64,000 nucleotides of DNA, taken from assembly GCF_000423865.1 (NCBI RefSeq), contig NZ_AUIU01000014.1:124001-188000 (forward strand). Direction: 5' to 3'. The stretch is from Thermodesulfovibrio thiophilus DSM 17215. Its GTDB lineage: Bacteria > Nitrospirota > Thermodesulfovibrionia > Thermodesulfovibrionales > Thermodesulfovibrionaceae. How positions within the stretch are numbered: the stretch's first letter is position 1; the number at the start of each line of letters is the position of its first letter. The translations under genes and the position numbers were made by a program. A model generated the notes under the pieces. The model had not been told where the DNA came from. It saw only the letters and a list, made by a program, of their open reading frames with translations, and made no database searches. Below, in pieces: positions 1-64,000 of the stretch.

Positions 1-1347
1 TGGTTTTTGATGAGGACTTGTTATAATTTCAATCACATCACCACTTTGAAGTTGATAATTAAGCGGAACTATTCTTCCATTAACCTTTGCACCCGCACAT
101 TTTGACCCAACTTCAGAATGGATTGCATATGCAAAATCTACAGGTGTAGATCCAACAGGAAGTTCCTTGACATCACCTTTTGGAGTGAATACATAGATTG
201 TATCGGGCACGACTTCAGCTTTTACAGCATCAAGTAGTTCTTTAGGGTCTGATATTTCCTTAATTAAATCCCTGAGCCATGCAACAATCTTTGTTTCTCT
301 TTCAGTTAAGTCCTTTCGTTCCTTATATCTCCAGTGCGCTGCTATACCTTCCTCCGCAATTATATCCATCTCCTCTGTTCTTATCTGAAACTCTACCCTT
401 TCACCACCAGGACCTATAACTGTTGTATGAAGAGATTGATAGTAGTTTGACTTTGGAAGACTTATAAAATCTTTAAATCTACCAGGGATCAATGTCCATA
501 GTGAATGAATAATTCCAAGAATATCATAACAATGAGGAATTGTGTCTGTAATGATTCTTATTCCTATAACATCATAAACCTGTTCGAATGGAATTTTTTG
601 TTTAATGAGCTTTTGATATATACCATAATAATGCTTTACTCTTCCATATATTTTAAATGGAATATTCATTGTTTCAATTTTTTCAGAAAGAATTTTTATA
701 ACATTATCAATGTACGCTTGCTGATCTTCTTTTCTTTTTGCAACTTTTCTTGCAAGCTCTTCATATTTCTCAGGGTAAAGAACTTTGAATGCAAGATCTT
801 CAAATTCCAGACGCATCCAGCCAATTCCAAGTCTGTTTGCAAGAGGAGCATATATTTCCAGAGTTTCCTTGGCAATTCTCTTCTGTTTTTCCGGTGGAAG
901 AAATTCAATAGTTCTCATATTATGTAATCTATCAGCAAATTTAATTAATATAACCCTGATATCTTTTGACATTGCAAGAAACATTTTTCTGAAACTTTCT
1001 GCCTGAGCTTCTTCAACTGTTGAGAATTGAAGCTTACTCAGTTTAGTAACAGCATCAACAAGAAAAGCAACATCAGGACTGAACATTTCAGCAATATCTT
1101 CAATTATCATTTCAGCATCTTCTACAGTATCATGAAGTAGTCCTGCTGTTATGGTTGTTGAGTCCAGTTTCATATCAGCAAGTATTTTAGCTACTGCGAG
1201 TGGATGATAAATATAAGGGATTCCTTCTTTTCTTTTCTGAGCACAGTGAGATTCCCTTGAAAAAATATAAGCCTTTCTAATAAGCTCTACATTAGCATTG
1301 GGCCTGTACTGTAAAACCGTATTAATTACATCATTTATAGTAAGCAT
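1..1347 (-). CDS. RelA/SpoT (p)ppGpp synthetase/hydrolase, C-terminal part missing
   Basis: Bifunctional stringent-response enzyme that makes and degrades (p)ppGpp. The 449 residues visible run from an ATG at 1345-1347 off the left edge, so the rest of the TGS domain and any ACT domain lie outside. An N-terminal HD hydrolase domain carries HDTVED near residue 72 and DRLHNMRT further on. The synthetase domain follows (GRVKHYYGIYQKL, YDVIGIRIIT, SLHTTVIGP, EFQIRTEEMD, AAHWRYKE), and a TGS domain begins near residue 390. The intact HD motif suggests a Rel/SpoT-type bifunctional protein rather than a hydrolase-dead RelA. It is divergent from murA with only 38 bp between starts. I cannot tell RelA from SpoT naming on this fragment. 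Confidence 0.95.
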   Translation of the reverse strand, partial: MLTINDVINTVLQYRPNANVELIRKAYIFSRESHCAQKRKEGIPYIYHPLAVAKILADMKLDSTTITAGLLHDTVEDAEMIIEDIAEMFSPDVAFLVDAVTKLSKLQFSTVEEAQAESFRKMFLAMSKDIRVILIKFADRLHNMRTIEFLPPEKQKRIAKETLEIYAPLANRLGIGWMRLEFEDLAFKVLYPEKYEELARKVAKRKEDQQAYIDNVIKILSEKIETMNIPFKIYGRVKHYYGIYQKLIKQKIPFEQVYDVIGIRIITDTIPHCYDILGIIHSLWTLIPGRFKDFISLPKSNYYQSLHTTVIGPGGERVEFQIRTEEMDIIAEEGIAAHWRYKERKDLTERETKIVAWLRDLIKEISDPKELLDAVKAEVVPDTIYVFTPKGDVKELPVGSTPVDFAYAIHSEVGSKCAGAKVNGRIVPLNYQLQSGDVIEIITSPHQKP

Positions 1348-1385
1348 ATTTTCTTATCCTCTTCTTTTAGTTTAATATATTTAAC

Positions 1386-2636
1386 ATGGATAAGCTACTT
1401 ATTTCTGGCAGAGCTTCTTTAAAAGGTGAAATTAAAATAAGTGGAGCAAAAAATGCAGCGCTTCCAATAATGGCATCCACTCTTCTTGCTCCAGGAGTTC
1501 ATACTCTGAAAAGAATTCCCAGACTCAGAGATGTTTTTACAATGACTGAACTTATTAGAAGAATGGGTGGTAGTGTTCATTTTGATGGAGTATGTATAAT
1601 TGATACAACAAAAATAAATAAATTTGAAGCATCATACGACCTTGTTAAAACAATGAGAGCATCAATTTTAGTGCTTGGTCCTCTTGTAGCAAGATTCGGT
1701 AAGGCAAAGGTCTCTTTACCTGGTGGATGTGCTATTGGTGCCAGGCCTGTCAATTTACATATAAGAGGACTTGAAAAAATGGGAGCTAAAATCTCCCTTG
1801 AAGAAGGATATATTTTTGCAACTGCACGAAACCTCAAGGGAACAAAAATATATTTTGACATTCCAACTGTAACAGGAACTGAAAATCTTATGATGGCTGC
1901 AACTCTTGCAAAAGGAACCACGGTTATTGAAAATGCAGCCAAGGAACCAGAGATTGTTGATCTTGCAAACTATTTAATAGAAATGGGAGCTAAAATAAAA
2001 GGTGCAGGAACTAGTATTCTAACAATAGAAGGAGTACCAGAACTAAAACCTCCTTCAGAGTATGAAATTATACCGGACAGAATAGAAACAGGGACTTTTA
2101 TTGCAATTGCAGGTGCGTGCGGAGCAGATATAGTATTGCAAGGATGCAGAATTGACCATATTGATGCTATAATTTTAAAAATGAAGGATGCTGGAATAAC
2201 ATTTAAAGAGACAGAAAATGGATTAAGAGTTATAGGGTCCAGAAGACCACAGGCAGTTGATGTTAAAACAATGCCATATCCTGGATTTCCAACTGATATG
2301 CAAGCACAGTTTATGGCAATGATGACTATAGCAAACGGAACCAGCATAATAAAAGAAACCATTTTTGAAAATAGATTCATGCATGTCGCAGAGTTAAAAA
2401 GAATGGGTGCAAATATAACAATAGAAGGCAACACTGCTACTGTTCGTGGAGTTAAAAAATTAAAAGGGGCACCTGTTATGGCAACTGATTTAAGAGCATC
2501 AGCATCACTTGTCATTGCAGGTTTGATTGCTGAGGAAGAAACCATTATTGATAGAATTTATCACCTTGATCGTGGATATGAAGAGCTCGATAAAAAACTT
2601 ATTAAACTTGGTGCAAAAATAAAAAGAATAAAATAA
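1386..2636 (+). CDS. murA: UDP-N-acetylglucosamine 1-carboxyvinyltransferase
   Basis: MurA transfers enolpyruvate from PEP to UDP-GlcNAc, the first committed step of peptidoglycan synthesis, in the cytoplasm. Its 416 residues match the usual family length. The catalytic loop is [14 protein letters not shown] (around residue 117) with the PEP-binding, fosfomycin-targeted cysteine present, so this is the Cys-type enzyme. KNAALPIMA near the N terminus and FPTDMQAQ carrying the catalytic Asp near residue 305 are also present. There is no Shine-Dalgarno sequence before the ATG. A TA-rich -10-like stretch (1373-1381) ends 4-7 nt before it, so the message may be leaderless. It stands alone, divergent from the RelA/SpoT gene. 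Confidence 0.97.
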
Positions 2637-2650
2637 ACAAATTGTTTCAC

Positions 2651-2680
2651 TTGACAAATTATTTTCTATCAAATTAAATA
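2651..2680 (+). promoter_or_regulatory. Sigma-70-type promoter upstream of gcvH
   Basis: A perfect -35 hexamer TTGACA (2651-2656) is followed after 17-18 bp by TTAAAT/TAAATA (2674-2680). This is 35 bp before the gcvH start, and a GGAGG ribosome binding site lies at 2707. It probably drives gcvH-lpdA-DUF401. The -10 is only a partial match. Confidence 0.5.
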
Positions 2681-2714
2681 ATCAGAATAAGAAACTTTTC
2701 AAAATGGAGGAAAA

Positions 2715-3104
2715 ATGAGTTTAGAAAATTACAAGTTTCACAAAGAACATAGCTGGGTAAAGCTATCAAGCAAAAGCAAAAAAGTAAAAGTTGGAATTAC
2801 TGATTATGCTCAGGAATCTCTCGGAGATATAATCTATATTGAATTGCCAGAAGTTGAAACACATGTTGAAGTAGATACAGAATTAGCTGAAATTGAATCC
2901 ACCAAAACATCATCTCCTGTGATAGCACCTGTGAGTGGCACAATAGTTGAGATAAACGAAGAGCTGATAGATCATCCTGAGATCATTAATGAAGATCCAT
3001 ATGGAAAAGGATGGATTGCTGTTATAGAAATGGATAACCCAGAAGAACTGGAAGAGTTAATGGATTATGAAGAATATGAAAGTTATCTGGAAGAAGAAAG
3101 CTGA
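2715..3104 (+). CDS. gcvH: Glycine cleavage system H-like lipoyl carrier protein
   Basis: Small lipoyl-domain protein that shuttles the aminomethyl group or reducing equivalents between partners of the glycine cleavage system. The 129-residue sequence has the H-protein pattern: HSWV near the N terminus, GITDYAQESLGDI, and the lipoylation site ESTKTSSPV with the modified Lys, followed by PVSGTIVEIN. The C terminus is an acidic tail rich in E, Y and D. A GGAGG precedes the start. Its stop overlaps the start of the lipoamide dehydrogenase gene (TGATG). The P and T proteins are not nearby, so the partner could also be another lipoyl-dependent system. Confidence 0.93.
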   Translation: MSLENYKFHKEHSWVKLSSKSKKVKVGITDYAQESLGDIIYIELPEVETHVEVDTELAEIESTKTSSPVIAPVSGTIVEINEELIDHPEIINEDPYGKGWIAVIEMDNPEELEELMDYEEYESYLEEES

Positions 3105-4471
3105 TGAGATTAACAGTAGTTGGAGGAGGCCCTGCAGGCTATGTTTCTGCACTTACAGCAAGACGACTTGGTGCAGATGTATTTTTGATTGAAAAAGAAG
3201 ATCTCGGCGGTACATGCCTTAACAAAGGCTGCATTCCAACAAAAACATTAATTCACTCGCTTGAGATTTTAAATAAATTTAAAAATCAAAAATACAATCA
3301 AGAAAATACACAACTTGAAATTGCTATTGATTTACCAACATTAATGCAAAGAAAAGACAATGTTGTTGAAACTCAAAAAAGAGCTCTCGCAACACTTTTA
3401 AAACAATCAGGAGTGAAAATTATCAAGTCAGATACAACATTGATAACTCCAAAAACTTTATTTCTCAAAGATACATCAGAAAAAATTGAAACTCAGAGAC
3501 TTATCATAGCAACTGGCTCAAGACCTGCTGAACTTCCGATGCTTAAATTTGATGGAGAAAAAATTCTTTCAAGTGACGATTTATGGAATCTTCGCACAAT
3601 ACCTGAATCTATTGCCATTATAGGAGCTGGTGCTATTGGCTGTGAGTTTGCATGGATATTCCATCTTCTGGGTAGCAAAGTTTATATATTAGAATTAATG
3701 CCAAGAGCTTTACCAATGGAAGATGAAGAAATTTCAAAGGCTGTTGAAAGGCTTTTTAAGAAGAAAAAAATTGAATTCTATTCTGAAGTTAAAATTACTG
3801 ATTTAAAGCATGTAGATAATTCCGTTGAACTTAGTTTATCAAATGGAAAAACTGTTCATACAGATATCGTTCTTGTTTCTGTTGGGAGAGCTTATAATAC
3901 TGAATTTTTAATAGATAGTGAAATTAAACTTGGAACAAAAAAAGAAATTATCGTAAATGAAAAAATGCAAAGCAGTGTTGAAGATATTTTTGCAGCAGGA
4001 GATATAAATGGTAAATTTCTTCTTGCACATGTTGCTTACAGAGAAGGTGAAATAGCTGCAAAAAATGCATTGGGATATAATGAAAAGATGGATTACAGCG
4101 TAATTCCTTCAACAATTTTTACAATTTCAGAAGTTGCCTCTGTAGGTTTAAGGGAAAATGAGGCAATACAAAAGGGATTCAAAATCAAAAAGGGAATCTT
4201 CCCCTTCAGAGCTATTGGTAAAGCCCATGTTATTGGAGAAATTGACGGATTTGTAAAAGTAATTGTGAATGCTGAAACTGACATTATCATCGGAGCTCAT
4301 ATTATAGGACCAGGTGCTTCAGAACTCATTCATGAACTTGCACTTGCTGTAAAATCTACAATAAAAGCAAAAGATTTAAAAGAATTAATTCATTCTCACC
4401 CAACACTCTCTGAGTGCATAGGTGAGGCAGTAGCCGATATTTCAGGTGAAGCAATTCACAAAATAAAATGA
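3104..4471 (+). CDS. lpdA: Dihydrolipoamide dehydrogenase
   Basis: FAD-dependent pyridine nucleotide-disulfide oxidoreductase that reoxidises dihydrolipoamide with NAD+. The 455 residues carry the N-terminal FAD-binding GGGPAGY, the redox-active disulfide GGTCLNKGCIPTK near residues 36-48, the NAD-binding IGAGAIGCEF near residue 174, the second FAD motif DIFAAGDINGK, and the C-terminal HSHPTLSE with the His-Glu catalytic pair. It is translationally coupled to the H-protein gene (1-bp overlap), so the two probably work together. The downstream membrane protein gene overlaps its end by 4 bp. Confidence 0.96.
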   Translation: MRLTVVGGGPAGYVSALTARRLGADVFLIEKEDLGGTCLNKGCIPTKTLIHSLEILNKFKNQKYNQENTQLEIAIDLPTLMQRKDNVVETQKRALATLLKQSGVKIIKSDTTLITPKTLFLKDTSEKIETQRLIIATGSRPAELPMLKFDGEKILSSDDLWNLRTIPESIAIIGAGAIGCEFAWIFHLLGSKVYILELMPRALPMEDEEISKAVERLFKKKKIEFYSEVKITDLKHVDNSVELSLSNGKTVHTDIVLVSVGRAYNTEFLIDSEIKLGTKKEIIVNEKMQSSVEDIFAAGDINGKFLLAHVAYREGEIAAKNALGYNEKMDYSVIPSTIFTISEVASVGLRENEAIQKGFKIKKGIFPFRAIGKAHVIGEIDGFVKVIVNAETDIIIGAHIIGPGASELIHELALAVKSTIKAKDLKELIHSHPTLSECIGEAVADISGEAIHKIK

Positions 4472-5667
4472 TTGATATACTTAAAGTTTCTCTTATTTTT
4501 GTCTTTATTGTCTTTTTGCTTCGTAGAAAAATCAATATAGGATATGCACTTATTGCTGGTTCTTTGCTATTTTTTATTCTTTATCCATTTCATTTAAAAA
4601 AAACAGGAATAGCACTTTTCAATGCTTTAATTTCGCATACTTCAATCAATCTGTATCTGTCTCTCACTTTAATAAAATCTTTTGAATACTCATTAAGACA
4701 AACAGGATTAATGCAAAAAATGACAGAAGCTTCACAATCACTTCTTGGCAATAAAAAGCTCTCTATAATCTCGATGCCTCTTGTAATGGGCATGTTACCA
4801 TCTCTTGGTGGAGCGTATCTTTCAGCACCAATGGTTGATTCTGCAACAAAAAATCTAAACATGGCTAAAGAGGAAAAAGCATTTATAAACTACTGGTACA
4901 GACATCCATGGGAGCTTATTTTACCACTATATCCAGGAATTGTTCTTGCGTCTGCTGTATCAGGCGTTCATTTAAGAGAATTAATAATATTGAATCTTCC
5001 TGCTGCTATGATACTGTTTCTTGCCGGTTTTGTTTTAAGCATGCGTAATGTAAAAGACAAAAATCAATTAAGCACATCAAACCGCAATTTTAAAAGTTTA
5101 TACAGTTTTATTCCGATTATTCTGGTTCTTTTTCCAGTAATAGTATTCAAAATCGACCTTTACATATCTTTTATTTTTAATATCATTTTACTTTGTCTTT
5201 ATTACAGAAAAAGTTTTAAAGAAATTTTGTCCATTATAAAACATGGTTTTACATCTGATATTTTTTATCTTGTGATTGGAGTAATAATTTTCAAAGAAAT
5301 GCTTCAAGTTTCAGGAGCCGTGGATGGCATAGCAAGAGCTATAACTCAATCAGGAATTCCTTATTTGATAGTATTTACAATACTGCCTCTTTTCGTAGGA
5401 CTTATTACAGGTATAACGATCGGATATGTTGGAAGCACATTTCCTTTAATCATGACCCTGAAGCAGACTTTGCCTTATGAGATTTCAATTGCTTTTGTTG
5501 CAGGATATTTAGGAGTGCTCATTTCTCCACTTCATTTATGTTTAATTCTCACAAAAGAATACTTTAAGGCAAATATTATTGGAATGTACAGAAAAATAAT
5601 TCCAGGCTGCTGTATAATATTGTGCATTGCATTGATTGAATTTGTCATTTTGAGATATTATAGTTAA
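4468..5667 (+). CDS. DUF401-family integral membrane protein
   Basis: About 10-12 hydrophobic segments in 399 residues with few charged loops, resembling the DUF401 group of the ion-transporter superfamily. Substrate is unknown. Conserved-looking stretches include MGMLPSLGGAYLSAPM near residue 110 and a C-terminal GLITGITIGYVGSTFPL, the paired re-entrant-like glycine-rich pattern typical of secondary carboxylate/ion transporters. It overlaps the lpdA stop by 4 bp (ATGA), so it is co-translated. It ends 24 bp before the enolase gene. The family call comes from memory of the sequence pattern; a transport role is inference. Confidence 0.75.
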   Translation: MIDILKVSLIFVFIVFLLRRKINIGYALIAGSLLFFILYPFHLKKTGIALFNALISHTSINLYLSLTLIKSFEYSLRQTGLMQKMTEASQSLLGNKKLSIISMPLVMGMLPSLGGAYLSAPMVDSATKNLNMAKEEKAFINYWYRHPWELILPLYPGIVLASAVSGVHLRELIILNLPAAMILFLAGFVLSMRNVKDKNQLSTSNRNFKSLYSFIPIILVLFPVIVFKIDLYISFIFNIILLCLYYRKSFKEILSIIKHGFTSDIFYLVIGVIIFKEMLQVSGAVDGIARAITQSGIPYLIVFTILPLFVGLITGITIGYVGSTFPLIMTLKQTLPYEISIAFVAGYLGVLISPLHLCLILTKEYFKANIIGMYRKIIPGCCIILCIALIEFVILRYYS

Positions 5668-6972
<1,305 letters not shown>

Positions 6973-6973
6973 A

Positions 6974-7303
6974 GTGAGAAAGTATTCTCTAAGAGAACAG
7001 CTTGTAAAAGAAAAAAAAAGAAGAAATAAAATATTTCTTTTCATAGTCGTTTCAGTAATGATTTTTCTTGGTTATAGTTTCTTCTTTGGCGATATGGGTT
7101 ATTTAAAATATAAAAAATTAAAGCAAAATGAACAAAAACTTTTAAAAGAAATCAATGAGATTTCGGCTGAAAACACAGCCATTAAAAATGAAATAAATCT
7201 CCTTAAAAATAATCCTTCTTACCTGGAAAAATACTCAAGAGAAAAGTTTGGACTTGTTAAACAGGGAGAAATGGTTTTTCAATTTCAGAAAGAAGACAGA
7301 TGA
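6974..7303 (+). CDS. FtsB/DivIC-like septum formation initiator
   Basis: Short bitopic protein: a basic cytoplasmic N terminus, one membrane helix (IFLFIVVSVMIFLGYSFFF) at about residues 22-42, and an extracytoplasmic coiled coil (KLKQNEQKLLKEINEISAEN) ending in YLEKYSREKFGLVKQGEMVFQF, the typical FtsB/DivIC end. It probably belongs to the FtsB-FtsL-FtsQ divisome subcomplex. I chose the GTG at 6974, just after the enolase stop. A TTG at 6962 in the same frame, inside eno, is the alternative, and neither has a clear ribosome binding site. The eno-ftsB order is common in bacteria. Its stop overlaps the GH57 start (ATGA). Confidence 0.85.
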   Translation: MRKYSLREQLVKEKKRRNKIFLFIVVSVMIFLGYSFFFGDMGYLKYKKLKQNEQKLLKEINEISAENTAIKNEINLLKNNPSYLEKYSREKFGLVKQGEMVFQFQKEDR

Positions 7304-9441
7304 GCATCAACTTAGCAATTCTCTGGCATATGCATCAACCCTACTATTATGATCCATTAAAAAATAAATTCATGCTTCCATGGGTAAGGTTACATGCAAC
7401 AAAAGACTATCTTGATATGCTTCTTATTGTAAAAAAATTTCCTGAAGTTAAAGTTACCTTTAATTTGGTTCCTTCATTACTAAAACAACTTAAAGAATAT
7501 GAAAATGGCTCAACAGATATATTTATTGAACATACCATTATTCCTGCAGAAGAACTCAGTGAGGAACAAAAAGCTTTTATTCTTGAAAACTTTTTTCTTG
7601 CAAACTGGAAGAATATGGTCTATATTTTTCCACGATACAGAGAATTACTTGAAAAAAGAGGGAAAGTCTATGCTGATCCCAAAAAATTGTCGAAAAAGTT
7701 CACACCTCAAGAAATGAGAGACCTTCAGGTTTTTTTCAATCTTGTATGGATAGACCCATTACACAGGAAAGAAGATCCCTTTTTAAATGACTTACAACAA
7801 AAAGGAAAAAATTTTACTGAGGAAGAAAAAATGCTTCTTCTTGATAAACATTTTGAAATTATAAAACGCATAGTCCCCTCTTACAAAGAAATGGCTTTAT
7901 CTGGACAGATTGAACTATCTGTTTCACCATTTTATCATCCAATATTACCACTTATTTATGACAATTACAAAGCCAGAGAATGTATGCCGCATGCAGTACT
8001 GCCACAACATAACTTCAGAGCACCAGAGGATGCAGAAGCTCAAATCACCATGGCTATAAATTACTTTGAAGATATGTTTGGATTCAAACCTAAGGGAATA
8101 TGGCCATCTGAAGGCTCTGTAAGTGAAGAAGTTATACAATTGATTGCAAAATCAGGAATTAAATGGATAGCAACCGATGAAGAAATTTTGAGCAAATCAA
8201 TAAATGAAAAATTACGGACTGGAGATAATCTAATCAATCCTTCAGTACTATATCAACCATATGAGTTTGAAGGAGTAAAAATTTTTTTTAGAGATAGAAT
8301 TCTTTCAGATTTAATAGGCTTTGTCTATTCTGGATGGGAAGCTCAAAAAGCTGCTAATGATTTTTTAAATCGTATTGTTAATTCGCAGATAACGTCAGGT
8401 ATTATCTCAGTCATTCTTGACGGAGAAAATGCATGGGAGTATTATGAAAATGATGGCTGGAATTTTCTTGAAAAACTTTATCAAGCTCTGGATCAAAATA
8501 AAAATATTAAAACAGTTACATTTTCTGAATACCTTAATCACACTCCTGATATAAAGCACTTAACTAAAGTTTTTCCTGGTTCATGGATTAATGCTGATTT
8601 TTCAATATGGATTGGCAGAGCAGAAGATAATCTTTCATGGGATTATCTTTACAAGGTTAGGCAAGAACTTATTTTGTATCAAAAAGAAAACCCGGATAAA
8701 GATATCAAAGAGGCATGGGAAGAAATATATATCGCAGAAGGAAGTGACTGGAACTGGTGGTATGGTGATGAACATTATACAGAAACTAAAGAAGTTTTTG
8801 ATGAAATTTACAGACATCATTTAACTGCAGTTTATTTGAAAATGGAAAAAGAACCACCCGCTTTTCTTTATGTGCCTATAAGTAAAAGAATGAGAGAGAT
8901 TAAACCTGAAATTGAACCAAGAGGTTATATAACTCCTAAAATTGATGGTAAGGTTACAAATTATTTTGAATGGCTTGAAGCAGGAAAGTTTAATCTTCAG
9001 AGAATGGGAGGAAGTATGCACAGATCAGAAAGCCTTTTTTCTGATCTGTATTATGGATTCAATCAGCAAAGTCTTTTTCTCAGACTTGATCCATATCATC
9101 TAGATTCACTAAATGCTTTTGAGGATTTAAAAATCCAAATACAGATTATCGAACCTAAAAGAATGAAAATATTGTATGAAAAACTAAATGTCCAGAGAGC
9201 TGAAGTGTTTGTTCAGGAGAATGAAAACTGGACAAAAAAACATACATTAAAAAATGTTACATTTAATGAAGTCTTCGAAATCGAACTGCCATTTAATTTA
9301 CTAGAAGTAAAGTCTGGAGAATATCTTATTTTTTTTATTGATATTTTTAAAAACAGTTATTTAATAGACAGAGTGCCTATTATTGGCTTTATAAAAATTC
9401 GCATTCCTCCTCCTGATTTCGATAGACTTATGTGGCTTTAA
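7300..9441 (+). CDS. Glycoside hydrolase family 57 protein (alpha-amylase/4-alpha-glucanotransferase type)
   Basis: A 713-residue GH57 enzyme, presumably cytoplasmic because no signal peptide is seen, acting on alpha-glucans such as glycogen. The (beta/alpha)7 domain starts with LAILWHMHQPYY. Region 3 is GIWPSEGSVSEEV near residue 267, where the family nucleophile Glu sits. Region 4 is ILDGENAWEYY near residue 372, with the acid/base Asp. A C-terminal beta-rich domain follows from about residue 560 (NYFEWLEAGKF). The specificity cannot be read from sequence alone. It is coupled to the upstream ftsB-like gene by a 4-bp overlap; the functional link, if any, is unclear. Confidence 0.9.
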   Translation: MSINLAILWHMHQPYYYDPLKNKFMLPWVRLHATKDYLDMLLIVKKFPEVKVTFNLVPSLLKQLKEYENGSTDIFIEHTIIPAEELSEEQKAFILENFFLANWKNMVYIFPRYRELLEKRGKVYADPKKLSKKFTPQEMRDLQVFFNLVWIDPLHRKEDPFLNDLQQKGKNFTEEEKMLLLDKHFEIIKRIVPSYKEMALSGQIELSVSPFYHPILPLIYDNYKARECMPHAVLPQHNFRAPEDAEAQITMAINYFEDMFGFKPKGIWPSEGSVSEEVIQLIAKSGIKWIATDEEILSKSINEKLRTGDNLINPSVLYQPYEFEGVKIFFRDRILSDLIGFVYSGWEAQKAANDFLNRIVNSQITSGIISVILDGENAWEYYENDGWNFLEKLYQALDQNKNIKTVTFSEYLNHTPDIKHLTKVFPGSWINADFSIWIGRAEDNLSWDYLYKVRQELILYQKENPDKDIKEAWEEIYIAEGSDWNWWYGDEHYTETKEVFDEIYRHHLTAVYLKMEKEPPAFLYVPISKRMREIKPEIEPRGYITPKIDGKVTNYFEWLEAGKFNLQRMGGSMHRSESLFSDLYYGFNQQSLFLRLDPYHLDSLNAFEDLKIQIQIIEPKRMKILYEKLNVQRAEVFVQENENWTKKHTLKNVTFNEVFEIELPFNLLEVKSGEYLIFFIDIFKNSYLIDRVPIIGFIKIRIPPPDFDRLMWL

Positions 9442-9465
9442 TAGAAAAAATCTATTTTACTTTTT
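9440..9465 (+). terminator. Weak intrinsic terminator after the GH57 gene
   Basis: AATAGA (9440-9445) and TCTATT (9451-9456) form a 6-bp AT-rich stem followed by TTACTTTTT. It lies at the stop codon of the GH57 gene and ahead of the tRNA. The stem is weak, so this is tentative. Confidence 0.35.
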
Positions 9466-9742
9466 GGAAATATCTATCTTAAATTAATGGTGCGGGATGT
9501 GAGAGTGGCACTCTTCTTCTGGTCTGCAAAATCAGAGATGCGTGATGTAATATTCATGCAGTGGGTTCAATCCCACCATCCCTCTCCATTAAATCTGTAT
9601 TTGGGTTTGAAAAAGAACGTCACAAATTTAGTTTTAGTCATTATTTTCCATTCAAAGTTTTTATCCAATATCGATGCATTATGCAAGATCTTTAATTATT
9701 TGATATACTGTTATTAATACAACTAAATTATAGGAGGGCAAA
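9442..9742 (+). other. Intergenic region containing the tRNA
   Basis: Apart from the tRNA at 9492-9588 and the weak hairpin at its left end, this region holds only AT-rich sequence. A possible -10 (TATACT near 9704) and a ribosome binding site AGGAGGG just before the DUF2934 gene are visible. I see no credible small ORF here. Confidence 0.6.
9492..9588 (+). tRNA. Atypical tRNA-Cys (anticodon GCA) with a selenocysteine-tRNA-like fold
   Basis: Cloverleaf of 97 nt including encoded CCA (9586-9588). The acceptor stem has 8 pairs (9492-9499 with 9577-9584, one C-U mismatch at the second pair) instead of 7. The D arm is compact: 9502-9506 with 9510-9514 and a 3-nt loop, or 4 pairs with a 5-nt loop. 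The anticodon stem is 9519-9523 with 9531-9535, extendable by two pairs, and the loop CTGCAAA gives anticodon GCA (9526-9528). The variable arm is long: 7 pairs (9539-9545 with 9554-9560) and an 8-nt loop. The T arm is either 5 pairs with a 6-nt loop, or 4 pairs with bulged G9563 and a normal 7-nt loop TTCAATC. The discriminator is U73 (9585), a CysRS identity element, whereas bacterial tRNA-Sec has G73 and anticodon UCA. Long variable arm plus 8-pair acceptor is the tRNA-Sec architecture. Most likely a minor cysteine tRNA that mimics tRNA-Sec. Confidence 0.82.
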
Positions 9743-9997
9743 ATGATTGATCGAGAAAAACTTGAAGATGAAATCAGACAGCTGGCTTATGAACTGTATG
9801 TTAAAAGTGGATTCATTCCTGGAAGAGACTTTGACAACTGGTTTGAAGCAGAAAGAATTGTTATAGAGAAATATAAAATCATGGAATCAGAAGTAGAAGA
9901 TAAGCCTCAATCTGAAAGAAAACCCAAAAAAGCAGCAACAACTAAAAAAGCTTCAACTACTTCTAAAAAACAACGTGGCGGTAGAACTAAAAAATAA
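9743..9997 (+). CDS. DUF2934 domain protein with basic tail
   Basis: An 84-residue protein. Residues 1-50 match the DUF2934 pattern (IRQLAYELYVKSGFIPGRD.DNWFEAE). The remainder is a lysine-, alanine- and threonine-rich tail (KKAATTKKASTTSKK) resembling the histone-like tails seen on some DNA- or nucleic-acid-associated proteins. No function is established for DUF2934. It has a strong AGGAGG ribosome binding site. Its stop overlaps the start of the radical SAM gene (TAATG). Confidence 0.8.
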   Translation: MIDREKLEDEIRQLAYELYVKSGFIPGRDFDNWFEAERIVIEKYKIMESEVEDKPQSERKPKKAATTKKASTTSKKQRGGRTKK

Positions 9998-11007
9998 TGA
10001 AAGAAGCTTTGTTCTATGAAAAGCTTCCTGATCAAAAAGTTAAATGCCTGTTATGTAACCATTACTGCATAATATCACTTCATGGCCGAGGTATCTGCGG
10101 AGTAAGAGAAAACAGAAATGGCACACTATATAGTCTTGTTTATGGAAGAATCATAGCCAATCATATTGATCCTATTGAAAAAAAACCTCTTTTTCACTTT
10201 TATCCTGGTTCTTTATCATATTCAATTGCTACAGTAGGGTGTAATTTTAGATGTCTTCATTGCCAGAATTTCACCATATCTCAGCATCCAAAGCTCTATA
10301 AAGATATTTCTGGAGAGGATTTTACTCCTGAGGATGTTGTAAAAGAAGCCATAACAGGTGGATGTAAAAGTATTTCCTACACTTACACTGAGCCAACAAT
10401 TTTTCTTGAGTTTGCTCATGACTGTATGGTTCTTGCACAGAGAAAAGGCATTAAAAATGTTTTTGTAAGCAATGGTTACATATCAGAGGAAGCTTTGCGG
10501 TTCATAGCTCCCTATATTGATGCAATAAACATTGATCTTAAAGGCAATGATGATTTTTATAAAAAAATTTGTGGAGCAAGAGTTGAACCTGTATTGCAAA
10601 ATATAAATCTATTTAAAGAACTCGGGGTATGGGTTGAGATTACAACTCTAATAATTCCTGATTTAAATGATTCAGATGAATTTTTAAGACAGACTGCAAA
10701 ATTTATTAAATCAATAGATCCGTCAATTCCCTGGCATGTAACACAGTTTTATCCAACATATAAACTTCTGAATAAACCAGGAACTCCTGTTTCAACTTTG
10801 AAACAGGCAAGAAAGATTGGTTTTGAAGAAGGACTAAAATTTGTTTATACCGGAAATATACCCGGAGAAGCCGGTGAAAATACTTACTGTCCGGCATGTA
10901 AAAATGTTGTTATAGAAAGATTTGGATTTTCTGTAAATAAAATAAACATTAAAAAGTCCCGCTGCACAGGTTGCGGAACCATTATTGAAGGAGTTGGTTT
11001 GCCTTAA
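9997..11007 (+). CDS. AmmeMemoRadiSam-type radical SAM enzyme (pyruvate-formate-lyase-activase-like)
   Basis: Radical SAM protein of 336 residues with the cluster motif CNFRCLHC near residue 82 and downstream SAM-binding patterns (GGCKSISYTYTEPTIF, INIDLKGNDDFYKK). The N terminus has CLLCNHYC...GRGICGVREN and the C terminus CPACKN...CTGCG, extra cysteine pairs typical of the AmrS group. AmrS is usually found with Memo and AMMECR1 proteins, but neither is in this window. The reaction is not established. It converges with the adenosine-specific kinase gene, with a 4-bp overlap of the stops. Confidence 0.88.
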   Translation: MKEALFYEKLPDQKVKCLLCNHYCIISLHGRGICGVRENRNGTLYSLVYGRIIANHIDPIEKKPLFHFYPGSLSYSIATVGCNFRCLHCQNFTISQHPKLYKDISGEDFTPEDVVKEAITGGCKSISYTYTEPTIFLEFAHDCMVLAQRKGIKNVFVSNGYISEEALRFIAPYIDAINIDLKGNDDFYKKICGARVEPVLQNINLFKELGVWVEITTLIIPDLNDSDEFLRQTAKFIKSIDPSIPWHVTQFYPTYKLLNKPGTPVSTLKQARKIGFEEGLKFVYTGNIPGEAGENTYCPACKNVVIERFGFSVNKINIKKSRCTGCGTIIEGVGLP

Positions 11008-11486
11008 AGTTTATAGCTAATTTTTCTTAAAAACTCCTTCCGGTACTGTCTGTCCTCTGGTTTTTCAACTCCCTTTGGTGCAAATCCATCAATTACTCCA
11101 AGAATTCCTTTACCAAGCTCAGTTTCCGCAACTATTACCTCAAGAGGATTTGCAGTTGCACAGTAAATATTGCATACTTCCTGACACATCTTAATTGCAT
11201 TTAATACACTTATTGGAAATGCACCTTTCATCAATATGCAAAATACATGACCCGCTCCAATGTTCTGTAAATTTTTAATGCATACTTCTTTGAGTTGTTC
11301 ATCGTTTCCTTCAGCACGAATCAGACAGGGACCTGATGCTTCTGTAAAAGCAACAGCAAATTTAGCATGAGATATATGAGTTGCTAAAATTTCATAGAGA
11401 TCTTCAGCAGTCTTGATAAAATGAGTTTGCCCAAGAATTATATTACATTGTTCTGGAATCTCAACCTTTACTGAGTAAAACTGCAT
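11004..11486 (-). CDS. Adenosine-specific kinase family protein
   Basis: A 160-residue protein of the small family annotated as adenosine-specific kinase (MQFYSVKVEIPEQCNIILGQ..., AFTEASGPCLIR, NIGAGHVFCILMKGAFPI, NAIKMCQEVCNIYCATANP). A biochemical role is poorly documented. I place the start at 11486: an AGGAGG ribosome binding site sits 7 nt upstream, and it overlaps the alternative ATG at 11501, which would add five residues and lack its own site. A good promoter lies at 11530-11558. Confidence 0.85.
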   Translation of the reverse strand: MQFYSVKVEIPEQCNIILGQTHFIKTAEDLYEILATHISHAKFAVAFTEASGPCLIRAEGNDEQLKEVCIKNLQNIGAGHVFCILMKGAFPISVLNAIKMCQEVCNIYCATANPLEVIVAETELGKGILGVIDGFAPKGVEKPEDRQYRKEFLRKISYKL

Positions 11487-11529
11487 ATCACACCTCCTCA
11501 TGGCTTGATCTTTTATTTGATGTAATAGG

Positions 11530-11558
11530 ATTATATCACAATTGTTATTTTATGACAA
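11530..11558 (-). promoter_or_regulatory. Sigma-70 promoter for the adenosine-specific kinase gene
   Basis: On the minus strand a -35 TTGTCA (11553-11558) and a perfect -10 TATAAT (11530-11535) are separated by 17 bp. They lie about 45 bp before the start codon, between this gene and the end of nuoN. Confidence 0.7.
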
Positions 11559-11576
11559 TTTTGTTGGTTTAAAGCT

Positions 11577-12953
11577 TTATATTAAAAATAAAGGAAGAAC
11601 ACCTAAAACTGTAACTCCTATAACACAAACAAGAACTGCTATCTCAAGCTCTTTTGAAAAAACTGGCTGTGGCATTTTTACAGGCTCTTTCATGTAAATG
11701 TACATCACTATTCTTAGATAGTAGTAAGCTGATATGACTGTAAAAATCACAGCAACTATAACAAGCCAGGTAAGGTCTGCCTTTATAGCTTGAAGGAAGA
11801 TATTGAATTTGACAATAAATCCTGCAGTTGGTGGCACTCCTGTTAACGAAAACATAAATATGAGCATTGCAAGAGCAAGTGCAGGATGAAATTTATGAAG
11901 CCCTTTATAGTTTTCTATGTTTTCTTCATTGAATAGTATTACCATTGCAAAAGCACCGATATTCATTAAAGTATAAATAAGCATGTAAACAACAACCGCA
12001 TTAAATCCTGTTTGAGTTCCTACAATTAATCCAAGAGTTATATAGCCAGCATGTGCAATGCTTGAGTAAGCAAGCATTCTTTTAATATTTTTCTGAGGAA
12101 GAGCAACCAGATTACCCACAGCCATTGTAAGAATTGAAAGGACAATTAAGAAACTGCTCCATTCAAAATAGTAGCTTTTAAAAATTTCAATCAAAATTCT
12201 TCCAAATGCTCCAAGTACAGCAACTTTTGGAACCGTTGATATAAAAGCTGTAACAGGAGTTGGAGATCCTTCGTAAACATCAGGTGCCCACATATGAAAT
12301 GGAACAATGGCTATTTTAAAACAGAGCCCCACTATAAACAGAACAAGTCCTGTAAGACTCAGCATCGGATAATTTGATATTGAGTTTATAATGTCGGAAA
12401 AATCTGTTGTATTTGTGGCTCCATAGATAAAAGCTATTCCAAAAAGCATGATTGCTGTGGAAAGTCCGCCAAGCATAAAATACTTGATTGCAGCTTCATT
12501 TGATCTGGGATCGTATCTTCTTATCCCAGCTAAAATGTAGATACTTAAAGACATGAGTTCAAAAGAAACAAAAAAACTCATTAACTCTCTTGCTGAAACC
12601 ATAAGCATCATTCCAAGAGCAGAAAAAAGCAAAAGAGCAATGCTCTCATTGAGTAAAATCAATCTTTCCTTTAAGTATGAAGCAAGAACAAGCAAAGAAA
12701 TGGCAGTTCCTGCAAGAATTATAATTTTTAAATATATAGCAATAAAGTCATTAAGAAACATCTCGCCGAATGATTTTCCTTCAAAAGATGGAATTAATAT
12801 CGTAAGAACCAGTAAAAATAAGACAGAGCTCCATAAAAGAATTTCATTTCTAATTTTAAAGAGTCCAACAAGTAAAATCAATGATGCAAAACCAGTAAGG
12901 GCTATCTCAGGTATAAGAGCTTCAAAGTTTAAAGGAATCTGCGGTATGTTCAT
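11577..12953 (-). CDS. nuoN: NADH-quinone oxidoreductase-type complex, subunit N
   Basis: Antiporter-like membrane subunit of complex I, 458 residues with about 14 predicted helices. Family features include the lysine- and proline-rich core (FKIAIVPFHMWAPDVYEGSPTPVTAFISTVPKVA), NIKRMLAYSSIAHAGY, and SLTGVPPTAGFIVKFN. It contributes to proton pumping. It is the last gene of the nuo cluster, and its start overlaps the nuoM stop by 4 bp. No clear intrinsic terminator follows. Confidence 0.96.
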   Translation of the reverse strand: MNIPQIPLNFEALIPEIALTGFASLILLVGLFKIRNEILLWSSVLFLLVLTILIPSFEGKSFGEMFLNDFIAIYLKIIILAGTAISLLVLASYLKERLILLNESIALLLFSALGMMLMVSARELMSFFVSFELMSLSIYILAGIRRYDPRSNEAAIKYFMLGGLSTAIMLFGIAFIYGATNTTDFSDIINSISNYPMLSLTGLVLFIVGLCFKIAIVPFHMWAPDVYEGSPTPVTAFISTVPKVAVLGAFGRILIEIFKSYYFEWSSFLIVLSILTMAVGNLVALPQKNIKRMLAYSSIAHAGYITLGLIVGTQTGFNAVVVYMLIYTLMNIGAFAMVILFNEENIENYKGLHKFHPALALAMLIFMFSLTGVPPTAGFIVKFNIFLQAIKADLTWLVIVAVIFTVISAYYYLRIVMYIYMKEPVKMPQPVFSKELEIAVLVCVIGVTVLGVLPLFLI

Positions 12954-14566
12954 TTCATAGCCTCCGTTACAGTTCTTACATGCTCAATTAATTCTTTAAC
13001 CGAAATGTCCATAAAACTCAATAAAGCATTAGGATAAAATCCTATCCAGACTACCGCTATCATAAGAGGAAGCAGTGTAATTATCTCCCTTGCATTAAGG
13101 TCTCCATAATCATCTATGTGATGCAAAAACTCTGGATTGGTCTTTTCAAAAAACACTCTCTGATAAAGCCAGAGCATATAAACTGCACCGATAATCAATG
13201 CAATGGCTGCAAGAACACACATGAGCTTCCATGCTTTGAACGCTCCAAGAAGTATCAAAAACTCGCCAATAAACCCATTTGTACCTGGTAATCCAATGGA
13301 TGCCAGAGTAAAAGTCATAAAGAATGCTGAATAAGCAGGCATTATTGTGGCAACTCCTCCATAATTCTTTATCAGTCGAGTATGCGTTCTCTGATAAATC
13401 ATTCCTATGCATAAAAATAGAGCACCGGTAACAATTCCATGATTGACCATCTGGAGAATTCCACCTTGAATTCCCTGCTGATTAAGTGCAAAAATGCCCA
13501 GTGTTACAAATCCCATGTGACTTACCGAGCTGTATGCAATAAGGCGTTTGAGGTCTTTTTGTACCAGACATATCAGAGCACCGTAAATTATCGCAATAAC
13601 TGAAAGAATCATCATAAATGGCTTCATTGCAATAGACGCTTCTGGAAACATTGGAAGATTAAACCTTAAAAATCCATAAGCTCCCATCTTGATAAGAATT
13701 CCGGCAAGAATTACACTGCCTGCAGTCGGTGCTTCTGTATGAGCATCAGGAAGCCAGGTATGCACAGGCCACATTGGCACTTTAACTGCAAAAGCTGCAA
13801 AAAATGCAAGGAACAACCAGAACTGCATTCTGTAAGGATACGCAGTCTTCATGAGAGTGAGCATATCTGAGGTTCCTGTATACAGATAAAGCACTATTAT
13901 CCCAACAAGCATCAAAAGACTTCCCAGAAAAGTATAAAGAAAGAACTTTATTGCAGCATAGATCCTGTTTGGTCCACCCCATACTCCAACAATCAAATAC
14001 ATTGGAATAAGCATTGCTTCCCAGAAAATATAAAAAAGGAAGATATCAAGACTCATAAACACTCCGATCATTGCAGCATGAGTGAGAAGAACAGCTCCGT
14101 AAAACTCCTTTATTTTCTTTATAATTTCATTCCAGGACACTGTTATACATAAAATTGTAAGCAAGCTGCTTAAAAGAATGAAAAGAACACTTATTCCATC
14201 AACACCAAGGCAGTACTTGATTCCCCACTGAGGAATCCATAAATGCTCCTCTTTAAATTGCATCTGAGCAGTTGTTCTATCAAAAGATATGTAAAGAGGA
14301 ATAGTCAAAACAAACTCAACAATTGCGATTAAAAGTGCTGAAAGTTTTATTAACTCCTCTTTATCTCGTGGAATTATAGCAATAAAAGCAACACCGACTA
14401 CAGGGAAGAATATAAGTGTGGAAAGAACAGGATACTGTAGATTCTTCGCTGCAAAACCAAAAGCAACAATCACACTACCAACAAGAATAAGAACAACCAA
14501 AGAAAGCAGAAGATGTTTTCTGAGCTCAAACTTTATCCTTCCATTAACTGCTACTTCTTCATGCAT
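12950..14566 (-). CDS. nuoM: NADH-quinone oxidoreductase-type complex, subunit M
   Basis: Antiporter-like proton-pumping subunit, 538 residues. Recognisable stretches are GVDGISVLFILLSSLLT, FYIFWEAMLIPMYLIVGVWGG, FAVKVPMWPVHTWLPDAHTEAPTAGSVILAG, and LKRLIAYSSVSHMGF. The N terminus is longer than usual by about 35 residues. It contains an extra hydrophobic segment (LLLSLVVLILVGSVIVAFGFAA) before the normal first helix. The ATG used lies 10 bp after the nuoL stop, so the extension appears real unless an internal start is used. Confidence 0.95.
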   Translation of the reverse strand: MHEEVAVNGRIKFELRKHLLLSLVVLILVGSVIVAFGFAAKNLQYPVLSTLIFFPVVGVAFIAIIPRDKEELIKLSALLIAIVEFVLTIPLYISFDRTTAQMQFKEEHLWIPQWGIKYCLGVDGISVLFILLSSLLTILCITVSWNEIIKKIKEFYGAVLLTHAAMIGVFMSLDIFLFYIFWEAMLIPMYLIVGVWGGPNRIYAAIKFFLYTFLGSLLMLVGIIVLYLYTGTSDMLTLMKTAYPYRMQFWLFLAFFAAFAVKVPMWPVHTWLPDAHTEAPTAGSVILAGILIKMGAYGFLRFNLPMFPEASIAMKPFMMILSVIAIIYGALICLVQKDLKRLIAYSSVSHMGFVTLGIFALNQQGIQGGILQMVNHGIVTGALFLCIGMIYQRTHTRLIKNYGGVATIMPAYSAFFMTFTLASIGLPGTNGFIGEFLILLGAFKAWKLMCVLAAIALIIGAVYMLWLYQRVFFEKTNPEFLHHIDDYGDLNAREIITLLPLMIAVVWIGFYPNALLSFMDISVKELIEHVRTVTEAMK

Positions 14567-14576
14567 AGTTTTAACC

Positions 14577-16472
14577 TCACCTACTAAGGAGAATTAGAAT
14601 AAAGATACAAATCCCTATAATCATGAATATCGCATACTGCTGTAAATAACCCTTATGAATCCGTCTTGCCCATAATCCAGCATTATAGCAGAGCTTCGGA
14701 ATTCCATTAACTATTCCCTCTATTATCCTAATATCTGTAAATCTTTCAATGAATTTATCCGCAAACCATATAGTTGGTTTTACAAAAAGGAAGCTATAAG
14801 CTTCATCGACATAATATTTATTCCATAGAACCTTATAGATTCCCTGAAAAGTTTTAGCAAGCCTTTCTGGAAGCTGAGGTTTAAAGATATACATGTACCA
14901 GGCAATCATAATACCAGAAATCCCGGCAATTATTGAGATTATCATGACGAATCTTTCCTGGGCATAATTTGCCATGACAGAAACCTTACCAACAATAGGT
15001 TCCAGAAAATGAGGAACAGAGAAGTATCCAACTAAAACTGAACCAATTGCCAGTACTACCAAAGGAATGGTCATTATCAGTGGAGACTCGTGAACATGCT
15101 TAAAATCTTCAACAGTTCCTCTGAACTTTCCATGAAATGCAACAAAAAGAATTCTAAAAGTGTAAAATGCTGTCAGAGCTGCTGTAATTGTTCCGATGGC
15201 CCATAAAAACTTTCCATATGGCTTCCCTGACGAAAAAGCAAACCATAGTATCTCGTCTTTGCTGAAAAATCCGGATAATCCAGGAATTCCGGATATTGTA
15301 AGAGCAGCAATGAGAAAAGTAATATATGTAACCGGCATTTTTCTTCTTAATCCACCCATTTTATAAATATCAAGCTCTCCAGACATTGCATGCATCACGC
15401 TTCCAGCACACAGAAATAAAAGAGCCTTAAAGAATGCATGAGTATAGAGATGGAATACTCCAGCACCATAGGCTGCAACACCACAGGCAATAAACATATA
15501 GCCAATTTGACTTATTGTTGAATAGGCTATGATTCTCTTCATGTCTCGCTGTACAAGTCCCATTGTTGCTGCAAATAAACTTGTTATGCCACCTATAATA
15601 CCAACAACTGCCAGTGCTGTATCTGAGAGTCCGTAAAGGGGATTGAGTCTAGCAACCATGAATACCCCGGCTGTCACCATAGTGGCAGCATGGATTAGTG
15701 CACTAACAGGAGTTGGTCCTTCCATTGCATCAGGAAGCCAAACATATAGAGGTATCTGAGCGGACTTTCCAACTGCACCACAGAAGAGAAGCAAAGCAAT
15801 TAAGGTGATTAAATCAACATCCCAGCCAAGAATATTTATAGTCTTACCCTGAAGAAAAGGAATTTTATGAAATACTTCACTATAATTCAAGGCATAAACA
15901 CTTACAAATAAGAGGAAAATTCCTAAAGCAAAACCAAAATCTCCTACCCTGTTAACAATAAATGCCTTTTTACCGGCATCAGCTGCTGATTTTTTCTTAT
16001 ACCAGAATCCAATCAAGAAATACGAACAAAGCCCAACAGCCTCCCATCCAAAATAAAGCTGAACAAGATTATTACCCATCACGAGCATGAGCATTGAAAA
16101 AACAAAGAGATTAAGATAGGCAAAATATCTTGGATAACCTGGATCTCCATGCATGTACCCAACAGAATAAATATGAATAAGCCAGCCAACAAAGCAAACA
16201 ACAAAAAGCATTACAGCAGTAAGCTGGTCTATCAGATAACCGAAGTTTATCTTTAAATCCTCAGAGAGTATCCAGGTATAGACATTGTATTCAATGGTTT
16301 TACCTGACATAACATCAAAAATTGCAAACATTGAAACTATTGCAGACCCAAATATTGACATCACACCAACCCAGCTTGTCCACTTCGGACGGACAAATCT
16401 GCCCACAATAATGTTGAATAAAAATCCCGCAAGTGGAAAAAGCAGTATTAAAATGTAATATCTTTCATCCAT
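14577..16472 (-). CDS. nuoL: NADH-quinone oxidoreductase-type complex, subunit L
   Basis: Largest antiporter-like subunit, 631 residues, with the C-terminal lateral helix region characteristic of NuoL. Typical stretches include YFGWEAVGLCSYFLIGFWYKK, KSAQIPLYVWLPDAMEGPTPVSALIHAATMVTAGV, MKRIIAYSTISQIGYM and GIPGLSGFFSKDEILW. The C-terminal NKYYVDEAYSFLFVKP and terminal helix are present. It starts 1 bp after the nuoK stop. Confidence 0.97.
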   Translation of the reverse strand: MDERYYILILLFPLAGFLFNIIVGRFVRPKWTSWVGVMSIFGSAIVSMFAIFDVMSGKTIEYNVYTWILSEDLKINFGYLIDQLTAVMLFVVCFVGWLIHIYSVGYMHGDPGYPRYFAYLNLFVFSMLMLVMGNNLVQLYFGWEAVGLCSYFLIGFWYKKKSAADAGKKAFIVNRVGDFGFALGIFLLFVSVYALNYSEVFHKIPFLQGKTINILGWDVDLITLIALLLFCGAVGKSAQIPLYVWLPDAMEGPTPVSALIHAATMVTAGVFMVARLNPLYGLSDTALAVVGIIGGITSLFAATMGLVQRDMKRIIAYSTISQIGYMFIACGVAAYGAGVFHLYTHAFFKALLFLCAGSVMHAMSGELDIYKMGGLRRKMPVTYITFLIAALTISGIPGLSGFFSKDEILWFAFSSGKPYGKFLWAIGTITAALTAFYTFRILFVAFHGKFRGTVEDFKHVHESPLIMTIPLVVLAIGSVLVGYFSVPHFLEPIVGKVSVMANYAQERFVMIISIIAGISGIMIAWYMYIFKPQLPERLAKTFQGIYKVLWNKYYVDEAYSFLFVKPTIWFADKFIERFTDIRIIEGIVNGIPKLCYNAGLWARRIHKGYLQQYAIFMIIGICIFILILLSR

Positions 16473-16473
16473 T

Positions 16474-16776
16474 TTAACCTCTCAAGTTAGTAATCTCATC
16501 AGAATGGTTAATCCTCATATTTCGCACTAATGCAAGCACTATAGCAAGACCGATAGCAGTTTCACAGGCAGCCACAGCAATTGAAAAAAGCACAAAAATC
16601 TGTCCTGTTAAACTAGCATTGTAGTAACTGAAAGAAGCAAAACTGATATTCACGGCATTAAACATAATCTCAAGACACATAAGCATGACAATAAGGTCTT
16701 TTCTGACAATAAAACCCACTAAACCAATCGTAAACAGAGTAGAGCTTAAAATCAGATACCAGTTAAGCGGTATCAT
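16474..16776 (-). CDS. nuoK: NADH-quinone oxidoreductase-type complex, subunit K
   Basis: A 100-residue three-helix membrane subunit (E-channel). The family hallmarks LMCLEIMFNAVNISF and AVAACETAIGLAIVLAL contain the two conserved membrane glutamates needed for proton translocation. The start overlaps the nuoJ stop by 4 bp. Confidence 0.97.
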   Translation of the reverse strand: MIPLNWYLILSSTLFTIGLVGFIVRKDLIVMLMCLEIMFNAVNISFASFSYYNASLTGQIFVLFSIAVAACETAIGLAIVLALVRNMRINHSDEITNLRG

Positions 16777-17282
16777 TTTTCCTCCCTTGGTAACTTTTTG
16801 GCTATGATTATCCCTCCAACAAGTGCAACCAGTAAAACCAGGGAAAGTATTTCAAATGGCAAAAGATAGTAAGAATAAAGTAGCCTGCCAATCAAGTTTA
16901 CATCCACGGGTGGAAGAGTCTCCTGAGGTGTTCTGGCTCCTTTAATAAACAGGTATATACCAATAAAAAATAAAAAACCTGTTATCAATCCAGCTCCAGC
17001 AAACTTCACAAATTTTTTATGCCTGAATTCTTCTTTTATATTCATCACCATAATCGCAAATACAAACAAAGCAAGAACTCCTCCAACATAAACGATAATT
17101 TGAATTACCATCAAAAACTCAGCATTTAAAAATAAAAAAAGTGCTGCAACATGTAGAAGAAAAATGAGCAGGAAAAACGTACTGTGCATGATATTTTTTG
17201 AAATAATTACCGACAGGCTGAGAAAGGATAAACTAATAAAAAAGTATATAAAAAATATCTGTTCAATTATCGGCGGGTTCAC
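16773..17282 (-). CDS. nuoJ: NADH-quinone oxidoreductase-type complex, subunit J
   Basis: A 169-residue membrane subunit with five helices. HSTFFLLIFLLHVAALFLFL and IQIIVYVGGVLALFVFAIMVM match the conserved TM2-TM3 region. Its start lies inside the 3' end of nuoI (20-bp overlap), so translation is probably coupled. Confidence 0.95.
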   Translation of the reverse strand: MNPPIIEQIFFIYFFISLSFLSLSVIISKNIMHSTFFLLIFLLHVAALFLFLNAEFLMVIQIIVYVGGVLALFVFAIMVMNIKEEFRHKKFVKFAGAGLITGFLFFIGIYLFIKGARTPQETLPPVDVNLIGRLLYSYYLLPFEILSLVLLVALVGGIIIAKKLPREEK

Positions 17283-17862
17283 TATTATCCTCCTTCTTTA
17301 TTTCAACCACTCTTCTAAGGGGAATAGGCTTCTGTTCCCTCTTTGCCTTTGGCCACCTTGATGGATCAATGCCCGGAGGCTGCCAGAATTTATTAAAATA
17401 CAAATCTTGAGGCCATTTCTGGACAAACTCGTCCCAGTTTTTAAGAAGCTGTTCTTTATTAAAAATAAGAGTGTTTCGTGAATATGTTGAGTATTCAAAG
17501 TCCTCGGTTAAAACCAGTGCACAGACAGGGCATGCTTCAACACAGTATGCACAGAATACACATCTTGAAGCATCTATTATATAGTCCGTAACAGCCATTT
17601 TATTTTCAACCTTTTCTCTTTTTATATAGATACATCTGGATGGACACACAGTTGAACATCTCATACATCCAATACATTTGGTATTATTTGTAAAAGGATC
17701 TCTTATTAGAGCATGTTTACCTCTAAATCCAGGATATACTTTTCTTCGCTCAAATGGATATTGAATTGTTACTGATTTGCTAAAGAGCATTTTAAGAGTC
17801 AATGACAAGCCTTTAATAATCTCAATCAAAAATATCTTATTTAAAATTTCCTTTAGCTTCAT
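17263..17862 (-). CDS. nuoI: NADH-quinone oxidoreductase-type complex, subunit I (2x[4Fe-4S])
   Basis: Peripheral-arm ferredoxin subunit carrying clusters N6a and N6b. The two motifs are CIGCMRCSTVCP near residue 62 and CVFCAYCVEACP near residue 102. The N terminus has an amphipathic membrane-associating stretch, and RGKHALIRDPFTN precedes the first motif. The length of 199 is slightly longer than average because of a charged C-terminal tail. It follows nuoH by 7 bp. Confidence 0.97.
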   Translation of the reverse strand: MKLKEILNKIFLIEIIKGLSLTLKMLFSKSVTIQYPFERRKVYPGFRGKHALIRDPFTNNTKCIGCMRCSTVCPSRCIYIKREKVENKMAVTDYIIDASRCVFCAYCVEACPVCALVLTEDFEYSTYSRNTLIFNKEQLLKNWDEFVQKWPQDLYFNKFWQPPGIDPSRWPKAKREQKPIPLRRVVEIKKEDNSEPADN

Positions 17863-17869
17863 AATGTTC

Positions 17870-18871
17870 TCATAAATAATATTTTAATATTGAAGTCAAT
17901 ACTATATTTACCAGTGCCAGAGGAATAAGAACTTTCCATCCTATTGCCATAAGCTGATCATATCTGTATCTTGGAAGTGTTCCTCTGATCCACAGAAACA
18001 AAAAGATATGGAAATAGAGCTTTAAAAGGAACCATACAATACCCGGTACTTTTTCGAGAAATGGAAAAGCTTCTATCAAAAATGGCGGAACAGTCCATCC
18101 TCCCCAGAAACATATTGCAGCAAGAGCTGACATACAGAACATTGCTGCATACTCGGCAAGATAAAAAAGTGAGAATCTTGCGCCAGAGTACTCAACAAAA
18201 TATCCTGCAACAAGCTCTGTCTCTGCTTCAGGCAGGTCAAAAGGCAGTCTATTGGTCTCAGCAAGCATTGCAACAATGAAAACAAAGTATCCGATAATTT
18301 GAGGCAGTAAAAACATTCCATACCAGTATTCACTCTGCTTATTCACTATTTCAGTCAGATTAAATGATTCAGCCATTAAAATTACTCCAACAAGGCTAAG
18401 ACCGAGAGCTACCTCATAGCTGATCATCTGAGCTGCAGAACGAAGACCCCCCAGAAAAGCATACTTTGAATTGGATGACCAGCCGGCAAAAACAATTCCA
18501 TATACGCTTAGTCCTGCAATGCCCAAGACATAAAGTAATCCAACATCTATCTCTGAAATAACCCAGTTCTGATTTACAGGAATTACTGCAAAACTGCTCA
18601 ATGCAGCTGTTAAACTTATAAGAGGTGCAACTTTAAAAATGAATTTATCCACTCGTGACGGCACGATATCCTCTTTAAAAATAAGCTTAACCACATCAGC
18701 AATTGGCTGAAGTAATCCATGGGGGCCTACAACCATAGGACCAAGTCTCAATTGAATATGCCCGATAATTTTTCTTTCAGCATAGGTGGCATAAGCGATG
18801 TGAAGCAAAAGAATACCAAAATAAATCGCGGTGTAAATCACACTTAGAAAAATTAGATTAAGTGTTTCCAT
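17870..18871 (-). CDS. nuoH: NADH-quinone oxidoreductase-type complex, subunit H
   Basis: Membrane subunit next to the quinone-binding cavity, 333 residues with eight helices. Conserved features include YAERKIIGHIQLRLGPMVVGPHGLLQPIADVVKLIFKED, GWSSNSKYAFLGGLRSAAQMISYE, LPFDLPEAETELVAGYFVEYSG and the C-terminal WIRGTLPRYRYDQLM. Its start overlaps the nuoD stop by 1 bp. Confidence 0.97.
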   Translation of the reverse strand: METLNLIFLSVIYTAIYFGILLLHIAYATYAERKIIGHIQLRLGPMVVGPHGLLQPIADVVKLIFKEDIVPSRVDKFIFKVAPLISLTAALSSFAVIPVNQNWVISEIDVGLLYVLGIAGLSVYGIVFAGWSSNSKYAFLGGLRSAAQMISYEVALGLSLVGVILMAESFNLTEIVNKQSEYWYGMFLLPQIIGYFVFIVAMLAETNRLPFDLPEAETELVAGYFVEYSGARFSLFYLAEYAAMFCMSALAAICFWGGWTVPPFLIEAFPFLEKVPGIVWFLLKLYFHIFLFLWIRGTLPRYRYDQLMAIGWKVLIPLALVNIVLTSILKYYL

Positions 18872-20064
18872 TATCGGTCACACTCTCCAAGAATAATGTC
18901 TATTGAGCCTATATTTGCTATTACATCAGCAATCAACGAACCCTCGCATAGTTTTGGAAGAACTCCAGCATGAACAAATGAAGGAGCACGTACTCTCACT
19001 CTAAAAGGTTTGGAGGAGTTATCACAAACTATATAAAATCCAAGTTCTCCACGAGGAGCTTCTACAGAGGCATAAACTTCAGGAAATTTTTCAATGAAAC
19101 TCTCTATTTGCTTATCTTCAATATATAACTCAAAACTAATGTCCTGTTTATCAATTTTCAATGGAGATTCAGGCATTCTTATTCGCAGAGCATTTTCAGC
19201 AAGAATAGAACCTGAAGGAATCTTTTCTATACACTGTTTGATGATTCTTGCTGACTGCCTGAATTCAAGCATTCTGCATCTGTATCTATCATAGATATCT
19301 CCATTTTTACCAAGAGGAACTTCAAATTCAACCTGATCATAAGCATCATAAGGGAAAAATTTCCTCACATCATAGTAAACACCTGAACCTCTTAAAACCG
19401 GACCTGTAAGACCATAGTTTATTGCTTCTTCTGCTGAAATAACCCCAACTCCTTTTGTTCTTTTTAACCATACTCTGTTACGGTCTATCAGTGTTTCATA
19501 TTCTTCAACTCTATCAGGAAATTCATTTATAAATTTGCCAAGTTTATCAAGAAATTCGTCATTTATATCGCATCTAACGCCACCAATTCTGGAATAACTT
19601 ACTGTTAATCTTGCACCTGCTATCATTTCAAAAAGTTCTAACAGGTATTCTCTATCTCGCATTGCATAGAGAAAAACTGTCATCGCACCAATATCAAGTG
19701 CATGTGTGGCAAGCCATACAAGATGACTGCATATTCTTGTCATCTCTGACATAATGGTTCTTATAAATTTTGCCCTCTCAGGAACATTTATGCCAACAAG
19801 TTTTTCAACCGCGAGAGCAAATCCAACATTATTTACCATACTTGAAAGATAATCCAGCCTATCAGTTAGAGGTAAACTCTGCACATACGTCAGATCTTCA
19901 GAAAGCTTCTCAACTCCCCTGTGCAGATAACCAATATAGGGAGTGCATTTTTTAATAATTTCACCTTCAACTTCAAGAACAAGTCTGAGAACACCATGAG
20001 TAGCAGGATGTTGTGGGCCCATGTTAACAATCAACTCTTTTTCAGCGAGATTGTTATTTTTCAT
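18871..20064 (-). CDS. nuoD: NADH-quinone oxidoreductase-type complex, subunit D (49 kDa)
   Basis: Quinone-binding peripheral-arm subunit, 397 residues, related to hydrogenase large subunits. [22 protein letters not shown] at the start contains the quinone-loop histidine. [30 protein letters not shown], and the C-terminal [37 protein letters not shown] are typical. NuoC and NuoD are separate genes here, with an 11-bp overlap. Confidence 0.97.
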
Positions 20065-20587
20065 TTTCTTTCCAGCCTCTTGAAGTTTCTTTTAATTCCC
20101 TGTATGTTTCCCATTCCTTGTCTCCAAGAGCACTTTTAACCGGATAGTCTTTCCTTAAAGGAAATCCATTCCAATCCTCGGGCATAAGTATTCTTCTAAG
20201 ATCAGGATGCCCTGTAAACATAATTCCAAACATATCAAAACACTCTCTTTCAAACCAGTTTGCTGTTGCCCATAAATCTGTAATCGAGTCTATGCAGCAT
20301 CCTTCCTCTGGTACCTGTGCTTTAACTCTTATTTTATGTTTATATTTAATGGACATGAGGTGATAAACAACATCAAAACGAGGCTCTCTAAAACCAAGAT
20401 AATCAGTTGCAGTAACGTCAACAAGATAGTCAAACTCTAAAGAAGGAGTTTTTTTAAGATATACTAAAATTTCTTTAATTTTTTCTTTTTTAACAGTAAT
20501 TGAATATTCTTCTCTAAAACATGTTAGCCATAAAATTTCTTGAGGAAACTTATCCTTGATCTTTTTCACTATATCTGTTAGATTCAT
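20054..20587 (-). CDS. nuoC: NADH-quinone oxidoreductase-type complex, subunit C (30 kDa)
   Basis: Peripheral-arm scaffold subunit, about 177 residues. Typical stretches are [69 protein letters not shown] start at 20587 because a GGAG sits 8 nt upstream of that ATG. An upstream ATG at 20608 would add seven residues without family similarity. The start lies inside the 3' end of nuoB, about 38 bp before its stop. Confidence 0.94.
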
Positions 20588-21155
20588 GTTTGCTCCGTTT
20601 AAAATCATTATCTATTAAACATATAGTTGATTGACTGCCCTTTTTAATGTATGACTCATTTTTAATTTTTTCCTGTAATTTTAGTATTCCCTGAATTAAT
20701 GCTTCAGGCCTTGGGGGACATCCGGGAATATATACATCGACAGGTAAAATTTCATCTACTCCCTGAGCAGTGCTATAGGTATTAAAAATTCCTCCGCTAC
20801 AGGCACAGCTTCCCATTGCAATTACATATCTGGGTTCAGGCATTTGATGATAAAGATTTACTACTACCGGAGCCATTTTTTTTGTGACAGTTCCAGCCAC
20901 AATCATAACATCTGCCTGTCTTGGCGTTGCTCGCATTATAATCCCAAATCTGTCAAGGTCATAATGAGATGCTGCAGCTGCCATCATCTCTATAGCGCAA
21001 CATGCAAGACCGAAGGTAAGAGGCCACAGAGAAGACATCCTCCCCCAGCTTGCTATTTTATCAAGCGTTGTTATAATTGTATTCGCTGCTGGAATTACTC
21101 TAATTCCTTCCTCAACTTCAACAGGCTCTGTTACTGTGTCAATAATATGAATCAT
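20550..21155 (-). CDS. nuoB: NADH-quinone oxidoreductase-type complex, subunit B (cluster N2)
   Basis: Carries the N2 [4Fe-4S] cluster next to the quinone site. The tandem cysteines [18 protein letters not shown] and [11 protein letters not shown] are all present. The core is about 150 residues. An extra C-terminal tail of roughly 40 charged residues follows and overlaps nuoC. Start overlaps the nuoA stop by 4 bp. Confidence 0.97.
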
Positions 21156-21529
21156 TCCTTACTCCAGTTAAAAACATTTTTACCAAGCGCATAAAAATAA
21201 CCAATAAATAAAATAACAATAAAAAGATACATCTCTATCAAAGCATAAAACCCGATTTTTTTATAGGCAATTGCCCATGGATATAGAAAAATTGTTTCTA
21301 CATCAAATATTACAAACACTATTGCTACAATATAAAATTTTAAATTAAATCTTTCCCATGTATCTTCAACTGAAGGAATTCCGCATTCATATGGAGTCAG
21401 CTTTAATGTATAAGGTCTTTTAGGACGAACCAGCTTGCTGATAACAATTATGCTCATACCAATAATAATTGATATAATTATCACTATCAGAACAGGTAAA
21501 TATCTGTGTGTTAAAGCCTCAGAGCCCAT
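21152..21529 (-). CDS. nuoA: NADH-quinone oxidoreductase-type complex, subunit A
   Basis: First gene of the nuo cluster; three-helix membrane subunit of 125 residues. YECGIPS with the conserved Cys in the TM1-2 loop, [26 protein letters not shown] and the C-terminal helix match the family. AAGGTGG precedes the ATG. The cluster order A-B-C-D-H-I-J-K-L-M-N has no nuoE, nuoF or nuoG. Confidence 0.96.
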
Positions 21530-21559
21530 TTACCACCTTTATAAAAAATGATAAGGAAT

Positions 21560-21568
21560 ATTATAACA
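21560..21568 (-). promoter_or_regulatory. Extended -10 promoter for the nuo cluster
   Basis: Reading the minus strand, TGTTATAAT is a perfect extended -10 (TATAAT at 21560-21565). It lies 30 bp before the nuoA start and just downstream of the por terminator, so nuo can be transcribed independently of por. No good -35 is visible, as expected for an extended -10. Confidence 0.6.
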
Positions 21569-21579
21569 AAAATAAATAG

Positions 21580-21617
21580 AAAAAAAAATGGCTCTCTGCA
21601 ACAAAAAACAGAGAGCC
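21580..21617 (-). terminator. Intrinsic terminator of the por operon
   Basis: A perfect 9-bp stem (minus strand GGCTCTCTG with CAGAGAGCC, at 21609-21617 and 21590-21598) is followed by a run of eight U residues (21581-21588). It lies 12 bp after the porB stop and separates por from nuo. Confidence 0.9.
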
Positions 21618-21628
21618 AGAAAGATTGT

Positions 21629-22585
21629 TTATTTGGTTTCTTCTTTTGGAGCAAACATCTCTTCTTCTTTAAGAAGCTTTTCCCAATTATTATCAATCAT
21701 CTGCTGAAGTTGTTCAACAAGTTTTTCTTTGCCCGGTTCAAAAAGATGTCTAAATCTTCCCTGAGCCTTCAGAAACTCTGTTATAGGTTTTTTCTCTCTA
21801 GGTTTGAATGTAACTTTTGTTACTCCATTTTCAACTTCATAAAGTGGCCAGAAACAGGTCTCAACAGCAAGTCTACTTAATAGAATTGCATCATCTGTTC
21901 TTGTTCTCCAACCACGATTGCATGGTGTAAAAACATTTATGAATTTTGGACCTTCAATTTCAAGAGCTTTTCTTACTTTTTTCATTAAATCTGGCCAGTG
22001 ACTTGGAGAAGCCTGTGCAACATATGGAATCCCATGTGCTGCCATAATTTTTGTTAAATCCTTTCTCTGCTGAGGTTTCCCCGGAATAACCGCACCTGCA
22101 GGGCAGGTTGTTGTATCAGCAAAAGTCGGTGTTGCACCTGAACGTTGAATTCCAGTGTTCATATAAGCTTCATTGTCATAACAAACATAAAGCATATTAT
22201 GCCATCTTTCCATTGCTCCAGAAAGACTCTGAAAACCTATATCATATGTTCCACCATCACCTGAAATTGCTATAAATTTTATATCTTTATCAATTCTACC
22301 CTGTTTTTTTAGTGCTCTATACATTGTCTCAACTCCAGAAAGTGTGGCTGCAGCATTTTCAAAGGCATTATGAATCCAGGGAGTTTTCCATGCTGTATAT
22401 GTTGATATACAGGAAGAAACCTCAAGACAACCTGTAGCTGATGCTGCAATAACCGGATAATCACAGGCTGCGAGAAGTACCATCTTTACAACAGTTGGTG
22501 CTGCACATCCTGCACATAACCTGTGTCCTGAAGTAAATCTTAATTCTTTTTTCGATAATTCTTTAAGATTTAAAGGTGTTGTCAT
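21629..22585 (-). CDS. porB: Pyruvate:ferredoxin oxidoreductase, beta subunit
   Basis: Thiamine-diphosphate-binding subunit of the four-subunit enzyme that oxidises pyruvate to acetyl-CoA and reduces ferredoxin (or runs in reverse). The 318 residues contain LCAGCAAP near residue 24, contributing cluster cysteines, and the TPP motif GDGGTYDIGFQSLSGAMERW...YDNEAYMNTG near residue 108. PASPSHWPDLM-like and TPCNRGWR segments follow. It starts 1 bp after porA. Another 2-oxoacid specificity is possible but the subunit pattern favours pyruvate. Confidence 0.93.
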   Translation of the reverse strand: MTTPLNLKELSKKELRFTSGHRLCAGCAAPTVVKMVLLAACDYPVIAASATGCLEVSSCISTYTAWKTPWIHNAFENAAATLSGVETMYRALKKQGRIDKDIKFIAISGDGGTYDIGFQSLSGAMERWHNMLYVCYDNEAYMNTGIQRSGATPTFADTTTCPAGAVIPGKPQQRKDLTKIMAAHGIPYVAQASPSHWPDLMKKVRKALEIEGPKFINVFTPCNRGWRTRTDDAILLSRLAVETCFWPLYEVENGVTKVTFKPREKKPITEFLKAQGRFRHLFEPGKEKLVEQLQQMIDNNWEKLLKEEEMFAPKEETK

Positions 22586-22586
22586 A

Positions 22587-23768
22587 TTACTCCCTCACTC
22601 CAATATATTCTTTAAAGCTTTTTACTTTACCAGTATCTGCAATCTGAATTAATTCATCAATAACTTCCGCTGCATGCTCTGGCATATAATCTCTTCCACC
22701 AAGTCCGTAAATTCTATTAATCACTAAAGGCCTTTTACTGTGGTTACAAAGACTTGTTGCTATGTCAAGGTAAAGAGGGCCAAAAGAACCTCCAAAAGCA
22801 TCAGCTCTGTCAAGAACACAAACTGCTTTCAAATGTTTCAGAGCATTCCCGATCTGTTCATAAGGAAACGGTCTGAAAAGTCTTGGTTTCAGTAATCCAA
22901 CCTTAACTCCTTTATCTCTGTATTCATCTATAACATCCTTAGTTGTTCCTGCTGCAGAATTTAAAATAACAATTCCAATCTCTGCATCATCAAGTCTGTA
23001 TGATTCAAAAAGTTCGTATTTTCTACCTGATATCTTTTCAAAATCCTTTGCTATGGATAAAACAACATCAGGAACTTTTTTATAAACTTCTGAATGTGCT
23101 TTACGCACTTCCATATAGAGATCTGTTAAAACCAGTGGACCATAACTTTTTGGATGATCAATATCAAGAAGAGGATAAAGAGGTTTATACTCACCAATAA
23201 ATTTTTTCACAACTTCATCGTTAAGATACTCAATTCTCTCTATAGAATGACTTATTATAAAGCCATCATAACAGACCATTACAGGAAGTCTTATATCCAT
23301 GTGCTCAGCAATTCTGAATGCCTGAATTGTATTGTCATATGCTTCCTGGGCATTTTCACTCCATAGTTGAATCCATCCACTGTCTCTTGCCCCCATTGCA
23401 TCAGAATGATCACAGTGTATGTTTATCGGTGCTGAAATAGCTCTATTTACAACAGGCATAATAATTGGTAATCTTAATCCTGAAGCGATAAACAAAATCT
23501 CCCACATTAATGCAAGTCCCTGAGACGATGTTGCTGTAGCAACTCTTCCACCTGCAGCTGCAGCACCAACGCAGGCACTTAAAGCAGAATGTTCACTTTC
23601 AACAAGAATGAGCTCGGTTTTAACCTGCCCATTTGAAACAAACGCTGCAAACCTCTGCATTAATTCAGTTTGAGGAGTGATTGGATAGGCTGCACATACA
23701 TCAGGTTCTGCCTGGCGAAAAGCATTTGCCACGGCCTCATTTCCTGTAACTGCCACAATTTTTGTCAT
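22587..23768 (-). CDS. porA: Pyruvate:ferredoxin oxidoreductase, alpha subunit
   Basis: The 393-residue alpha subunit. It has AVTGNEAVANAFRQAEPDVCAAYPITPQTELMQ at the N terminus and ATSSQGLALMWEILFIASGLRLP, both standard for this family. MVCYDGF and the C-terminal transketolase-like VCVLDRADAFGGSFGPLY are also present. It is overlapped by the delta-subunit stop by 1 bp, and the gene order gamma-delta-alpha-beta matches known POR operons. Confidence 0.95.
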   Translation of the reverse strand: MTKIVAVTGNEAVANAFRQAEPDVCAAYPITPQTELMQRFAAFVSNGQVKTELILVESEHSALSACVGAAAAGGRVATATSSQGLALMWEILFIASGLRLPIIMPVVNRAISAPINIHCDHSDAMGARDSGWIQLWSENAQEAYDNTIQAFRIAEHMDIRLPVMVCYDGFIISHSIERIEYLNDEVVKKFIGEYKPLYPLLDIDHPKSYGPLVLTDLYMEVRKAHSEVYKKVPDVVLSIAKDFEKISGRKYELFESYRLDDAEIGIVILNSAAGTTKDVIDEYRDKGVKVGLLKPRLFRPFPYEQIGNALKHLKAVCVLDRADAFGGSFGPLYLDIATSLCNHSKRPLVINRIYGLGGRDYMPEHAAEVIDELIQIADTGKVKSFKEYIGVRE

Positions 23769-24055
23769 TATTTTACCTCCTCTTCCATTACAATTGCTTT
23801 GTTACCTTTTTTACCTGGACACTCTAAAGCACAGATTCCACATCCTTTACAGTAGTCAAAATCAAAATCCTGTCTTTTGCCATCTTGAACTTTCACAGCA
23901 TTATCAGGACAGTAAAGCCAGCAATTCAAGCACTGAATGCAGTTTTCCTCTATCCATCTTGGTTTATATGCTCTCCATGAACCGGTTTTAAATTTTAAAG
24001 CTGAACCAGGCTCAAGAATAACCATTCCTGGTGGTATTTGTTTCCATCCTATCAT
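23768..24055 (-). CDS. porD: Pyruvate:ferredoxin oxidoreductase, delta (ferredoxin-like) subunit
   Basis: A 95-residue ferredoxin-type subunit with two [4Fe-4S] motifs, CIQCLNCWLYCPDNA and CKGCGICALECPGK, passing electrons from the TPP site to external ferredoxin. The start overlaps the gamma-subunit stop by 4 bp. Confidence 0.95.
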   Translation of the reverse strand: MIGWKQIPPGMVILEPGSALKFKTGSWRAYKPRWIEENCIQCLNCWLYCPDNAVKVQDGKRQDFDFDYCKGCGICALECPGKKGNKAIVMEEEVK

Positions 24056-24624
24056 CCTTCCTTCACCTCCTCGTAACCTCTCTTGACAGCAAGAAGGTTA
24101 CCATCAATTATTTTCTGTGAAAACTTTTTGCCAAAACTTTTCTTTACATCCTCAAAAAGAGTCTCAAGCTGAACAAGTCCTGTAGCTCTGTTCAAAGCAC
24201 CTACCATTGGTGAATTGGGCATAGGTCTTCCAAAACATTCAATTGCAATTTTTGTGGCATCAACAACATAAAGTTTTTGGGTTGGTTTTAAATTAAGCTT
24301 TTTTCTGAGTTCTCCAGGATCTTTTGATGAATTAATAATAAATATCGTATTATCTTTGGCACCTTCTGTAACATCAATACTTTCAATTAAAGTAGTATCA
24401 ACCACTGCAACCACATCAGGATTTGACACAGGACAATGCATTCTTAATTCCTTTGAGCTTATTCTATTGTATGCTCTAAGTGGTGCTCCTGCTCTTTCTG
24501 GACCGTATTCAGGAAAAGCCTGAACATATCTTCCACCGCTAAGACATGCATCAGCAAATACCTTAGCAGCTGTGACAGTTCCCTGCCCTCCTCTTCCATG
24601 CCATCTAATCTCTACTTTTTCCAT
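24052..24624 (-). CDS. porG: Pyruvate:ferredoxin oxidoreductase, gamma subunit
   Basis: The 190-residue gamma subunit, first gene of the por operon. IRWHGRGGQGTVTAAKVFADA at the N terminus and FPEYGPERAGAPLRAYNRIS are the family signatures. RPMPNSPMVGALNRATGLV lies toward the C terminus. AGAGGTG precedes the ATG. Confidence 0.95.
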   Translation of the reverse strand: MEKVEIRWHGRGGQGTVTAAKVFADACLSGGRYVQAFPEYGPERAGAPLRAYNRISSKELRMHCPVSNPDVVAVVDTTLIESIDVTEGAKDNTIFIINSSKDPGELRKKLNLKPTQKLYVVDATKIAIECFGRPMPNSPMVGALNRATGLVQLETLFEDVKKSFGKKFSQKIIDGNLLAVKRGYEEVKEG

Positions 24625-24701
24625 AAAACACCTCTCAAAAAAGAGTTTTGACTATTTTAGCAAAAAATTTCTGAAATTATAAAGATTTTCCAAGATAAAA
24701 T

Positions 24702-25316
24702 TTATGACTGTGAACTATTATTCCCTTTTATCAAACACTTGTATGATAAATAAATAATTATCAGAATAACTACAAGAATAACTAAAAAACCAACAATATA
24801 TTCCATATACAGCATTCCTGTTTGAACACTTTCCAGAAATTTGCCGCCAAGATATCCAGCAGTAATCATAATAGAGAGAACTACTGCAGAGCCAAATGAG
24901 TCAATAATTAAAAATTTTATCATTGAAACCCTTGTAATTCCTGAAAGTAAAAAAACCTGAGCACGAAAACCTACAAGAAGTCTTCCAAGCAACATTATCA
25001 ATGTGCTGTGTTTTCTAAATTTTTTTTCAAGAATCCTTAACTTGGCAGGAGATAAAATTCTCTCGAATCTAGGGTTAGTTACTATTTTTCTTCCGAATTT
25101 TCTTCCAGCCCAGTAAAGCATAAAATCAGAGATAATAAGCCCTGCATAAGAAATCAATACTGCAGGAACAAGTTGAATAATATCAAGAGAAATCATAACT
25201 CCACATGCAATAAGAATTAAATCTTCAGGAAAGAAGGGCACTCCGATTCCACCAAGAATCAGTAAAAAAAACAAACCAGGATAAGAAAACTGAGATATAA
25301 TTGAATAAGAATCCAT
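24702..25316 (-). CDS. DedA-family inner-membrane protein
   Basis: About 204 residues with four to five hydrophobic segments. FPGLFF-like start, GVPFFPEDLILIACG, the DFMLYWAGRKFGRKI motif and GRLLVGFRAQVFLLSG, in which DedA proteins have the conserved F/GR..P/R pattern. Members act in membrane homeostasis and lipid scrambling. I start at 25316 (MDSYS). The longer in-frame ATG at 25373 would read through the tRNA-Ser gene and is rejected. Confidence 0.88.
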   Translation of the reverse strand: MDSYSIISQFSYPGLFFLLILGGIGVPFFPEDLILIACGVMISLDIIQLVPAVLISYAGLIISDFMLYWAGRKFGRKIVTNPRFERILSPAKLRILEKKFRKHSTLIMLLGRLLVGFRAQVFLLSGITRVSMIKFLIIDSFGSAVVLSIMITAGYLGGKFLESVQTGMLYMEYIVGFLVILVVILIIIYLSYKCLIKGNNSSQS

Positions 25317-25328
25317 TATGTCAGAAAA

Positions 25329-25419
25329 CGGAGAGGCAGGGATTCGAACCCTGGGTGGAGCTTTTGGCCCCACAACCGCTTAGCAGGCGGCTGCCTTCGA
25401 CCGACTCGGCCACCTCTCC
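25329..25419 (-). tRNA. tRNA-Ser (anticodon GCU)
   Basis: Acceptor stem GGAGAGG/CCTCTCC with G73 (at 25329). D arm TGGCCGAGTCGGTCGAAGG, anticodon loop TGCTAA giving GCU, long variable arm (TGTGGGG...CTCCACCC) and T arm GGGTTCGAATCCC. It is 91 nt to the discriminator. CCA is not encoded. It lies just upstream of the DedA gene on the same strand. Confidence 0.97.
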
Positions 25420-25444
25420 AAAGTTTAATTAATAATACCATTCT

Positions 25445-27079
25445 TTACCTGAGTCTTGCAAGATAATCACTCTTAAGCTGGTCTAACATTCTGTTTAATC
25501 TCTCACTATTTCTCTGTGCTTCCTGAAGCAGTTTATTCACTCTTTCATGGTCTCCTGAATTATGTGCTAAGATTATATCCCGTCCAAGGATATGACATGC
25601 TTTATGAATATCCTCAAGCTCTTTAAATCCCGGTAAATCTCTAAATCTCTGTCCCTCTTCTCCATAATACCACTTTCCTACACCACAGGAATGATAATCT
25701 GCAAGTCTTTCAGGATCAAGTTTTTCTATACCTTTTAAATGAGCATTAATTCTGATCATCAGTCGTTCATGGTCTCCTTTAAATATGTCGAAAAGCATCT
25801 CCTGTGTTCTTTTTGTTTTTACTGTTGAAGCAGTATGCCTTAGATCAGAAGATACATGAAGAATTGCATAAGAATCTTTAACTATTGCTTCAGCAAGTTT
25901 TTCTATCTGAGAAGCAATCTTTGCAGATTCTTCAATGTTTCTGGTAACTTCCTCGCTTGCAGCAGATTGTTCCTCAACAGCTGTTGCTATCTGAGTTATC
26001 TGGTCTTTAACCTTTTCAACATAGGAAAGTATTTCCTCCAGAGCATTACCTATACCTTTTACAGATTCTGTTACATCTTTAACCTCTGTTAATTCTTTAT
26101 TCATAGACTTAGCAGTCTCTGCTGTTTCTTTTTGAATCATGTTTATCTTTCCAGAAATTTCATCAGTTGAACGAATTGTTCTCTCTGCAAGCTTGCGCAC
26201 CTCATCAGCAACAACTGCAAATCCTCTTCCCTGCTCTCCTGCCCTTGCCGCCTCTATTGCTGCATTTAAAGCAAGTAGATTCGTCTGATCAGCTATATCT
26301 TTAATAACAGTAACAATCTCTCCAATTTCAGAAGCAGATTTATTAAGTTGGTCTATCATCGTACCAAGTTCATTAGTTGTCTGATAAACATCACTGACCT
26401 TTTTAATAGCATTCTGAGAGACTCTCTGTCCATTTTTTGCGATTTCCATGGCTTCTGTTGCAGTTTCAGATGCTTTTGAAGCATTACTGGCTATATCTGT
26501 TATGGTCTGTGTCATCTCCTCAGCTGCAGTGGCAATCTGATTTGCCTGTTGTGTTTGCTTTTTTGCTCCTTCTATTGTCTCATCTATAACCTTATTGCAT
26601 CTGTCAACTGAATCAGCAAGTTTCTGAGAGTACTCTAAAGCTTTATCTGTAAGATTTATAAATGTCTGTAAAACCTTTTCAATACTCAAAGCAAGTCTAC
26701 CAACAATATCAACTCTGTCCTTAAATCCAACACTAACAGTTAAATCTCCTTCAGCGATTTTTCGTAGTGTTCTTTCAAGAAGATTAATAGGTTTGTGGGT
26801 GAACATGTAAGTTACATAAACTGTTACTGATGCTCCAATAATGCCTAAAAAACCTAGCACAGCAAAAACAAGCTGAAAAGTTCTCACCTCTTTTATTACA
26901 GTTTCTGGAACTTCTTTAGCACCAAAATGAACTGCTGTATTCTGAGCTATTTTTTGAACTCCGTATCCCGTAACAACTAAAGTTGCTATCACTCCAAACG
27001 CGATTGCCAAAGCCAGAGGAATTACCATTTTCCAGCGCAGCTTAATCTTTCTATCCAACTCGTATAAAAATTTTTTCAT
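25445..27079 (-). CDS. Methyl-accepting chemotaxis protein with C-terminal CZB domain
   Basis: A 544-residue chemoreceptor. Two membrane segments (about residues 17-38 and 70-92) enclose only about 30 extracytoplasmic residues, followed by a HAMP domain ([21 protein letters not shown]). The signalling tip is present ([38 protein letters not shown]). The C terminus is a chemoreceptor zinc-binding domain with [17 protein letters not shown], and H residues around KACHILG, the Zn-ligand pattern. With so small a periplasmic loop, sensing is probably through the CZB domain or the membrane. Confidence 0.94.
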
Positions 27080-27096
27080 CCCACACCTCCCCCAAA

Positions 27097-28146
27097 TTAT
27101 ACTTTAAATCTGAATGTTATTATGTCTCCATCTTTTACCTCATACTCCTTTCCTTCCAGTCTTAAAACTCCTTTTTGTTTTGCCACAGTAAAATCTCCGT
27201 CTACTGAAATGAAATCATTATAAGATATTACTTCAGCACGAATAAATCCTCGCTGAATATCGGAATGAATCTTGCCTGCTGCCTCTGCGGCTTTAGTTGA
27301 CTTTCTGATGGTCCATGCCCTGACTTCCTTTGGTCCTGCAGTAAAAAAAGATATGTAGTTAAGTATTTCATAAGCTTTTCTTACTATTTTTTTGCTTACA
27401 GGTTCATCTATGCCCATAGCATTTAAAAAATTTGAAATTTCATCATCTGGCAGTTCTATAATTTCATTTTCTAAAGTACCGCATATTAGCAGGAAACCAG
27501 TATTTTTAAATTTTCCAGTATTAAATGAGTCCTCATCAGCATTTATAACCCCAAATGCTGGCTTCAAGCTCAGAAAATTTAAATGTCTTATTTCGCGCAT
27601 TTGTTCCTCTCTGAGTTCAACTGTCCTCAGAACACGGCCATTTTCAAGATGCTCTTTTAAAAATTCTAAAACTTCCATCTCTTTCTCATTTATCTTCTGT
27701 CCCTTCTTTTTTTGTTCGGCCATTCTCTCAATTCTTTTAATAACCAGTTCCAGGTCGAGCATTATAAATTCATACTCAAGTTCATTAAAATCTCTTACAG
27801 GATCAACTGTATTAAACTGGTAAGGAACTGACAAGTCTTCAAATCCTCTTAAAATATATATCAAAGCATCAGCATCCATTATTTGCCCTATAACTTTTGC
27901 ATTGTGAGATGGATTGTCTTTGATTAATCCTGCTGTATCGAAACACTCCACAGTAGCAAAAGTAGTTTTCTTGGGATTTATAAGTTCAGCTATCCTCCTT
28001 AATCGTAAATCATCAACCTGTAACACTCCTTTGTGTACAACATCAGCAGGTGCTGGATAGAGAGATGTCTCAATTTTCTGATGAGTCATAGCATTAAAAA
28101 TAGTTGTTTTGCCTGAGTTAAAAAATCCAGTAAGTGCTATCTTCAT
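27097..28146 (-). CDS. YchF/Obg-like P-loop GTPase/ATPase
   Basis: A 349-residue TRAFAC-class P-loop protein. The Walker A is [15 protein letters not shown] and Switch/Walker B is [10 protein letters not shown]. The central coiled-coil region (residues 135-185) and C-terminal TGS domain ([39 protein letters not shown]) are as in YchF. The P-loop differs from the usual YchF GLPNVGKST, so this may be a paralogue rather than the universal YchF. Overlaps the upstream 87-residue gene by 4 bp. Confidence 0.85.
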
Positions 28147-28406
28147 ACTCTGCCTTCCATAAAATTTTTAATAACAACCATAGCCTGATAAAGCCTCTGA
28201 AGTTTCATATTTCTCTTCCTTATTAATAATGGGTCATTGAATGGAAAAGGCTCTCCCCTTATCTGCCTTTCCTTTTTTATCAATACATCGCGAAGTTCTT
28301 TAAGCTCTTTTTCTGGAAATTGTTTTAGAAATAAAGGATTTACTGTAACAAATCCTTCAGCAATGTCAGAAGCAATAGATATTAACGATTTACTCCTTCT
28401 CTCCAT
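28143..28406 (-). CDS. Hypothetical 87-residue basic protein
   Basis: I do not recognise this protein. It is soluble, helical-looking, rich in K, R and E (FPEKELKELRDVLIKKERQIRGEPFPFNDPLLIRKRNMKLQRLYQAM). It overlaps tatC upstream by 17 bp and the YchF-like gene downstream by 4 bp. Co-translation with its neighbours argues that it is expressed. Confidence 0.65.
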   Translation of the reverse strand: MERRSKSLISIASDIAEGFVTVNPLFLKQFPEKELKELRDVLIKKERQIRGEPFPFNDPLLIRKRNMKLQRLYQAMVVIKNFMEGRV

Positions 28407-29181
28407 CTTTTCTTCCTTTTTTATTTATCAATATAGAAGCCCATATTCCGACTTCATAGAGAATTATCATGGGAACAGCCATAAGAGTCTGGTTAAATGC
28501 ATCTGGAGTTGGTGTAATCATTGCCGCTGTTACAAAAGCAAGAATTATTGCTAATTTTCTATATTTCTTTAATGTCTGAGGTGTTATGAAACCCATTCTT
28601 GTAGCGATAACAATAAGCACAGGAAGTTCAAAAACAAGACCAAAGGCAAGAAGAAACTTTAAAAGGAAATCTATATAAAGGCCGACAGAAAGCATTGGCA
28701 TTAAAAAATCGCCAACTTTATAATTGAGCAGAAAATCCATTGCATAAGGAAGAACTATAAAATAGCAAAAAGCAACACCGATCAAAAAAAGTCCTGTTGC
28801 AGTTAAAACAAATGGTAATACATATTTTTTTTCATGCTGATATAGCCCTGGCGAAACAAACTTCCAGAGTTGATGGAAAATTATTGGAATTACAATAATA
28901 AAACCACTTACCAGAGCAATCTTCATGTTCATCCAGAATGCCTCTGCAGGAGCTAAAAAAACAAGCTTAGTATTGTGCAGCTTCTGATCAGTAATAAAAC
29001 TTATACCTTCTTTTAAAGAAAACCTGGGAGTATAATTAAGAGGGAAAAGCAAAAGCTTGAAAAGATCTTCAGAATAACTAAATGTAAATATAAAAGCTAC
29101 TAATAGTGCTCCAAGACATATTACAATCCTCTTTCTGAGTTCTGAAAGATGATTTATTAAAGACATCTTCTGTTCTTCCAT
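28390..29181 (-). CDS. tatC: Twin-arginine translocase subunit TatC
   Basis: Core receptor of the Tat export pathway for folded proteins. It has 263 residues and six membrane helices, with LINHLSELRKRIVICL at the N terminus, the conserved FWMNMKIALVSGFIIVIPIIFHQLWKFVSPGLYQHEKKYV loop and GVAFCYFIVLPYAMDFLL. An in-window substrate candidate is FdhA. It follows the tatA/B gene by 6 bp. Confidence 0.96.
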   Translation of the reverse strand: MEEQKMSLINHLSELRKRIVICLGALLVAFIFTFSYSEDLFKLLLFPLNYTPRFSLKEGISFITDQKLHNTKLVFLAPAEAFWMNMKIALVSGFIIVIPIIFHQLWKFVSPGLYQHEKKYVLPFVLTATGLFLIGVAFCYFIVLPYAMDFLLNYKVGDFLMPMLSVGLYIDFLLKFLLAFGLVFELPVLIVIATRMGFITPQTLKKYRKLAIILAFVTAAMITPTPDAFNQTLMAVPMIILYEVGIWASILINKKGRKDGEKE

Positions 29182-29187
29182 CCATCA

Positions 29188-29508
29188 TTACTCCTTTTTC
29201 TCAATCTCTTTTCTTGCGATGTTTTCAATATGTTTGTCTATTCTTAAATCTGAAAAGGAGGGCATATCTTTGAAAAGCTCGTTTTTTAGTTCAAGTGGAT
29301 TTTTTATGTCCTGCTTAATCTCATCAACTGTATTTTTTACTTCATTGATTTCCTGTTCCATTTCAGACTTTGCACCCTGAAAAGCCTTTTTCAGTTCGTT
29401 TATTGTTTTTCCAAGTGTATAACCAATTTCAGGGAGTCTTTTGGGTCCTACCACTAAAAGGGCTACGATAAAGATTACAATAAGTTCTTGAAAACCCAAA
29501 TCAAACAT
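29188..29508 (-). CDS. Twin-arginine translocase subunit TatA/TatB
   Basis: A 106-residue protein with a short N-terminal membrane helix (ELIVIFIVALLVVGPKRLPEIGYTLGK), the FGP-like hinge, and a long amphipathic helix. The VGPKRLPE motif and length favour TatB, but in species with one such protein it may serve as TatA as well. Upstream of tatC in the same operon. Confidence 0.9.
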   Translation of the reverse strand: MFDLGFQELIVIFIVALLVVGPKRLPEIGYTLGKTINELKKAFQGAKSEMEQEINEVKNTVDEIKQDIKNPLELKNELFKDMPSFSDLRIDKHIENIARKEIEKKE

Positions 29509-29522
29509 GAATTATTATAACA

Positions 29523-30314
29523 TTAATCACTATCTTCTACAATTCTCTTAAGCTTTTGTTTTTCACCCGGTAAAACAACACTAATACTGAACATAAGCCT
29601 CAAATCAGGACTTCTATCTTTTATATCAAAACCAGCTCCTACAGTAGTATAAGAACAATCTGTTATTTTCACCCTATAGCCAAGTCTCCATTCTAAAAGG
29701 TCTATTTTGTTTTCATCAATAGCTTTTCTGCCTATGATTTCAAAGAGAATACTTGAGTTATAACTTACACTCAGTTCTGAACCCAGATTAATATTCCATG
29801 TCTCTTTTAAATCTTCTCTATTTGGATGAAAATACATTACATTTCCATGTACTTTAACCGGTCCTATTTTTTTTGTAAGAATCAAACCACCACCAGCCCC
29901 TCCCTCAGTAGAAAATTCCTCCTTACCGATGTCTCCTGCAATATAAAGCATATATGCAAAAGCTGGTATATATGTAGTTTCATCAATTATCCTGTGTTTA
30001 AAGCCCAGATTAATGTCCTCTGCACCAGCATCATCTCCTGAGTTTTTATATGAAAGATTGTATGGAAGATTAGTTATAATTTCAAGATTATTGGTTAATC
30101 CATAGGAAATATTTAAATTTGTTCTTTCTATATCAGGATTATTTGCAACTTCAAATCCAAGATCAATCGCTACCTGCTTTTTTTTGGGAGATTCTGCAGA
30201 AAAAGTAGAAAATACTGAAAATGGCGCTGTTGGTGAAAATCCTTTTCTATCAAAGGAGTAAGCATTAGAAGTTAAAAACACAATAAAAATAAAAACAGCC
30301 AGCAGTCTTTTCAT
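29523..30314 (-). CDS. Outer-membrane beta-barrel-like protein
   Basis: 263 residues with an N-terminal signal peptide (MKRLLAVFIFIVFLTSNAYS). Alternating-pattern beta strands follow (INISYGLTNNLEIITNLPYNLSYK, YRVKITDCSYTTVGAGFDI) resembling the transporter/MetA-pathway phenol-degradation-like barrels. No specific function can be assigned. Gene order places it directly before tatA/B, but export would be via Sec. A bidirectional spacer of 67 bp separates it from the LysR gene. Confidence 0.7.
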   Translation of the reverse strand: MKRLLAVFIFIVFLTSNAYSFDRKGFSPTAPFSVFSTFSAESPKKKQVAIDLGFEVANNPDIERTNLNISYGLTNNLEIITNLPYNLSYKNSGDDAGAEDINLGFKHRIIDETTYIPAFAYMLYIAGDIGKEEFSTEGGAGGGLILTKKIGPVKVHGNVMYFHPNREDLKETWNINLGSELSVSYNSSILFEIIGRKAIDENKIDLLEWRLGYRVKITDCSYTTVGAGFDIKDRSPDLRLMFSISVVLPGEKQKLKRIVEDSD

Positions 30315-30381
30315 TTAAGAAAAGGATATCAAAAAAAACAAAATCTGTCAAATGTTAACATAATTCTGCTAAAATGTCTGC

Positions 30382-31272
30382 ATGGATATTCATCAACTTC
30401 AAATTTTCATATCTGTATTTAAAAATAAAAGTTTTTCAAAAGCTGCTAAGGAACTCTTTTTAACACAACCCACAATAAGTGAACATATAAAAACAATTGA
30501 AGAAGAATTAAACTCTAAATTATTTGATAGAATCGGTAAATCTATCATTCCGACAACAGAGGCAGAACTGCTTTATGATCACGCAGTTAGAATTATAGAA
30601 AAAGTTGAAAAATTAAAAGATGATTTACAGAAAATCAAATCAACTCCATCAGGTAATCTGCATATTGCAGCAAGTAGTATTCCCGGAACTTATATTCTTC
30701 CTAAGTTAATATCTTCCTTCAAAAACATCTATCCTGATATTTCAATTCAAATAAGCATATCAGATTCAAAAACTGTATCAGACAGCCTGCTTTCTGGACA
30801 GATTTTCATGGGAATAGTCGGAACAAAACTTCATCAATCAAAAATTGAATATACACCTTTTATGAATGATGAACTCGTTATAGCCAGTCCTGATTTTATT
30901 AATGAATCATTTATTGAACCTGAAGAAATTCTCAGATATTCTTTCATAATGAGGGAGGAAGGTTCAGGAACAAGAAAAGAAATGGAACGCTGGTTTAATG
31001 ACATAGGAATAGATATTGAAAAATTAAAAGTGGTTTGTATTTTAAGCAGCACAGATGCTGTAAAACAGGCGATAAAAAATGGTGTGGGTATTTCGATTCT
31101 TTCAATTCATGCCATTAAAGACGAAATAGAATGTCAGAAACTAAAAGCAATAAAAATAAAAAACTATCAGATGAATAGAGCCTTTTATATAGCTAGTTCT
31201 ACTAAAAGAACTTTACCTCATATATATAAACTTTTTTATGAATTTTTAAAGAAAAATTCCTTTACTTTATAA
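30382..31272 (+). CDS. LysR-family transcriptional regulator
   Basis: 296 residues. Winged helix-turn-helix at residues 1-60 (FSKAAKELFLTQPTISEHIKTIEEELNSKLFDR) and a type-2 periplasmic-binding-like effector domain from residue 90. The effector-domain start (AASSIPGTYILPKLISSF...SDSKTVSDSLLSG) resembles the group annotated as selenium-metabolism-associated LysR regulators, which would fit a Sec-using genome. That subfamily call is a guess. There is no ribosome binding site. A TAAAAT box ends 6 nt before the ATG, suggesting a leaderless message. Its 3' end overlaps the convergent DsbC-like gene by 11 bp. Confidence 0.9.
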   Translation: MDIHQLQIFISVFKNKSFSKAAKELFLTQPTISEHIKTIEEELNSKLFDRIGKSIIPTTEAELLYDHAVRIIEKVEKLKDDLQKIKSTPSGNLHIAASSIPGTYILPKLISSFKNIYPDISIQISISDSKTVSDSLLSGQIFMGIVGTKLHQSKIEYTPFMNDELVIASPDFINESFIEPEEILRYSFIMREEGSGTRKEMERWFNDIGIDIEKLKVVCILSSTDAVKQAIKNGVGISILSIHAIKDEIECQKLKAIKIKNYQMNRAFYIASSTKRTLPHIYKLFYEFLKKNSFTL

Positions 31273-31993
31273 TATTGTCAAGCTCCTGAGGTGAAAAGCC
31301 CATCAGGCGTTTCCCATTAAAAGAGATAAATGAAGGCGTTCCATTTATATTAATTTTTTTCATAAGTGCTATTGAATCTTCTATCTTTTTAACACCTTCT
31401 GAGCATTTATTTCCTGTCCATCTGGAATTCAAATAATCATCATATTGCATTCCTGAACAGACTGCTTTTATGGATTTATCTTTCGCCTGAGGATGAAGAC
31501 TTTCAAGAGGCAAAAGGATCACCTTTATTTCAACCTTGTTTGCATCAGCCCATTGTTTAACTGCTGCTTTAGTTTTTTCACAGAATGGACAATCCGGATC
31601 AGTAATCATATAAATATATTTATTGTATCCTTCTGGTTTATAAGAAAAAGCAACAACACTGTCTATTTCTGATAGAAAATTTTTAAAAAGCTTCTCCTGC
31701 ATTCTTTCCAGAGTTGCTTTACTTAAAAATGTACCATCTTTATAAATATCTCCAAAGATAAAAGTTTTTCCATCAGGATATGCATAAAAAATACTAAAAC
31801 CTCCATTACGTTGAACTACAACCTGACAGAGATTAGTTCCTTTAATTTCATTTTTTTCAATAATACTATCAAAATTAATCTTCAAAGTTTCTTTTAAATC
31901 CTTCTCTTTTACAGTTGAACATGGATTACCACTTAAGTTACAAGCAGACAACGCAATCATTAAAAATATTAAAAAAAATCCTACTTTTCTCAT
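31262..31993 (-). CDS. DsbC/DsbG-like thiol-disulfide lipoprotein
   Basis: 243 residues with a lipoprotein signal (FLIFLMIALSACN; lipobox LSAC). A thioredoxin-fold domain carries CPFC within TDPDCPFCEKTK near residue 138, and a cis-Pro region NGTPSFISFNGKRLMGF near the C terminus. An N-terminal dimerisation-like part is present. It probably isomerises disulfides of exported proteins at the periplasmic side. AAGAAGGTGG ribosome binding site is present. Confidence 0.85.
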   Translation of the reverse strand: MRKVGFFLIFLMIALSACNLSGNPCSTVKEKDLKETLKINFDSIIEKNEIKGTNLCQVVVQRNGGFSIFYAYPDGKTFIFGDIYKDGTFLSKATLERMQEKLFKNFLSEIDSVVAFSYKPEGYNKYIYMITDPDCPFCEKTKAAVKQWADANKVEIKVILLPLESLHPQAKDKSIKAVCSGMQYDDYLNSRWTGNKCSEGVKKIEDSIALMKKININGTPSFISFNGKRLMGFSPQELDNIIK

Positions 31994-32206
31994 ATTTAAC
32001 CACCTTCTTTTGAGTTAGTAATTAATTAAAATAATTATAGTTAAGTTTAAAAATTGTTATTCATAAAAATCAAGAAAATATAAAAAGGTTGTGATTACGT
32101 TAATGAAGCTGATTTTTATATAGATAAAATTGTTTTATAACTTTAATTTTTACAGGCTTTTGTTTTATTATTGAATTAAATTTTTTACCAGTTTAGATGA
32201 TTAGAG

Positions 32207-33247
32207 ATGAAAATATATATAAATAATCTATTAAAAGAGAAAAAACAATTCGGCGTTTCCCGAGTAAAAAATGAACTCTATAAAAGATTGCCAAAATATT
32301 TATCAGAGTTTGATATTAAATGGGTAGAGTGTGATTTACCGACTTATGGAAGTCTTTTAAAAAATTGCATAAGAATTCTACTCACTGAAGCTTTATCTTT
32401 TAAAAAAGGAATATTTTTTAGTGCGTATTCTGAATTTCCATTTTTCAGCAAAATGAAAAAAGTTATTCTCATCCACGACATCAATCCTATTAAGTATCCT
32501 TATTTCAGATTTTATTCAAAATATTTTCATCTTATCTTAAAAAGAAGTTTTGAAAAGGATGTTCAGATAATTGCTGTTTCAGAGTTCACTAAAAATGAAA
32601 TTATTAACTGGTCTGACAGTCACGGAATGAAAATTTTTAATAAAATTGAAGTGGTTCATAATGGATACGATAAAACTGTTTTTAAAATGTCGGATGAAAA
32701 GAAAAATCTCGCAAAAGCTATGTTTGGCGTAGAAAATTATTTTCTATTTGTTGGAAATACGGAGAAATCTTCTAAAAATTTTAAAATATTAATAGAAATA
32801 TGGGAAAACAGTAATTTAAAAAAAAATTTTTCACTTGTAGTAGTTGGGAAAATAAATCAGCATTATAATTTGCCTCAAAATCATTATATAAAGTTCATTG
32901 GTTACTGTAGTAATGAAGAATTATCAACTTTATATAATAATGCTATTGCTTTAATTCATCCTGGAATTAATGAGGGTTTTGGATTAACTCCATTAGAAGC
33001 AATGGCATGTGGTTGCCCTGTAATAGTGGCTGACAGCGGTGCTTTGCCTGAAGTTGTGGGTGAAGCTGGTATTTTGGTAAATCCAGAAGATAAAAAATCA
33101 GTATATGATGCTATCTGGAGCTTTGGTAAAGACACATTAAAAAGGAAAGAATATATTGATAAGGGTTTAAAAAGAGCTCAAATGTTTGACTGGGAAAAAT
33201 CAGCAGAAAAAATCGCAGAAATTATCAGAAGGTTTATGAATGAATAA
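32207..33247 (+). CDS. Glycosyltransferase family 4
   Basis: GT-B fold retaining glycosyltransferase, 346 residues. The C-terminal nucleotide-sugar domain has the family signature HPGINEGFGLTPLEAMACGCPVIVADSGALPEVVGEAG with the E-x7-E glutamates near residues 257 and 265. Sugar and acceptor are unknown. It begins the polysaccharide cluster 32207-35881. About 210 bp of AT-rich sequence upstream has no gene. Confidence 0.9.
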   Translation: MKIYINNLLKEKKQFGVSRVKNELYKRLPKYLSEFDIKWVECDLPTYGSLLKNCIRILLTEALSFKKGIFFSAYSEFPFFSKMKKVILIHDINPIKYPYFRFYSKYFHLILKRSFEKDVQIIAVSEFTKNEIINWSDSHGMKIFNKIEVVHNGYDKTVFKMSDEKKNLAKAMFGVENYFLFVGNTEKSSKNFKILIEIWENSNLKKNFSLVVVGKINQHYNLPQNHYIKFIGYCSNEELSTLYNNAIALIHPGINEGFGLTPLEAMACGCPVIVADSGALPEVVGEAGILVNPEDKKSVYDAIWSFGKDTLKRKEYIDKGLKRAQMFDWEKSAEKIAEIIRRFMNE

Positions 33248-33584
33248 GTTCAATCATTATCATGAAATAAAAGGAGGCAAATTTCATGTATTAACAGAAA
33301 ACTGGACATCAATATTTATACCTCCTACTTCTATAAAACTAACTCGTTATGGCACTAATTTTTATGATTATTATACCCATATAAGACCGTACACAAAAAA
33401 ATCTTTATATCGTTTGTTTGTATCAGTAGGTTTTAAAGATATTTCTATTAAAGTAGAAAGAAATTTATTTATTATATTAGCCTTGCCCCTGCTTCTTATT
33501 ATGCAACTGACAAAAAAGTTTGATATAGGAAGATTACTTTATGAAATATTCGGTTGCGATTTATTCGGTGAAGCTCGCAAATGA
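33240..33584 (+). pseudogene. 5'-truncated SAM-dependent methyltransferase remnant
   Basis: A 114-residue ORF that resembles only the C-terminal third of a class I SAM methyltransferase. The stretch YDYYTHIRPYTKKSLYRLFVSVGF matches the usual end region where the loop and final beta strands lie. The SAM-binding motif I domain is absent, because the sequence upstream is the 3' end of the glycosyltransferase gene, which it overlaps by 8 bp. It is either a decayed gene fused into the operon by deletion, or a short protein of new function. Its stop overlaps the next glycosyltransferase start by 4 bp. Confidence 0.6.
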
Positions 33585-34684
33585 AGATTCTTCATCTAAT
33601 CTATGACCATATAAATAATCCATGGATTGGTGGAGGTGGAGCTGTAAGGGCTTATGAGATAAATAAACGATTAGCCATGAAAGGGCATGAGATTTTAACT
33701 ATTTCAGGAAAATATCCTGATGCAGAGAATTATGAAGAAGATAACCTCAGATTCAACTTTCTTGGTAGTGATAAAAACTATATTTTAAGCGTATTTTCCT
33801 ATGTTTTTAAGGCTATACAGTATCTAAAAAAGCATGCCTATGATTTCGATATAGTCATTGAAGATTTTGCTCCCTGGAACCCTGTGTTTTCATCCTTTTT
33901 TCATAAAAATGTTATTTTACAACTTCACCATAAAGAAGGTCGTAACATCTTAAGAAAATATTTTATTTTAGGGCTGCCTTTTTATCTAATTGAAATGTTT
34001 TATCCAAAATTATTTTCTAATATTATTACAGTTTCAAATAAAACCAGAGATAATTTTAGAGTTAACAGCGCAGTAATTCCTAATGGAATTTCGGAAGTTT
34101 TGCTATATGAAAAATCTTTAAATCATGATTATATTGCCTATATTGGAAGAATTGATATCTATAACAAGGGATTAGATGTACTCCTTACTGCTGTAAAAAA
34201 TATTAAAATCAAAATATTAATTGCTGGTAAAGGAAAAGATGAAAATAAACTTACAAAAAAAATAAAGAATTTAAACATCACAAACATTCATTTTATTGGT
34301 TTTCTGGCTGAAAACAAGAAGGTTTCGTTTATTTCAAAAGCAAAATTTTTAATCATGCCTTCAAGATTTGAAGGACAGGGAATTGTTGCATTAGAGGCTG
34401 CATCTATGGGAAAGCCTGTTATAGTCAGTGACATACCTGAACTAAGATGGGTTGTTGAAGCTGGATTTGGTATAAGTTTTAAGAGCGAAGATGCTACTGA
34501 TTTAGCAGAAAAAATCAATTTTCTTTTACAAAGGGATGATTTAATCACAGAGATGGGCAAACGCGGTATTGAGTATGCAAAGCAGTTTACATGGGATAGA
34601 ATTGCAGAAAAATATGAACACTATCTTCTTTCCTTGCATAATAAATTTTCTCATGCAGAAAATCTTAGTCTTAAACAAAGATGA
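33581..34684 (+). CDS. Glycosyltransferase family 4
   Basis: 367 residues, GT-B fold. N-terminal acceptor domain starts ILHLIYDHINNPWIGGGGAVRAYEINKRL. Nucleotide-sugar domain has YIGRIDIYNKGLDVLL and SRFEGQGIVALEAASMGKPVIVSDIPELRWVV with the two catalytic-region glutamates. Probably adds a sugar to a lipid-linked glycan exported by the flippase next to it. Confidence 0.9.
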   Translation: MKILHLIYDHINNPWIGGGGAVRAYEINKRLAMKGHEILTISGKYPDAENYEEDNLRFNFLGSDKNYILSVFSYVFKAIQYLKKHAYDFDIVIEDFAPWNPVFSSFFHKNVILQLHHKEGRNILRKYFILGLPFYLIEMFYPKLFSNIITVSNKTRDNFRVNSAVIPNGISEVLLYEKSLNHDYIAYIGRIDIYNKGLDVLLTAVKNIKIKILIAGKGKDENKLTKKIKNLNITNIHFIGFLAENKKVSFISKAKFLIMPSRFEGQGIVALEAASMGKPVIVSDIPELRWVVEAGFGISFKSEDATDLAEKINFLLQRDDLITEMGKRGIEYAKQFTWDRIAEKYEHYLLSLHNKFSHAENLSLKQR

Positions 34685-35881
34685 ATGTTTAAAGATATCT
34701 CCTCTGTAAGCCTTGCATTTTTATATGTCAACATTCTCGGCTTTTTTTTTCACTCGATAGTGAGCAGAAGTCTTGGACCAGCAGGATATGGAGAATTTAT
34801 GGTTTTATATTCCTTTATGCTGGTAGTTGGAAATATAACAGCACTATTAAGCACAGTTGGAGTAAAAACTGTAGTTGAAAATCTTTCAAACAAATTTGAA
34901 GTTTTACGCTCTTTAAGACAGTACGGAATTTTTATAGGAGCCTTTTTTGCATTTATTGCCTGTATAATGTCACCAGTTTTTAAAAATTTCTTAAATGTAA
35001 CAGAGATTTATTACTTTTTTATAATCGCATTTATATGGCTTGGTATGTTTAGTCTTGCTGTTGAACGAAGTTTTCTACAGGCAACCGGAAAATTCCATAT
35101 TTATGCATTTTCTACTGCTTTTGAATGCACAATAAAGCTTCTAGCAGCAATTATAGCAACATATATTGGATTAAAGATTGGCGGTGTTCTTTCTGCTTCT
35201 GCCGTTGCGATTTTTTTATCACTGTTATTTCTTGTTTCAATTAACAGAGAGCTTTGGGGCAAAAAGATTAAATTAAGTATAAAAAAAATGATCAAGATTG
35301 CTGTTTATGTATCACCATCTGGCCTGTTTGTATATGCTGATGACATTTTTATCAGAAGAATATTTGATTCCCATACTGCAGGACTCTTTGCATCTGCATC
35401 TATAATTGGAAAAATACTTATTTGGTTCAGTCTGTCCATTCTTGCTATATACTTCCCTAAATTTGTTCATTCTAAAACCTCGTCAGCACTGAAAAAATTC
35501 GCTTTACAGATGTTTGGTATTGTTTTAATAACTGAATTGGGTGCTCAAGTTGTTTTTTTCATTATCGGAAAACCTTTGTTTTTAATGCTATTTGGCAGTA
35601 AATTTGAACCCGCTCTACAATTTATACCATACTATTTTCTAGCTATTTTACCGCTAATTATAGATATGATTTTTATAAGCCTGGCAACAGCAGTTGAAAA
35701 AGGTCTTACTTTAATTTATATTCATCTAATTGTGTTTTACAGTCTGTTTATTTTCCTATCATTTAGTTCAATCTTTGACTATCTGGAATATATTTTTTCA
35801 ATCAATCTATTTTTTTTCTTTTTATATCTATGGATGTTTAAAAAAGAAATTTTTATTACTAACAAAGATAGCCAGCATTAG
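34685..35881 (+). CDS. Polysaccharide flippase (Wzx/RfbX-like, MOP superfamily)
   Basis: 398 residues with about 12 hydrophobic helices. The start region (FLYVNILGFFFHSIVSRSLGPAGYGEFMVLYSF) matches the N-terminal pattern of MOP-superfamily O-antigen flippases. It would translocate lipid-linked glycans made by the two glycosyltransferases. The ATG directly follows the previous stop with no gap. No terminator is evident in the 135 bp before tilS. Confidence 0.88.
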   Translation: MFKDISSVSLAFLYVNILGFFFHSIVSRSLGPAGYGEFMVLYSFMLVVGNITALLSTVGVKTVVENLSNKFEVLRSLRQYGIFIGAFFAFIACIMSPVFKNFLNVTEIYYFFIIAFIWLGMFSLAVERSFLQATGKFHIYAFSTAFECTIKLLAAIIATYIGLKIGGVLSASAVAIFLSLLFLVSINRELWGKKIKLSIKKMIKIAVYVSPSGLFVYADDIFIRRIFDSHTAGLFASASIIGKILIWFSLSILAIYFPKFVHSKTSSALKKFALQMFGIVLITELGAQVVFFIIGKPLFLMLFGSKFEPALQFIPYYFLAILPLIIDMIFISLATAVEKGLTLIYIHLIVFYSLFIFLSFSSIFDYLEYIFSINLFFFFLYLWMFKKEIFITNKDSQH

Positions 35882-36000
35882 TATTTAAGCGGTTTTTGGA
35901 CATTAATAAACCTTAAAGCAGCAAGTGGATGTGCTGCGAGAATGAGCGAAAACTCATACCATCTGTCAAAGCATCTTTTCAGCACCAAAAATTTCAAAAT

Positions 36001-36016
36001 CTGTTAAAATTAACAG
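36001..36016 (+). promoter_or_regulatory. 16-bp palindrome containing a -10 box next to the tilS start
   Basis: CTGTTAAAATTAACAG is a perfect inverted repeat immediately before the tilS ATG. It contains TAAAAT (36005-36010), ending 6 nt before the ATG. It may be a -10 of a leaderless promoter, an operator, or both. No ribosome binding site is present. Confidence 0.45.
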
Positions 36017-37399
36017 ATGGATATTCTTAAAAAAGTCAAGCAAACAATTGAAAAATATAATATGATTACAAAGCAAGACCATGTTCTAATAGGTTTATCC
36101 GGTGGACCTGATTCTGTGTTTCTTCTTCAGATTTTAAGCATGCTTAAACCTGAATACAGATTAAATATTTCAGCCGCATATATAGACCATGGATTAAGAC
36201 CCGGAGATGTTCCAGATGAAATAGAATTCTGTAAAAATTTATGTAACAGTTTTGATATCAATTTTTATACTCAATCGATAGATGTTAAGAGTTATGCTCA
36301 AAAACAGAGAATGAATATTCAGGAAGCAGCGAGAATCCTTAGATACGGAGTATTAGATCAGATAAGCATTAACATTAACGCACACAAGATTGCAGTTGCT
36401 CATAATGCTGATGACCAGGCTGAGACAGTTATAATGAGATTGCTCAGAGGTGCAGGACCTGCTGGACTAAGCGGAATTCCACCTGTAAGAAAAAAAATCA
36501 TCAGACCTATTATAGAAATTGAAAGAGAAGAAATCGAAAGATTTTTATCAGAAAAAAATATTCCTTTCATTATTGACCCTTCAAATGCAAGTCTGAAATA
36601 TTTAAGAAATAGAATCAGACACAATTTAATGCCTGTAATTAAATCACTCTCTCCACAGGCTACAAAAATCATTTCAAAGACCGCTGATATCCTGAGAGAA
36701 GAAAATGATTATATCAATGTTAATGTTACAAAAGCTCTAATGAGACTTATGAGCAGAAGAACGGATAAATCAGTGGAACTATTCTGTAATCCAATGGAAG
36801 TTTTAAACCTTGTAATACTGAGAAGAGCTTTAAGATTTGCAATTGACAGTGTCGCAGGGTTAAAAGGATTAACATTTGACCATATCGAAGACATAGTAAA
36901 CCTGATTAAAAAGGGAAAATCAGGTGATAGAATCTATCTTCCTAAAGGTATTCGAGCAATCAAGGGATATTCAACTTTAACTATAACAGCAGAACCTCCG
37001 GGAAAACTTTCAACATATAAAATAACAGAACCTCATGATATTTATCTTAAAGAATCTTCAATTGTTTTAAGTCTGAAAGAAATAAAAAGGGAGGATATTC
37101 AAAATCTTGGCGACGGTAAAAATACAATCTATATTGACAGGGATAAGATTGAGTTTCCATTAATAATACGAGCAAGAAAACCTGGAGATTATTTTTATCC
37201 CTTTGGTTTTGGCAGACGAAAAAAGCTTCAGGATTTTTTTGTTGATGAAAAAGTTCCAAGAGATGAACGAGATACGATACCGGTAATTGAAAGCAAAGGA
37301 GAAATTATATGCATTGCAGGATACAGACTTGACGACAGATTTAAAATTGATGATAATACGAAGATATGTTTACAGATAAAAATTATGCCAAAGTTATAA
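36017..37399 (+). CDS. tilS: tRNA(Ile)-lysidine synthase
   Basis: Modifies C34 of tRNA-Ile(CAU) to lysidine, changing its codon specificity from AUG to AUA; essential in most bacteria. The 460 residues carry the PP-loop LIGLSGGPDSVFLL near residue 27, HGLRPGDVPDEIEFCKNLC, and AHNADDQAETVIMRLLRGAG. The C-terminal TilS domain (RARKPGDYFYPFGFGRRKKLQDFFVDEKVPRDERDTIPVI) is intact. The 3' end overlaps the next gene by 34 bp. Confidence 0.95.
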   Translation: MDILKKVKQTIEKYNMITKQDHVLIGLSGGPDSVFLLQILSMLKPEYRLNISAAYIDHGLRPGDVPDEIEFCKNLCNSFDINFYTQSIDVKSYAQKQRMNIQEAARILRYGVLDQISININAHKIAVAHNADDQAETVIMRLLRGAGPAGLSGIPPVRKKIIRPIIEIEREEIERFLSEKNIPFIIDPSNASLKYLRNRIRHNLMPVIKSLSPQATKIISKTADILREENDYINVNVTKALMRLMSRRTDKSVELFCNPMEVLNLVILRRALRFAIDSVAGLKGLTFDHIEDIVNLIKKGKSGDRIYLPKGIRAIKGYSTLTITAEPPGKLSTYKITEPHDIYLKESSIVLSLKEIKREDIQNLGDGKNTIYIDRDKIEFPLIIRARKPGDYFYPFGFGRRKKLQDFFVDEKVPRDERDTIPVIESKGEIICIAGYRLDDRFKIDDNTKICLQIKIMPKL

Positions 37400-38538
37400 T
37401 CACATTTTTCATTATAATCTCGGTAATTTTATTTTCAGCCGGTAATTTATATTGTGCAGAAACCCTATCAGATTCAATAAAAAATAAGCTTGATACAATT
37501 TATCAAAAATATTCAAATTCTATTATTCCTATAGATGGAGCTATGGCTACTGCAATAGATAAAAATTACGCAATAATACCATCAACAGTTTCTGAAAACA
37601 CAAAAAAGATTTCATTGGTAGCATTAGACTCAAAACTAGGTATTGCAGTAATAAAACTTAATAGAGATTTAACTCCGATAAATTTCGATCTTCCATCATC
37701 AAAGGACAATTTATTTTTTCTTCTAACAATCCTGGAAGAGCCTGCTGTGATGCTGGTTAAAGGAAAATTTGAAGATAACAAAATTCAGATACAGGGCAAA
37801 CAGATTCCGGGTTCACTACTGCTTTCTTTCGATTTAATTCCTTTAGGCGTTGTAATTAAGAGCAGTAATGTTTCAGAAGTGTTATTAATTAAACCTTTTT
37901 ACCAGGAAATCTACAAATTAATCAACAGGAAGCCAGGATGGTTAGGACTTCAGGGGCAAACAGTCACTGCTGAATTAGGCAAAGCACTGTCTGTTTACGA
38001 AGGTGTTGTAATCACAAACATATATGAAGGTGGCCCTTCAGACAAAGCAGGATTGAAAAGAGGAGATGTGATAGTTCAGGCAGACGGTTTTAAGATTAAA
38101 GAATTAAAAGATCTGCAAAATCTGATTTCAACAAAATTTGCAGGTGAGTCTGTTAATCTTACAATATCACGGGAAGGCTCTCAAATGGAAGTCTCAGTAA
38201 CTCTTGGAGAATCTCCAGACAACGTAGCTCAAACAAAAGCTTCGTATATAATACCACAGATAAAAGGCACTGACATTGTAGAAATTCCGGAAAATGTTAG
38301 AGCAAAGCTGAAAAAATCCATAAAAGGCGTATTCGTTAAAAAAATAGATGAAAACAGCCCGGCACTGGGTATATTGAAAGTTGACGATATAATTGTTGAA
38401 ATCAATAAAAAATCCATAACCAACCTCAAAGACTTCAACGAAGCCATTTCAAAAGCTGGACAAAATGACCTTCTCATCCTTGTTTACAGGCAGGACAGTT
38501 TTCAATATGTAATAATACCCGGGCAAAAATCTCATTAG
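37366..38538 (+). CDS. DegP/HtrA-like protein with a degenerate protease domain and two PDZ domains
   Basis: 390 residues. A signal peptide or anchor (IITFFIIISVILFSAGNLYCA) is followed by a reduced trypsin-like region (residues about 40-165: MATAIDKNYAIIPSTV, VALDSKLGIAVIKL). The catalytic His-Asp-Ser triad is not recognisable, and the expected GNSGGP motif is missing, replaced by QIPGSLLLSFDLIPLGVV. Two PDZ domains follow at about 188-280 (GVVITNIYEGGPSDKAGLKRGDVIVQADG) and 300-388. Probably a periplasmic scaffold or chaperone rather than a protease. The convergent radical SAM gene overlaps its 3' end by 65 bp. Confidence 0.82.
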   Translation: MFTDKNYAKVIITFFIIISVILFSAGNLYCAETLSDSIKNKLDTIYQKYSNSIIPIDGAMATAIDKNYAIIPSTVSENTKKISLVALDSKLGIAVIKLNRDLTPINFDLPSSKDNLFFLLTILEEPAVMLVKGKFEDNKIQIQGKQIPGSLLLSFDLIPLGVVIKSSNVSEVLLIKPFYQEIYKLINRKPGWLGLQGQTVTAELGKALSVYEGVVITNIYEGGPSDKAGLKRGDVIVQADGFKIKELKDLQNLISTKFAGESVNLTISREGSQMEVSVTLGESPDNVAQTKASYIIPQIKGTDIVEIPENVRAKLKKSIKGVFVKKIDENSPALGILKVDDIIVEINKKSITNLKDFNEAISKAGQNDLLILVYRQDSFQYVIIPGQKSH

Positions 38539-39607
38539 AAAGAATCATCCCTTTATCTGTAAGTCTCACTCTATTACCTGAAATTGAAATCAAGTTCTTA
38601 TACTCAGGACTTCCAAGCATCTCAATAATGCAGGGATTTGTTAAGATAACCCCGTCTTTCATTCTCAATCCAAGAAAAACTCTTTCTTTCAACTCCTCAG
38701 TTTTATCAACCGTGTAATCATTTATCCATGCAGGTTTGCCATCAATTAAATGTTCTGCATATGAAAATAAGTTTGATGGATTATGAAATCTCTTTCTATC
38801 AATAAATGAATGAGCCGAAGGACCAATACCAAGATATGGCACAGCTGACCAGTAGTTAATATTATGTCTGCACTGAAATCCAGGCTGAGCAAAGTTGGAT
38901 ATTTCATATTTTTTAAATCCTCTGCTTTCAAGAAATTCTGTCGCAAATTCATACATTGCAACAGTCTCTTCTTCAGGAGGTAAAGAAAAATTACCGGAAT
39001 CAAGCTCTTTTGCTATTTTTGTATGCCTGTCAATCGATAATTCATAACATGAAATATGTTGTATATCCCTGGTTACCAGTTTATTAAGAGTTGTTTTCCA
39101 GCTCTTTAATATCTGACCGGGAATACCATAGATCAAATCAATAGAAATGTTGTCAAACCCCTCATTCACTGCAAGATCAACTGTCTTAAGTGCATCGTCT
39201 GAACTGTGAATTCTTCCCAGAAATGAAAGTTCTCTATCATTTAATGACTGAACTCCTATGCTTAATCTATTGATTCCATAACTTCTCATCAACTTCAACT
39301 TTTCCTTATCCACTGTTGCAGGATTTATCTCAATTGAAAACTCAATATCATTTTTTGTTTTAAAATTTTCTCTCAGACTAACAAAAAGCTTTTCAAGACT
39401 TTCAATACTCAAACATGACGGAGTTCCGCCTCCTATATATAATGTTTCAAGCAGATGTAAAAACTCCTTTGTAAGTTCAATCTCTTTAAGTATTGATTTA
39501 AGATAGAGACCTTCTATCCCTTGATTCCAGTTTATTGAATAGAAACTACAATAGTTACACTTTTTCAGACAAAAAGGAATATGAATATAAAGAGATGAAA
39601 AAAACAT
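38474..39607 (-). CDS. Radical SAM coproporphyrinogen III oxidase-like protein (HemW-like)
   Basis: About 377 residues. N terminus LYIHIPFCLKKCNYCSFYS carries the CxxxCxxC radical SAM cluster. GGGTPSCLS, RLSIGVQSLNDRELSFLGRIH and DLIYGIPGQ match the HemN/HemW family. HemW-type proteins act as heme chaperones, whereas HemN has a distinct catalytic context; this one lacks the longer HemN features. I use the ATG at 39607. An ATG six bases upstream (39613) is also possible. A TATAAA box on this strand overlaps the TATAAT used for the divergent gene. Confidence 0.85.
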   Translation of the reverse strand: MFFSSLYIHIPFCLKKCNYCSFYSINWNQGIEGLYLKSILKEIELTKEFLHLLETLYIGGGTPSCLSIESLEKLFVSLRENFKTKNDIEFSIEINPATVDKEKLKLMRSYGINRLSIGVQSLNDRELSFLGRIHSSDDALKTVDLAVNEGFDNISIDLIYGIPGQILKSWKTTLNKLVTRDIQHISCYELSIDRHTKIAKELDSGNFSLPPEEETVAMYEFATEFLESRGFKKYEISNFAQPGFQCRHNINYWSAVPYLGIGPSAHSFIDRKRFHNPSNLFSYAEHLIDGKPAWINDYTVDKTEELKERVFLGLRMKDGVILTNPCIIEMLGSPEYKNLISISGNRVRLTDKGMILSNEIFARVLLHIENCPACKQG

Positions 39608-39613
39608 AGCCAT

Positions 39614-39630
39614 ACTTTATAATACCGTAA
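39614..39630. promoter_or_regulatory. Shared -10 region between divergent radical SAM genes
   Basis: The core TTTATAAT (39616-39623) reads TATAAT on the plus strand, 7 nt before the ATG at 39631. Its complement reads ATTATAAA, whose TATAAA ends 10 nt before the ATG at 39607 on the minus strand. One symmetrical box could start transcripts in both directions. Neither gene has a ribosome binding site. Confidence 0.45.
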
Positions 39631-40614
39631 ATGAAATTTATTGAAAAAATTTTGATGCCACATCTTGAATGGGTTCAGCTTGAAGTCTCAAGTCTTTGTA
39701 ATGCTTCATGCTTTTACTGCCCGCATACAACACATAGAAAGCAATGGACTGGAAGGAATATAACTCTGAATGAGTTTCTACAAATCATGCCTTATCTTAA
39801 AAAAATTAAACTTCTATATCTTCAGGGATGGGGAGAGCCTTTCTGTAATCCGGATTTTTTTAAATTTGTTGAGATTGCAAAAAAATATGGATGCAGAACA
39901 GGAACAACAACAAATGGAATGCTCATTGAAGAAGCTCACATTGAAAAAATAATTGACTCAAGCATGGATATAATAGCATTCTCACTTACAGGAATAAAGA
40001 AAAATGATACTCTGCGGACAGGAACAAAAGCCGGGAAAGTTTTTAAAGTTATTGAAAGATTAAATGAAGAAAAAATAAAAAAGGCAGTTTCAAAACCAGA
40101 AATTCACATTGCTTATATGCTGCTTAAATCAAATTTTGATGAACTTGAAGAAATTCCTGAAACTCTTACTAAATCTGGAATTGATCATGTAGTTATTAGC
40201 ATTCTCGATCTGGTTTCCGATTCATCTCTTAAAGACGAATGTCTTGTTCCTGAAACAGAGGAAGAATTTAATGTCTTAAAAAATAAAGCCTTACATGTTA
40301 TAAACAAAGGAAGGAAACTCAATATAGCAGTAGCTTTTAATCTTTCACATCCATTTAAAAAAGGAAAAACCTGTTCTGAAAAACCTCTGCAGTCAATTTT
40401 TATAAACTCATCTGGACATGTTTCTCCATGCGTATTTACAGGTATTCCATCAGAGGGATTTAAAAATTTGTATTTTGGTAACATAAATGAACAATCATTA
40501 CCATCTATCTGGAGAAGTCGTGAATATAGAGAATTTCGCAAGAAACATCTTGAAGATGATAAGTCCTTACCATGCAATATCTGTCCTAAACGTAGAGTGG
40601 TTGAACTAGCTTAA
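39631..40614 (+). CDS. Radical SAM/SPASM-type protein
   Basis: 327 residues. The radical SAM motif is CNASCFYCPHTTH near residue 23. A C-terminal auxiliary-cluster region has CSEKPLQSIFINSSGHVSPC and CNICPKRRV, as in SPASM/twitch proteins that modify peptides or act in cofactor maturation. GWGEPFCNPDF and TTNGMLI are typical SAM-binding elements. No substrate peptide is evident nearby. Divergent from the HemW-like gene by 23 bp. Confidence 0.85.
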   Translation: MKFIEKILMPHLEWVQLEVSSLCNASCFYCPHTTHRKQWTGRNITLNEFLQIMPYLKKIKLLYLQGWGEPFCNPDFFKFVEIAKKYGCRTGTTTNGMLIEEAHIEKIIDSSMDIIAFSLTGIKKNDTLRTGTKAGKVFKVIERLNEEKIKKAVSKPEIHIAYMLLKSNFDELEEIPETLTKSGIDHVVISILDLVSDSSLKDECLVPETEEEFNVLKNKALHVINKGRKLNIAVAFNLSHPFKKGKTCSEKPLQSIFINSSGHVSPCVFTGIPSEGFKNLYFGNINEQSLPSIWRSREYREFRKKHLEDDKSLPCNICPKRRVVELA

Positions 40615-40622
40615 TTTTTTTA

Positions 40623-40657
40623 AATATTCAGGGAAGGCTTAGCCTTCCCTGAATATT
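40623..40657. terminator. Long perfect hairpin between convergent genes
   Basis: A 16-bp perfect inverted repeat (40623-40638 with 40642-40657, loop TTA) sits between the radical SAM/SPASM gene and the end of fdhB. GC-rich core GGGAAGGC/GCCTTCCC. There is no U-run directly after it on either strand, so efficiency as an intrinsic terminator is uncertain. Probable bidirectional transcription block. Confidence 0.7.
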
Positions 40658-40666
40658 ACTGTGAGA

Positions 40667-41410
40667 CTATTTCTTTAGTTCTTCTGTTGATTTCTGTGCA
40701 AGATATTTAATAAAGGAAGATGTTGTTGAATCGCTTCGTCCTACAAGTGTTCTGAGCACAGAGCCCCAGAAAGCAACAGACTCAGATATACGTGGATTTT
40801 CAGCAAGCTTGTAAACCTTCGGTGAATCCTTAAGGGCAAATACTATACCTAATCCACCCAGGTCTGTCTCTCCGTAAAGTTTAAATCCCTTTGCTTTGGC
40901 CTCTTTTATAAGAGCCTCTCTGTCGCCGAATTTTATTGCTCCAGTTGGACATGTTTTAGCGCAGGCAGGAGTGAGATTTGCTTTTACTCTGTCTAGACAT
41001 AGATGACATTTAGCTATCTTGCCCTTCCCTGCCTGATCATATCTTGGAATATCAAAAGGACAGGCAGATCTACATGCATGACAGGCAATACACTTGTTTT
41101 TATCATAATAAACAATTCCGGTTTCCTTATCTTTCATCAAAGCTCCAACAGGACATATCTGTACACAGGCAGGCTCTCCGCAGTGCATACATCTATGACT
41201 TACAAATAACCATTTTACTCCTTTTGCATCAGAGCTCTCTATAAACCTGATTCTATTAAATGTATTTGCATCAAGGTCTGGTGGATTTTCATGTGTTCCA
41301 TTATTCTTTGTCTTTGTTACACCAAGTTGATTCCATTCCTTGCATGCAACCTGACAGGCTCTGCATCCTATACATATATCTGGAGTTATCAATAATCCCT
41401 TACGTGCCAT
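40667..41410 (-). CDS. fdhB: Formate dehydrogenase iron-sulfur (beta) subunit
   Basis: 247 residues with four [4Fe-4S] motifs: CIGCRACQVACKEWN (residue 13), CMHCGEPACVQICP (about 75), CIACHACRSACPFDIPRYD (about 111) and CHLCLDRVKANLTPACAKTCP (about 139). It passes electrons from FdhA. Unlike FdnH of E. coli there is no C-terminal membrane anchor, and no cytochrome b gamma subunit follows. It starts 10 bp after fdhA. Confidence 0.95.
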   Translation of the reverse strand: MARKGLLITPDICIGCRACQVACKEWNQLGVTKTKNNGTHENPPDLDANTFNRIRFIESSDAKGVKWLFVSHRCMHCGEPACVQICPVGALMKDKETGIVYYDKNKCIACHACRSACPFDIPRYDQAGKGKIAKCHLCLDRVKANLTPACAKTCPTGAIKFGDREALIKEAKAKGFKLYGETDLGGLGIVFALKDSPKVYKLAENPRISESVAFWGSVLRTLVGRSDSTTSSFIKYLAQKSTEELKK

Positions 41411-41420
41411 ATTTCACCTC

Positions 41421-44400
41421 CTATGCCTTCTCTATGTTGACCATGAATGCCTTTGTTTCGGGTATCATGGTATTTGGGTCACCTACTGATGGTGTAAGCA
41501 GATTTGCACTATCACCGCCGGAACCGTCTTTAGGCCATTGCCATCCATAGTGCCATGGCAAACCAACCTGATGTATTGTCATTCCCATAACTTTAAATGG
41601 TTTTAATCTATCTGTGACGATTGCAATTGCCCAGAGCTTTCCTCTGACAGATGAAACTACTACTTTATCTCCGCTGTTTATCCCCTTTTCTTTTGCAAGT
41701 TCTTTGCTCATCTCAATAAATATCTGAGGCTCAAGCTCAAGCAGCCAATCTGTATGTCTTGTCATGACCCCGGTCTGCCAGTGTTCTGTTACTCTGTAGG
41801 TTGTGCAGACATACGGATATCTTGTATCACAATAAATAAATGCGTCAGCATCTGTTCCAAATAACTTTACAGTAGGATTTATCCTATGTTTTTTATAAAG
41901 TGGGTTTTCCTGAAATGGACACTCAAGTGGTTCATAGTGTGTTGGGAATGGTCCATCAGCCAATCCAGTTCCAAATATTGCACCCACGCCAAGAGGCTTC
42001 ATTATAAATGGAAGTTTTCCACCTTCCATTGCAAGTGGTGGAGCTGGTCCATCTGGAATATCTCCCAACCATTTTTTATTTGCTGTATCCCACTTCAGCA
42101 ATGGTCTCTTTGGATCCCATGGATTACCCTGTGGATCAACACTTGCACGATTATAAATTATGCGTCTGTTTAGAGGCCAGCACCATGCCCAGTTTAAATA
42201 AAGTCCGAGTCCTGTTGGATCTTCCTTGCCTCTCCTTGCCATCATATTTCCTTTTTCAGTGTAGCTTGCACAGTACAACCAGTTACCTGAAGAGGTCTTC
42301 CCATCGTCTCTTAAAAATACAAAACTTGGAACAAGCTCCCCTTTCTTTCCTATAAGTTTTCCATCCTTGTCATATACATCCTCAAGATAGTATCCATTTA
42401 TCTCTTTTGCAATAAGATTGATATTAATATGCTTTATTTTTCCCTGTCTGTCCTTCTCGCCATAATCCCATGTAAGATTTACTATTGGTTCAGGAAATGC
42501 TCCTTTTTCTTGTTCATAAAGTTTCTTTACTCTGAAGTAAAGCTCATTCATTATTTCAGCATCTGGTAGAGTTTTTCCTGGTGGATTCACTGCTTTATAT
42601 CTCCACTGGGCAAGCCTTCCAGAGTTAGTGATACTTCCCTCTTTTTCAACTGAGCTGGCACATGGAAGGAAGAAAACTTCTGTTTTTATTTTTTTGGGAT
42701 CCATTCCAGGACCTCTCCAGAATGAAGCTGTTTCATTATCCCAGAGATTGACAGTAACAAGCCAGTCAAGCTTTGCAAGAGCTTTTCTTGTTTTGTTTGA
42801 GTTAGCACCAGAACACGCTGGATTCTGTCCCCATGAAAAGAATCCTTTAATTTTTCCTTTGTACATCTGATCAAAAATCATGAGCCATGAGTAGTCCTGA
42901 CCATCATCTCTCTTTGGCAAGTAGCTATAGCAAAAGTCATTATATTTTGTTGCCTTATCCCCATAGATGGCTTTCAAGTAGCTTACTATATATTTTGGTC
43001 TGTTAGACCACCAATTTACGCTTCTTGGTTCTTTTGTTTTTGGTGTGTATTTTTCAATATATTTTTTTAAATCAGTATCACTTGCAACTGGGATGGGATT
43101 GTATCCTGGAAGAATATGGAAAAGTATTCCATAGTCAGTTGAACCCTGGACATTGGATTCGCCTCTGAGGGCGTTCACTCCTCCTCCAGCCATTCCAACG
43201 TTACCAAGTAGCAGCTGAACAATTGTAAATGTTCTTATGTTCTGAACTCCAATTGTGTGCTGCGTCCATCCCATTGCATAGCATTCTGTCATTACTCTAT
43301 CTGGTTTACCAGTGGATGCTAAAATTTTATACGCCTCTTCAATTTTATCCTTTGGTGCTCCTGTAATATCTGAAACTGTATCTATGGTGTATCTTAAATA
43401 ATGCTTTTTAAGAAGCTGAAACACACAGTTTGGATCCTGAAGTGTTGGATCTTTCTTTGGAACGCCATTTTCATCAAGCTGGAATTTCCATGTTGATTTG
43501 TCATAGCTTCTTTTTTGCTCATCATATCCGGAGAATACTCCATCAAGGTCTTCAGGAGTTTTAAAGTTGGGGTCAACAAGAAAAGATGCATCTGTGTAGT
43601 TTACAACATAATCTTTAAAATACAGATTGTTATCTATAATGTACTTGATCAATCCTCCAAGAAATACAACATCTGATCCTGAACGAATTGGAACATAAAG
43701 GTCTGCTTTTGATGCTGTTCTTGTAAATTTGGGATCAATAACTACAAGTTTTGCACCTCTCTGTTCCTTTGCTCTCATTATCCATTTCATTGATATTGGA
43801 TGATTTTCTGCAGGATTACCACCCATGACTAAAACCACATCTGCATTTTTGAGGTCAATCCAGTGATTTGTCATTGCTCCTCTGCCAAACGACTCTCCCA
43901 GAGCCGCTACAGTGGCAGAATGTCATATACGAGCCTGATGTTCAATATAAACAAGCCCCCAGGAACGCATGAGCTTCTGCATTAGATAGCACTCTTCATT
44001 ATCCATTGCAGCTGATCCAACATGAGCAATTGAATCAACTCTGTTTACAATCTGTCCTTTTGCATTTTTTGTGATGAAATATTTATCCCTTGTTTGTTTA
44101 ACAAGCCTGGCGATTTTATTCAGAGCTTCTTCCCAGCTAATTTTTTTCCATTCTGTTGCACCAGGTGCACGATACATGGGTTCAGTTACTCTGTAAGGAT
44201 TGTTCGCCATCTGATAAATTGATGCCCCTTTCGGGCACAGTGCTCCCTCGTTAATTGGACTGTCCGGATCACCTTCTGTGTTAATTACCTTACCCTCTTT
44301 AGCAAAGACAATGATACTACAGCCAACAGAACAGTAAGGACATATCGTCGTTGTCTCCCTGGCACCCTTTGTTCTCAGCTCCGCTGCATAGGCTTTTGCC

Positions 44401-44480
44401 GGTTCAAGATTAAGCCCGATTGAGCTGAGAAGAAGAGCACCTGTAGAGATTTTCAAGAAACCTCGTCTGGTAAGCTCCAT
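41421..44480 (-). CDS. fdhA: Selenocysteine-containing, Tat-exported formate dehydrogenase catalytic subunit
   Basis: Oxidises formate at a molybdenum or tungsten bis-MGD centre, in the periplasm. 1019 residues counting Sec. A Tat signal (LTRRGFLK) opens the protein. The [4Fe-4S] site CPYCSVGCSII...GALCPKG lies near residue 47. Codon 186 is an in-frame TGA (43923-43925) in QARI-U-HSATVAALGESFGRG, the exact position of Sec in FdnG-type enzymes. The frame continues unbroken to 41421, with WKM-type Mo-bis-PGD domains, GGNPAENHP, and a C-terminal formate dehydrogenase dinucleotide-binding domain (TGVMTRH...LEPQIFIEMSKELA). GGAGGAG precedes the ATG. Conceptual translation without Sec splits it in two. 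Upstream control elements are listed separately. Confidence 0.96.
43882..43918 (-). ncRNA. Bacterial SECIS element in fdhA mRNA
   Basis: On the minus strand CTGCCA (43913-43918) pairs with TGGCAG (43882-43887). Inside, CGGCTC pairs with GAGTCG with one G-U, closing a TGGGA loop with the GG that SelB recognises. It starts 4 nt after the UGA codon, the right spacing for bacterial SelB-dependent insertion. Confidence 0.88.
43923..43925 (-). other. Sec (UGA) codon of fdhA
   Basis: TGA in frame at codon 186, flanked by residues that match FdnG/FdhA enzymes on both sides, with a SECIS-like hairpin starting a few bases downstream. The in-frame continuation of 833 codons rules out a real stop. Confidence 0.97.
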
Positions 44481-44510
44481 AAAAACTCCTCCTTTTTATT
44501 TGATTAAAAT

Positions 44511-44550
44511 AAAAAAGGGAAGTTTCGAGAGTTTATACTCGAAACTCCCC
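44511..44550 (-). terminator. Intrinsic terminator/attenuator before fdhA
   Basis: Minus strand: 44538-44550 (GGGGAGTTTCGAG) pairs with 44517-44529 (CTCGAAACTTCCC) in 13 pairs with one G-U and an 8-nt loop, followed at once by six U residues (44511-44516). It stands 30 bp before the fdhA start. Its 5' arm shares three G residues (44548-44550) with helix 2 of the leader, so the two structures compete. It would also stop read-through from the kinase/regulator genes. Confidence 0.85.
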
Positions 44551-44601
44551 CCTGACCATCCGATTAAACTTCTCAGGGGGATGCATGGAAGATTTAATCG
44601 G
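44548..44601 (-). ncRNA. Candidate pseudoknotted regulatory RNA in the fdhA leader
   Basis: Two perfect complementary pairs interleave. Helix 1 is CCGATTAAA (44593-44601) with TTTAATCGG (44560-44568), extendable by CTTC/GAAG (44588-44591 with 44569-44572) around one bulged U, for 13 pairs. Helix 2 is CCCCCTGA (44573-44580), located in the loop of helix 1, with TCAGGGGG (44548-44555) downstream. The order a-b-a'-b' is that of an H-type pseudoknot. Loop 1 is 7 nt (44581-44587), and only 4 nt (44556-44559) join helix 1 to the last strand, so the two helices may be strained together or may alternate. The predicted 5' end of the transcript is about 9 nt upstream. Confidence 0.7.
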
Positions 44602-44621
44602 CTCATAGCTAATTATATAAA

Positions 44622-44635
44622 GCAAGAAATTTGCC
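44622..44635 (-). promoter_or_regulatory. Sigma-54 promoter of fdhA
   Basis: Minus strand GGCAAATTTCTTGC has the diagnostic GG and GC with exactly 10 bp between them and TTGC at the -12 element, preceded by A and followed by TT. It matches TGGCAC-N5-TTGC in all but two positions. Transcription would start near 44610, leaving a leader of about 130 nt. The gene directly upstream encodes an NtrC-type activator. Confidence 0.8.
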
Positions 44636-44722
44636 TGATTATTTTCTCTGAAAAATCAAATAATTATAAAATTAAACGGATGCAACTTTTTTTGCTATGA
44701 AGGTAAAATGTCAAAAATTGTT

Positions 44723-46147
44723 TCAGGGAGCATTGGTTTTACGAATTCTTCTGTTAAGAGCCTGTCTTGTAATTCCAAGCATTGAAGATGCAAGCCCCTG
44801 ATTTCCCTGTGCACGCCTCAAAGCTTCATCTATAAGAATCTGTTCCATTTCCTTAAGCGTGGGTAGTTTATCAGGAAATCTCATCTGAATATAGAATCTT
44901 ACAATCTCGCTTTTCAGCTCTTTATCAATTGAGTTACTTACATCAATCATATCTTTAAAACTCTCCAATGACAGAATGCTAGATTTACACCTTGTAACAG
45001 CATCATAAATCATCATTTTAAGCTCTCTTACATTACCCGGAAATAAGTGATTCATCAAAAGCACAATCAGTTCTTCAGGATATTTCAAAAGCTTCTTTCC
45101 AAGAGAGATTGATGCTTCTTTAACAAAATGATCAACCAAAACAGGGATATCATCCTTTCTTTCTCTCAATGGAGGAAGATGAACATGATGTGCTTTAAGC
45201 CTGTAAAATAAATCTTTTCTGAATTTTCCGGATGATACCATCTCATTAATATCCTGATTTGTTGCAACTATTATTCTTGCATCACTGTTTTTTGCCATGT
45301 CAGAGCCAAGAGGATAATAAACATTCTCCTGAATAACTCTCAACAGCTTAATCTGAGATGCTTCAGACATATCACCAATCTCATCAAGAAAAAGAGTTCC
45401 ACCCCTTGCTCTGGCTATTAATCCCTCTCTATTTGACATAGCACCTGTAAATGCTCCTTTTCTGTGCCCAAAAAGAGTATCTGAAAACATTGTATCATCA
45501 AGTCCTGCAATATTTACCGCCACAAACTCTCCCTTTTTACCACTTACTCTGTGAACTGCTCTTGCAATGAGTTCTTTTCCTGTTCCAGTCTCTCCGGTAA
45601 TTAAAACCGGCTGATCTGTTCTGGCAATAACTTCTACATATTTAAAAATTCCTTTCATTTTTTGATTGACAGTCACTATTTCTGAAAAAGCATCTTTGTG
45701 TTCAATGTCATCCAGAAGGAGGCTTTCTTTTAAGCCTGTTATTTCTTCTTTAAGTCTGTTTATTTCCAGTGCCTTATGAATTGAAGTAATGAGCCTGTTT
45801 TTTTCAACCGGTTTAACAAGATAATCAAATGCTCCAGCTTTTATACACTCTACAGCCGAGTTTATCTCGTTTATGGCTGTAATAACAATCACAGGAATTT
45901 CAGGATACTCAACAACTATATATTTCAAAAGCTCAAAACCAGAGATATATGGCATTGATAGATCTAGCAAGATAACGGAAAAAGAACGCTCTTTAAGAAT
46001 TACAGGCACCTCACGAGCATCCTGAATACATGTAATATCTTTTATTCCATTTGATTTAAGAATAACAGAATAAGTATAGAGAGCATCAGGCTCATCATCA
46101 ACAATTGCAACACTGCCGCAAAATTGCTTTTCTTTAATTGCCTTCAT
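44723..46147 (-). CDS. NtrC-family sigma-54-dependent response regulator
   Basis: 474 residues. A receiver domain (residues 10-125) has the phosphoacceptor Asp in VILLDLSMP near residue 57. The AAA+ domain has GETGTGKELIARAVH near residue 188, GAFTGAMSNREG (the sigma-54 contact loop, intact) and GGTLFLDEIGDMS. A Fis-type helix-turn-helix ends the protein (GLASSMLGITRQALNRRIRK). The start overlaps the histidine-kinase stop by 4 bp. The sigma-54 promoter of fdhA lies 90-100 bp beyond its stop, making FdhAB a likely target. Confidence 0.95.
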   Translation of the reverse strand: MKAIKEKQFCGSVAIVDDEPDALYTYSVILKSNGIKDITCIQDAREVPVILKERSFSVILLDLSMPYISGFELLKYIVVEYPEIPVIVITAINEINSAVECIKAGAFDYLVKPVEKNRLITSIHKALEINRLKEEITGLKESLLLDDIEHKDAFSEIVTVNQKMKGIFKYVEVIARTDQPVLITGETGTGKELIARAVHRVSGKKGEFVAVNIAGLDDTMFSDTLFGHRKGAFTGAMSNREGLIARARGGTLFLDEIGDMSEASQIKLLRVIQENVYYPLGSDMAKNSDARIIVATNQDINEMVSSGKFRKDLFYRLKAHHVHLPPLRERKDDIPVLVDHFVKEASISLGKKLLKYPEELIVLLMNHLFPGNVRELKMMIYDAVTRCKSSILSLESFKDMIDVSNSIDKELKSEIVRFYIQMRFPDKLPTLKEMEQILIDEALRRAQGNQGLASSMLGITRQALNRRIRKTNAP

Positions 46148-47289
46148 ACAGGTAAATAAACTTTAACCTGAGTACCTGCTGCTTTTTCTGATTCAATTAT
46201 AATATCTCCATTATGCTCTTCAACTATTGCTCTGGAAAGATACAGCCCAAGCCCTGTTCCGCCTGATGCATGTTTTGTAGAAAAAAAAGGTTTATATATA
46301 TGCTGCATGTCTTCTTCTGAAATTCCTCTGCCTTCATCTTTTATTTCCAGATATATTCTCTTTTTATCCGACTGAAACGAAGTTAAAATTGACACAGCTT
46401 TTTTTCTATCTGGAAGGGATTGTAAGGCATTCATTAATAAATTAATAACCACCTGCTCAAGTTTTTGAACATTACCATTTATCTTTGGCAAATTATCCTG
46501 AAGTTGCATTGAAAAATTTTCAGTATGAAGAAAAATAGTATGACTCAGTATCAACACAACTCTTCTTACAACTTCATTTATATCAACCATAGTATTTTCA
46601 GAGGTTACTCCATTCTGAACATGTTTTTTAAACTCTTCAAATGTTTCTCTGATTCTGTTAGCTCCATCACTAACAGCCAGAATCAGCCGGGGCATTATTT
46701 TATCAAATTCCTGAGAAGATATACCTCCAATCATAAATTCACCATATTCTTCCTCGTATTCTTTAATTATTGAAAAAATATCCTGCCAGGCATTGTAGGT
46801 AAGCTGAAGATTGTTCAGCATAACATTACAGATATTATTTATCTCATGAGCCACACTTGAAGTTATTAAATTAAACGCCCTCACTTTATTTTTAAAAATA
46901 AGCTGTGCTTTATTTTCCTTTATGTCCCCTTTTTTTGTCAGTTCTTCTGTTATGTCTCTGAATCTGCAAAATGTAACCCTGTAGTCTTCATATAAAATGG
47001 GAAAAATATCAAAAAAAAGCAACCCTCTTGCACCATCAGGTTTTATAAAATTAATTGTTCCAGAATACTCAAGTCCCTGACAATCTTTTATCAGGTTGAT
47101 AAAATTCATATATTCATTTTTTTCAAAAACTCTTGATAAATCCAGCTGTTCTCCAAAAAGGTTATACGCATTCTGATTAGCATATAAAATATCAAAGGTT
47201 TCAGATTCAAAAATAACTAAAGGCTCAAGAAAATGTTCAACAAATTTTAAAAAAATCCCGGTTGAAAGGCTTTTTTGAAATATTTTCAT
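46144..47289 (-). CDS. Cytoplasmic PAS-containing sensor histidine kinase
   Basis: 381 residues with no membrane helices. A PAS-like domain (about 20-115: DILYANQNAYNLFG...ILYEDYRVTFCRFRDITEEL) precedes the phosphoacceptor SSVAHEINNICNVM near residue 148. The ATPase domain shows NLLMNALQSLP (N box), DEGRGISEED (G1), PFFSTK and GTGLGLYLSRAI (G2). Its start overlaps the purM stop by 4 bp, so the pair is co-transcribed with housekeeping genes. The signal is presumably cytoplasmic, such as redox state or a metabolite. Confidence 0.93.
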   Translation of the reverse strand: MKIFQKSLSTGIFLKFVEHFLEPLVIFESETFDILYANQNAYNLFGEQLDLSRVFEKNEYMNFINLIKDCQGLEYSGTINFIKPDGARGLLFFDIFPILYEDYRVTFCRFRDITEELTKKGDIKENKAQLIFKNKVRAFNLITSSVAHEINNICNVMLNNLQLTYNAWQDIFSIIKEYEEEYGEFMIGGISSQEFDKIMPRLILAVSDGANRIRETFEEFKKHVQNGVTSENTMVDINEVVRRVVLILSHTIFLHTENFSMQLQDNLPKINGNVQKLEQVVINLLMNALQSLPDRKKAVSILTSFQSDKKRIYLEIKDEGRGISEEDMQHIYKPFFSTKHASGGTGLGLYLSRAIVEEHNGDIIIESEKAAGTQVKVYLPV

Positions 47290-48314
47290 ACAAGCAGTAC
47301 TTTACCATCTCCTTTGACTATTCCACCGATTAACCATGCACAATAGCCATTCTGGTTTAAAATATTCAGAGCTTTATCCGCATCATCACTGGGAACAACA
47401 AATACAAAACCTACACCCATATTAAAAACTTTAAACATTTCTTCTTCATCAATTTTACCGATGTTTTTAATAAGCGTAAAAACTGATGGAGCTATCCAGC
47501 TACTTTTTTTTATTCTAGCTGAAACGTTTTTTGGAAGTATTCTTGATAAATTACCAGGAATTCCTCCTCCTGTAATATGAGCCATTCCCTTTGCTTTAAC
47601 TTTATCTTTAAGGCTCAAATAGGCTTTAACATAAATTTTTGTTGGTTTTAAAAGTTCCACTGCAAGACTGCATTCTAATTCTGAAACATATTGATCAAGC
47701 TTGAACTTGCCAGTATCAAGAAGAACTTTCCTTGCCAGTGAAAAACCATTGCTGTGCAATCCAGAAGATGCCACGCCAATTAAAATATCTCCTTCTTGAA
47801 TTTGACGGCCGTCTATAATCTCACTTTCCTCAACCACTCCGACCGCAAAACCAGCAAGATCATATTCATTTTCTTTATAAAAACCCGGCAACTCTGCTGT
47901 CTCTCCACCTATCAGAGCACAACCTGACTCTTTACAACCCTGCACAATTCCTTTTATAACATCAGAAGCCTTTTCTGCCTTCAATTTTCCTGTAGCAAAA
48001 TAATCAAGAAAAAATAAAGGTTCTGCACCAACTGTTAAAATATCATTCACACACATTGCAACAAGATCAATTCCAATGGTATCATGCCTGTCAGCTTCAA
48101 AGGCAATTTTTAACTTTGTTCCCACTCCATCTGTTCCACTTACAAGCACTGGTTCTTTATATTTTTTAGTGTCAAGCTTAAAAAGTCCTGCAAACAGTCC
48201 GAATTTCCCGGTAACTTCTTTTCTGAACGTAGTCTTAACCAGAGGAGAAATCATACTCACAAATCTATCTGCTTCTTCAATATCAACTCCTGCCTGTTTA
48301 TAGGTAATGCTCAT
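47286..48314 (-). CDS. purM: Phosphoribosylformylglycinamidine cyclo-ligase
   Basis: AIR synthetase, fifth step of purine synthesis. Signatures: YKQAGVDIEEADRFV at the start, VSGTDGVGTKLKIAFE, GIDLVAMCVNDILTVGAEPLFFLDYFATG, GGETAELPGFY and HITGGGIPGNLSR. I start at 48314 (342 residues). AAGGAAGG stands upstream and the ATG overlaps the nadC stop (ATGA). An in-frame ATG at 48371 would add 19 unrelated residues. Confidence 0.95.
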   Translation of the reverse strand: MSITYKQAGVDIEEADRFVSMISPLVKTTFRKEVTGKFGLFAGLFKLDTKKYKEPVLVSGTDGVGTKLKIAFEADRHDTIGIDLVAMCVNDILTVGAEPLFFLDYFATGKLKAEKASDVIKGIVQGCKESGCALIGGETAELPGFYKENEYDLAGFAVGVVEESEIIDGRQIQEGDILIGVASSGLHSNGFSLARKVLLDTGKFKLDQYVSELECSLAVELLKPTKIYVKAYLSLKDKVKAKGMAHITGGGIPGNLSRILPKNVSARIKKSSWIAPSVFTLIKNIGKIDEEEMFKVFNMGVGFVFVVPSDDADKALNILNQNGYCAWLIGGIVKGDGKVLLV

Positions 48315-49165
48315 ATAACCTTCCTTATTTTCATACTTATATCCACTGCTTTTGCTGAATGTGTTAAACAACCCACAGATATGAAATCAACACCGGTTAA
48401 AGCTACATCCCTCACATTTTCAAGACTGACACCCCCTGATGCTTCAAGTAAAACCCTGCCTTTTGCAATCCTAACAGCTTTTTTCATTGACTCAATGTCC
48501 ATATTATCAAGCATCACAATATCCGCATTTGCGGATATTGCTTCTTCAAGCTCTTCAAAATTCTTTACCTCAACCTCAATCTTCTGATAAACAGCTGAGT
48601 TTTTAGCTTTCAATACAGATTCCTTTACAGATCCTGCTATTTTTATATGGTTATCTTTTATCAATATCGCATCATATAAAGCAAATCTGTGATTATAACC
48701 ACCACCAGTTTTTACAGCATATTTTTCCATGAATCTTAATCCTGGAGTCGTTTTTCTTGTATCAAGAATTTTTACAGGAATTCCTTCTATTTTTTCAATA
48801 AACTGTTTTGTTAGCGTGGCAATTCCTGAAAGCCTCTGAAGTATATTTAATGCAATTCTTTCACCGGCAAGCAAAAACATTGCATTGCCTGTCAGAGAAG
48901 CAACCACCTTTCCCTTTTCAATAAAATCACCATCTTTACAGTGTTCTTCAATATAAATATCTGATGAACTGAAATAATCAGCAAGTATGGAAAAAAATCT
49001 TTTCACAAATGGCATCCCTGCAAGAATCATATCTTCCTTGCATATAATTTCTGCATGCACATTGAGATTTTCAGAAACAAGAATTTGAGAGGTTATATCT
49101 CCAGTACCTATATCCTCTATAATGGCGAGATTTAAAACTTCATCAACAAGTTGATTGAATATCAT
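48311..49165 (-). CDS. nadC: Nicotinate-nucleotide pyrophosphorylase (quinolinate phosphoribosyltransferase)
   Basis: Makes nicotinate mononucleotide from quinolinate and PRPP in NAD synthesis. 284 residues with EDIGTGDITSQ, ERIALNILQRLSGIATLT, ILDTRKTTPGLRFMEKYAVKTGGGYNHRFALYDAILIKDNH and VMLDNMDIESMKKAV, VLLEASGGVSLENV. The start overlaps the upstream stop by 4 bp. Confidence 0.95.
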   Translation of the reverse strand: MIFNQLVDEVLNLAIIEDIGTGDITSQILVSENLNVHAEIICKEDMILAGMPFVKRFFSILADYFSSSDIYIEEHCKDGDFIEKGKVVASLTGNAMFLLAGERIALNILQRLSGIATLTKQFIEKIEGIPVKILDTRKTTPGLRFMEKYAVKTGGGYNHRFALYDAILIKDNHIKIAGSVKESVLKAKNSAVYQKIEVEVKNFEELEEAISANADIVMLDNMDIESMKKAVRIAKGRVLLEASGGVSLENVRDVALTGVDFISVGCLTHSAKAVDISMKIRKVI

Positions 49166-49641
49166 TTCTTAAGGAAAAGCCTTAAAAGTCCGTAAACTCC
49201 TCCAGCAACTAAACTGACAGATAGTGCGCTTTTCCAGTCAAATAAAGTTGTAACATTGCCTTCTATATTTTTACCTATAACAATTACACTTGCAGAATTT
49301 TTAACCTCCACATTGCTGCCAATTACTATACCTGCTGCTGACTTCTTCACCTCTGCTTTTGTCTTGCCTATTGACATAGGACAGATTGAAGCATTGATTT
49401 CAGCATGTTCTGCAAGTGAAACACCGGTTATGCACTGATTGAGGGATAGTTTATTTGCTCTGACAATTCCTATTGCTCCCTGTGTAACTTCAGCTTTTTC
49501 AGAATCAATGCTCAATGCACATATCTGCTGCATTTCCGCATTACCCGCTTCAACTGCTTTAATTGTGCTCTGCTTTATGTTTAAAAACTCAGTTTCCAGT
49601 ATATCTATACTCTGACCTTCAATATCAATTTTTTGTTCCAT
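49162..49641 (-). CDS. Repeat-containing protein with C-terminal membrane segment
   Basis: I do not recognise a named family. 159 residues. A series of 14-16-residue units repeats a pattern of small and polar residues ending in G-I-V or similar (GAIGIVRANKLSLNQ, ITGVSLAEHAEINA, AAGIVIGSNVEVKN, ASVIVIGKNIEGNV), suggesting a short beta-solenoid. The C terminus is a single hydrophobic helix with a basic end (SALSVSLVAGGVYGLLRLFLKK). AGGAGG precedes the start. It sits between valS and nadC with tight coupling. Confidence 0.7.
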   Translation of the reverse strand: MEQKIDIEGQSIDILETEFLNIKQSTIKAVEAGNAEMQQICALSIDSEKAEVTQGAIGIVRANKLSLNQCITGVSLAEHAEINASICPMSIGKTKAEVKKSAAGIVIGSNVEVKNSASVIVIGKNIEGNVTTLFDWKSALSVSLVAGGVYGLLRLFLKK

Positions 49642-49652
49642 TGTTGTACCTC

Positions 49653-52484
49653 CTAATTTATTAATTCTTCAAGAACTGACACGTTTTCTTTTATTTTATC
49701 ACTTTTAATTAAAAGTTCCTCATACTTTTCTTTATCCTTGTTCACAACATCCTGCGGAGCATTTTTTATAAAGTCCTCATTCATCAGCTTTTTATTGAGA
49801 AAAGAGATTTCCTGATCCATTTTCTGAAGTTCCTTCAAAAGTCGTTTTTTCTCCTGTTCAATATCAATCAATCCCTTAACAGGTATATAAATCTCAAAAT
49901 CTTTTTTAACTGATATTGCAGAACCCTTTTGCCTGACTATATCCTTTCCTATCGTCAAATTCTTTGCCCTGGCAAGTTTCAAAATAAATTGATTTCCCTC
50001 ATGAAGAATTCCCTCAGCTTCTGAGCTGAGAGATTTAATATACACATCAAGAGTTATTGATGGAGCAATGTTCAGCTCTCCACGAATACTTCTGATACCT
50101 GTCACCGCATCCATAATATATCTCATCTTTTTCAGAGATTCTTCGTCTTTTTTTATAGAATCCGATCCAGGATATGAAGAAATCATTATGGATTCAGTTT
50201 TACCAAGGATATTAAACCATATTTCCTCTGTCACAAATGGCATAAATGGATGAAGAAGCTTTAAAACAGTTTCAAAAACATAAAAAAGACAGTTAATCGT
50301 ATCTTTTGCTTCATCGCTCTCAGAATACAGAACAACTTTCGACAACTCAATATACCAGTCACAGAATTCATGCCAGAGAAATTGATATACTGTATTGGCT
50401 GCATCATTGAATCTGTAAGCTTCAAGTGCTTTATTGGTTTCATCTATTGTCTCAGAAAGACGTGATAAAATCCATTTATCCTTGAATGATTTCATATCAT
50501 CCACAGTAATGCTTTCCTCAGTTCTTAAATGCTGGAAACTCATTATAAACTTCATTGCATTCCATATTTTATTTATGAAATGTCTGTATCCTTCGACTCT
50601 TTCTTCTGAAAATTTAATATCTCTTCCCTGAGCTGCAAAAGCTGCCAGTGTGAATCTGAAAGCATCAGCTCCGTATTTTTCAATCATAACAATGGGGTCT
50701 ATCACATTTCCTTTAGACTTGCTCATCTTCTGTCCCTTTGAATCCCTTATAAGTGCATGAATGTAAACATCTCTGAATGGAACTTCTTTCATAAACTTCA
50801 ATCCCATCATTATCATCCTTGCAACCCAGAAAAATATTATGTCAAACCCTGTAACAAGCACATTTGTAGGATAGAATCTCTTCAAATCTTCTGCTTCATC
50901 AGGCCATCCAAGAGTGGAAAATGGCCATAATGCTGAAGAAAACCATGTATCAAGAACATCAGGGTCCTGAATTAATTCCTCGCTACCGCATTCAGGACAG
51001 TGTTTAACCTCATCTCTTCCTGCAAATGGTTTGATCTCTTTTGGAATCCTGAGCATTTTTGCTCTCTGTTCAATTTCATGTTTTGTAATTCCGAGCTTTC
51101 GCAATTCATTATAAGTGCCGCTCCAGATTTCTTTTCCATTAACTATAAATGGTTTATAAAATCTGATCTCAATTAAATCTCCATGCTCTCTGCCATCAGC
51201 AGTTTTACATTTTGCGCAGTACCACACGGGAATTCTGTGTCCCCACCACAGTTGCCTTGAAATACACCAGTCCTTTATATCCCGCATCCATGCGTAGTAG
51301 TTGTTAACCCATCCATCAGGAATAAATCTTATTCTGCCTTCTTCAACCACCATCAGAGCCTGTTCAGCAAGTGGTTTTATTTTTACATACCACTGAACTG
51401 TCTGGAAAGGTTCAATGACTGTTTTACATCTATAACAATGTCCTACTGAATGTTTATGTTTTTCAACCTTATCAAGAAGCCCAGCTTCAGTAAGATCATC
51501 GATAATTTTTTTCCTTGCCTCATATCTATCAAGAGCTTTATACTGTCCGGCTTCATCTGTCATTTTACCTTCTTCATCTATAACACACACATATGAAAGA
51601 TTATGCCTCTGAGCCATCTCTGCATCATTGAAATCATGGGCAGGAGTTACTTTAACAGCTCCTGTTCCAAATTCCATATCAACAGCACTATCAGCAATAA
51701 TCGGTATTTCTCTGTTAATAAGAGGAAGAATAATCGTATTGCCAACCAAATTTTTATATCTTTTATCTTCTGGATTAACTGCAACTGCTGTATCACCAAG
51801 CATTGTTTCAGGACGAGTTGTTGCAACTGTGATAAATTGAGATGGGTCATCTTTGAATGGATATTTTATATAGTAAAGTTTTCCTTCTAATTCCTCATGT
51901 TCAACTTCAAGATCAGAAAGAGCAGTATGACATCGTGGACACCAGTTTATAAGCCTCAAATCCCTGTAAATCAATCCTTCATCAAAGAGCCTGAGGAAAA
52001 CCTCTCTAACCGCCTTTGAAAGTCCCTCATCCATTGTAAATCTCAGCCTTGACCAGTCACATGATGCTCCGATTCTTTTGAGCTGATCAATTATTCTACC
52101 CCCGCAGTTTTCCTTCCACTGCCAGACTCTCTCCAAAAAAGCATCTCTTCCGATGGTGTATCTATCAACTCCCTCAGAAAGCAGTTGTCTTTCAACAACG
52201 TTCTGAGTTGCAATTCCAGCATGGTCTGTTCCTGGAATCCACAGAGCATCGTATCCGAGCATTCTCTTCCAGCGAATTAAAATATCCTGTAACGTGGCAT
52301 TCAAAGCATGCCCCATGTGAAGAGTGCCAGTAACATTTGGAGGAGGAATTACTATACAGTAAGGTTGTTTTTTTGAATCTAAAGCTGGTTTAAAAAAACC
52401 CTTTTCTTCCCATAAACTGTAAAGCTTTTCTTCAATTGTTGCGGGTTGATAGGTTTCATTGATTGACAACTCTTTCTTTAACAC
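49653..52484 (-). CDS. valS: Valyl-tRNA synthetase
   Basis: 943-residue class I synthetase. NVTGTLHMGHALNATLQDILIRWKRM holds the HIGH-type motif HMGH. The CP1 editing domain (TTRPETMLGDTAVAVNPED) is present. KMSKSKGNVIDP is the KMSKS loop. DTWFSSALWPFSTLGWP, anticodon-binding domain and a C-terminal coiled coil (EKKRLLKELQKMDQEISFL) complete it. Start overlaps the pseudo-receiver gene by 29 bp. Confidence 0.97.
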   Translation of the reverse strand: MLKKELSINETYQPATIEEKLYSLWEEKGFFKPALDSKKQPYCIVIPPPNVTGTLHMGHALNATLQDILIRWKRMLGYDALWIPGTDHAGIATQNVVERQLLSEGVDRYTIGRDAFLERVWQWKENCGGRIIDQLKRIGASCDWSRLRFTMDEGLSKAVREVFLRLFDEGLIYRDLRLINWCPRCHTALSDLEVEHEELEGKLYYIKYPFKDDPSQFITVATTRPETMLGDTAVAVNPEDKRYKNLVGNTIILPLINREIPIIADSAVDMEFGTGAVKVTPAHDFNDAEMAQRHNLSYVCVIDEEGKMTDEAGQYKALDRYEARKKIIDDLTEAGLLDKVEKHKHSVGHCYRCKTVIEPFQTVQWYVKIKPLAEQALMVVEEGRIRFIPDGWVNNYYAWMRDIKDWCISRQLWWGHRIPVWYCAKCKTADGREHGDLIEIRFYKPFIVNGKEIWSGTYNELRKLGITKHEIEQRAKMLRIPKEIKPFAGRDEVKHCPECGSEELIQDPDVLDTWFSSALWPFSTLGWPDEAEDLKRFYPTNVLVTGFDIIFFWVARMIMMGLKFMKEVPFRDVYIHALIRDSKGQKMSKSKGNVIDPIVMIEKYGADAFRFTLAAFAAQGRDIKFSEERVEGYRHFINKIWNAMKFIMSFQHLRTEESITVDDMKSFKDKWILSRLSETIDETNKALEAYRFNDAANTVYQFLWHEFCDWYIELSKVVLYSESDEAKDTINCLFYVFETVLKLLHPFMPFVTEEIWFNILGKTESIMISSYPGSDSIKKDEESLKKMRYIMDAVTGIRSIRGELNIAPSITLDVYIKSLSSEAEGILHEGNQFILKLARAKNLTIGKDIVRQKGSAISVKKDFEIYIPVKGLIDIEQEKKRLLKELQKMDQEISFLNKKLMNEDFIKNAPQDVVNKDKEKYEELLIKSDKIKENVSVLEELIN

Positions 52485-52983
52485 GATTTTGCTCCATACC
52501 CTCCAGAAGTTGTTTAAAAATACTGTATATCTCAGTCTGTACTTCCTGTTTTATATATGGCCTGAATTTGTTAATTAATTCATTTTCTGATTCCTCTATA
52601 GAGCTCACATTGACTTTAGTTAGTTTCTCCTGAAACAGAAAATATTCCACTTTCTCCTTGAATTCTTCCCGACTGAATGGTTTAACAATAAAATTAACTC
52701 CTGAATTTTTAAACTGTTCAGTATTAATAGAAGAATAAAAATTCACAATCATAAGAACAGGCAACACCAGAGAATATCTTTGTCTTAATGTTTGACAGAA
52801 GTTCAATAACTCATTCTCATCCATTTCATCAGTCAAGATAACAAGTTCAGGATTAATATCTTCAATACTCTTTAACGCTTCATCAATATCTGAAAATGAT
52901 TTAATCAACAATTGATCTTCAAATAAATTTTCCAGAAGATCTGATACAACATTTGATTTTTCAACCAGAAGAATCCGGTACAT
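52456..52983 (-). CDS. Degenerate response-regulator receiver protein
   Basis: 175 residues. The fold of a CheY-like receiver is recognisable (YRILLVEKSNVVSDLL, NPELVILTDEMDENELLNF, GVNFIVKPFSREEFKEKV). However, the acidic pair is EK instead of DD/DE and the phosphoacceptor Asp position appears to be Thr in VILT. The VKP lysine is kept. A C-terminal helical extension of about 50 residues follows. Probably a non-phosphorylated interaction module. It is located between mlaC and valS. Confidence 0.7.
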   Translation of the reverse strand: MYRILLVEKSNVVSDLLENLFEDQLLIKSFSDIDEALKSIEDINPELVILTDEMDENELLNFCQTLRQRYSLVLPVLMIVNFYSSINTEQFKNSGVNFIVKPFSREEFKEKVEYFLFQEKLTKVNVSSIEESENELINKFRPYIKQEVQTEIYSIFKQLLEGMEQNRVKERVVNQ

Positions 52984-52984
52984 T

Positions 52985-53593
52985 TTACTTCTCTCTTGTG
53001 ACTTCTTCTATCTGTTTACTCTTCATCCTCTTTACAAGCTCCTGATATGAATAGTTACGGATGATTTTATTGAACTGGCTGCGATAATTGCTTACAAGGC
53101 TTACGCCTTCAATGACAATATCGTAAACTTTCCACTCTTTACCATTAAAATAAAGCCTGTAATCAATTGGAATTTCTTTCTGATCAGTTGTAATCACTTT
53201 TGTCCTTACCTCAGCATATTTACCATCAATATTCTCATCAGTATAAATTACTTTTTCATTGGTGTAAGCTTCAATTTTATTGGCATAAGATCTTTCAAGC
53301 AAATCCTTATATAGCGCAATAAACTCCTTTTTCTCAGCAGGAGTTCTTTCCTTCCAGTAGACACCTAAAGAGCGTTTTGACATCTCTTCAAAATCAATGA
53401 TTTTTCCTATTTCAGCTCTCAAAGCAGCTCTTCTTTGCGGAGTTTTGCTCTCTCCTTTATATTTTGGATCTTTAACAATGTTTATTACTTTATCAACAGC
53501 TATCTTAACTTCCTCTTTAGGAGAAAGCACAGCAAAGGCGGTTGACAAAGAAAATACAGAAATCAGAAATAAAATTAGTATAGCTCTTTTCAT
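52985..53593 (-). CDS. mlaC: MlaC-like phospholipid-binding periplasmic protein (Ttg2 family)
   Basis: About 202 residues with a signal peptide (MKRAILILFLISVFSLSTAFA) and the toluene-tolerance/MlaC domain (IDFEEMSKRSLGVYWKERTPAEKKEFIALYKDLLERSY, DYRLYFNGKEWKVYDIVIEGVSLVSNYRSQF). It would ferry phospholipids between MlaD and the outer membrane. Start at 53593 is preceded by GGGAGG at 9 nt. The ATG at 53614 is upstream of that site and less likely. Confidence 0.92.
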   Translation of the reverse strand: MKRAILILFLISVFSLSTAFAVLSPKEEVKIAVDKVINIVKDPKYKGESKTPQRRAALRAEIGKIIDFEEMSKRSLGVYWKERTPAEKKEFIALYKDLLERSYANKIEAYTNEKVIYTDENIDGKYAEVRTKVITTDQKEIPIDYRLYFNGKEWKVYDIVIEGVSLVSNYRSQFNKIIRNYSYQELVKRMKSKQIEEVTREK

Positions 53594-53594
53594 G

Positions 53595-54965
53595 CTATTT
53601 AACCTCCCTTTCATTTTTATCTAATCCTGAAGCCTGCATTAAGTTTGCCACAGCAATTTTTTGGTTATAAAGAGCCTTTAAATGGTTTACTCTGGTCATT
53701 GTATAGGCAAGCACAGCATCTGTGAGATCTTTTGTTTCTCCAATGCCCATATCAATATTTGCATCAGCGATTACAAGCCATTTTTTTGCGTTACTGTAAG
53801 CTTCTTCCATATTTTTTGCACTTTTTGATGCTTCCTGAAGCTCATAGTAAGCCTTCCTAATCTGAACCGGAATACCGTTTTCTGCAAGCTTTTTCTTTTC
53901 AATAACTTTCTGATGCTCAATCTCAGCTTCTCTTATTTTACCCTTTGTTATTCCGAAATCAAGACTAAGTTTCAGACCAACAACAGCAGCCAGCATTGGC
54001 TCATTAAGGGGATCATAAATATAAGGATTATCAATGTCGTCTCTGTTTGTTGCTTTTGCTACACTACCTCTTACAAGAAAAAATACCTGTGGATAAAGAT
54101 TGCTCTTTTCAACATCAATCAGAGCCTCTCTTGCTTTAAGTCCTTCTTTAATCTGAGTCATCTCAGGTCTAAACATAAAAGCCTTTGAAATTAAGTCATC
54201 AGGCTGCATATAAATATCTTCATATTTTAAAGTTTCAGTCATTACATCAAGCTTGGCATTTGGTGAAAGTCCTGTCATAAATTTTAAAGCTTCAATAATT
54301 ATTGCTTCATTTTTATCAATCTCATTTAAGTTTCTCAGCACTTCACCATAGTAAGTTTTAAGTTTATAAAGTGTGAGTTCATCAGCAGATGGAAGCTCCT
54401 TTTTCAGATCTTCCTCTGTTCTTTTTATTGCTTTTTCAATTTCATCCTTAATTTCATTTGCAAGTGTTCTCAGATCCCTTAGCATGGCAAGACTCCAGTA
54501 AATCTCCTTTGTCTTAAAAATAATTTCCGAGCGTTTCTTTTCAAGCTCTGCCTCAGAGACTTTTATCCCTCCTTCTGCAGCTGTTTTATAACCTGCAATC
54601 TTTCCGAATGTGTAAATCGGTTGCAATGCCTGCATTATAATAGTTCCAAAAACACCGTTTATTGTTGTTGATACATCAGTCTTTACCCTGGGAGATATAT
54701 CCTCTTTCTCAGCTTCCGGAGAAGGACCTCCAAGAGCCATAATCTCAATCTGAGGTAATGCTGCTGCTTTAGCCTGATCCAGTTTTGCTTTATAGATTTC
54801 AATATCCTGTTTATACTCTCCAAGCTCTGGATGAAACTTAACCGCTCTTGCAATGCACCCTTTCAGATTAAGAACAATCTTGTCCTCTTTGTCTTCTGCA
54901 AAACAAACAGCTGAAAATAAAAATACACCCAAAATAATTAAAAACCTAAATTTTCCCGAACACAT
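53595..54965 (-). CDS. TolC-family outer membrane channel
   Basis: 456 residues with signal peptide (FLIILGVFLFSAVCFA) and two repeats of the outer-membrane-efflux fold, rich in long helices (EIDKNEAIIIEALKFMTGL, NMEEAYSNAKKWLVIADANIDMGIGETKDLTDAVLAYTMTRVNHLKALYNQKIAVANLM). Located inside the mla operon between mlaD and mlaC, implying the lipid-transport system may use or be linked to a TolC-like channel. Confidence 0.9.
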   Translation of the reverse strand: MCSGKFRFLIILGVFLFSAVCFAEDKEDKIVLNLKGCIARAVKFHPELGEYKQDIEIYKAKLDQAKAAALPQIEIMALGGPSPEAEKEDISPRVKTDVSTTINGVFGTIIMQALQPIYTFGKIAGYKTAAEGGIKVSEAELEKKRSEIIFKTKEIYWSLAMLRDLRTLANEIKDEIEKAIKRTEEDLKKELPSADELTLYKLKTYYGEVLRNLNEIDKNEAIIIEALKFMTGLSPNAKLDVMTETLKYEDIYMQPDDLISKAFMFRPEMTQIKEGLKAREALIDVEKSNLYPQVFFLVRGSVAKATNRDDIDNPYIYDPLNEPMLAAVVGLKLSLDFGITKGKIREAEIEHQKVIEKKKLAENGIPVQIRKAYYELQEASKSAKNMEEAYSNAKKWLVIADANIDMGIGETKDLTDAVLAYTMTRVNHLKALYNQKIAVANLMQASGLDKNEREVK

Positions 54966-55389
54966 ATTTGGATAACACCTCCTCTATGTCTATTGATGAT
55001 TCAGTTTCTCTAATTTTACCATTTTGAGCAATATATTGCTCAGAACCTCCAGGTGTGATCTGAATATATTTTTCACCGATCAACCCCTTTGTTCTTATTG
55101 ATGCAATGGAATCATCAGGAAGTTTTATTGAATTTAAGATTTTTATCTCCACCTCCGCATGATATTTATCATTAATTCTAACACGTTCAACAGAACCAAC
55201 AGGAACACCGGCAATCTCGACAACAGAGCCCTTTCTGATTCCTCCTATCTTGTCAAACTCTGCGGAAACAGTATAGTAACCAGATGAAAACATATCAATC
55301 TTGCCAAGTTTGAAAGAAAGATACCCAAGTGCAAGAACCCCGATCAGGACAAATATTCCCACTGCTATTTCAAGATTCTCTCTTTTCAT
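54946..55389 (-). CDS. mlaD: MlaD-like MCE-domain protein
   Basis: 147 residues with one N-terminal membrane helix (AVGIFVLIGVLALGYLSF) and an MCE domain (YYTVSAEFDKIGGIRKGSVVEIAGVPVGSVERVRI...SIRTKGLIGEKYIQITPGG). It forms hexameric rings binding lipids for the MlaEF transporter. GGAGGT precedes the ATG at 55389. The in-frame ATG at 55401 overlaps that site. Confidence 0.94.
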   Translation of the reverse strand: MKRENLEIAVGIFVLIGVLALGYLSFKLGKIDMFSSGYYTVSAEFDKIGGIRKGSVVEIAGVPVGSVERVRINDKYHAEVEIKILNSIKLPDDSIASIRTKGLIGEKYIQITPGGSEQYIAQNGKIRETESSIDIEEVLSKYVFGKI

Positions 55390-55401
55390 TTGCACCTCCA
55401 T

Positions 55402-55998
55402 TTTCTATACTCATTAAAAACTATTCAATAACTCAATAAACCCTGAAAATCAAAAAACTACAGGCATCCTTATTTTTCACCTGCCCCACCTTGTCCTTCT
55501 GATCGTCCGCTCCGTCATTCTTAAGTATTTATTCTGTCCTTCTGAGCCTTCTATTTTGTCATTCTGAGCGTCAGCGAAGAATCCCTTCCTCTATCCTTCC
55601 AAGCGTCCACTCTATCCTTCTGATCGTCCGCTCCGTCATTCTTAAGTATTTATTCTGTCCTTCTGAGCCTTCTATTTTGTCATTCTGAGCGTCAGCGAAG
55701 AATCCCCACCTTTGTTTCAAGGAGAAGACCCTTCACTTCGTTCAGGGTGACAGATAAATAATATGTACTGTCATTCTGAGCATCCACTCTCTCCTTCTGA
55801 TCGTCCGCTCCGTCATTCTTAGCATTTATCCTGTCCTTCTGAGCCTTCTATTCTGTCATTCTGAGCGTCAGCGAAGAATCCCCTCCTCTGTTTAAAGGAG
55901 GAGACCCTTCGGCTTCGCCTCAGGGTGACAAAAAAAACACTCGGTGACAAAAAAACACTCAGGGTGACAATATCAACCTTATTATTATTTAACAACCT
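55402..55998. repeat. Hairpin-repeat block inside the mla operon
   Basis: A 597-bp non-coding block between mlaF and mlaD. It holds three direct copies of a 92-bp segment (55494-55585, 55615-55706 identical; 55792-55882 with a few changes), several hairpin modules and half-modules. Full modules include 55561-55582 (outer stem ATTCT/AGAAT, inner GC/GC), 55728-55748 (ACCCT/AGGGT, inner AC/GT) and 55904-55926 (inner GGC/GCC). No ORF is supported. Confidence 0.9.
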
Positions 55999-56727
55999 TC
56001 AACCTTCAATACCCATTATAAAATTTTTTACAACAATATTATCACTTTTCTGAATTTCTTCAGGAGTTCCTACTTCAACAATTCTTCCATCATGAAGCAT
56101 CGCAACTCTATCTGAAATCTCAAATATCTCAGGAATTTCATGGCTGATTATCAAACCTGTGAACTCATACTGCTTTTGAGTGTCCCTTATAAGTTTATGA
56201 ATTGAACGAACCAGTATCGGATCAAGTCCTGTTGTGGGTTCATCAAACAAAATTATCTTTGGATGCCCTATTAATGCTCTAGCAAGCGCCACTCTCTTTC
56301 GCATTCCTCCGCTGAGTTCAGCAGGATATTTATATTCCATTCCCTGAAGTCCGACATCACTCAGGGCTTTCATCACTTTTTCGTGAATCTCCTTTTTATC
56401 CAGCTTTGTCTTTTCTGTAAGAGGAAACGCAACATTGTCATAAACAGTCATCGAATCAAAGAGTGCTCCACCCTGAAAAACAACTCCGATATCTGATCTT
56501 ATTTCATCAAGCTTTTTTCCTGTGAGCTTCGTTATATCCTCTCCTTTTATAATTATACTTCCGCTGTCAGGCTTTAGCAATCTGATAATATGTTTAAGAA
56601 GAACTGATTTACCTCCACCGCTTCTTCCAATTACAGCAGTTACCTCACCCTCGTTTATAACAAGATTCACTCCCTTTAAAACCTGCTGATGACCAAATGA
56701 TTTGTAAAGATTTTTTATTTCAATCAT
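55999..56727 (-). CDS. mlaF: MlaF-like ABC transporter ATPase
   Basis: 242 residues from the ATG at 56727. Walker A GRSGGGKSVLLKHI, signature LSGGMRKRVALARAL, Walker B IILFDEPTTGLDPI, H-loop LIISHEIPE. It powers phospholipid transport through MlaE. Start at 56727 overlaps the mlaE stop (ATGA). A longer ORF from 56859 is out-of-family sequence and rejected. Confidence 0.95.
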   Translation of the reverse strand: MIEIKNLYKSFGHQQVLKGVNLVINEGEVTAVIGRSGGGKSVLLKHIIRLLKPDSGSIIIKGEDITKLTGKKLDEIRSDIGVVFQGGALFDSMTVYDNVAFPLTEKTKLDKKEIHEKVMKALSDVGLQGMEYKYPAELSGGMRKRVALARALIGHPKIILFDEPTTGLDPILVRSIHKLIRDTQKQYEFTGLIISHEIPEIFEISDRVAMLHDGRIVEVGTPEEIQKSDNIVVKNFIMGIEG

Positions 56728-57500
56728 AACAGAAATGCTCCAAGCATGTAATCCCAGAGCAGTATTATGACACTTGAAAGAACAACAGCATTTGTGGTTG
56801 CCCTGCTCACTCCTCTTGCTCCATAGCCAGCGTAATATCCCATGAATGTGCAAATCCATGTAACAAGAAGCCCGAAGCTCAGGGATTTATAAAGCCCTAT
56901 CCTTATATCCTTAAAATCAACATAGAGCTCCATCTGAGAGAAATATGTTCCTTCACTTAACCCAAGAGCATGAATTGATACAAGATAGCCTCCATAAATC
57001 CCAACAACATCAAAAATTGCTGTAAGAAGCGGAAAAGTAACAATGCCTGCGATGATATTTGGAACAACAACATATTTCATCGGATTTACAGCCATCACAG
57101 TCAGAGCATCAATCTGCTCGGTAATTCTCATAATTCCAATCTCTGCTGTAATTGCAGAACCAGCTCTTCCTGTAATCATTAAAGCACACAGCACAGGACC
57201 AAGCTCTCTTATAAGGCTCAGAGCAACAGCGGGTCCTAACAATGCTTCAGCACCGAATTTATTCAGAGCATAAAATCCCTGAAGAGCAAGAACCATTCCG
57301 CTGAATGCTCCTGTAAAGATTACAACAATCATTGATTTATTGCCAAAAAACCTTACCTGTCTGAGGAGATTTTTGAACTTAAACGGTGGAATAAAAACAT
57401 AATAAATAGCATCAACAAGGAAAATAAACATTTTCCCCAGAAATAAAAAAAGCTCTACGCCATACCCGCCCAGCAATCTTATAAATTTAATCATTGACAT
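56724..57500 (-). CDS. mlaE: MlaE-like ABC transporter permease
   Basis: 258 residues, five to six membrane helices, with the MlaE domain (ALQGFYALNKFGAEALLGPAVALSLIRELGPVLCALMITGRAGSAITAEIGIMRITEQIDALTVM). Translocates phospholipid across the inner membrane with MlaF. First gene of the mla group. Alternative ATG 6 nt downstream. No ribosome binding site is apparent. Confidence 0.94.
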   Translation of the reverse strand: MSMIKFIRLLGGYGVELFLFLGKMFIFLVDAIYYVFIPPFKFKNLLRQVRFFGNKSMIVVIFTGAFSGMVLALQGFYALNKFGAEALLGPAVALSLIRELGPVLCALMITGRAGSAITAEIGIMRITEQIDALTVMAVNPMKYVVVPNIIAGIVTFPLLTAIFDVVGIYGGYLVSIHALGLSEGTYFSQMELYVDFKDIRIGLYKSLSFGLLVTWICTFMGYYAGYGARGVSRATTNAVVLSSVIILLWDYMLGAFLL

Positions 57501-57852
57501 ATAAGATATCTATTTAATTTTTATTTTGTCAATAGTCAGACGCTATAGGTAGTGTCAAAAATTCAATCTTATGCAGCCATAAACATTATTTTTGACCTAC
57601 CCCACTCCGTCATTCTGAGCGTTAACCTGTCATTCTGAGCCGAAGGCGAAGAATCTCCACCTTTGTCATTCTGAGCGTCAGCGAAGAATCTCCATCTCTG
57701 TTTAAAGGAGGAGACCCTTCGGGACTCCGTCCCTCAGGGTGACAGAATGTACTGTCATTCTGAGCATTTATTTTGTCATTCTGAGCATTTATTCTGTCAT
57801 TCTGAGCGTCAGCGAAGAATCCCCACCATAAAAAAAATGTTATAATCCCCTC
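57501..57852. repeat. Hairpin-repeat block upstream of the first GIY-YIG gene
   Basis: Contains modules at 57632-57654 (outer ATTCT/AGAAT, inner GCC/GGC, loop GAA) and 57714-57740 (ACCCT/AGGGT, inner GGGAC/GTCCC), plus half-units separated by ATTTAT. It ends with GAAGAATCCCC, an A-run and the extended -10 of the GIY-YIG gene. Confidence 0.88.
57838..57846 (+). promoter_or_regulatory. Extended -10 promoter of GIY-YIG gene 1
   Basis: TGTTATAAT (TATAAT at 57841-57846) ends 6 nt before the ATG. With no ribosome binding site between them, the message would be leaderless. Confidence 0.6.
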
Positions 57853-58143
57853 ATGAAAGAACAATACTATGTCTACATAATGACAAACAAATACAATACG
57901 GTCCTATATGTTGGAGTTACAAACGACCTTGTAAGAAGAGTTTATGAACATAAAAATAAACTCGTAAAAGGTTTCACTGCAAAGTATAACATTGTGAAAC
58001 TTGTTTATTATGAAACACATGAAGATATCAAGGAAGCCATCAAAAGAGAAAAACAAATAAAGGGCTGGTTACGAGCAAAAAAGGAAGAATTGATTAAAAC
58101 CATGAATCCATCATGGAAGGATTTGTATGAGAAAATAGTATGA
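57853..58143 (+). CDS. GIY-YIG nuclease, copy 1
   Basis: 96-residue single-domain GIY-YIG endonuclease of the YhbQ/UPF0213-like type. YYVYIMTNKYNTVLYVGVTNDLVRRVYEHK shows the YVYI...LYVGVT...R...H pattern; the conserved metal-binding Glu is probably in YYETHEDI or REKQIKGW. It is nucleotide-identical over its whole length to the copy at 63199-63489. It lies wholly within repeat sequence and has no functional neighbours. Its role may be mobility of the flanking repeats or simply DNA repair. Confidence 0.88.
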   Translation: MKEQYYVYIMTNKYNTVLYVGVTNDLVRRVYEHKNKLVKGFTAKYNIVKLVYYETHEDIKEAIKREKQIKGWLRAKKEELIKTMNPSWKDLYEKIV

Positions 58144-58641
58144 GATTGAGGAGGAGACCCTTCGGCTTCGCCTCAGGGTGACAGAATGTACTGTCATTCT
58201 GAACATTTATTTTGTCATTCTGAGCATTTATTCTGTCATTCTGAGCGTCAGCGAAGAATCTCCCCTCTGTTTAAAGAAGGAGACCCTTCGGGACTCCGTC
58301 CCTCAGGGTGACAGAATGTACTGTCATTCTGAGCATTTATTTTGTCATTCTTAGTATTTATTCTGTCATTCTGAGCGTCAGCGAAGAATCCCCGCCTTTG
58401 CTTAAAGAAGGAGACCCTTCGGCTTCGCCTCAGGGTGACAGATAAATAACAGGGTGACGATATCAAACGGTGACGATATCAAACGGTGACAACATCAAAC
58501 CCTATTTATTATTGCACAGCCTTTTTCCACTGGTAATTCACTTGATGAGCCTATTTTCTTCCATGCCTGAAATTTAGATGCTTCTGCGTTACAGAAAAAC
58601 AACAACACAAAAATAATTTACAGCACTATATCTAATATTCT
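58144..58641. repeat. Hairpin-repeat block after GIY-YIG copy 1
   Basis: Right flank begins GATTGAGGAGGAGACCCTTCGG and continues with ACCCT-type and ATTCT-type modules and half-units to about 58500. The rest to the MFS stop is AT-rich and holds nothing I recognise. Confidence 0.85.
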
Positions 58642-59841
58642 CTAATGAACTCTCACTCTCTTTGATAGATGAATATCTCTAAATACCCATATGGCATTAA
58701 GCATCAACAATCCTCCTGTAATGAAAAACACTGAACGCAGTCCAAACCACGCTGATACCAGACCTCCCATTACAGCTCCAAAAAATGAACCAAGAAACTG
58801 AGCTGATTGGGTATATCCAAATATCTGACCAGCAACTTCATCAGGAGTAATTCTCTTTATCAATGTATTTATTGAGGGCATCAATCCTGCTGTTGCAAAC
58901 CCAAGCAGAAATCTTAAACCCATCAACTCCCACGGTGTACGCACAAATGCCTGTGGAATGAATACCAGCCCTGCAAGAACAAGTGAGCCAAGTATAACCC
59001 TGTATGGTCCAATCCTGTCTGCAAGCTTACCAAGAAATGGTGCTGATATTATGTTAGCCACTCCTGTTGCTGAAAAAACAATTCCTGATATAAGTGCCAG
59101 ATTGGGCAATCGTCCTGCAATATCAGCTATATAAACTGTAATGATTGGCTGAATTGAAGTGAGTGCCATCTGCGAAATAAAAGTTGTTACAAACATGGCT
59201 TTAAGTACCTCAGGAGCTGTAACACTCTGCCATATGGATTTTAATCTTACATGTGTGTGCTCAGTACGTGGAGTAAAATCCTCCTTTACAAAAAACAGTG
59301 AAGTTACAAATGAAATCACTAAAAATCCACCCATTACAAAAAACTGATGACGTATACCAATGATTCCCTCTAAATATCCACCTAATAACGGACCAAGCAG
59401 CATTCCTCCAACAGCACCGGTAAAAAGAACTCCCAGTGCCCAGCCAGAGTATCTTCTTGGTGTCTGTATAGCAACAAGTGTTATGGAAGCTGAATAAAAA
59501 CCCGAGATTGTGCCCTGAAGCATCCTTAAAAAAACAAGCTCAAAAACATTATGCACAAGCCCTATACATGTGATAACAACGGTCATACCAAGGCTTGCAC
59601 GCAAAAGCATTGGCTTACGACCGTATTTATCAGACATTCTTCCCCATAATGGAGAAAAAATTGCCAGTGTTACAAATGTAACTCCAAAAGCAATGCCTGA
59701 CCAGACTTCAACCTGATTTATATCATGCACACCGAGCTCTTCTATATAAAGAGGTAAAATTGGCACAAGCTGGCTTGTTCCAAGAGACATAACAAAAACA
59801 CCAAACCAGCAAACATAAAGATTTCTCTTCCATATCTCCAT
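58642..59841 (-). CDS. MFS multidrug-type transporter
   Basis: 399 residues with 12 membrane helices. Motif A FSPLWGRMSDKYGRKPMLL lies between helices 2 and 3, and ISAPFLGKLADRIGPYRVIL in the second half repeats it. It is similar to drug:proton antiporters of the DHA1 group; substrate unknown. GGAGG precedes the start. It stands alone, flanked by repeats. Confidence 0.9.
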   Translation of the reverse strand: MEIWKRNLYVCWFGVFVMSLGTSQLVPILPLYIEELGVHDINQVEVWSGIAFGVTFVTLAIFSPLWGRMSDKYGRKPMLLRASLGMTVVITCIGLVHNVFELVFLRMLQGTISGFYSASITLVAIQTPRRYSGWALGVLFTGAVGGMLLGPLLGGYLEGIIGIRHQFFVMGGFLVISFVTSLFFVKEDFTPRTEHTHVRLKSIWQSVTAPEVLKAMFVTTFISQMALTSIQPIITVYIADIAGRLPNLALISGIVFSATGVANIISAPFLGKLADRIGPYRVILGSLVLAGLVFIPQAFVRTPWELMGLRFLLGFATAGLMPSINTLIKRITPDEVAGQIFGYTQSAQFLGSFFGAVMGGLVSAWFGLRSVFFITGGLLMLNAIWVFRDIHLSKRVRVH

Positions 59842-60065
59842 AAATTAATCCTCCGGGAAAACAGTAACCATATTTTATTATTTTACATAAAATTGAGCTC
59901 TCACATTCTGAATGTAGTTTTTTTACAACATAATGTGGCAGAAAACACACAAAAAGCAGACAGATAAATCATTGAAAATAGTGAGATTTCTATGTGGCAA
60001 AAAAATTGCTACTTTTATTTATGTGAAAGCTGGAAATCATAGAAATAAAAATTGTAAAAAATGTA

Positions 60066-60095
60066 TTGACAATTTCATTAACAAAATGATATATT
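60066..60095 (+). promoter_or_regulatory. Sigma-70 promoter
   Basis: TTGACA (60066-60071) and TATATT (60090-60095) with an 18-bp spacer. It reads into the repeat block and, about 660 bp later, the outer-membrane protein gene. It may serve that gene or a non-coding transcript. Confidence 0.55.
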
Positions 60096-60117
60096 GTTTG
60101 CAATATGAATTTTCTAT

Positions 60118-60560
60118 TATCTGTCACTCTGAGTGTTTATCTGTCACCCTGAGTGATAAAAGTTGTCATTCTGAGGGACGAAGTCCCGAAGAATCTTAGA
60201 GAGCATTAAAAGAAAGAGATTCTTCGCTGACGCTCAGAATGACAGAAATAGACGCTCAGAATGACAGAGTGCAAGACGCGGAATGACAGAATGGATGCTC
60301 AGAATGACGGAGCGGACGATCAGAAGGAGAGAGTAGGAGATCAGAATGACGGAATGGAAGACACGGAATGACGGAATAGGAGCTTAGAAGGATAGAATGG
60401 AAGACGCAGAAGGACAGAATGGATGCTCGGAATGATAGGATGGAATGACAGTACATATTATTTATCTGTCACCCTGAGGCAAAGCCGAAGGGTCTCCTCC
60501 TTAAAAGAGAGGTGGGGATTCTTCGCTGACGCTCAGAATGACAGGATGTGGTAAGGGTGA
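60118..60560. repeat. Hairpin-repeat block
   Basis: Complete modules at 60168-60194 and 60471-60493 and inverted-orientation copies around 60220 and 60520, with a long array of degenerate half-units (variants of GCTCAGAATGAC spaced by about 20 bp) between 60237 and 60450. ORFs drawn through this block are low-complexity and not credible. Confidence 0.85.
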
Positions 60561-60628
60561 AAACTAAGAATGTTTGTAGTTTCATGATTTTAAAGACTTA
60601 GTGAGTTTTTAAACAGACTCTTAAAAAG

Positions 60629-60758
60629 GAGGTGATAAGACAAACACGGTGAAAAAAGAAGGAGTTCCTCTGAAGGTCATAGCCTGAAGAAGCTCCGGTT
60701 TATCTGTTTTACCACCGTCTTTGACGGTGTAACTGAACTAACCTGAGGAGGTTAGGAA
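60629..60758 (+). promoter_or_regulatory. Structured 5' leader of the outer-membrane protein gene
   Basis: Begins with a strong AGGAGGTGAT not followed by a usable ORF. Helices: GGAG...CTCC (60661-60696), CACCGTC/GACGGTG with a 3-nt loop (60713-60729), and CTAACC/GGTTAG (60738-60755), which buries half of the AGGAGG ribosome binding site at 60746-60751. The 16-mer at 60639-60654 is the exact complement of one downstream of the gene at 62458-62473. Confidence 0.65.
60639..60654 (+). repeat. Left arm of a 16-bp inverted repeat flanking the outer-membrane protein gene
   Basis: Sequence AGACAAACACGGTGAA is repeated in exact inverted form at 62458-62473, in the gene's 3' region. This could allow long-range UTR pairing in the mRNA or reflect old terminal inverted repeats. 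Confidence 0.75.
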
Positions 60759-62408
60759 GTGAAAAAGTATGCAGGTATTTTAGCTGTACTTGTTCTTCTA
60801 TTAGGTCTTGCTGCACTGAGTTATGCAGCTCCAGCAGAAATCCCATCAGACACAACAGCAGTAATCTCAAAAGGAAAAACCCAGATTACCCTTGGCGGTG
60901 AGATCAGAATAAGAGGTATGTACGGAAGAAATCTGGATGTAATTGATGATAATGCGTATAAGACTGAATATGAGTATGTATCTGTACCTAAAACGGATGA
61001 GAACGGTAAACCTATAACTAAACCTATAACTATACCTCTATATCTAGTGGATGATGAGGGTAACTCTTTTACTGTACCTATAACTCTATTGGATGAGAAC
61101 GGTAAACCTCTAACTGAAACTGAGTATAAAAAAGTAAAACAAGGAAGAAAAGGAAAAAGCAGAAATCAGTCTTACTATGAATACCGTGTAAGACTCAATA
61201 TGGAAGCCAAAATTTCTCCCAACACAACTGGATATGTAGAACTTGAAAGCAGTAATGAGAATGAGAGAAATACCTCAGAAAATACAAAATGGGGCACCGG
61301 TACTCAAGGTCCAAGAGGTAATTATCCATTTGGTAACTGGCATGATGAATCAAGTGTCTATATTCGTCAGGCATGGATTCAGCATCAGGGTACTGGACTT
61401 CTTGGCGTTCCTTTAGGAGTGAAAGTTGGAAAACAGCTAATCAAGCTCGGAAATGGACTGTTCTTTGACCACACATATTTTGGTGATGATGCAATCCTTG
61501 CATTTGTTCAGCCATTAAAAGAGCTTACAATTGCCGCTTACACAATCAAATTTGATGAAAACAACATATACTTCAATGATGATTCAACAGCATACGGACT
61601 TCTTGCTTCATACGCAGGACATGGCTGGGGTATCAGTGCTGATGCAACCTATGTTGACCATCAGAATGTATCTGGGTTGTATTTAAATAATAAGAACTTC
61701 TATGATACGAATGCTTATTATATAAAAAATGATGGTACTGTTGGTTATAATGTTAATCTTTATGAAGCAGATATTCATCTGTGGAACTTTGGCTTAAGAG
61801 GCAACTATGATGACATTGCTGGAACAGGACTTGGCATCAGAGCAGATGTTGAATTCCAGACCGGAAAAGTTGAATTGCCTGGTAGTAAAGACCTTGACTT
61901 AAAAGGCTGGGCAGTTTTAGGTGGACTTGACTACAAATTTAAGTCAATACCTCTCATAATTACTGCTGAGTATGCAAGAGGTTCAGGAAATGAAGATGAA
62001 AAAGACATAGATGCATTCATAACTGCTCTTGGTCCAGAACAGCACTACACATTCGTGTATGAATATTTAGCTCCTTCAGCATGTAACTTTGGCGCAAACT
62101 TTAGAACAGGTCTTTGTAATACCCAGTATGTAAAACTCGGTGCTGCATCTGACATAACAAAAGATCTCAAAGCTGAGGTTTATGGTTACTGGTTAAAAGC
62201 TGTTGAAGATGTATCAATCCATGGTGGCAAAAAAGACGATGATCTTGGCTGGGAAGTTGATGGAAAAGTAACCTATCAGCTTGACAAAGGACTTATTTAC
62301 TGGGTTGAGGGTGGTTACTTCTGGGCAGGCGATGCCTATGATATGGAAGGTGGCAAGAGTGCTGATGATGCATGGGCAGTAAGACACGGCATCCAGCTCA
62401 AATTCTAA
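60759..62408 (+). CDS. Outer-membrane beta-barrel (porin-like) protein
   Basis: 549 residues. GTG start after AGGAGG. Signal peptide MKKYAGILAVLVLLLGLAALSYAA. Alternating strands throughout, with a C-terminal ARHGIQLKF-type end (final Phe) typical of barrel assembly. Segment 80-130 is a low-complexity insert with repeated DENGKPIT/VPITL units (two copies of LDENGKPL/TDENGKPI). No enzyme motif is visible. Resembles alginate-export or MtrB-like porins only in general terms. Confidence 0.8.
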   Translation: MKKYAGILAVLVLLLGLAALSYAAPAEIPSDTTAVISKGKTQITLGGEIRIRGMYGRNLDVIDDNAYKTEYEYVSVPKTDENGKPITKPITIPLYLVDDEGNSFTVPITLLDENGKPLTETEYKKVKQGRKGKSRNQSYYEYRVRLNMEAKISPNTTGYVELESSNENERNTSENTKWGTGTQGPRGNYPFGNWHDESSVYIRQAWIQHQGTGLLGVPLGVKVGKQLIKLGNGLFFDHTYFGDDAILAFVQPLKELTIAAYTIKFDENNIYFNDDSTAYGLLASYAGHGWGISADATYVDHQNVSGLYLNNKNFYDTNAYYIKNDGTVGYNVNLYEADIHLWNFGLRGNYDDIAGTGLGIRADVEFQTGKVELPGSKDLDLKGWAVLGGLDYKFKSIPLIITAEYARGSGNEDEKDIDAFITALGPEQHYTFVYEYLAPSACNFGANFRTGLCNTQYVKLGAASDITKDLKAEVYGYWLKAVEDVSIHGGKKDDDLGWEVDGKVTYQLDKGLIYWVEGGYFWAGDAYDMEGGKSADDAWAVRHGIQLKF

Positions 62409-62421
62409 AACAGTATTATCC

Positions 62422-62445
62422 GAGGCTGACATAATTGTCAGCCTC
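62422..62445 (+). terminator. Hairpin just after the outer-membrane protein stop
   Basis: GAGGCTGAC pairs with GTCAGCCTC in 9 perfect pairs with a 6-nt loop, 13 bp past the stop. The following sequence is A-rich rather than U-rich, so it is more likely an mRNA-stabilising hairpin than a terminator. Confidence 0.6.
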
Positions 62446-62457
62446 AAAATTTAAAAA

Positions 62458-62473
62458 TTCACCGTGTTTGTCT
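62458..62473 (-). repeat. Right arm of the 16-bp inverted repeat
   Basis: Exact inverted copy of 60639-60654, located between the stop-proximal hairpin and the terminator. Confidence 0.75.
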
Positions 62474-62481
62474 AACATAAA

Positions 62482-62507
62482 GGCGGGTCAAAAACCCGCC
62501 TTTTTTT
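62482..62507 (+). terminator. Intrinsic terminator of the outer-membrane protein gene
   Basis: GGCGGGT (62482-62488) pairs with ACCCGCC (62494-62500), followed by seven T residues (62501-62507). Confidence 0.93.
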
Positions 62508-62519
62508 ATCCGTCAAAAC

Positions 62520-63183
62520 CCCCCTATTCCGTCATTCTGAGCGTCAGCGAAGAATCTCCTCCTTTGTTTTAAGGAGGAGACCCTTCGGCTTCGCCTCAGG
62601 GCGACAACAAAATAATATGTCCTGTCATTCTGAGCCTTCCACTCCGTCATTCTGAGCGTTCCACTTTGTCATTCTGAGCCGAAGGCGAAGAATCTCCACC
62701 TCTGTTTTAAGGAGGAGACCCTTCGGGACTCCGTCCCTCAGGGTGACAGATAAAAATGTTTCAGAGTAACAGAAAAATATTCACGTGACAGATAAAAATG
62801 ATATGTACCGTCATGCCAAGCATTTATGTCTGTCATTCCGCACGTCCATTCCGTCATTCTGAGCGTCAGCGAAGAATCCCCTCCTTGTTTAAAGGAGGAG
62901 ACCCTTCACTTCGTTCAGGGCGACAACAAAATGATATGTCTGTCATGCTGAACGTTTATTCCGTCATTCTGAGCGGTCCACTTTGTCATTCTGAGCCGAA
63001 GGCGAAGAATCCCCACCTCTGTTTAAAGAAGGAGACCCTTCGGCTTCGCCTCAGGGTGACAGATAAATGTTTCAGAGTAACAGAAAAATATTCACGTGAC
63101 AGAAAAAAATGACATGTACTGTCATTCTGAGCGTTTATTCCGTCATTCTGAGCCGAAGGCGAAGAATCCCCACCATAAAAAAA
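62520..63183. repeat. Hairpin-repeat block before GIY-YIG copy 2
   Basis: Dense array of modules of both outer-stem types with inner stems GC/GC, GCC/GGC, GGC/GCC, GGGAC/GTCCC and AC/GT, e.g. near 62532, 62680, 62722, 62860, 62990 and 63035. Some stretches between modules (TTTCAGAGTAACAGAAAAAT) also recur. It ends with the same GAAGAATCCCCACCAT as the first GIY-YIG copy. Confidence 0.9.
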
Positions 63184-63192
63184 TGTTATAAT
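63184..63192 (+). promoter_or_regulatory. Extended -10 promoter of GIY-YIG gene 2
   Basis: TGTTATAAT ending 6 nt before the ATG, identical to copy 1. The A-run upstream is 7 long here and 8 in copy 1. Confidence 0.6.
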
Positions 63193-63198
63193 CCCCTC

Positions 63199-63489
63199 AT
63201 GAAAGAACAATACTATGTCTACATAATGACAAACAAATACAATACGGTCCTATATGTTGGAGTTACAAACGACCTTGTAAGAAGAGTTTATGAACATAAA
63301 AATAAACTCGTAAAAGGTTTCACTGCAAAGTATAACATTGTGAAACTTGTTTATTATGAAACACATGAAGATATCAAGGAAGCCATCAAAAGAGAAAAAC
63401 AAATAAAGGGCTGGTTACGAGCAAAAAAGGAAGAATTGATTAAAACCATGAATCCATCATGGAAGGATTTGTATGAGAAAATAGTATGA
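63199..63489 (+). CDS. GIY-YIG nuclease, copy 2
   Basis: Identical in nucleotide sequence to 57853-58143, so duplicated very recently or kept identical by gene conversion. I use the ATG at 63199. An upstream in-frame ATG at 63109 would extend into repeat sequence. The identity runs from the GAAGAATCCCCACCAT upstream to AGGAGGAGACCCTTCGG downstream (about 340 bp with one indel). Confidence 0.88.
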   Translation: MKEQYYVYIMTNKYNTVLYVGVTNDLVRRVYEHKNKLVKGFTAKYNIVKLVYYETHEDIKEAIKREKQIKGWLRAKKEELIKTMNPSWKDLYEKIV

Positions 63490-63852
63490 GATTGAGGAGG
63501 AGACCCTTCGGGACTCCGTCCCTCATGGTGACAGATAAATATTCAGAATAACAGAAAAATATTCACGTGATAGATAAAAATGACATGTACTGTCATTCTG
63601 AGCGTTTATTCCGTCATTCTGAGCGTTTATTCTGTCATTCTGAGCCGAAGGCGAAGAATCTCCACCTTTGTTTAAAAAGGAGGAGACCCTTCACTTCGTT
63701 CAGGGTGACAGAATGTACTGTCATTCTGAGCCGAAGGCGAAGAATCCCCAGGAGGAGACCCTTCGGGACTCCGTCCCTCAGGGTGACAGATAAATATTCA
63801 GAGTAACAGAAAAAAACACTCAAGGTAACAAAAACACTCATAATACCAGAAA
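63490..63852. repeat. Hairpin-repeat block after GIY-YIG copy 2
   Basis: Starts with the same flank as copy 1, then modules such as 63620-63660 (inner GCC/GGC), 63690-63712 (inner AC/GT) and 63750-63785 (inner GGGAC/GTCCC). Confidence 0.88.
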
Positions 63853-63855
63853 AAA

Positions 63856-64000
63856 CATTCAGAATAACATTAAACATTCAGGATGACAGCAAACATTCAG
63901 AATAACAGCAAACATTCAGAATAACAGCAAACATTCAGAATAACAGTAAACATTCAGGATAACAGCAAACATTCAGGATGACAGCAAACATTCAGGATGA
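63856..64000. repeat. 19-bp tandem repeat at the right edge
   Basis: At least seven near-identical units of 19 bp (CATTCAGAATAACAGCAAA, with G/A changes) in register up to the window end. On the minus strand each unit reads TGTTATTCTGAATGTTTGC, recognisably a degraded half-module of the hairpin repeat. It continues off the edge. Confidence 0.85.

Follow-up and report, generated by a model that had tools for sequence, protein, structure and literature searches.

The window, a 64,000-nucleotide stretch of the genome of Thermodesulfovibrio thiophilus DSM 17215, a heat-loving sulfate reducer, contains a real RNA gene on its forward strand at 9492-9588. It is a selC*-type tRNA-Cys with the anticodon GCA, 97 nt long including the encoded CCA, and it matches a covariance model of the genus. 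In the acceptor stem (9492-9499 with 9577-9584) the 5' strand GCGGGAUG stands opposite CAUCCCUC, which is followed by U73 (9585) and the CCA (9586-9588), and 7 of the 8 positions pair. The two strands, GCGGGATG/CATCCCTC, form 7 standard pairs plus one C2.U71 mismatch (C9493.U9583). Of the 8-pair acceptor that had been predicted from the sequence, the eight positions therefore stand and the eight pairs do not; the other six copies of the genus are paired at 8/8 positions, and the window copy is among the few mismatched ones.

The compact D arm lies at 9501-9515 (GAGAGU-GGC-ACUCUU, or alternatively 5 bp with a 5-nt loop). It is followed by the anticodon arm at 9518-9536, with a stem of 6-7 bp and the 7-nt loop CUGCAAA (9524-9530) that presents GCA at 9526-9528, and by a long variable arm at 9539-9560, in which 7 bp (9539-9545 with 9554-9560) enclose an 8-nt loop. 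The D arm, the seven variable-arm pairs and the intact Cys identity elements (GCA and U73) all agree with the original prediction, as does its general description of a tRNA-Cys built on a tRNA-Sec frame. The T arm (9561-9576) reads GUGGG-UUCAAU-CCCAC, with the stem 9561-9565 paired to 9572-9576. Two drawings had been proposed for it: the one with 5 pairs and a 6-nt loop gave -7.1 kcal/mol and the one with 4 pairs and a bulged G gave +1.2 kcal/mol, as secondary-structure energies with tertiary contacts outside the calculation. The calculated energies thus favour the first drawing for the window copy, the second being possible but less likely. Folding of the whole RNA gave a minimum free energy of -35.7 kcal/mol, with z = -3.43 against shuffles.

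Standard searches passed over this gene. ARAGORN did not report 9492-9588, the sole tRNA that it gave in the window being a tRNA-Ser(GCT) at 25328-25420 on the reverse strand. Similarly, Rfam at the gathering threshold had no match there, and the score with the tRNA-Sec model RF01852 was 30.6 bits, where the cut-off is 47. Genes of the selC* type can thus be overlooked by Rfam at its gathering threshold as well as by a standard tRNA finder.

The original prediction had suggested looking in the same genome for an ordinary tRNA-Cys and a tRNA-Sec, and both were found: a 7/5 tRNA-Cys(GCA) on contig C5 at 8609-8681, and a tRNA-Sec with UCA and G73 on C16 at 64644, to which the window RNA is 68.5% identical. 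One SelB and one CysRS are encoded in the genome, as in all other genomes of the genus with good coverage, and no sign of selB* or cysS* was seen in them. The window RNA lacks the 7/5 arms and short variable region of a canonical tRNA-Cys. It also differs from tRNA-Sec (UCA, G73) and from allo-tRNAs (serine identity, 8/4 or 9/3 arms) in having GCA and U73. Of the marks of selC*, it has GCA (the group having GCA or UCA) together with U73, a long variable arm with a longer anticodon stem, and the co-existence with tRNA-Sec and SelB.

The distribution of the gene was followed with two covariance models. Model 1 (A1, R1), built from six genus copies, found selC* in 7 of the 16 genus genomes when its rows were read against those of tRNA-Sec; in the other nine genomes, some of them incomplete, no copy was found. 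Model 2 (A2, R2), built from 50 Nitrospirota copies, counted 56 of the 129 genomes of the order at a threshold of at least 68 bits. Among the 50 sequences of A2, both sides had changed in 24 of the 33 pairs and 95.6% of the cells were paired, in an alignment that was fitted to the R1 structure and somewhat favours it. None of 500 shuffles matched it on any measure, and the pairing broke when partners were slid by 1 to 3 columns. Within the genus, the D and variable arms diverge in sequence with their pairing largely kept; the window D arm is unlike the GGGAC-UGGU-GUCCC of its relatives, yet it pairs. A conserved gene with compensatory pairs argues against a tRNA-Sec pseudogene with random mutations, the outcome that the original prediction had named as fatal to itself. 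Anticodon, U73 and CCA are retained in the Nitrospirota relatives that were read. The T-stem pairs 49-65, 50-64, 51-63 and 53-61 are identical in 50/50 aligned selC* copies and in nearly all tRNA-Sec read. The idea that the T stems of selC* and tRNA-Sec change together was rejected, because the genomes with GUGUG/CGCAC copies of selC* have an ordinary GUGGG tRNA-Sec.

Immediately upstream of the tRNA lies a GH57-type glycoside hydrolase-like gene (7300-9441, forward strand), a label that is a reading of its sequence and not the outcome of a family search. It marks a location shared by five of the genus's species, where selC* directly follows it; in further genomes of the genus the GH57-like gene is present with no selC* behind it. 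Between its stop codon and the tRNA, a leader of about 45 nt (9442-9486, forward strand) is conserved in the five species and is a candidate promoter region. A sigma-70 consensus scan found no plus-strand site within 9442-9486, and scans for sigma-70 consensus and terminators around the tRNA gene gave nothing above chance. None of the seven selC* loci of the genus has a selenium-linked gene within 1.5 kb.

Outside the genus the surroundings are different. ORFs flanking the selC* loci were clustered, and recurrent families were located with tblastn. The recurrent neighbours were a LysR regulator, YedF, a double-cubane-cluster reductase with its activase, a split-Soret-cytochrome-like protein, a transglutaminase-like protein, a YedE/TsuA-type membrane protein and SelB. 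Among the representatives tested against NCBIfam, LysR_Sec_metab, YedF, the double-cubane reductase, the activase and SelB scored above the cut-off, and the split-Soret and Nitrospirota transporter matches fell below it. The Nitrospirota transporter was therefore not accepted as YedE and is TsuA/YeeE-like instead; the selenium YedE itself was above the cut-off at three non-Nitrospirota selC* loci. LysR_Se, YedE, YedF and DUF3343 have been proposed as selenium-metabolism genes (Lin 2015, PMC5322559). At least one selenium-linked family lay within 1.5 kb of 53 of the 64 non-genus Nitrospirota selC* loci, a set that may include a few near-duplicates and has some short flanks, versus 0 of 36 tRNA-Sec loci. 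Other tRNA loci of the T. thiophilus genome served as a control and were positive in 6 of 36 cases, five of them through the SelB query, and these five matches are probably EF-Tu. In the relatives, selC* is often directly upstream of the selenium genes on the same strand; no convincing in-frame UGA was found in the selenium genes next to selC*.

A selB-like gene follows selC* by 25-46 nt on the same strand at seven Nitrospirota loci, all of family f10 (L306, L307, L308, L137, L139, L312 and L317). They belong to G264 (twice), G262, G166, G153, G316 and G313, and an additional SelB is encoded elsewhere in the genomes G166, G153 and G316. When SelB* was compared with the SelB set, two substitutions were consistent, Q226H and P356S (L146 numbering). 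Such selB* genes beside selC* are known in Syntrophobacterales and Desulfobacterales (PMC7609411), and the Nitrospirota pairs extend this published pattern. At L307 (1987-4028) and L306 (2055-4096), YedF and a cysteine-desulfurase family protein are encoded beside the pair on the opposite strand, together with a small protein that resembles the DUF3343 of Lin 2015 and has no NCBIfam match. SelB was present in all selC*-bearing genomes checked (7 in the genus and 17 others). It was nearly universal in a wider check as well (36/38 genomes), so its co-occurrence with selC* is consistent with a role of SelB and is no proof of it. Five genomes (G097, G108, G212, G023 and G242) have SelB and selC* with no separate tRNA-Sec match. 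They were considered as cases of selC* surviving without a Sec system, which was rejected because SelB is found in all five; the lacking match may come from filtering, search or assembly loss, or real loss.

The selC* tRNA-Cys is a kind that is already known. A tRNASec-like tRNACys (GCA) of Desulfotomaculum nigrificans is said to have been described by Vargas-Rodriguez in 2018, and selC* tRNA-Cys was reportedly described by Mukai in 2017; tRNA-ReC is another name for this group, including the D. nigrificans member. The latter has been reviewed as being carried by SelB, not by EF-Tu, and as reading Sec UGA codons as Cys (PMC11415595, 2024 review). It has GCA, a tRNA-Sec-like frame and a Sec-decoding host in common with the window RNA. 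The published selC* group has U73 and a modified 8/4 form with a bulged A51a, with Nitrospirae among its hosts (PMC7609411); the window RNA resembles it in U73, GCA and the long acceptor and variable arm, and selB* neighbours recur here in family f10. In contrast, most Nitrospirota copies are 8/5 without the bulge, and the window's genus showed neither cysS* nor selB*, unlike the published description. The minor Cys tRNAs with 8/4 arms to which the original prediction referred match the published group; among Nitrospirota 8/5 is usual, as in bacterial tRNA-Sec. The related loci of the Desulfotomaculum group that were read have an extra T-stem nucleotide; several Firmicutes and other non-Nitrospirota copies likewise have one and come close to the modified form (PMC7609411).

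Three further kinds of tRNA are comparable. With tRNA-Sec (selC, RF01852) the window RNA shares the 8-bp acceptor frame, the compact D arm, the long variable arm and GUGGG/CCCAC, and it differs in having GCA and U73 in place of UCA and G73. The tRNA-Sec (GCA) of Aeromonas salmonicida likewise combines a Sec frame with GCA, but it reads targeted Cys codons as Sec (PMC11415595); U73 and the presence of a separate UCA tRNA-Sec point to Cys identity for the window RNA, unlike the A. salmonicida tRNA. The allo-tRNAs, which come from the same survey of Sec-like tRNAs (PMC7609411), differ from the window RNA in their serine identity and in arms of the 8/4 or 9/3 type.

A possible target lies in the window itself. 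The gene for a formate dehydrogenase-N alpha subunit (41424-44495, reverse strand) has an in-frame UGA at 43925-43923, and the sequence that immediately follows folds into a strong hairpin (-22.3 kcal/mol, z = -3.14); UGA and fdnG hairpin together span 43925-43875. Its product is likely a selenoprotein. Its UGA and hairpin make it a candidate target, being the codon type on which the published Sec-to-Cys route would act. A SECIS reporter with UGC/UGU as the codon had also been proposed; this choice has to be corrected, since the published target codon is UGA.

From these comparisons we consider it probable that the window RNA belongs to the selC*/tRNA-ReC group and that, once CysRS has charged it, SelB carries it to UGA codons, where it inserts Cys as a backup in selenium shortage. 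U73 and GCA suggest that CysRS would charge it with Cys. The Desulfotomaculum member and the common T arm suggest that SelB, not EF-Tu, would carry the Cys-tRNA, and SelB would then place Cys at UGA codons that have a SECIS hairpin next to them. A Cys form of selenoproteins, for example formate dehydrogenase, could thereby be made when Sec-tRNA is short. Against such a backup role, GCA cannot pair normally with UGA, selC* in the genus stands beside no selenium gene, and 9 of the 16 genus genomes, some of them incomplete, show no copy.

The window RNA could also be an ordinary minor tRNA-Cys that is carried by EF-Tu, reads UGC/UGU generally and has merely inherited the tRNA-Sec shape, because GCA normally reads these codons and the gene is seemingly dispensable in the genus. 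This seems improbable: a canonical tRNA-Cys is already in the genome, a general decoder would not be expected to be linked with selB and selenium genes, and the D. nigrificans member reportedly does not interact with EF-Tu (PMC11415595). A regulatory RNA, acting as a SelB decoy or as a processing signal of a selenium operon without decoding, would fit the copies of relatives, which often immediately precede selenium genes of the same orientation. We regard it as very improbable, as the relatives' anticodon, U73 and CCA are kept, none of which a pure decoy needs, and the gene heads no selenium operon in the window's genus.

The window copy itself has oddities that bear on a further alternative. 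Its 6-nt T loop is the only one among 50 aligned Nitrospirota copies, the other 49 having 7 nt, so that the window copy is an exception to the usual form; given this loop and the acceptor mismatch, it may be a poor partner for SelB or CysRS. Because C2.U71 and the 1-nt T-loop deletion are both absent from the other six genus copies, the family could be a SelB-carried Cys tRNA of which this copy is losing function through decay, or the copy could contain an assembly or sequence error. The nine genus genomes in which the gene was not found, the GH57-like genes without it and the greater divergence of selC* than of tRNA-Sec across the same genome pairs would fit such a reading. On the other side, the altered D and variable arms have kept their pairing, the anticodon loop, U73, CCA and upstream leader are all intact, and the divergence of the window copy is not outside that of the G007 copy. 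We therefore hold decay or error to be unlikely, though a more serious alternative than the other two, and prefer a SelB-carried Cys tRNA that acts at UGA.

More tentatively, selC* of Nitrospirota might be part of a LysR_Se selenium regulon, in some cases with its own SelB, that switches from Sec to Cys at UGA when selenium is gone; the window's genus might have moved the gene out of the cluster, with reshaping of the T arm. If true, the UGA codons of many anaerobes would be subject to a programmed swap of Cys for Sec, with a timing under selenium control, as the neighbourhood data suggest. In the texts read we found no description of the selenium-cluster linkage across phyla, the Nitrospirota selC*-selB* pairs or the 6-nt T loop, which primary papers may contain. 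Among the selC* genes collected, six (L125, L130, L132, L133, L138 and L140, mostly of family f12) have variable arms of about 50-60 nt and are 127-132 nt long, and the genomes G199, G264 and G121 carry two selC* genes each.

Follow-up and report, generated by a model that had tools for sequence, protein, structure and literature searches.

The DNA analysed here, a stretch of 64,000 nucleotides from Thermodesulfovibrio thiophilus DSM 17215 (hereafter the window), carries on its minus strand the gene fdhA, which encodes a molybdopterin formate dehydrogenase (Pfam domains Molybdop_Fe4S4 and Molybdopterin) and is followed by a gene for a 4Fe-4S subunit. An in-frame TGA splits fdhA into two ORFs (44480-43923 and 43874-41421). 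This TGA aligns with the Cys of an open paralogue found in the relative G013 (EHQARI*HSA vs EHQARICHSS), and the RNA just after the UGA folds into a SECIS-like hairpin (z = -3.25). Rfam SECIS_3 matches at the same UGA site in relatives are weak, and they were the only sub-threshold matches, all inside fdhA, when the window and eight relatives were searched at gathering and lax thresholds; at gathering, the window gave a tRNA-Ser (GCT) at 25328-25420 and nothing else. A radical SAM/SPASM protein gene (39631-40614) lies beside the fdh genes on the opposite strand.

Promoter and upstream regulators

The gene and the elements upstream of it are the following (window positions):

43923-44480, minus strand: first part of fdhA, ending with the in-frame Sec codon UGA (43925-43923); the frame runs on to 41421
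About 44610, minus strand: predicted transcription start (+1), placed from the -12 C at 44622
44622-44636, minus strand: sigma-54-type promoter, -24/-12 AGGCAAATTTCTTGC, with the sigma-54-like element GGCAAATTTCTTGC at 44635-44622 and GG-N10-GC spacing
44678-44695, minus strand: probable activator site, the palindrome GCAA-N6-TTGCAYCC; a single match in the window against 0.04 expected
44723-46147, minus strand: NtrC-type sigma-54 response regulator (Pfam Response_reg, Sigma54_activat, HTH_8)
46144-47289, minus strand: PAS histidine kinase (Pfam PAS_9, HATPase_c)

The promoter element, TGG(C/T)A-N-TTG, is kept without indels in 14 of 14 genomes of the genus, with GA or GT in place of GC as the -12 dinucleotide in most relatives. 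The regulator and kinase genes lie on the same strand, directly upstream of the fdhA leader; the NtrC-type regulator is the likely activator of the fdhA promoter and the PAS histidine kinase its likely partner. The GCAA-N6-TTGCAYCC palindrome, located 70-90 nt ahead of the predicted +1 and mostly kept in position and symmetry among relatives, is probably the binding site of this activator. A -24/-12 element, an rpoN gene (found in the genome) and an enhancer-binding activator, the components expected of a sigma-54 operon, are all present. Just after the regulator gene (window ~44729-44705) there is also a conserved CCCTGAAA followed by ATTTTTT, a region that in several relatives has CCCCTGA in common with the leader loop.

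Structure and conservation of the fdhA leader

Between the predicted start and fdhA, the transcript contains a compact hairpin followed by an intrinsic terminator. All coordinates below are whole-window positions, read on the minus strand:

44588-44601, minus strand: helix 1, 5' strand (a), from pairing, folding and genus alignment
44573-44587, minus strand: apical loop of helix 1, UUCCAUACAGCCCCCUGA, including b (CCCCCUGA); C5 invariant in 14/14 genomes
44560-44572, minus strand: helix 1, 3' strand (a'), from pairing, folding and genus alignment
44548-44555, minus strand: b' (UCAGGGGG), which may pair with b as an antiterminator and overlaps the terminator base; 4-8 pairs with b in 14/14 genomes, no covariation
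44514-44553, minus strand: intrinsic terminator hairpin of 16 pairs, from a terminator scan; 8/16 pairs covary
44511-44516, minus strand: U tract of the terminator, read from the sequence and present across the genus

The original prediction described two complementary segments interleaved as a-b-a'-b', the first beginning about 9 nt after the expected sigma-54 start, and a terminator ending in U6 that shares three G residues with b'. These features are present as described. Helix 1 begins 9 nt downstream of the predicted +1 and is formed in T. thiophilus by strand a (44601-44593, CCGAUUAAA, plus 44591-44588, CUUC) and a' (44572-44560), giving 9+4 pairs with U44592 bulged, while b (44580-44573) and b' (44555-44548) are complementary over 8 pairs. 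The terminator stem (44550-44538/44529-44517, with U6 at 44516-44511) reaches up to 16 pairs when the A-U and G.U pairs at its base are included, and G44550-44548 belong both to it and to b'.

The fold of the full leader has an energy of -38.2 kcal/mol (z = -4.5), a stability equalled by 0 of 200 shuffles, and the leaders of four relatives give z-scores of -3.8 to -6.7. These scores, and the same anatomy in 14 species, demonstrate that the leader fold exceeds chance. When the 3' arm of the terminator was left out, the T. thiophilus leader folded into the b/b' hairpin instead of helix 1, which indicates that the two helices are alternatives in this species, as a caveat to the original prediction had anticipated. 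At 60 °C, approximately the growth temperature of Thermodesulfovibrio, helix 1 comes out at -3.5 to -7.3 kcal/mol and the hairpin formed by b/b' at -1.9 to -10.1 kcal/mol, similar energies that suit a switch.

Sixteen Thermodesulfovibrio genomes were compared, and a Sec-type fdhA was found in 14 of them. The leader is present in all 14, helix 1 folds in every one, the C5 of the apical loop is unchanged throughout, and promoter, hairpin and terminator follow one another in identical order; the two genomes without a Sec-type fdhA, which also have no leader, are 72% and 66% complete. Mean pairwise identity across the 14 species is 89% in the element spanning the first 46 nt (44561-44606), with 91, 96 and 57% at codon positions 1, 2 and 3 of fdhA and about 50-73% in the intergenic DNA upstream of the element. 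Judged by this sequence conservation, the leader is under strong selection, and so is the arrangement to which attention had first been drawn: promoter, compact fold, terminator, ribosome binding site, Sec formate dehydrogenase gene. The second fdhA of G013, a Cys-type gene with an open frame of 1026 aa (L017 1501-2061, G013:C40), has no sigma-54 promoter, hairpin or terminator in its upstream region, in what is a single case.

Covariation and distribution

The presence of compensating base changes in homologous leaders differed between the three helices. The terminator is proven as an RNA structure by covariation: in the alignment of 14 genomes, 93% of cells are paired, 8 of the 16 pairs and 17 cells have changed on both sides, and the covariation score of 0.418 was matched by none of 500 shuffles and dropped to 0.10-0.23 when the pairing was slid. 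Helix 1, with 92% of cells paired, gave barely positive results (column shuffles, 71/500; with refolding, 219/2000; arm swap, 128/2000), since it is kept but nearly invariant. Indeed, 7 of its 13 pairs never vary, and the helix is otherwise maintained through one C-G to U-A swap, a symmetric C-to-T/G-to-A change in the arms in G001, together with several G.U changes and bulges that move along the stem; of 300 sets with an equal number of random substitutions, only 1 folded as well as helix 1.

For b/b', the result was negative. Although the pairing is possible in 14/14 genomes (4-8 pairs; CCCCU/AGGGG in G001), none of its 6 pairs shows changes on both sides among the 14 genomes. The C5 strand never changes, neither in G003, whose b' lacks one G, nor in G014, where an A interrupts b', so that C5 is conserved for something besides pairing with b'. 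The pseudoknot is therefore unproven, and beside a complete helix 1 it is also sterically doubtful, since linkers of 4-7 nt must span the 13 pairs. Thus, the proposals of a single pseudoknot through b/b', or of b/b' as a proven antiterminator, were not upheld: a true pseudoknot beside a full helix 1 is unlikely, and one with the upper four pairs open is possible. At the base of the terminator, U has G rather than A as its preferred partner (19:19 vs 9:33, p = 0.01, uncorrected for relatedness), which hints at a second pairing role for b'.

The leader gave no match at gathering in Rfam 15, the best score being 26 bits to an unrelated sRNA with a gathering threshold of 55.5, and no match to Moco RNA at gathering or at E<=10. 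This agrees with the original remark that no known riboswitch class was recognised. A covariance model search of 176 genomes of the order returned only weak hits outside Thermodesulfovibrio, the best of which (G023, E 0.007) was discounted as it falls within an ORF of the opposite strand. A pattern scan of 84,980 species detected 20 loci, of which nine were strong covariance-model matches, all in genus contigs already seen, and the remainder matched the leader model weakly or not at all. The element was likewise absent from 8 of 8 fdhA leaders of other families. Within the genomes searched, it is confined to Thermodesulfovibrio, where it occurs once per genome and before one gene. Outside the leader itself, it was observed that the start of a hydrogenase-type, ferredoxin-domain gene, AGGGGGGUUGUAUGG (L141 and L142, 401-414), complements the fdhA leader loop over 14 nt.

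Candidate modes of control

Taken as a whole, the leader is probably a regulated, cis-acting transcription attenuator, limited to the genus and previously undescribed, a designation that stands on the strong selection and on the absence of a matching Rfam class. From the conserved hairpin and terminator, we infer that readthrough would be regulated. In the mechanism proposed, sigma-54 and the neighbouring NtrC-type regulator would start RNA polymerase at the fdhA promoter. Helix 1 would be made first, displaying the invariant loop UUCCAUACAGCCCCCUGA as a natural receptor, and the strong intrinsic terminator would come next, some 20 nt upstream of the ribosome binding site of fdhA, with termination as the default. 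A signal at the hairpin loop, either a small molecule or an RNA-binding protein, would let the polymerase pass; in the simplest case, with helix 1 opened or the loop captured, the C5UGA strand would be free to pair with GGGG at the terminator base. An antiterminator role for b/b' is speculative, as is the identity of the signal: selenium, the Mo/W cofactor or the formate state.

Protein and small-molecule control are near-equal options for the attenuator. In the first, a possible but tentative reading, termination would be prevented by an RNA-binding protein that recognises the loop of the hairpin, as in the nasF-type leaders, where protein binding to a hairpin located before a terminator gives readthrough (PMC3369931, PMC7496416). 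The order of elements is the same, and the narrow range of the leader fits a lineage-specific protein. Nevertheless, ANTAR proteins were found in 0 of 16 genus genomes, in a search that gave none in any control genome either, and no RNA-binding protein was detected among six neighbouring proteins scanned. By analogy, the nasF-type leaders under ANTAR proteins appear closest in logic to the fdhA leader: nasF/NasR and other ANTAR leaders also place a hairpin and then an intrinsic terminator before a metabolic operon, with readthrough as the controlled step, as predicted here. However, ANTAR RNAs consist of two small hairpins with hexanucleotide loops bearing A at position 1 and G at position 4 (PMC3369931), whereas the fdhA leader has a single hairpin of 13 pairs whose loop measures ~15 nt, the double hexaloop being absent.

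According to the second option, possible though doubtful, the loop would bind a metabolite directly, either by itself or in a pseudoknot with GGGG. An invariant loop beside a drifting terminator stem, a compact element beginning near +5 to +10 and the overlap of b' with the terminator all suit a riboswitch. Occurrence in one genus, once per genome and before one gene, is unlike most riboswitch classes, the pseudoknot is unsupported, and a 4-7 nt linker cannot span 13 pairs. In H-type pseudoknot riboswitches (preQ1, SAM-II, fluoride), a hairpin loop complements a strand that is also part of the expression platform. The fdhA leader resembles them in having a loop complementary to a strand that overlaps the terminator, and differs from them in its short linker and in an interleaved helix that lacks covariation. 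The SECIS-like leader of E. coli selAB, to which SelB binds, shares with the fdhA leader an RNA hairpin before a selenium-linked gene; here, in contrast, SECIS_3 scores in relatives, weakly, only at the UGA inside fdhA and not in the leader. Moco RNA, a candidate Mo/W cofactor riboswitch found likewise before a Mo/W enzyme, is a multistem junction (PMC2408646), a structure to which the fdhA leader shows no Rfam match. A more specific and more doubtful version of this option is a new, genus-limited riboswitch class in which the C-rich-loop hairpin would sense selenium, Mo/W cofactor or formate state and control termination. Such a class may go with the Sec enzyme rather than with its Cys stand-in. 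We know of no riboswitch for selenium or formate. Among the open-access papers searched, the one that mentions both Thermodesulfovibrio and riboswitches deals, judging by its title, with how carbon fixation evolved in Desulfobacterota.

It is unlikely that the leader acts as a 5'-UTR-derived small RNA, in which the terminated ~95-nt transcript would work in trans through its C-rich loop on ribosome sites. The loop segment CCAUACAGCCCCCU does complement a Shine-Dalgarno (SD) sequence plus AUG, and in G002 and G003 it forms 14 unbroken pairs (-27 kcal/mol) with the start of the hydrogenase-type gene. Yet just 5 of 16 genomes were found to carry that gene, against 14 in which the loop is fixed, so this start was rejected as a conserved target; moreover, pairing with SDs is common for C-rich loops (in the window, -10 on average and as strong as -22.3), and readthrough would still be needed for fdhA. 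Pairing of the loop with the ribosome binding site of fdhA itself (-12.5 to -15.1) was considered as well and discarded as unexceptional in comparison with other starts in the window.

Slightly less credible still is a DNA-level operator, with CCGATTAAA-N-TTTAATCGG as a protein site below the promoter and the terminator merely insulating fdhA from the upstream operon. The symmetric change in G001 would suit a palindrome too, and a regulator operon lies directly upstream. This reading is made less likely by the conservation of the spacer (the loop), which equals that of the arms, and by a distance between promoter and element that varies by -1 to +4 nt across the genus; in addition, the G.U changes and bulge slips suit RNA, and an insulator located after +1 would block fdhA itself. 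Finally, attenuation through a leader peptide is very improbable: in 14/14 leaders a reading frame of 33 codons or more starts from an AUG near +5, but it has no SD, with only a few nt ahead of the AUG, and the codon-position pattern is opposite to that of coding sequence (codons differ nonsynonymously in 36 cases vs 5 synonymously; conservation is highest at third positions, 0.94 vs 0.91 and 0.81).

To our knowledge, the control of Sec formate dehydrogenases relative to their Cys stand-ins is poorly understood in most bacteria. With 14 natural variants of the leader in hand, the trigger of the probable attenuator can be screened directly. A sigma-54 promoter followed by a strongly conserved attenuator would represent two-step control, in this thermophile, of a selenium and Mo/W enzyme that comes at a high cost.
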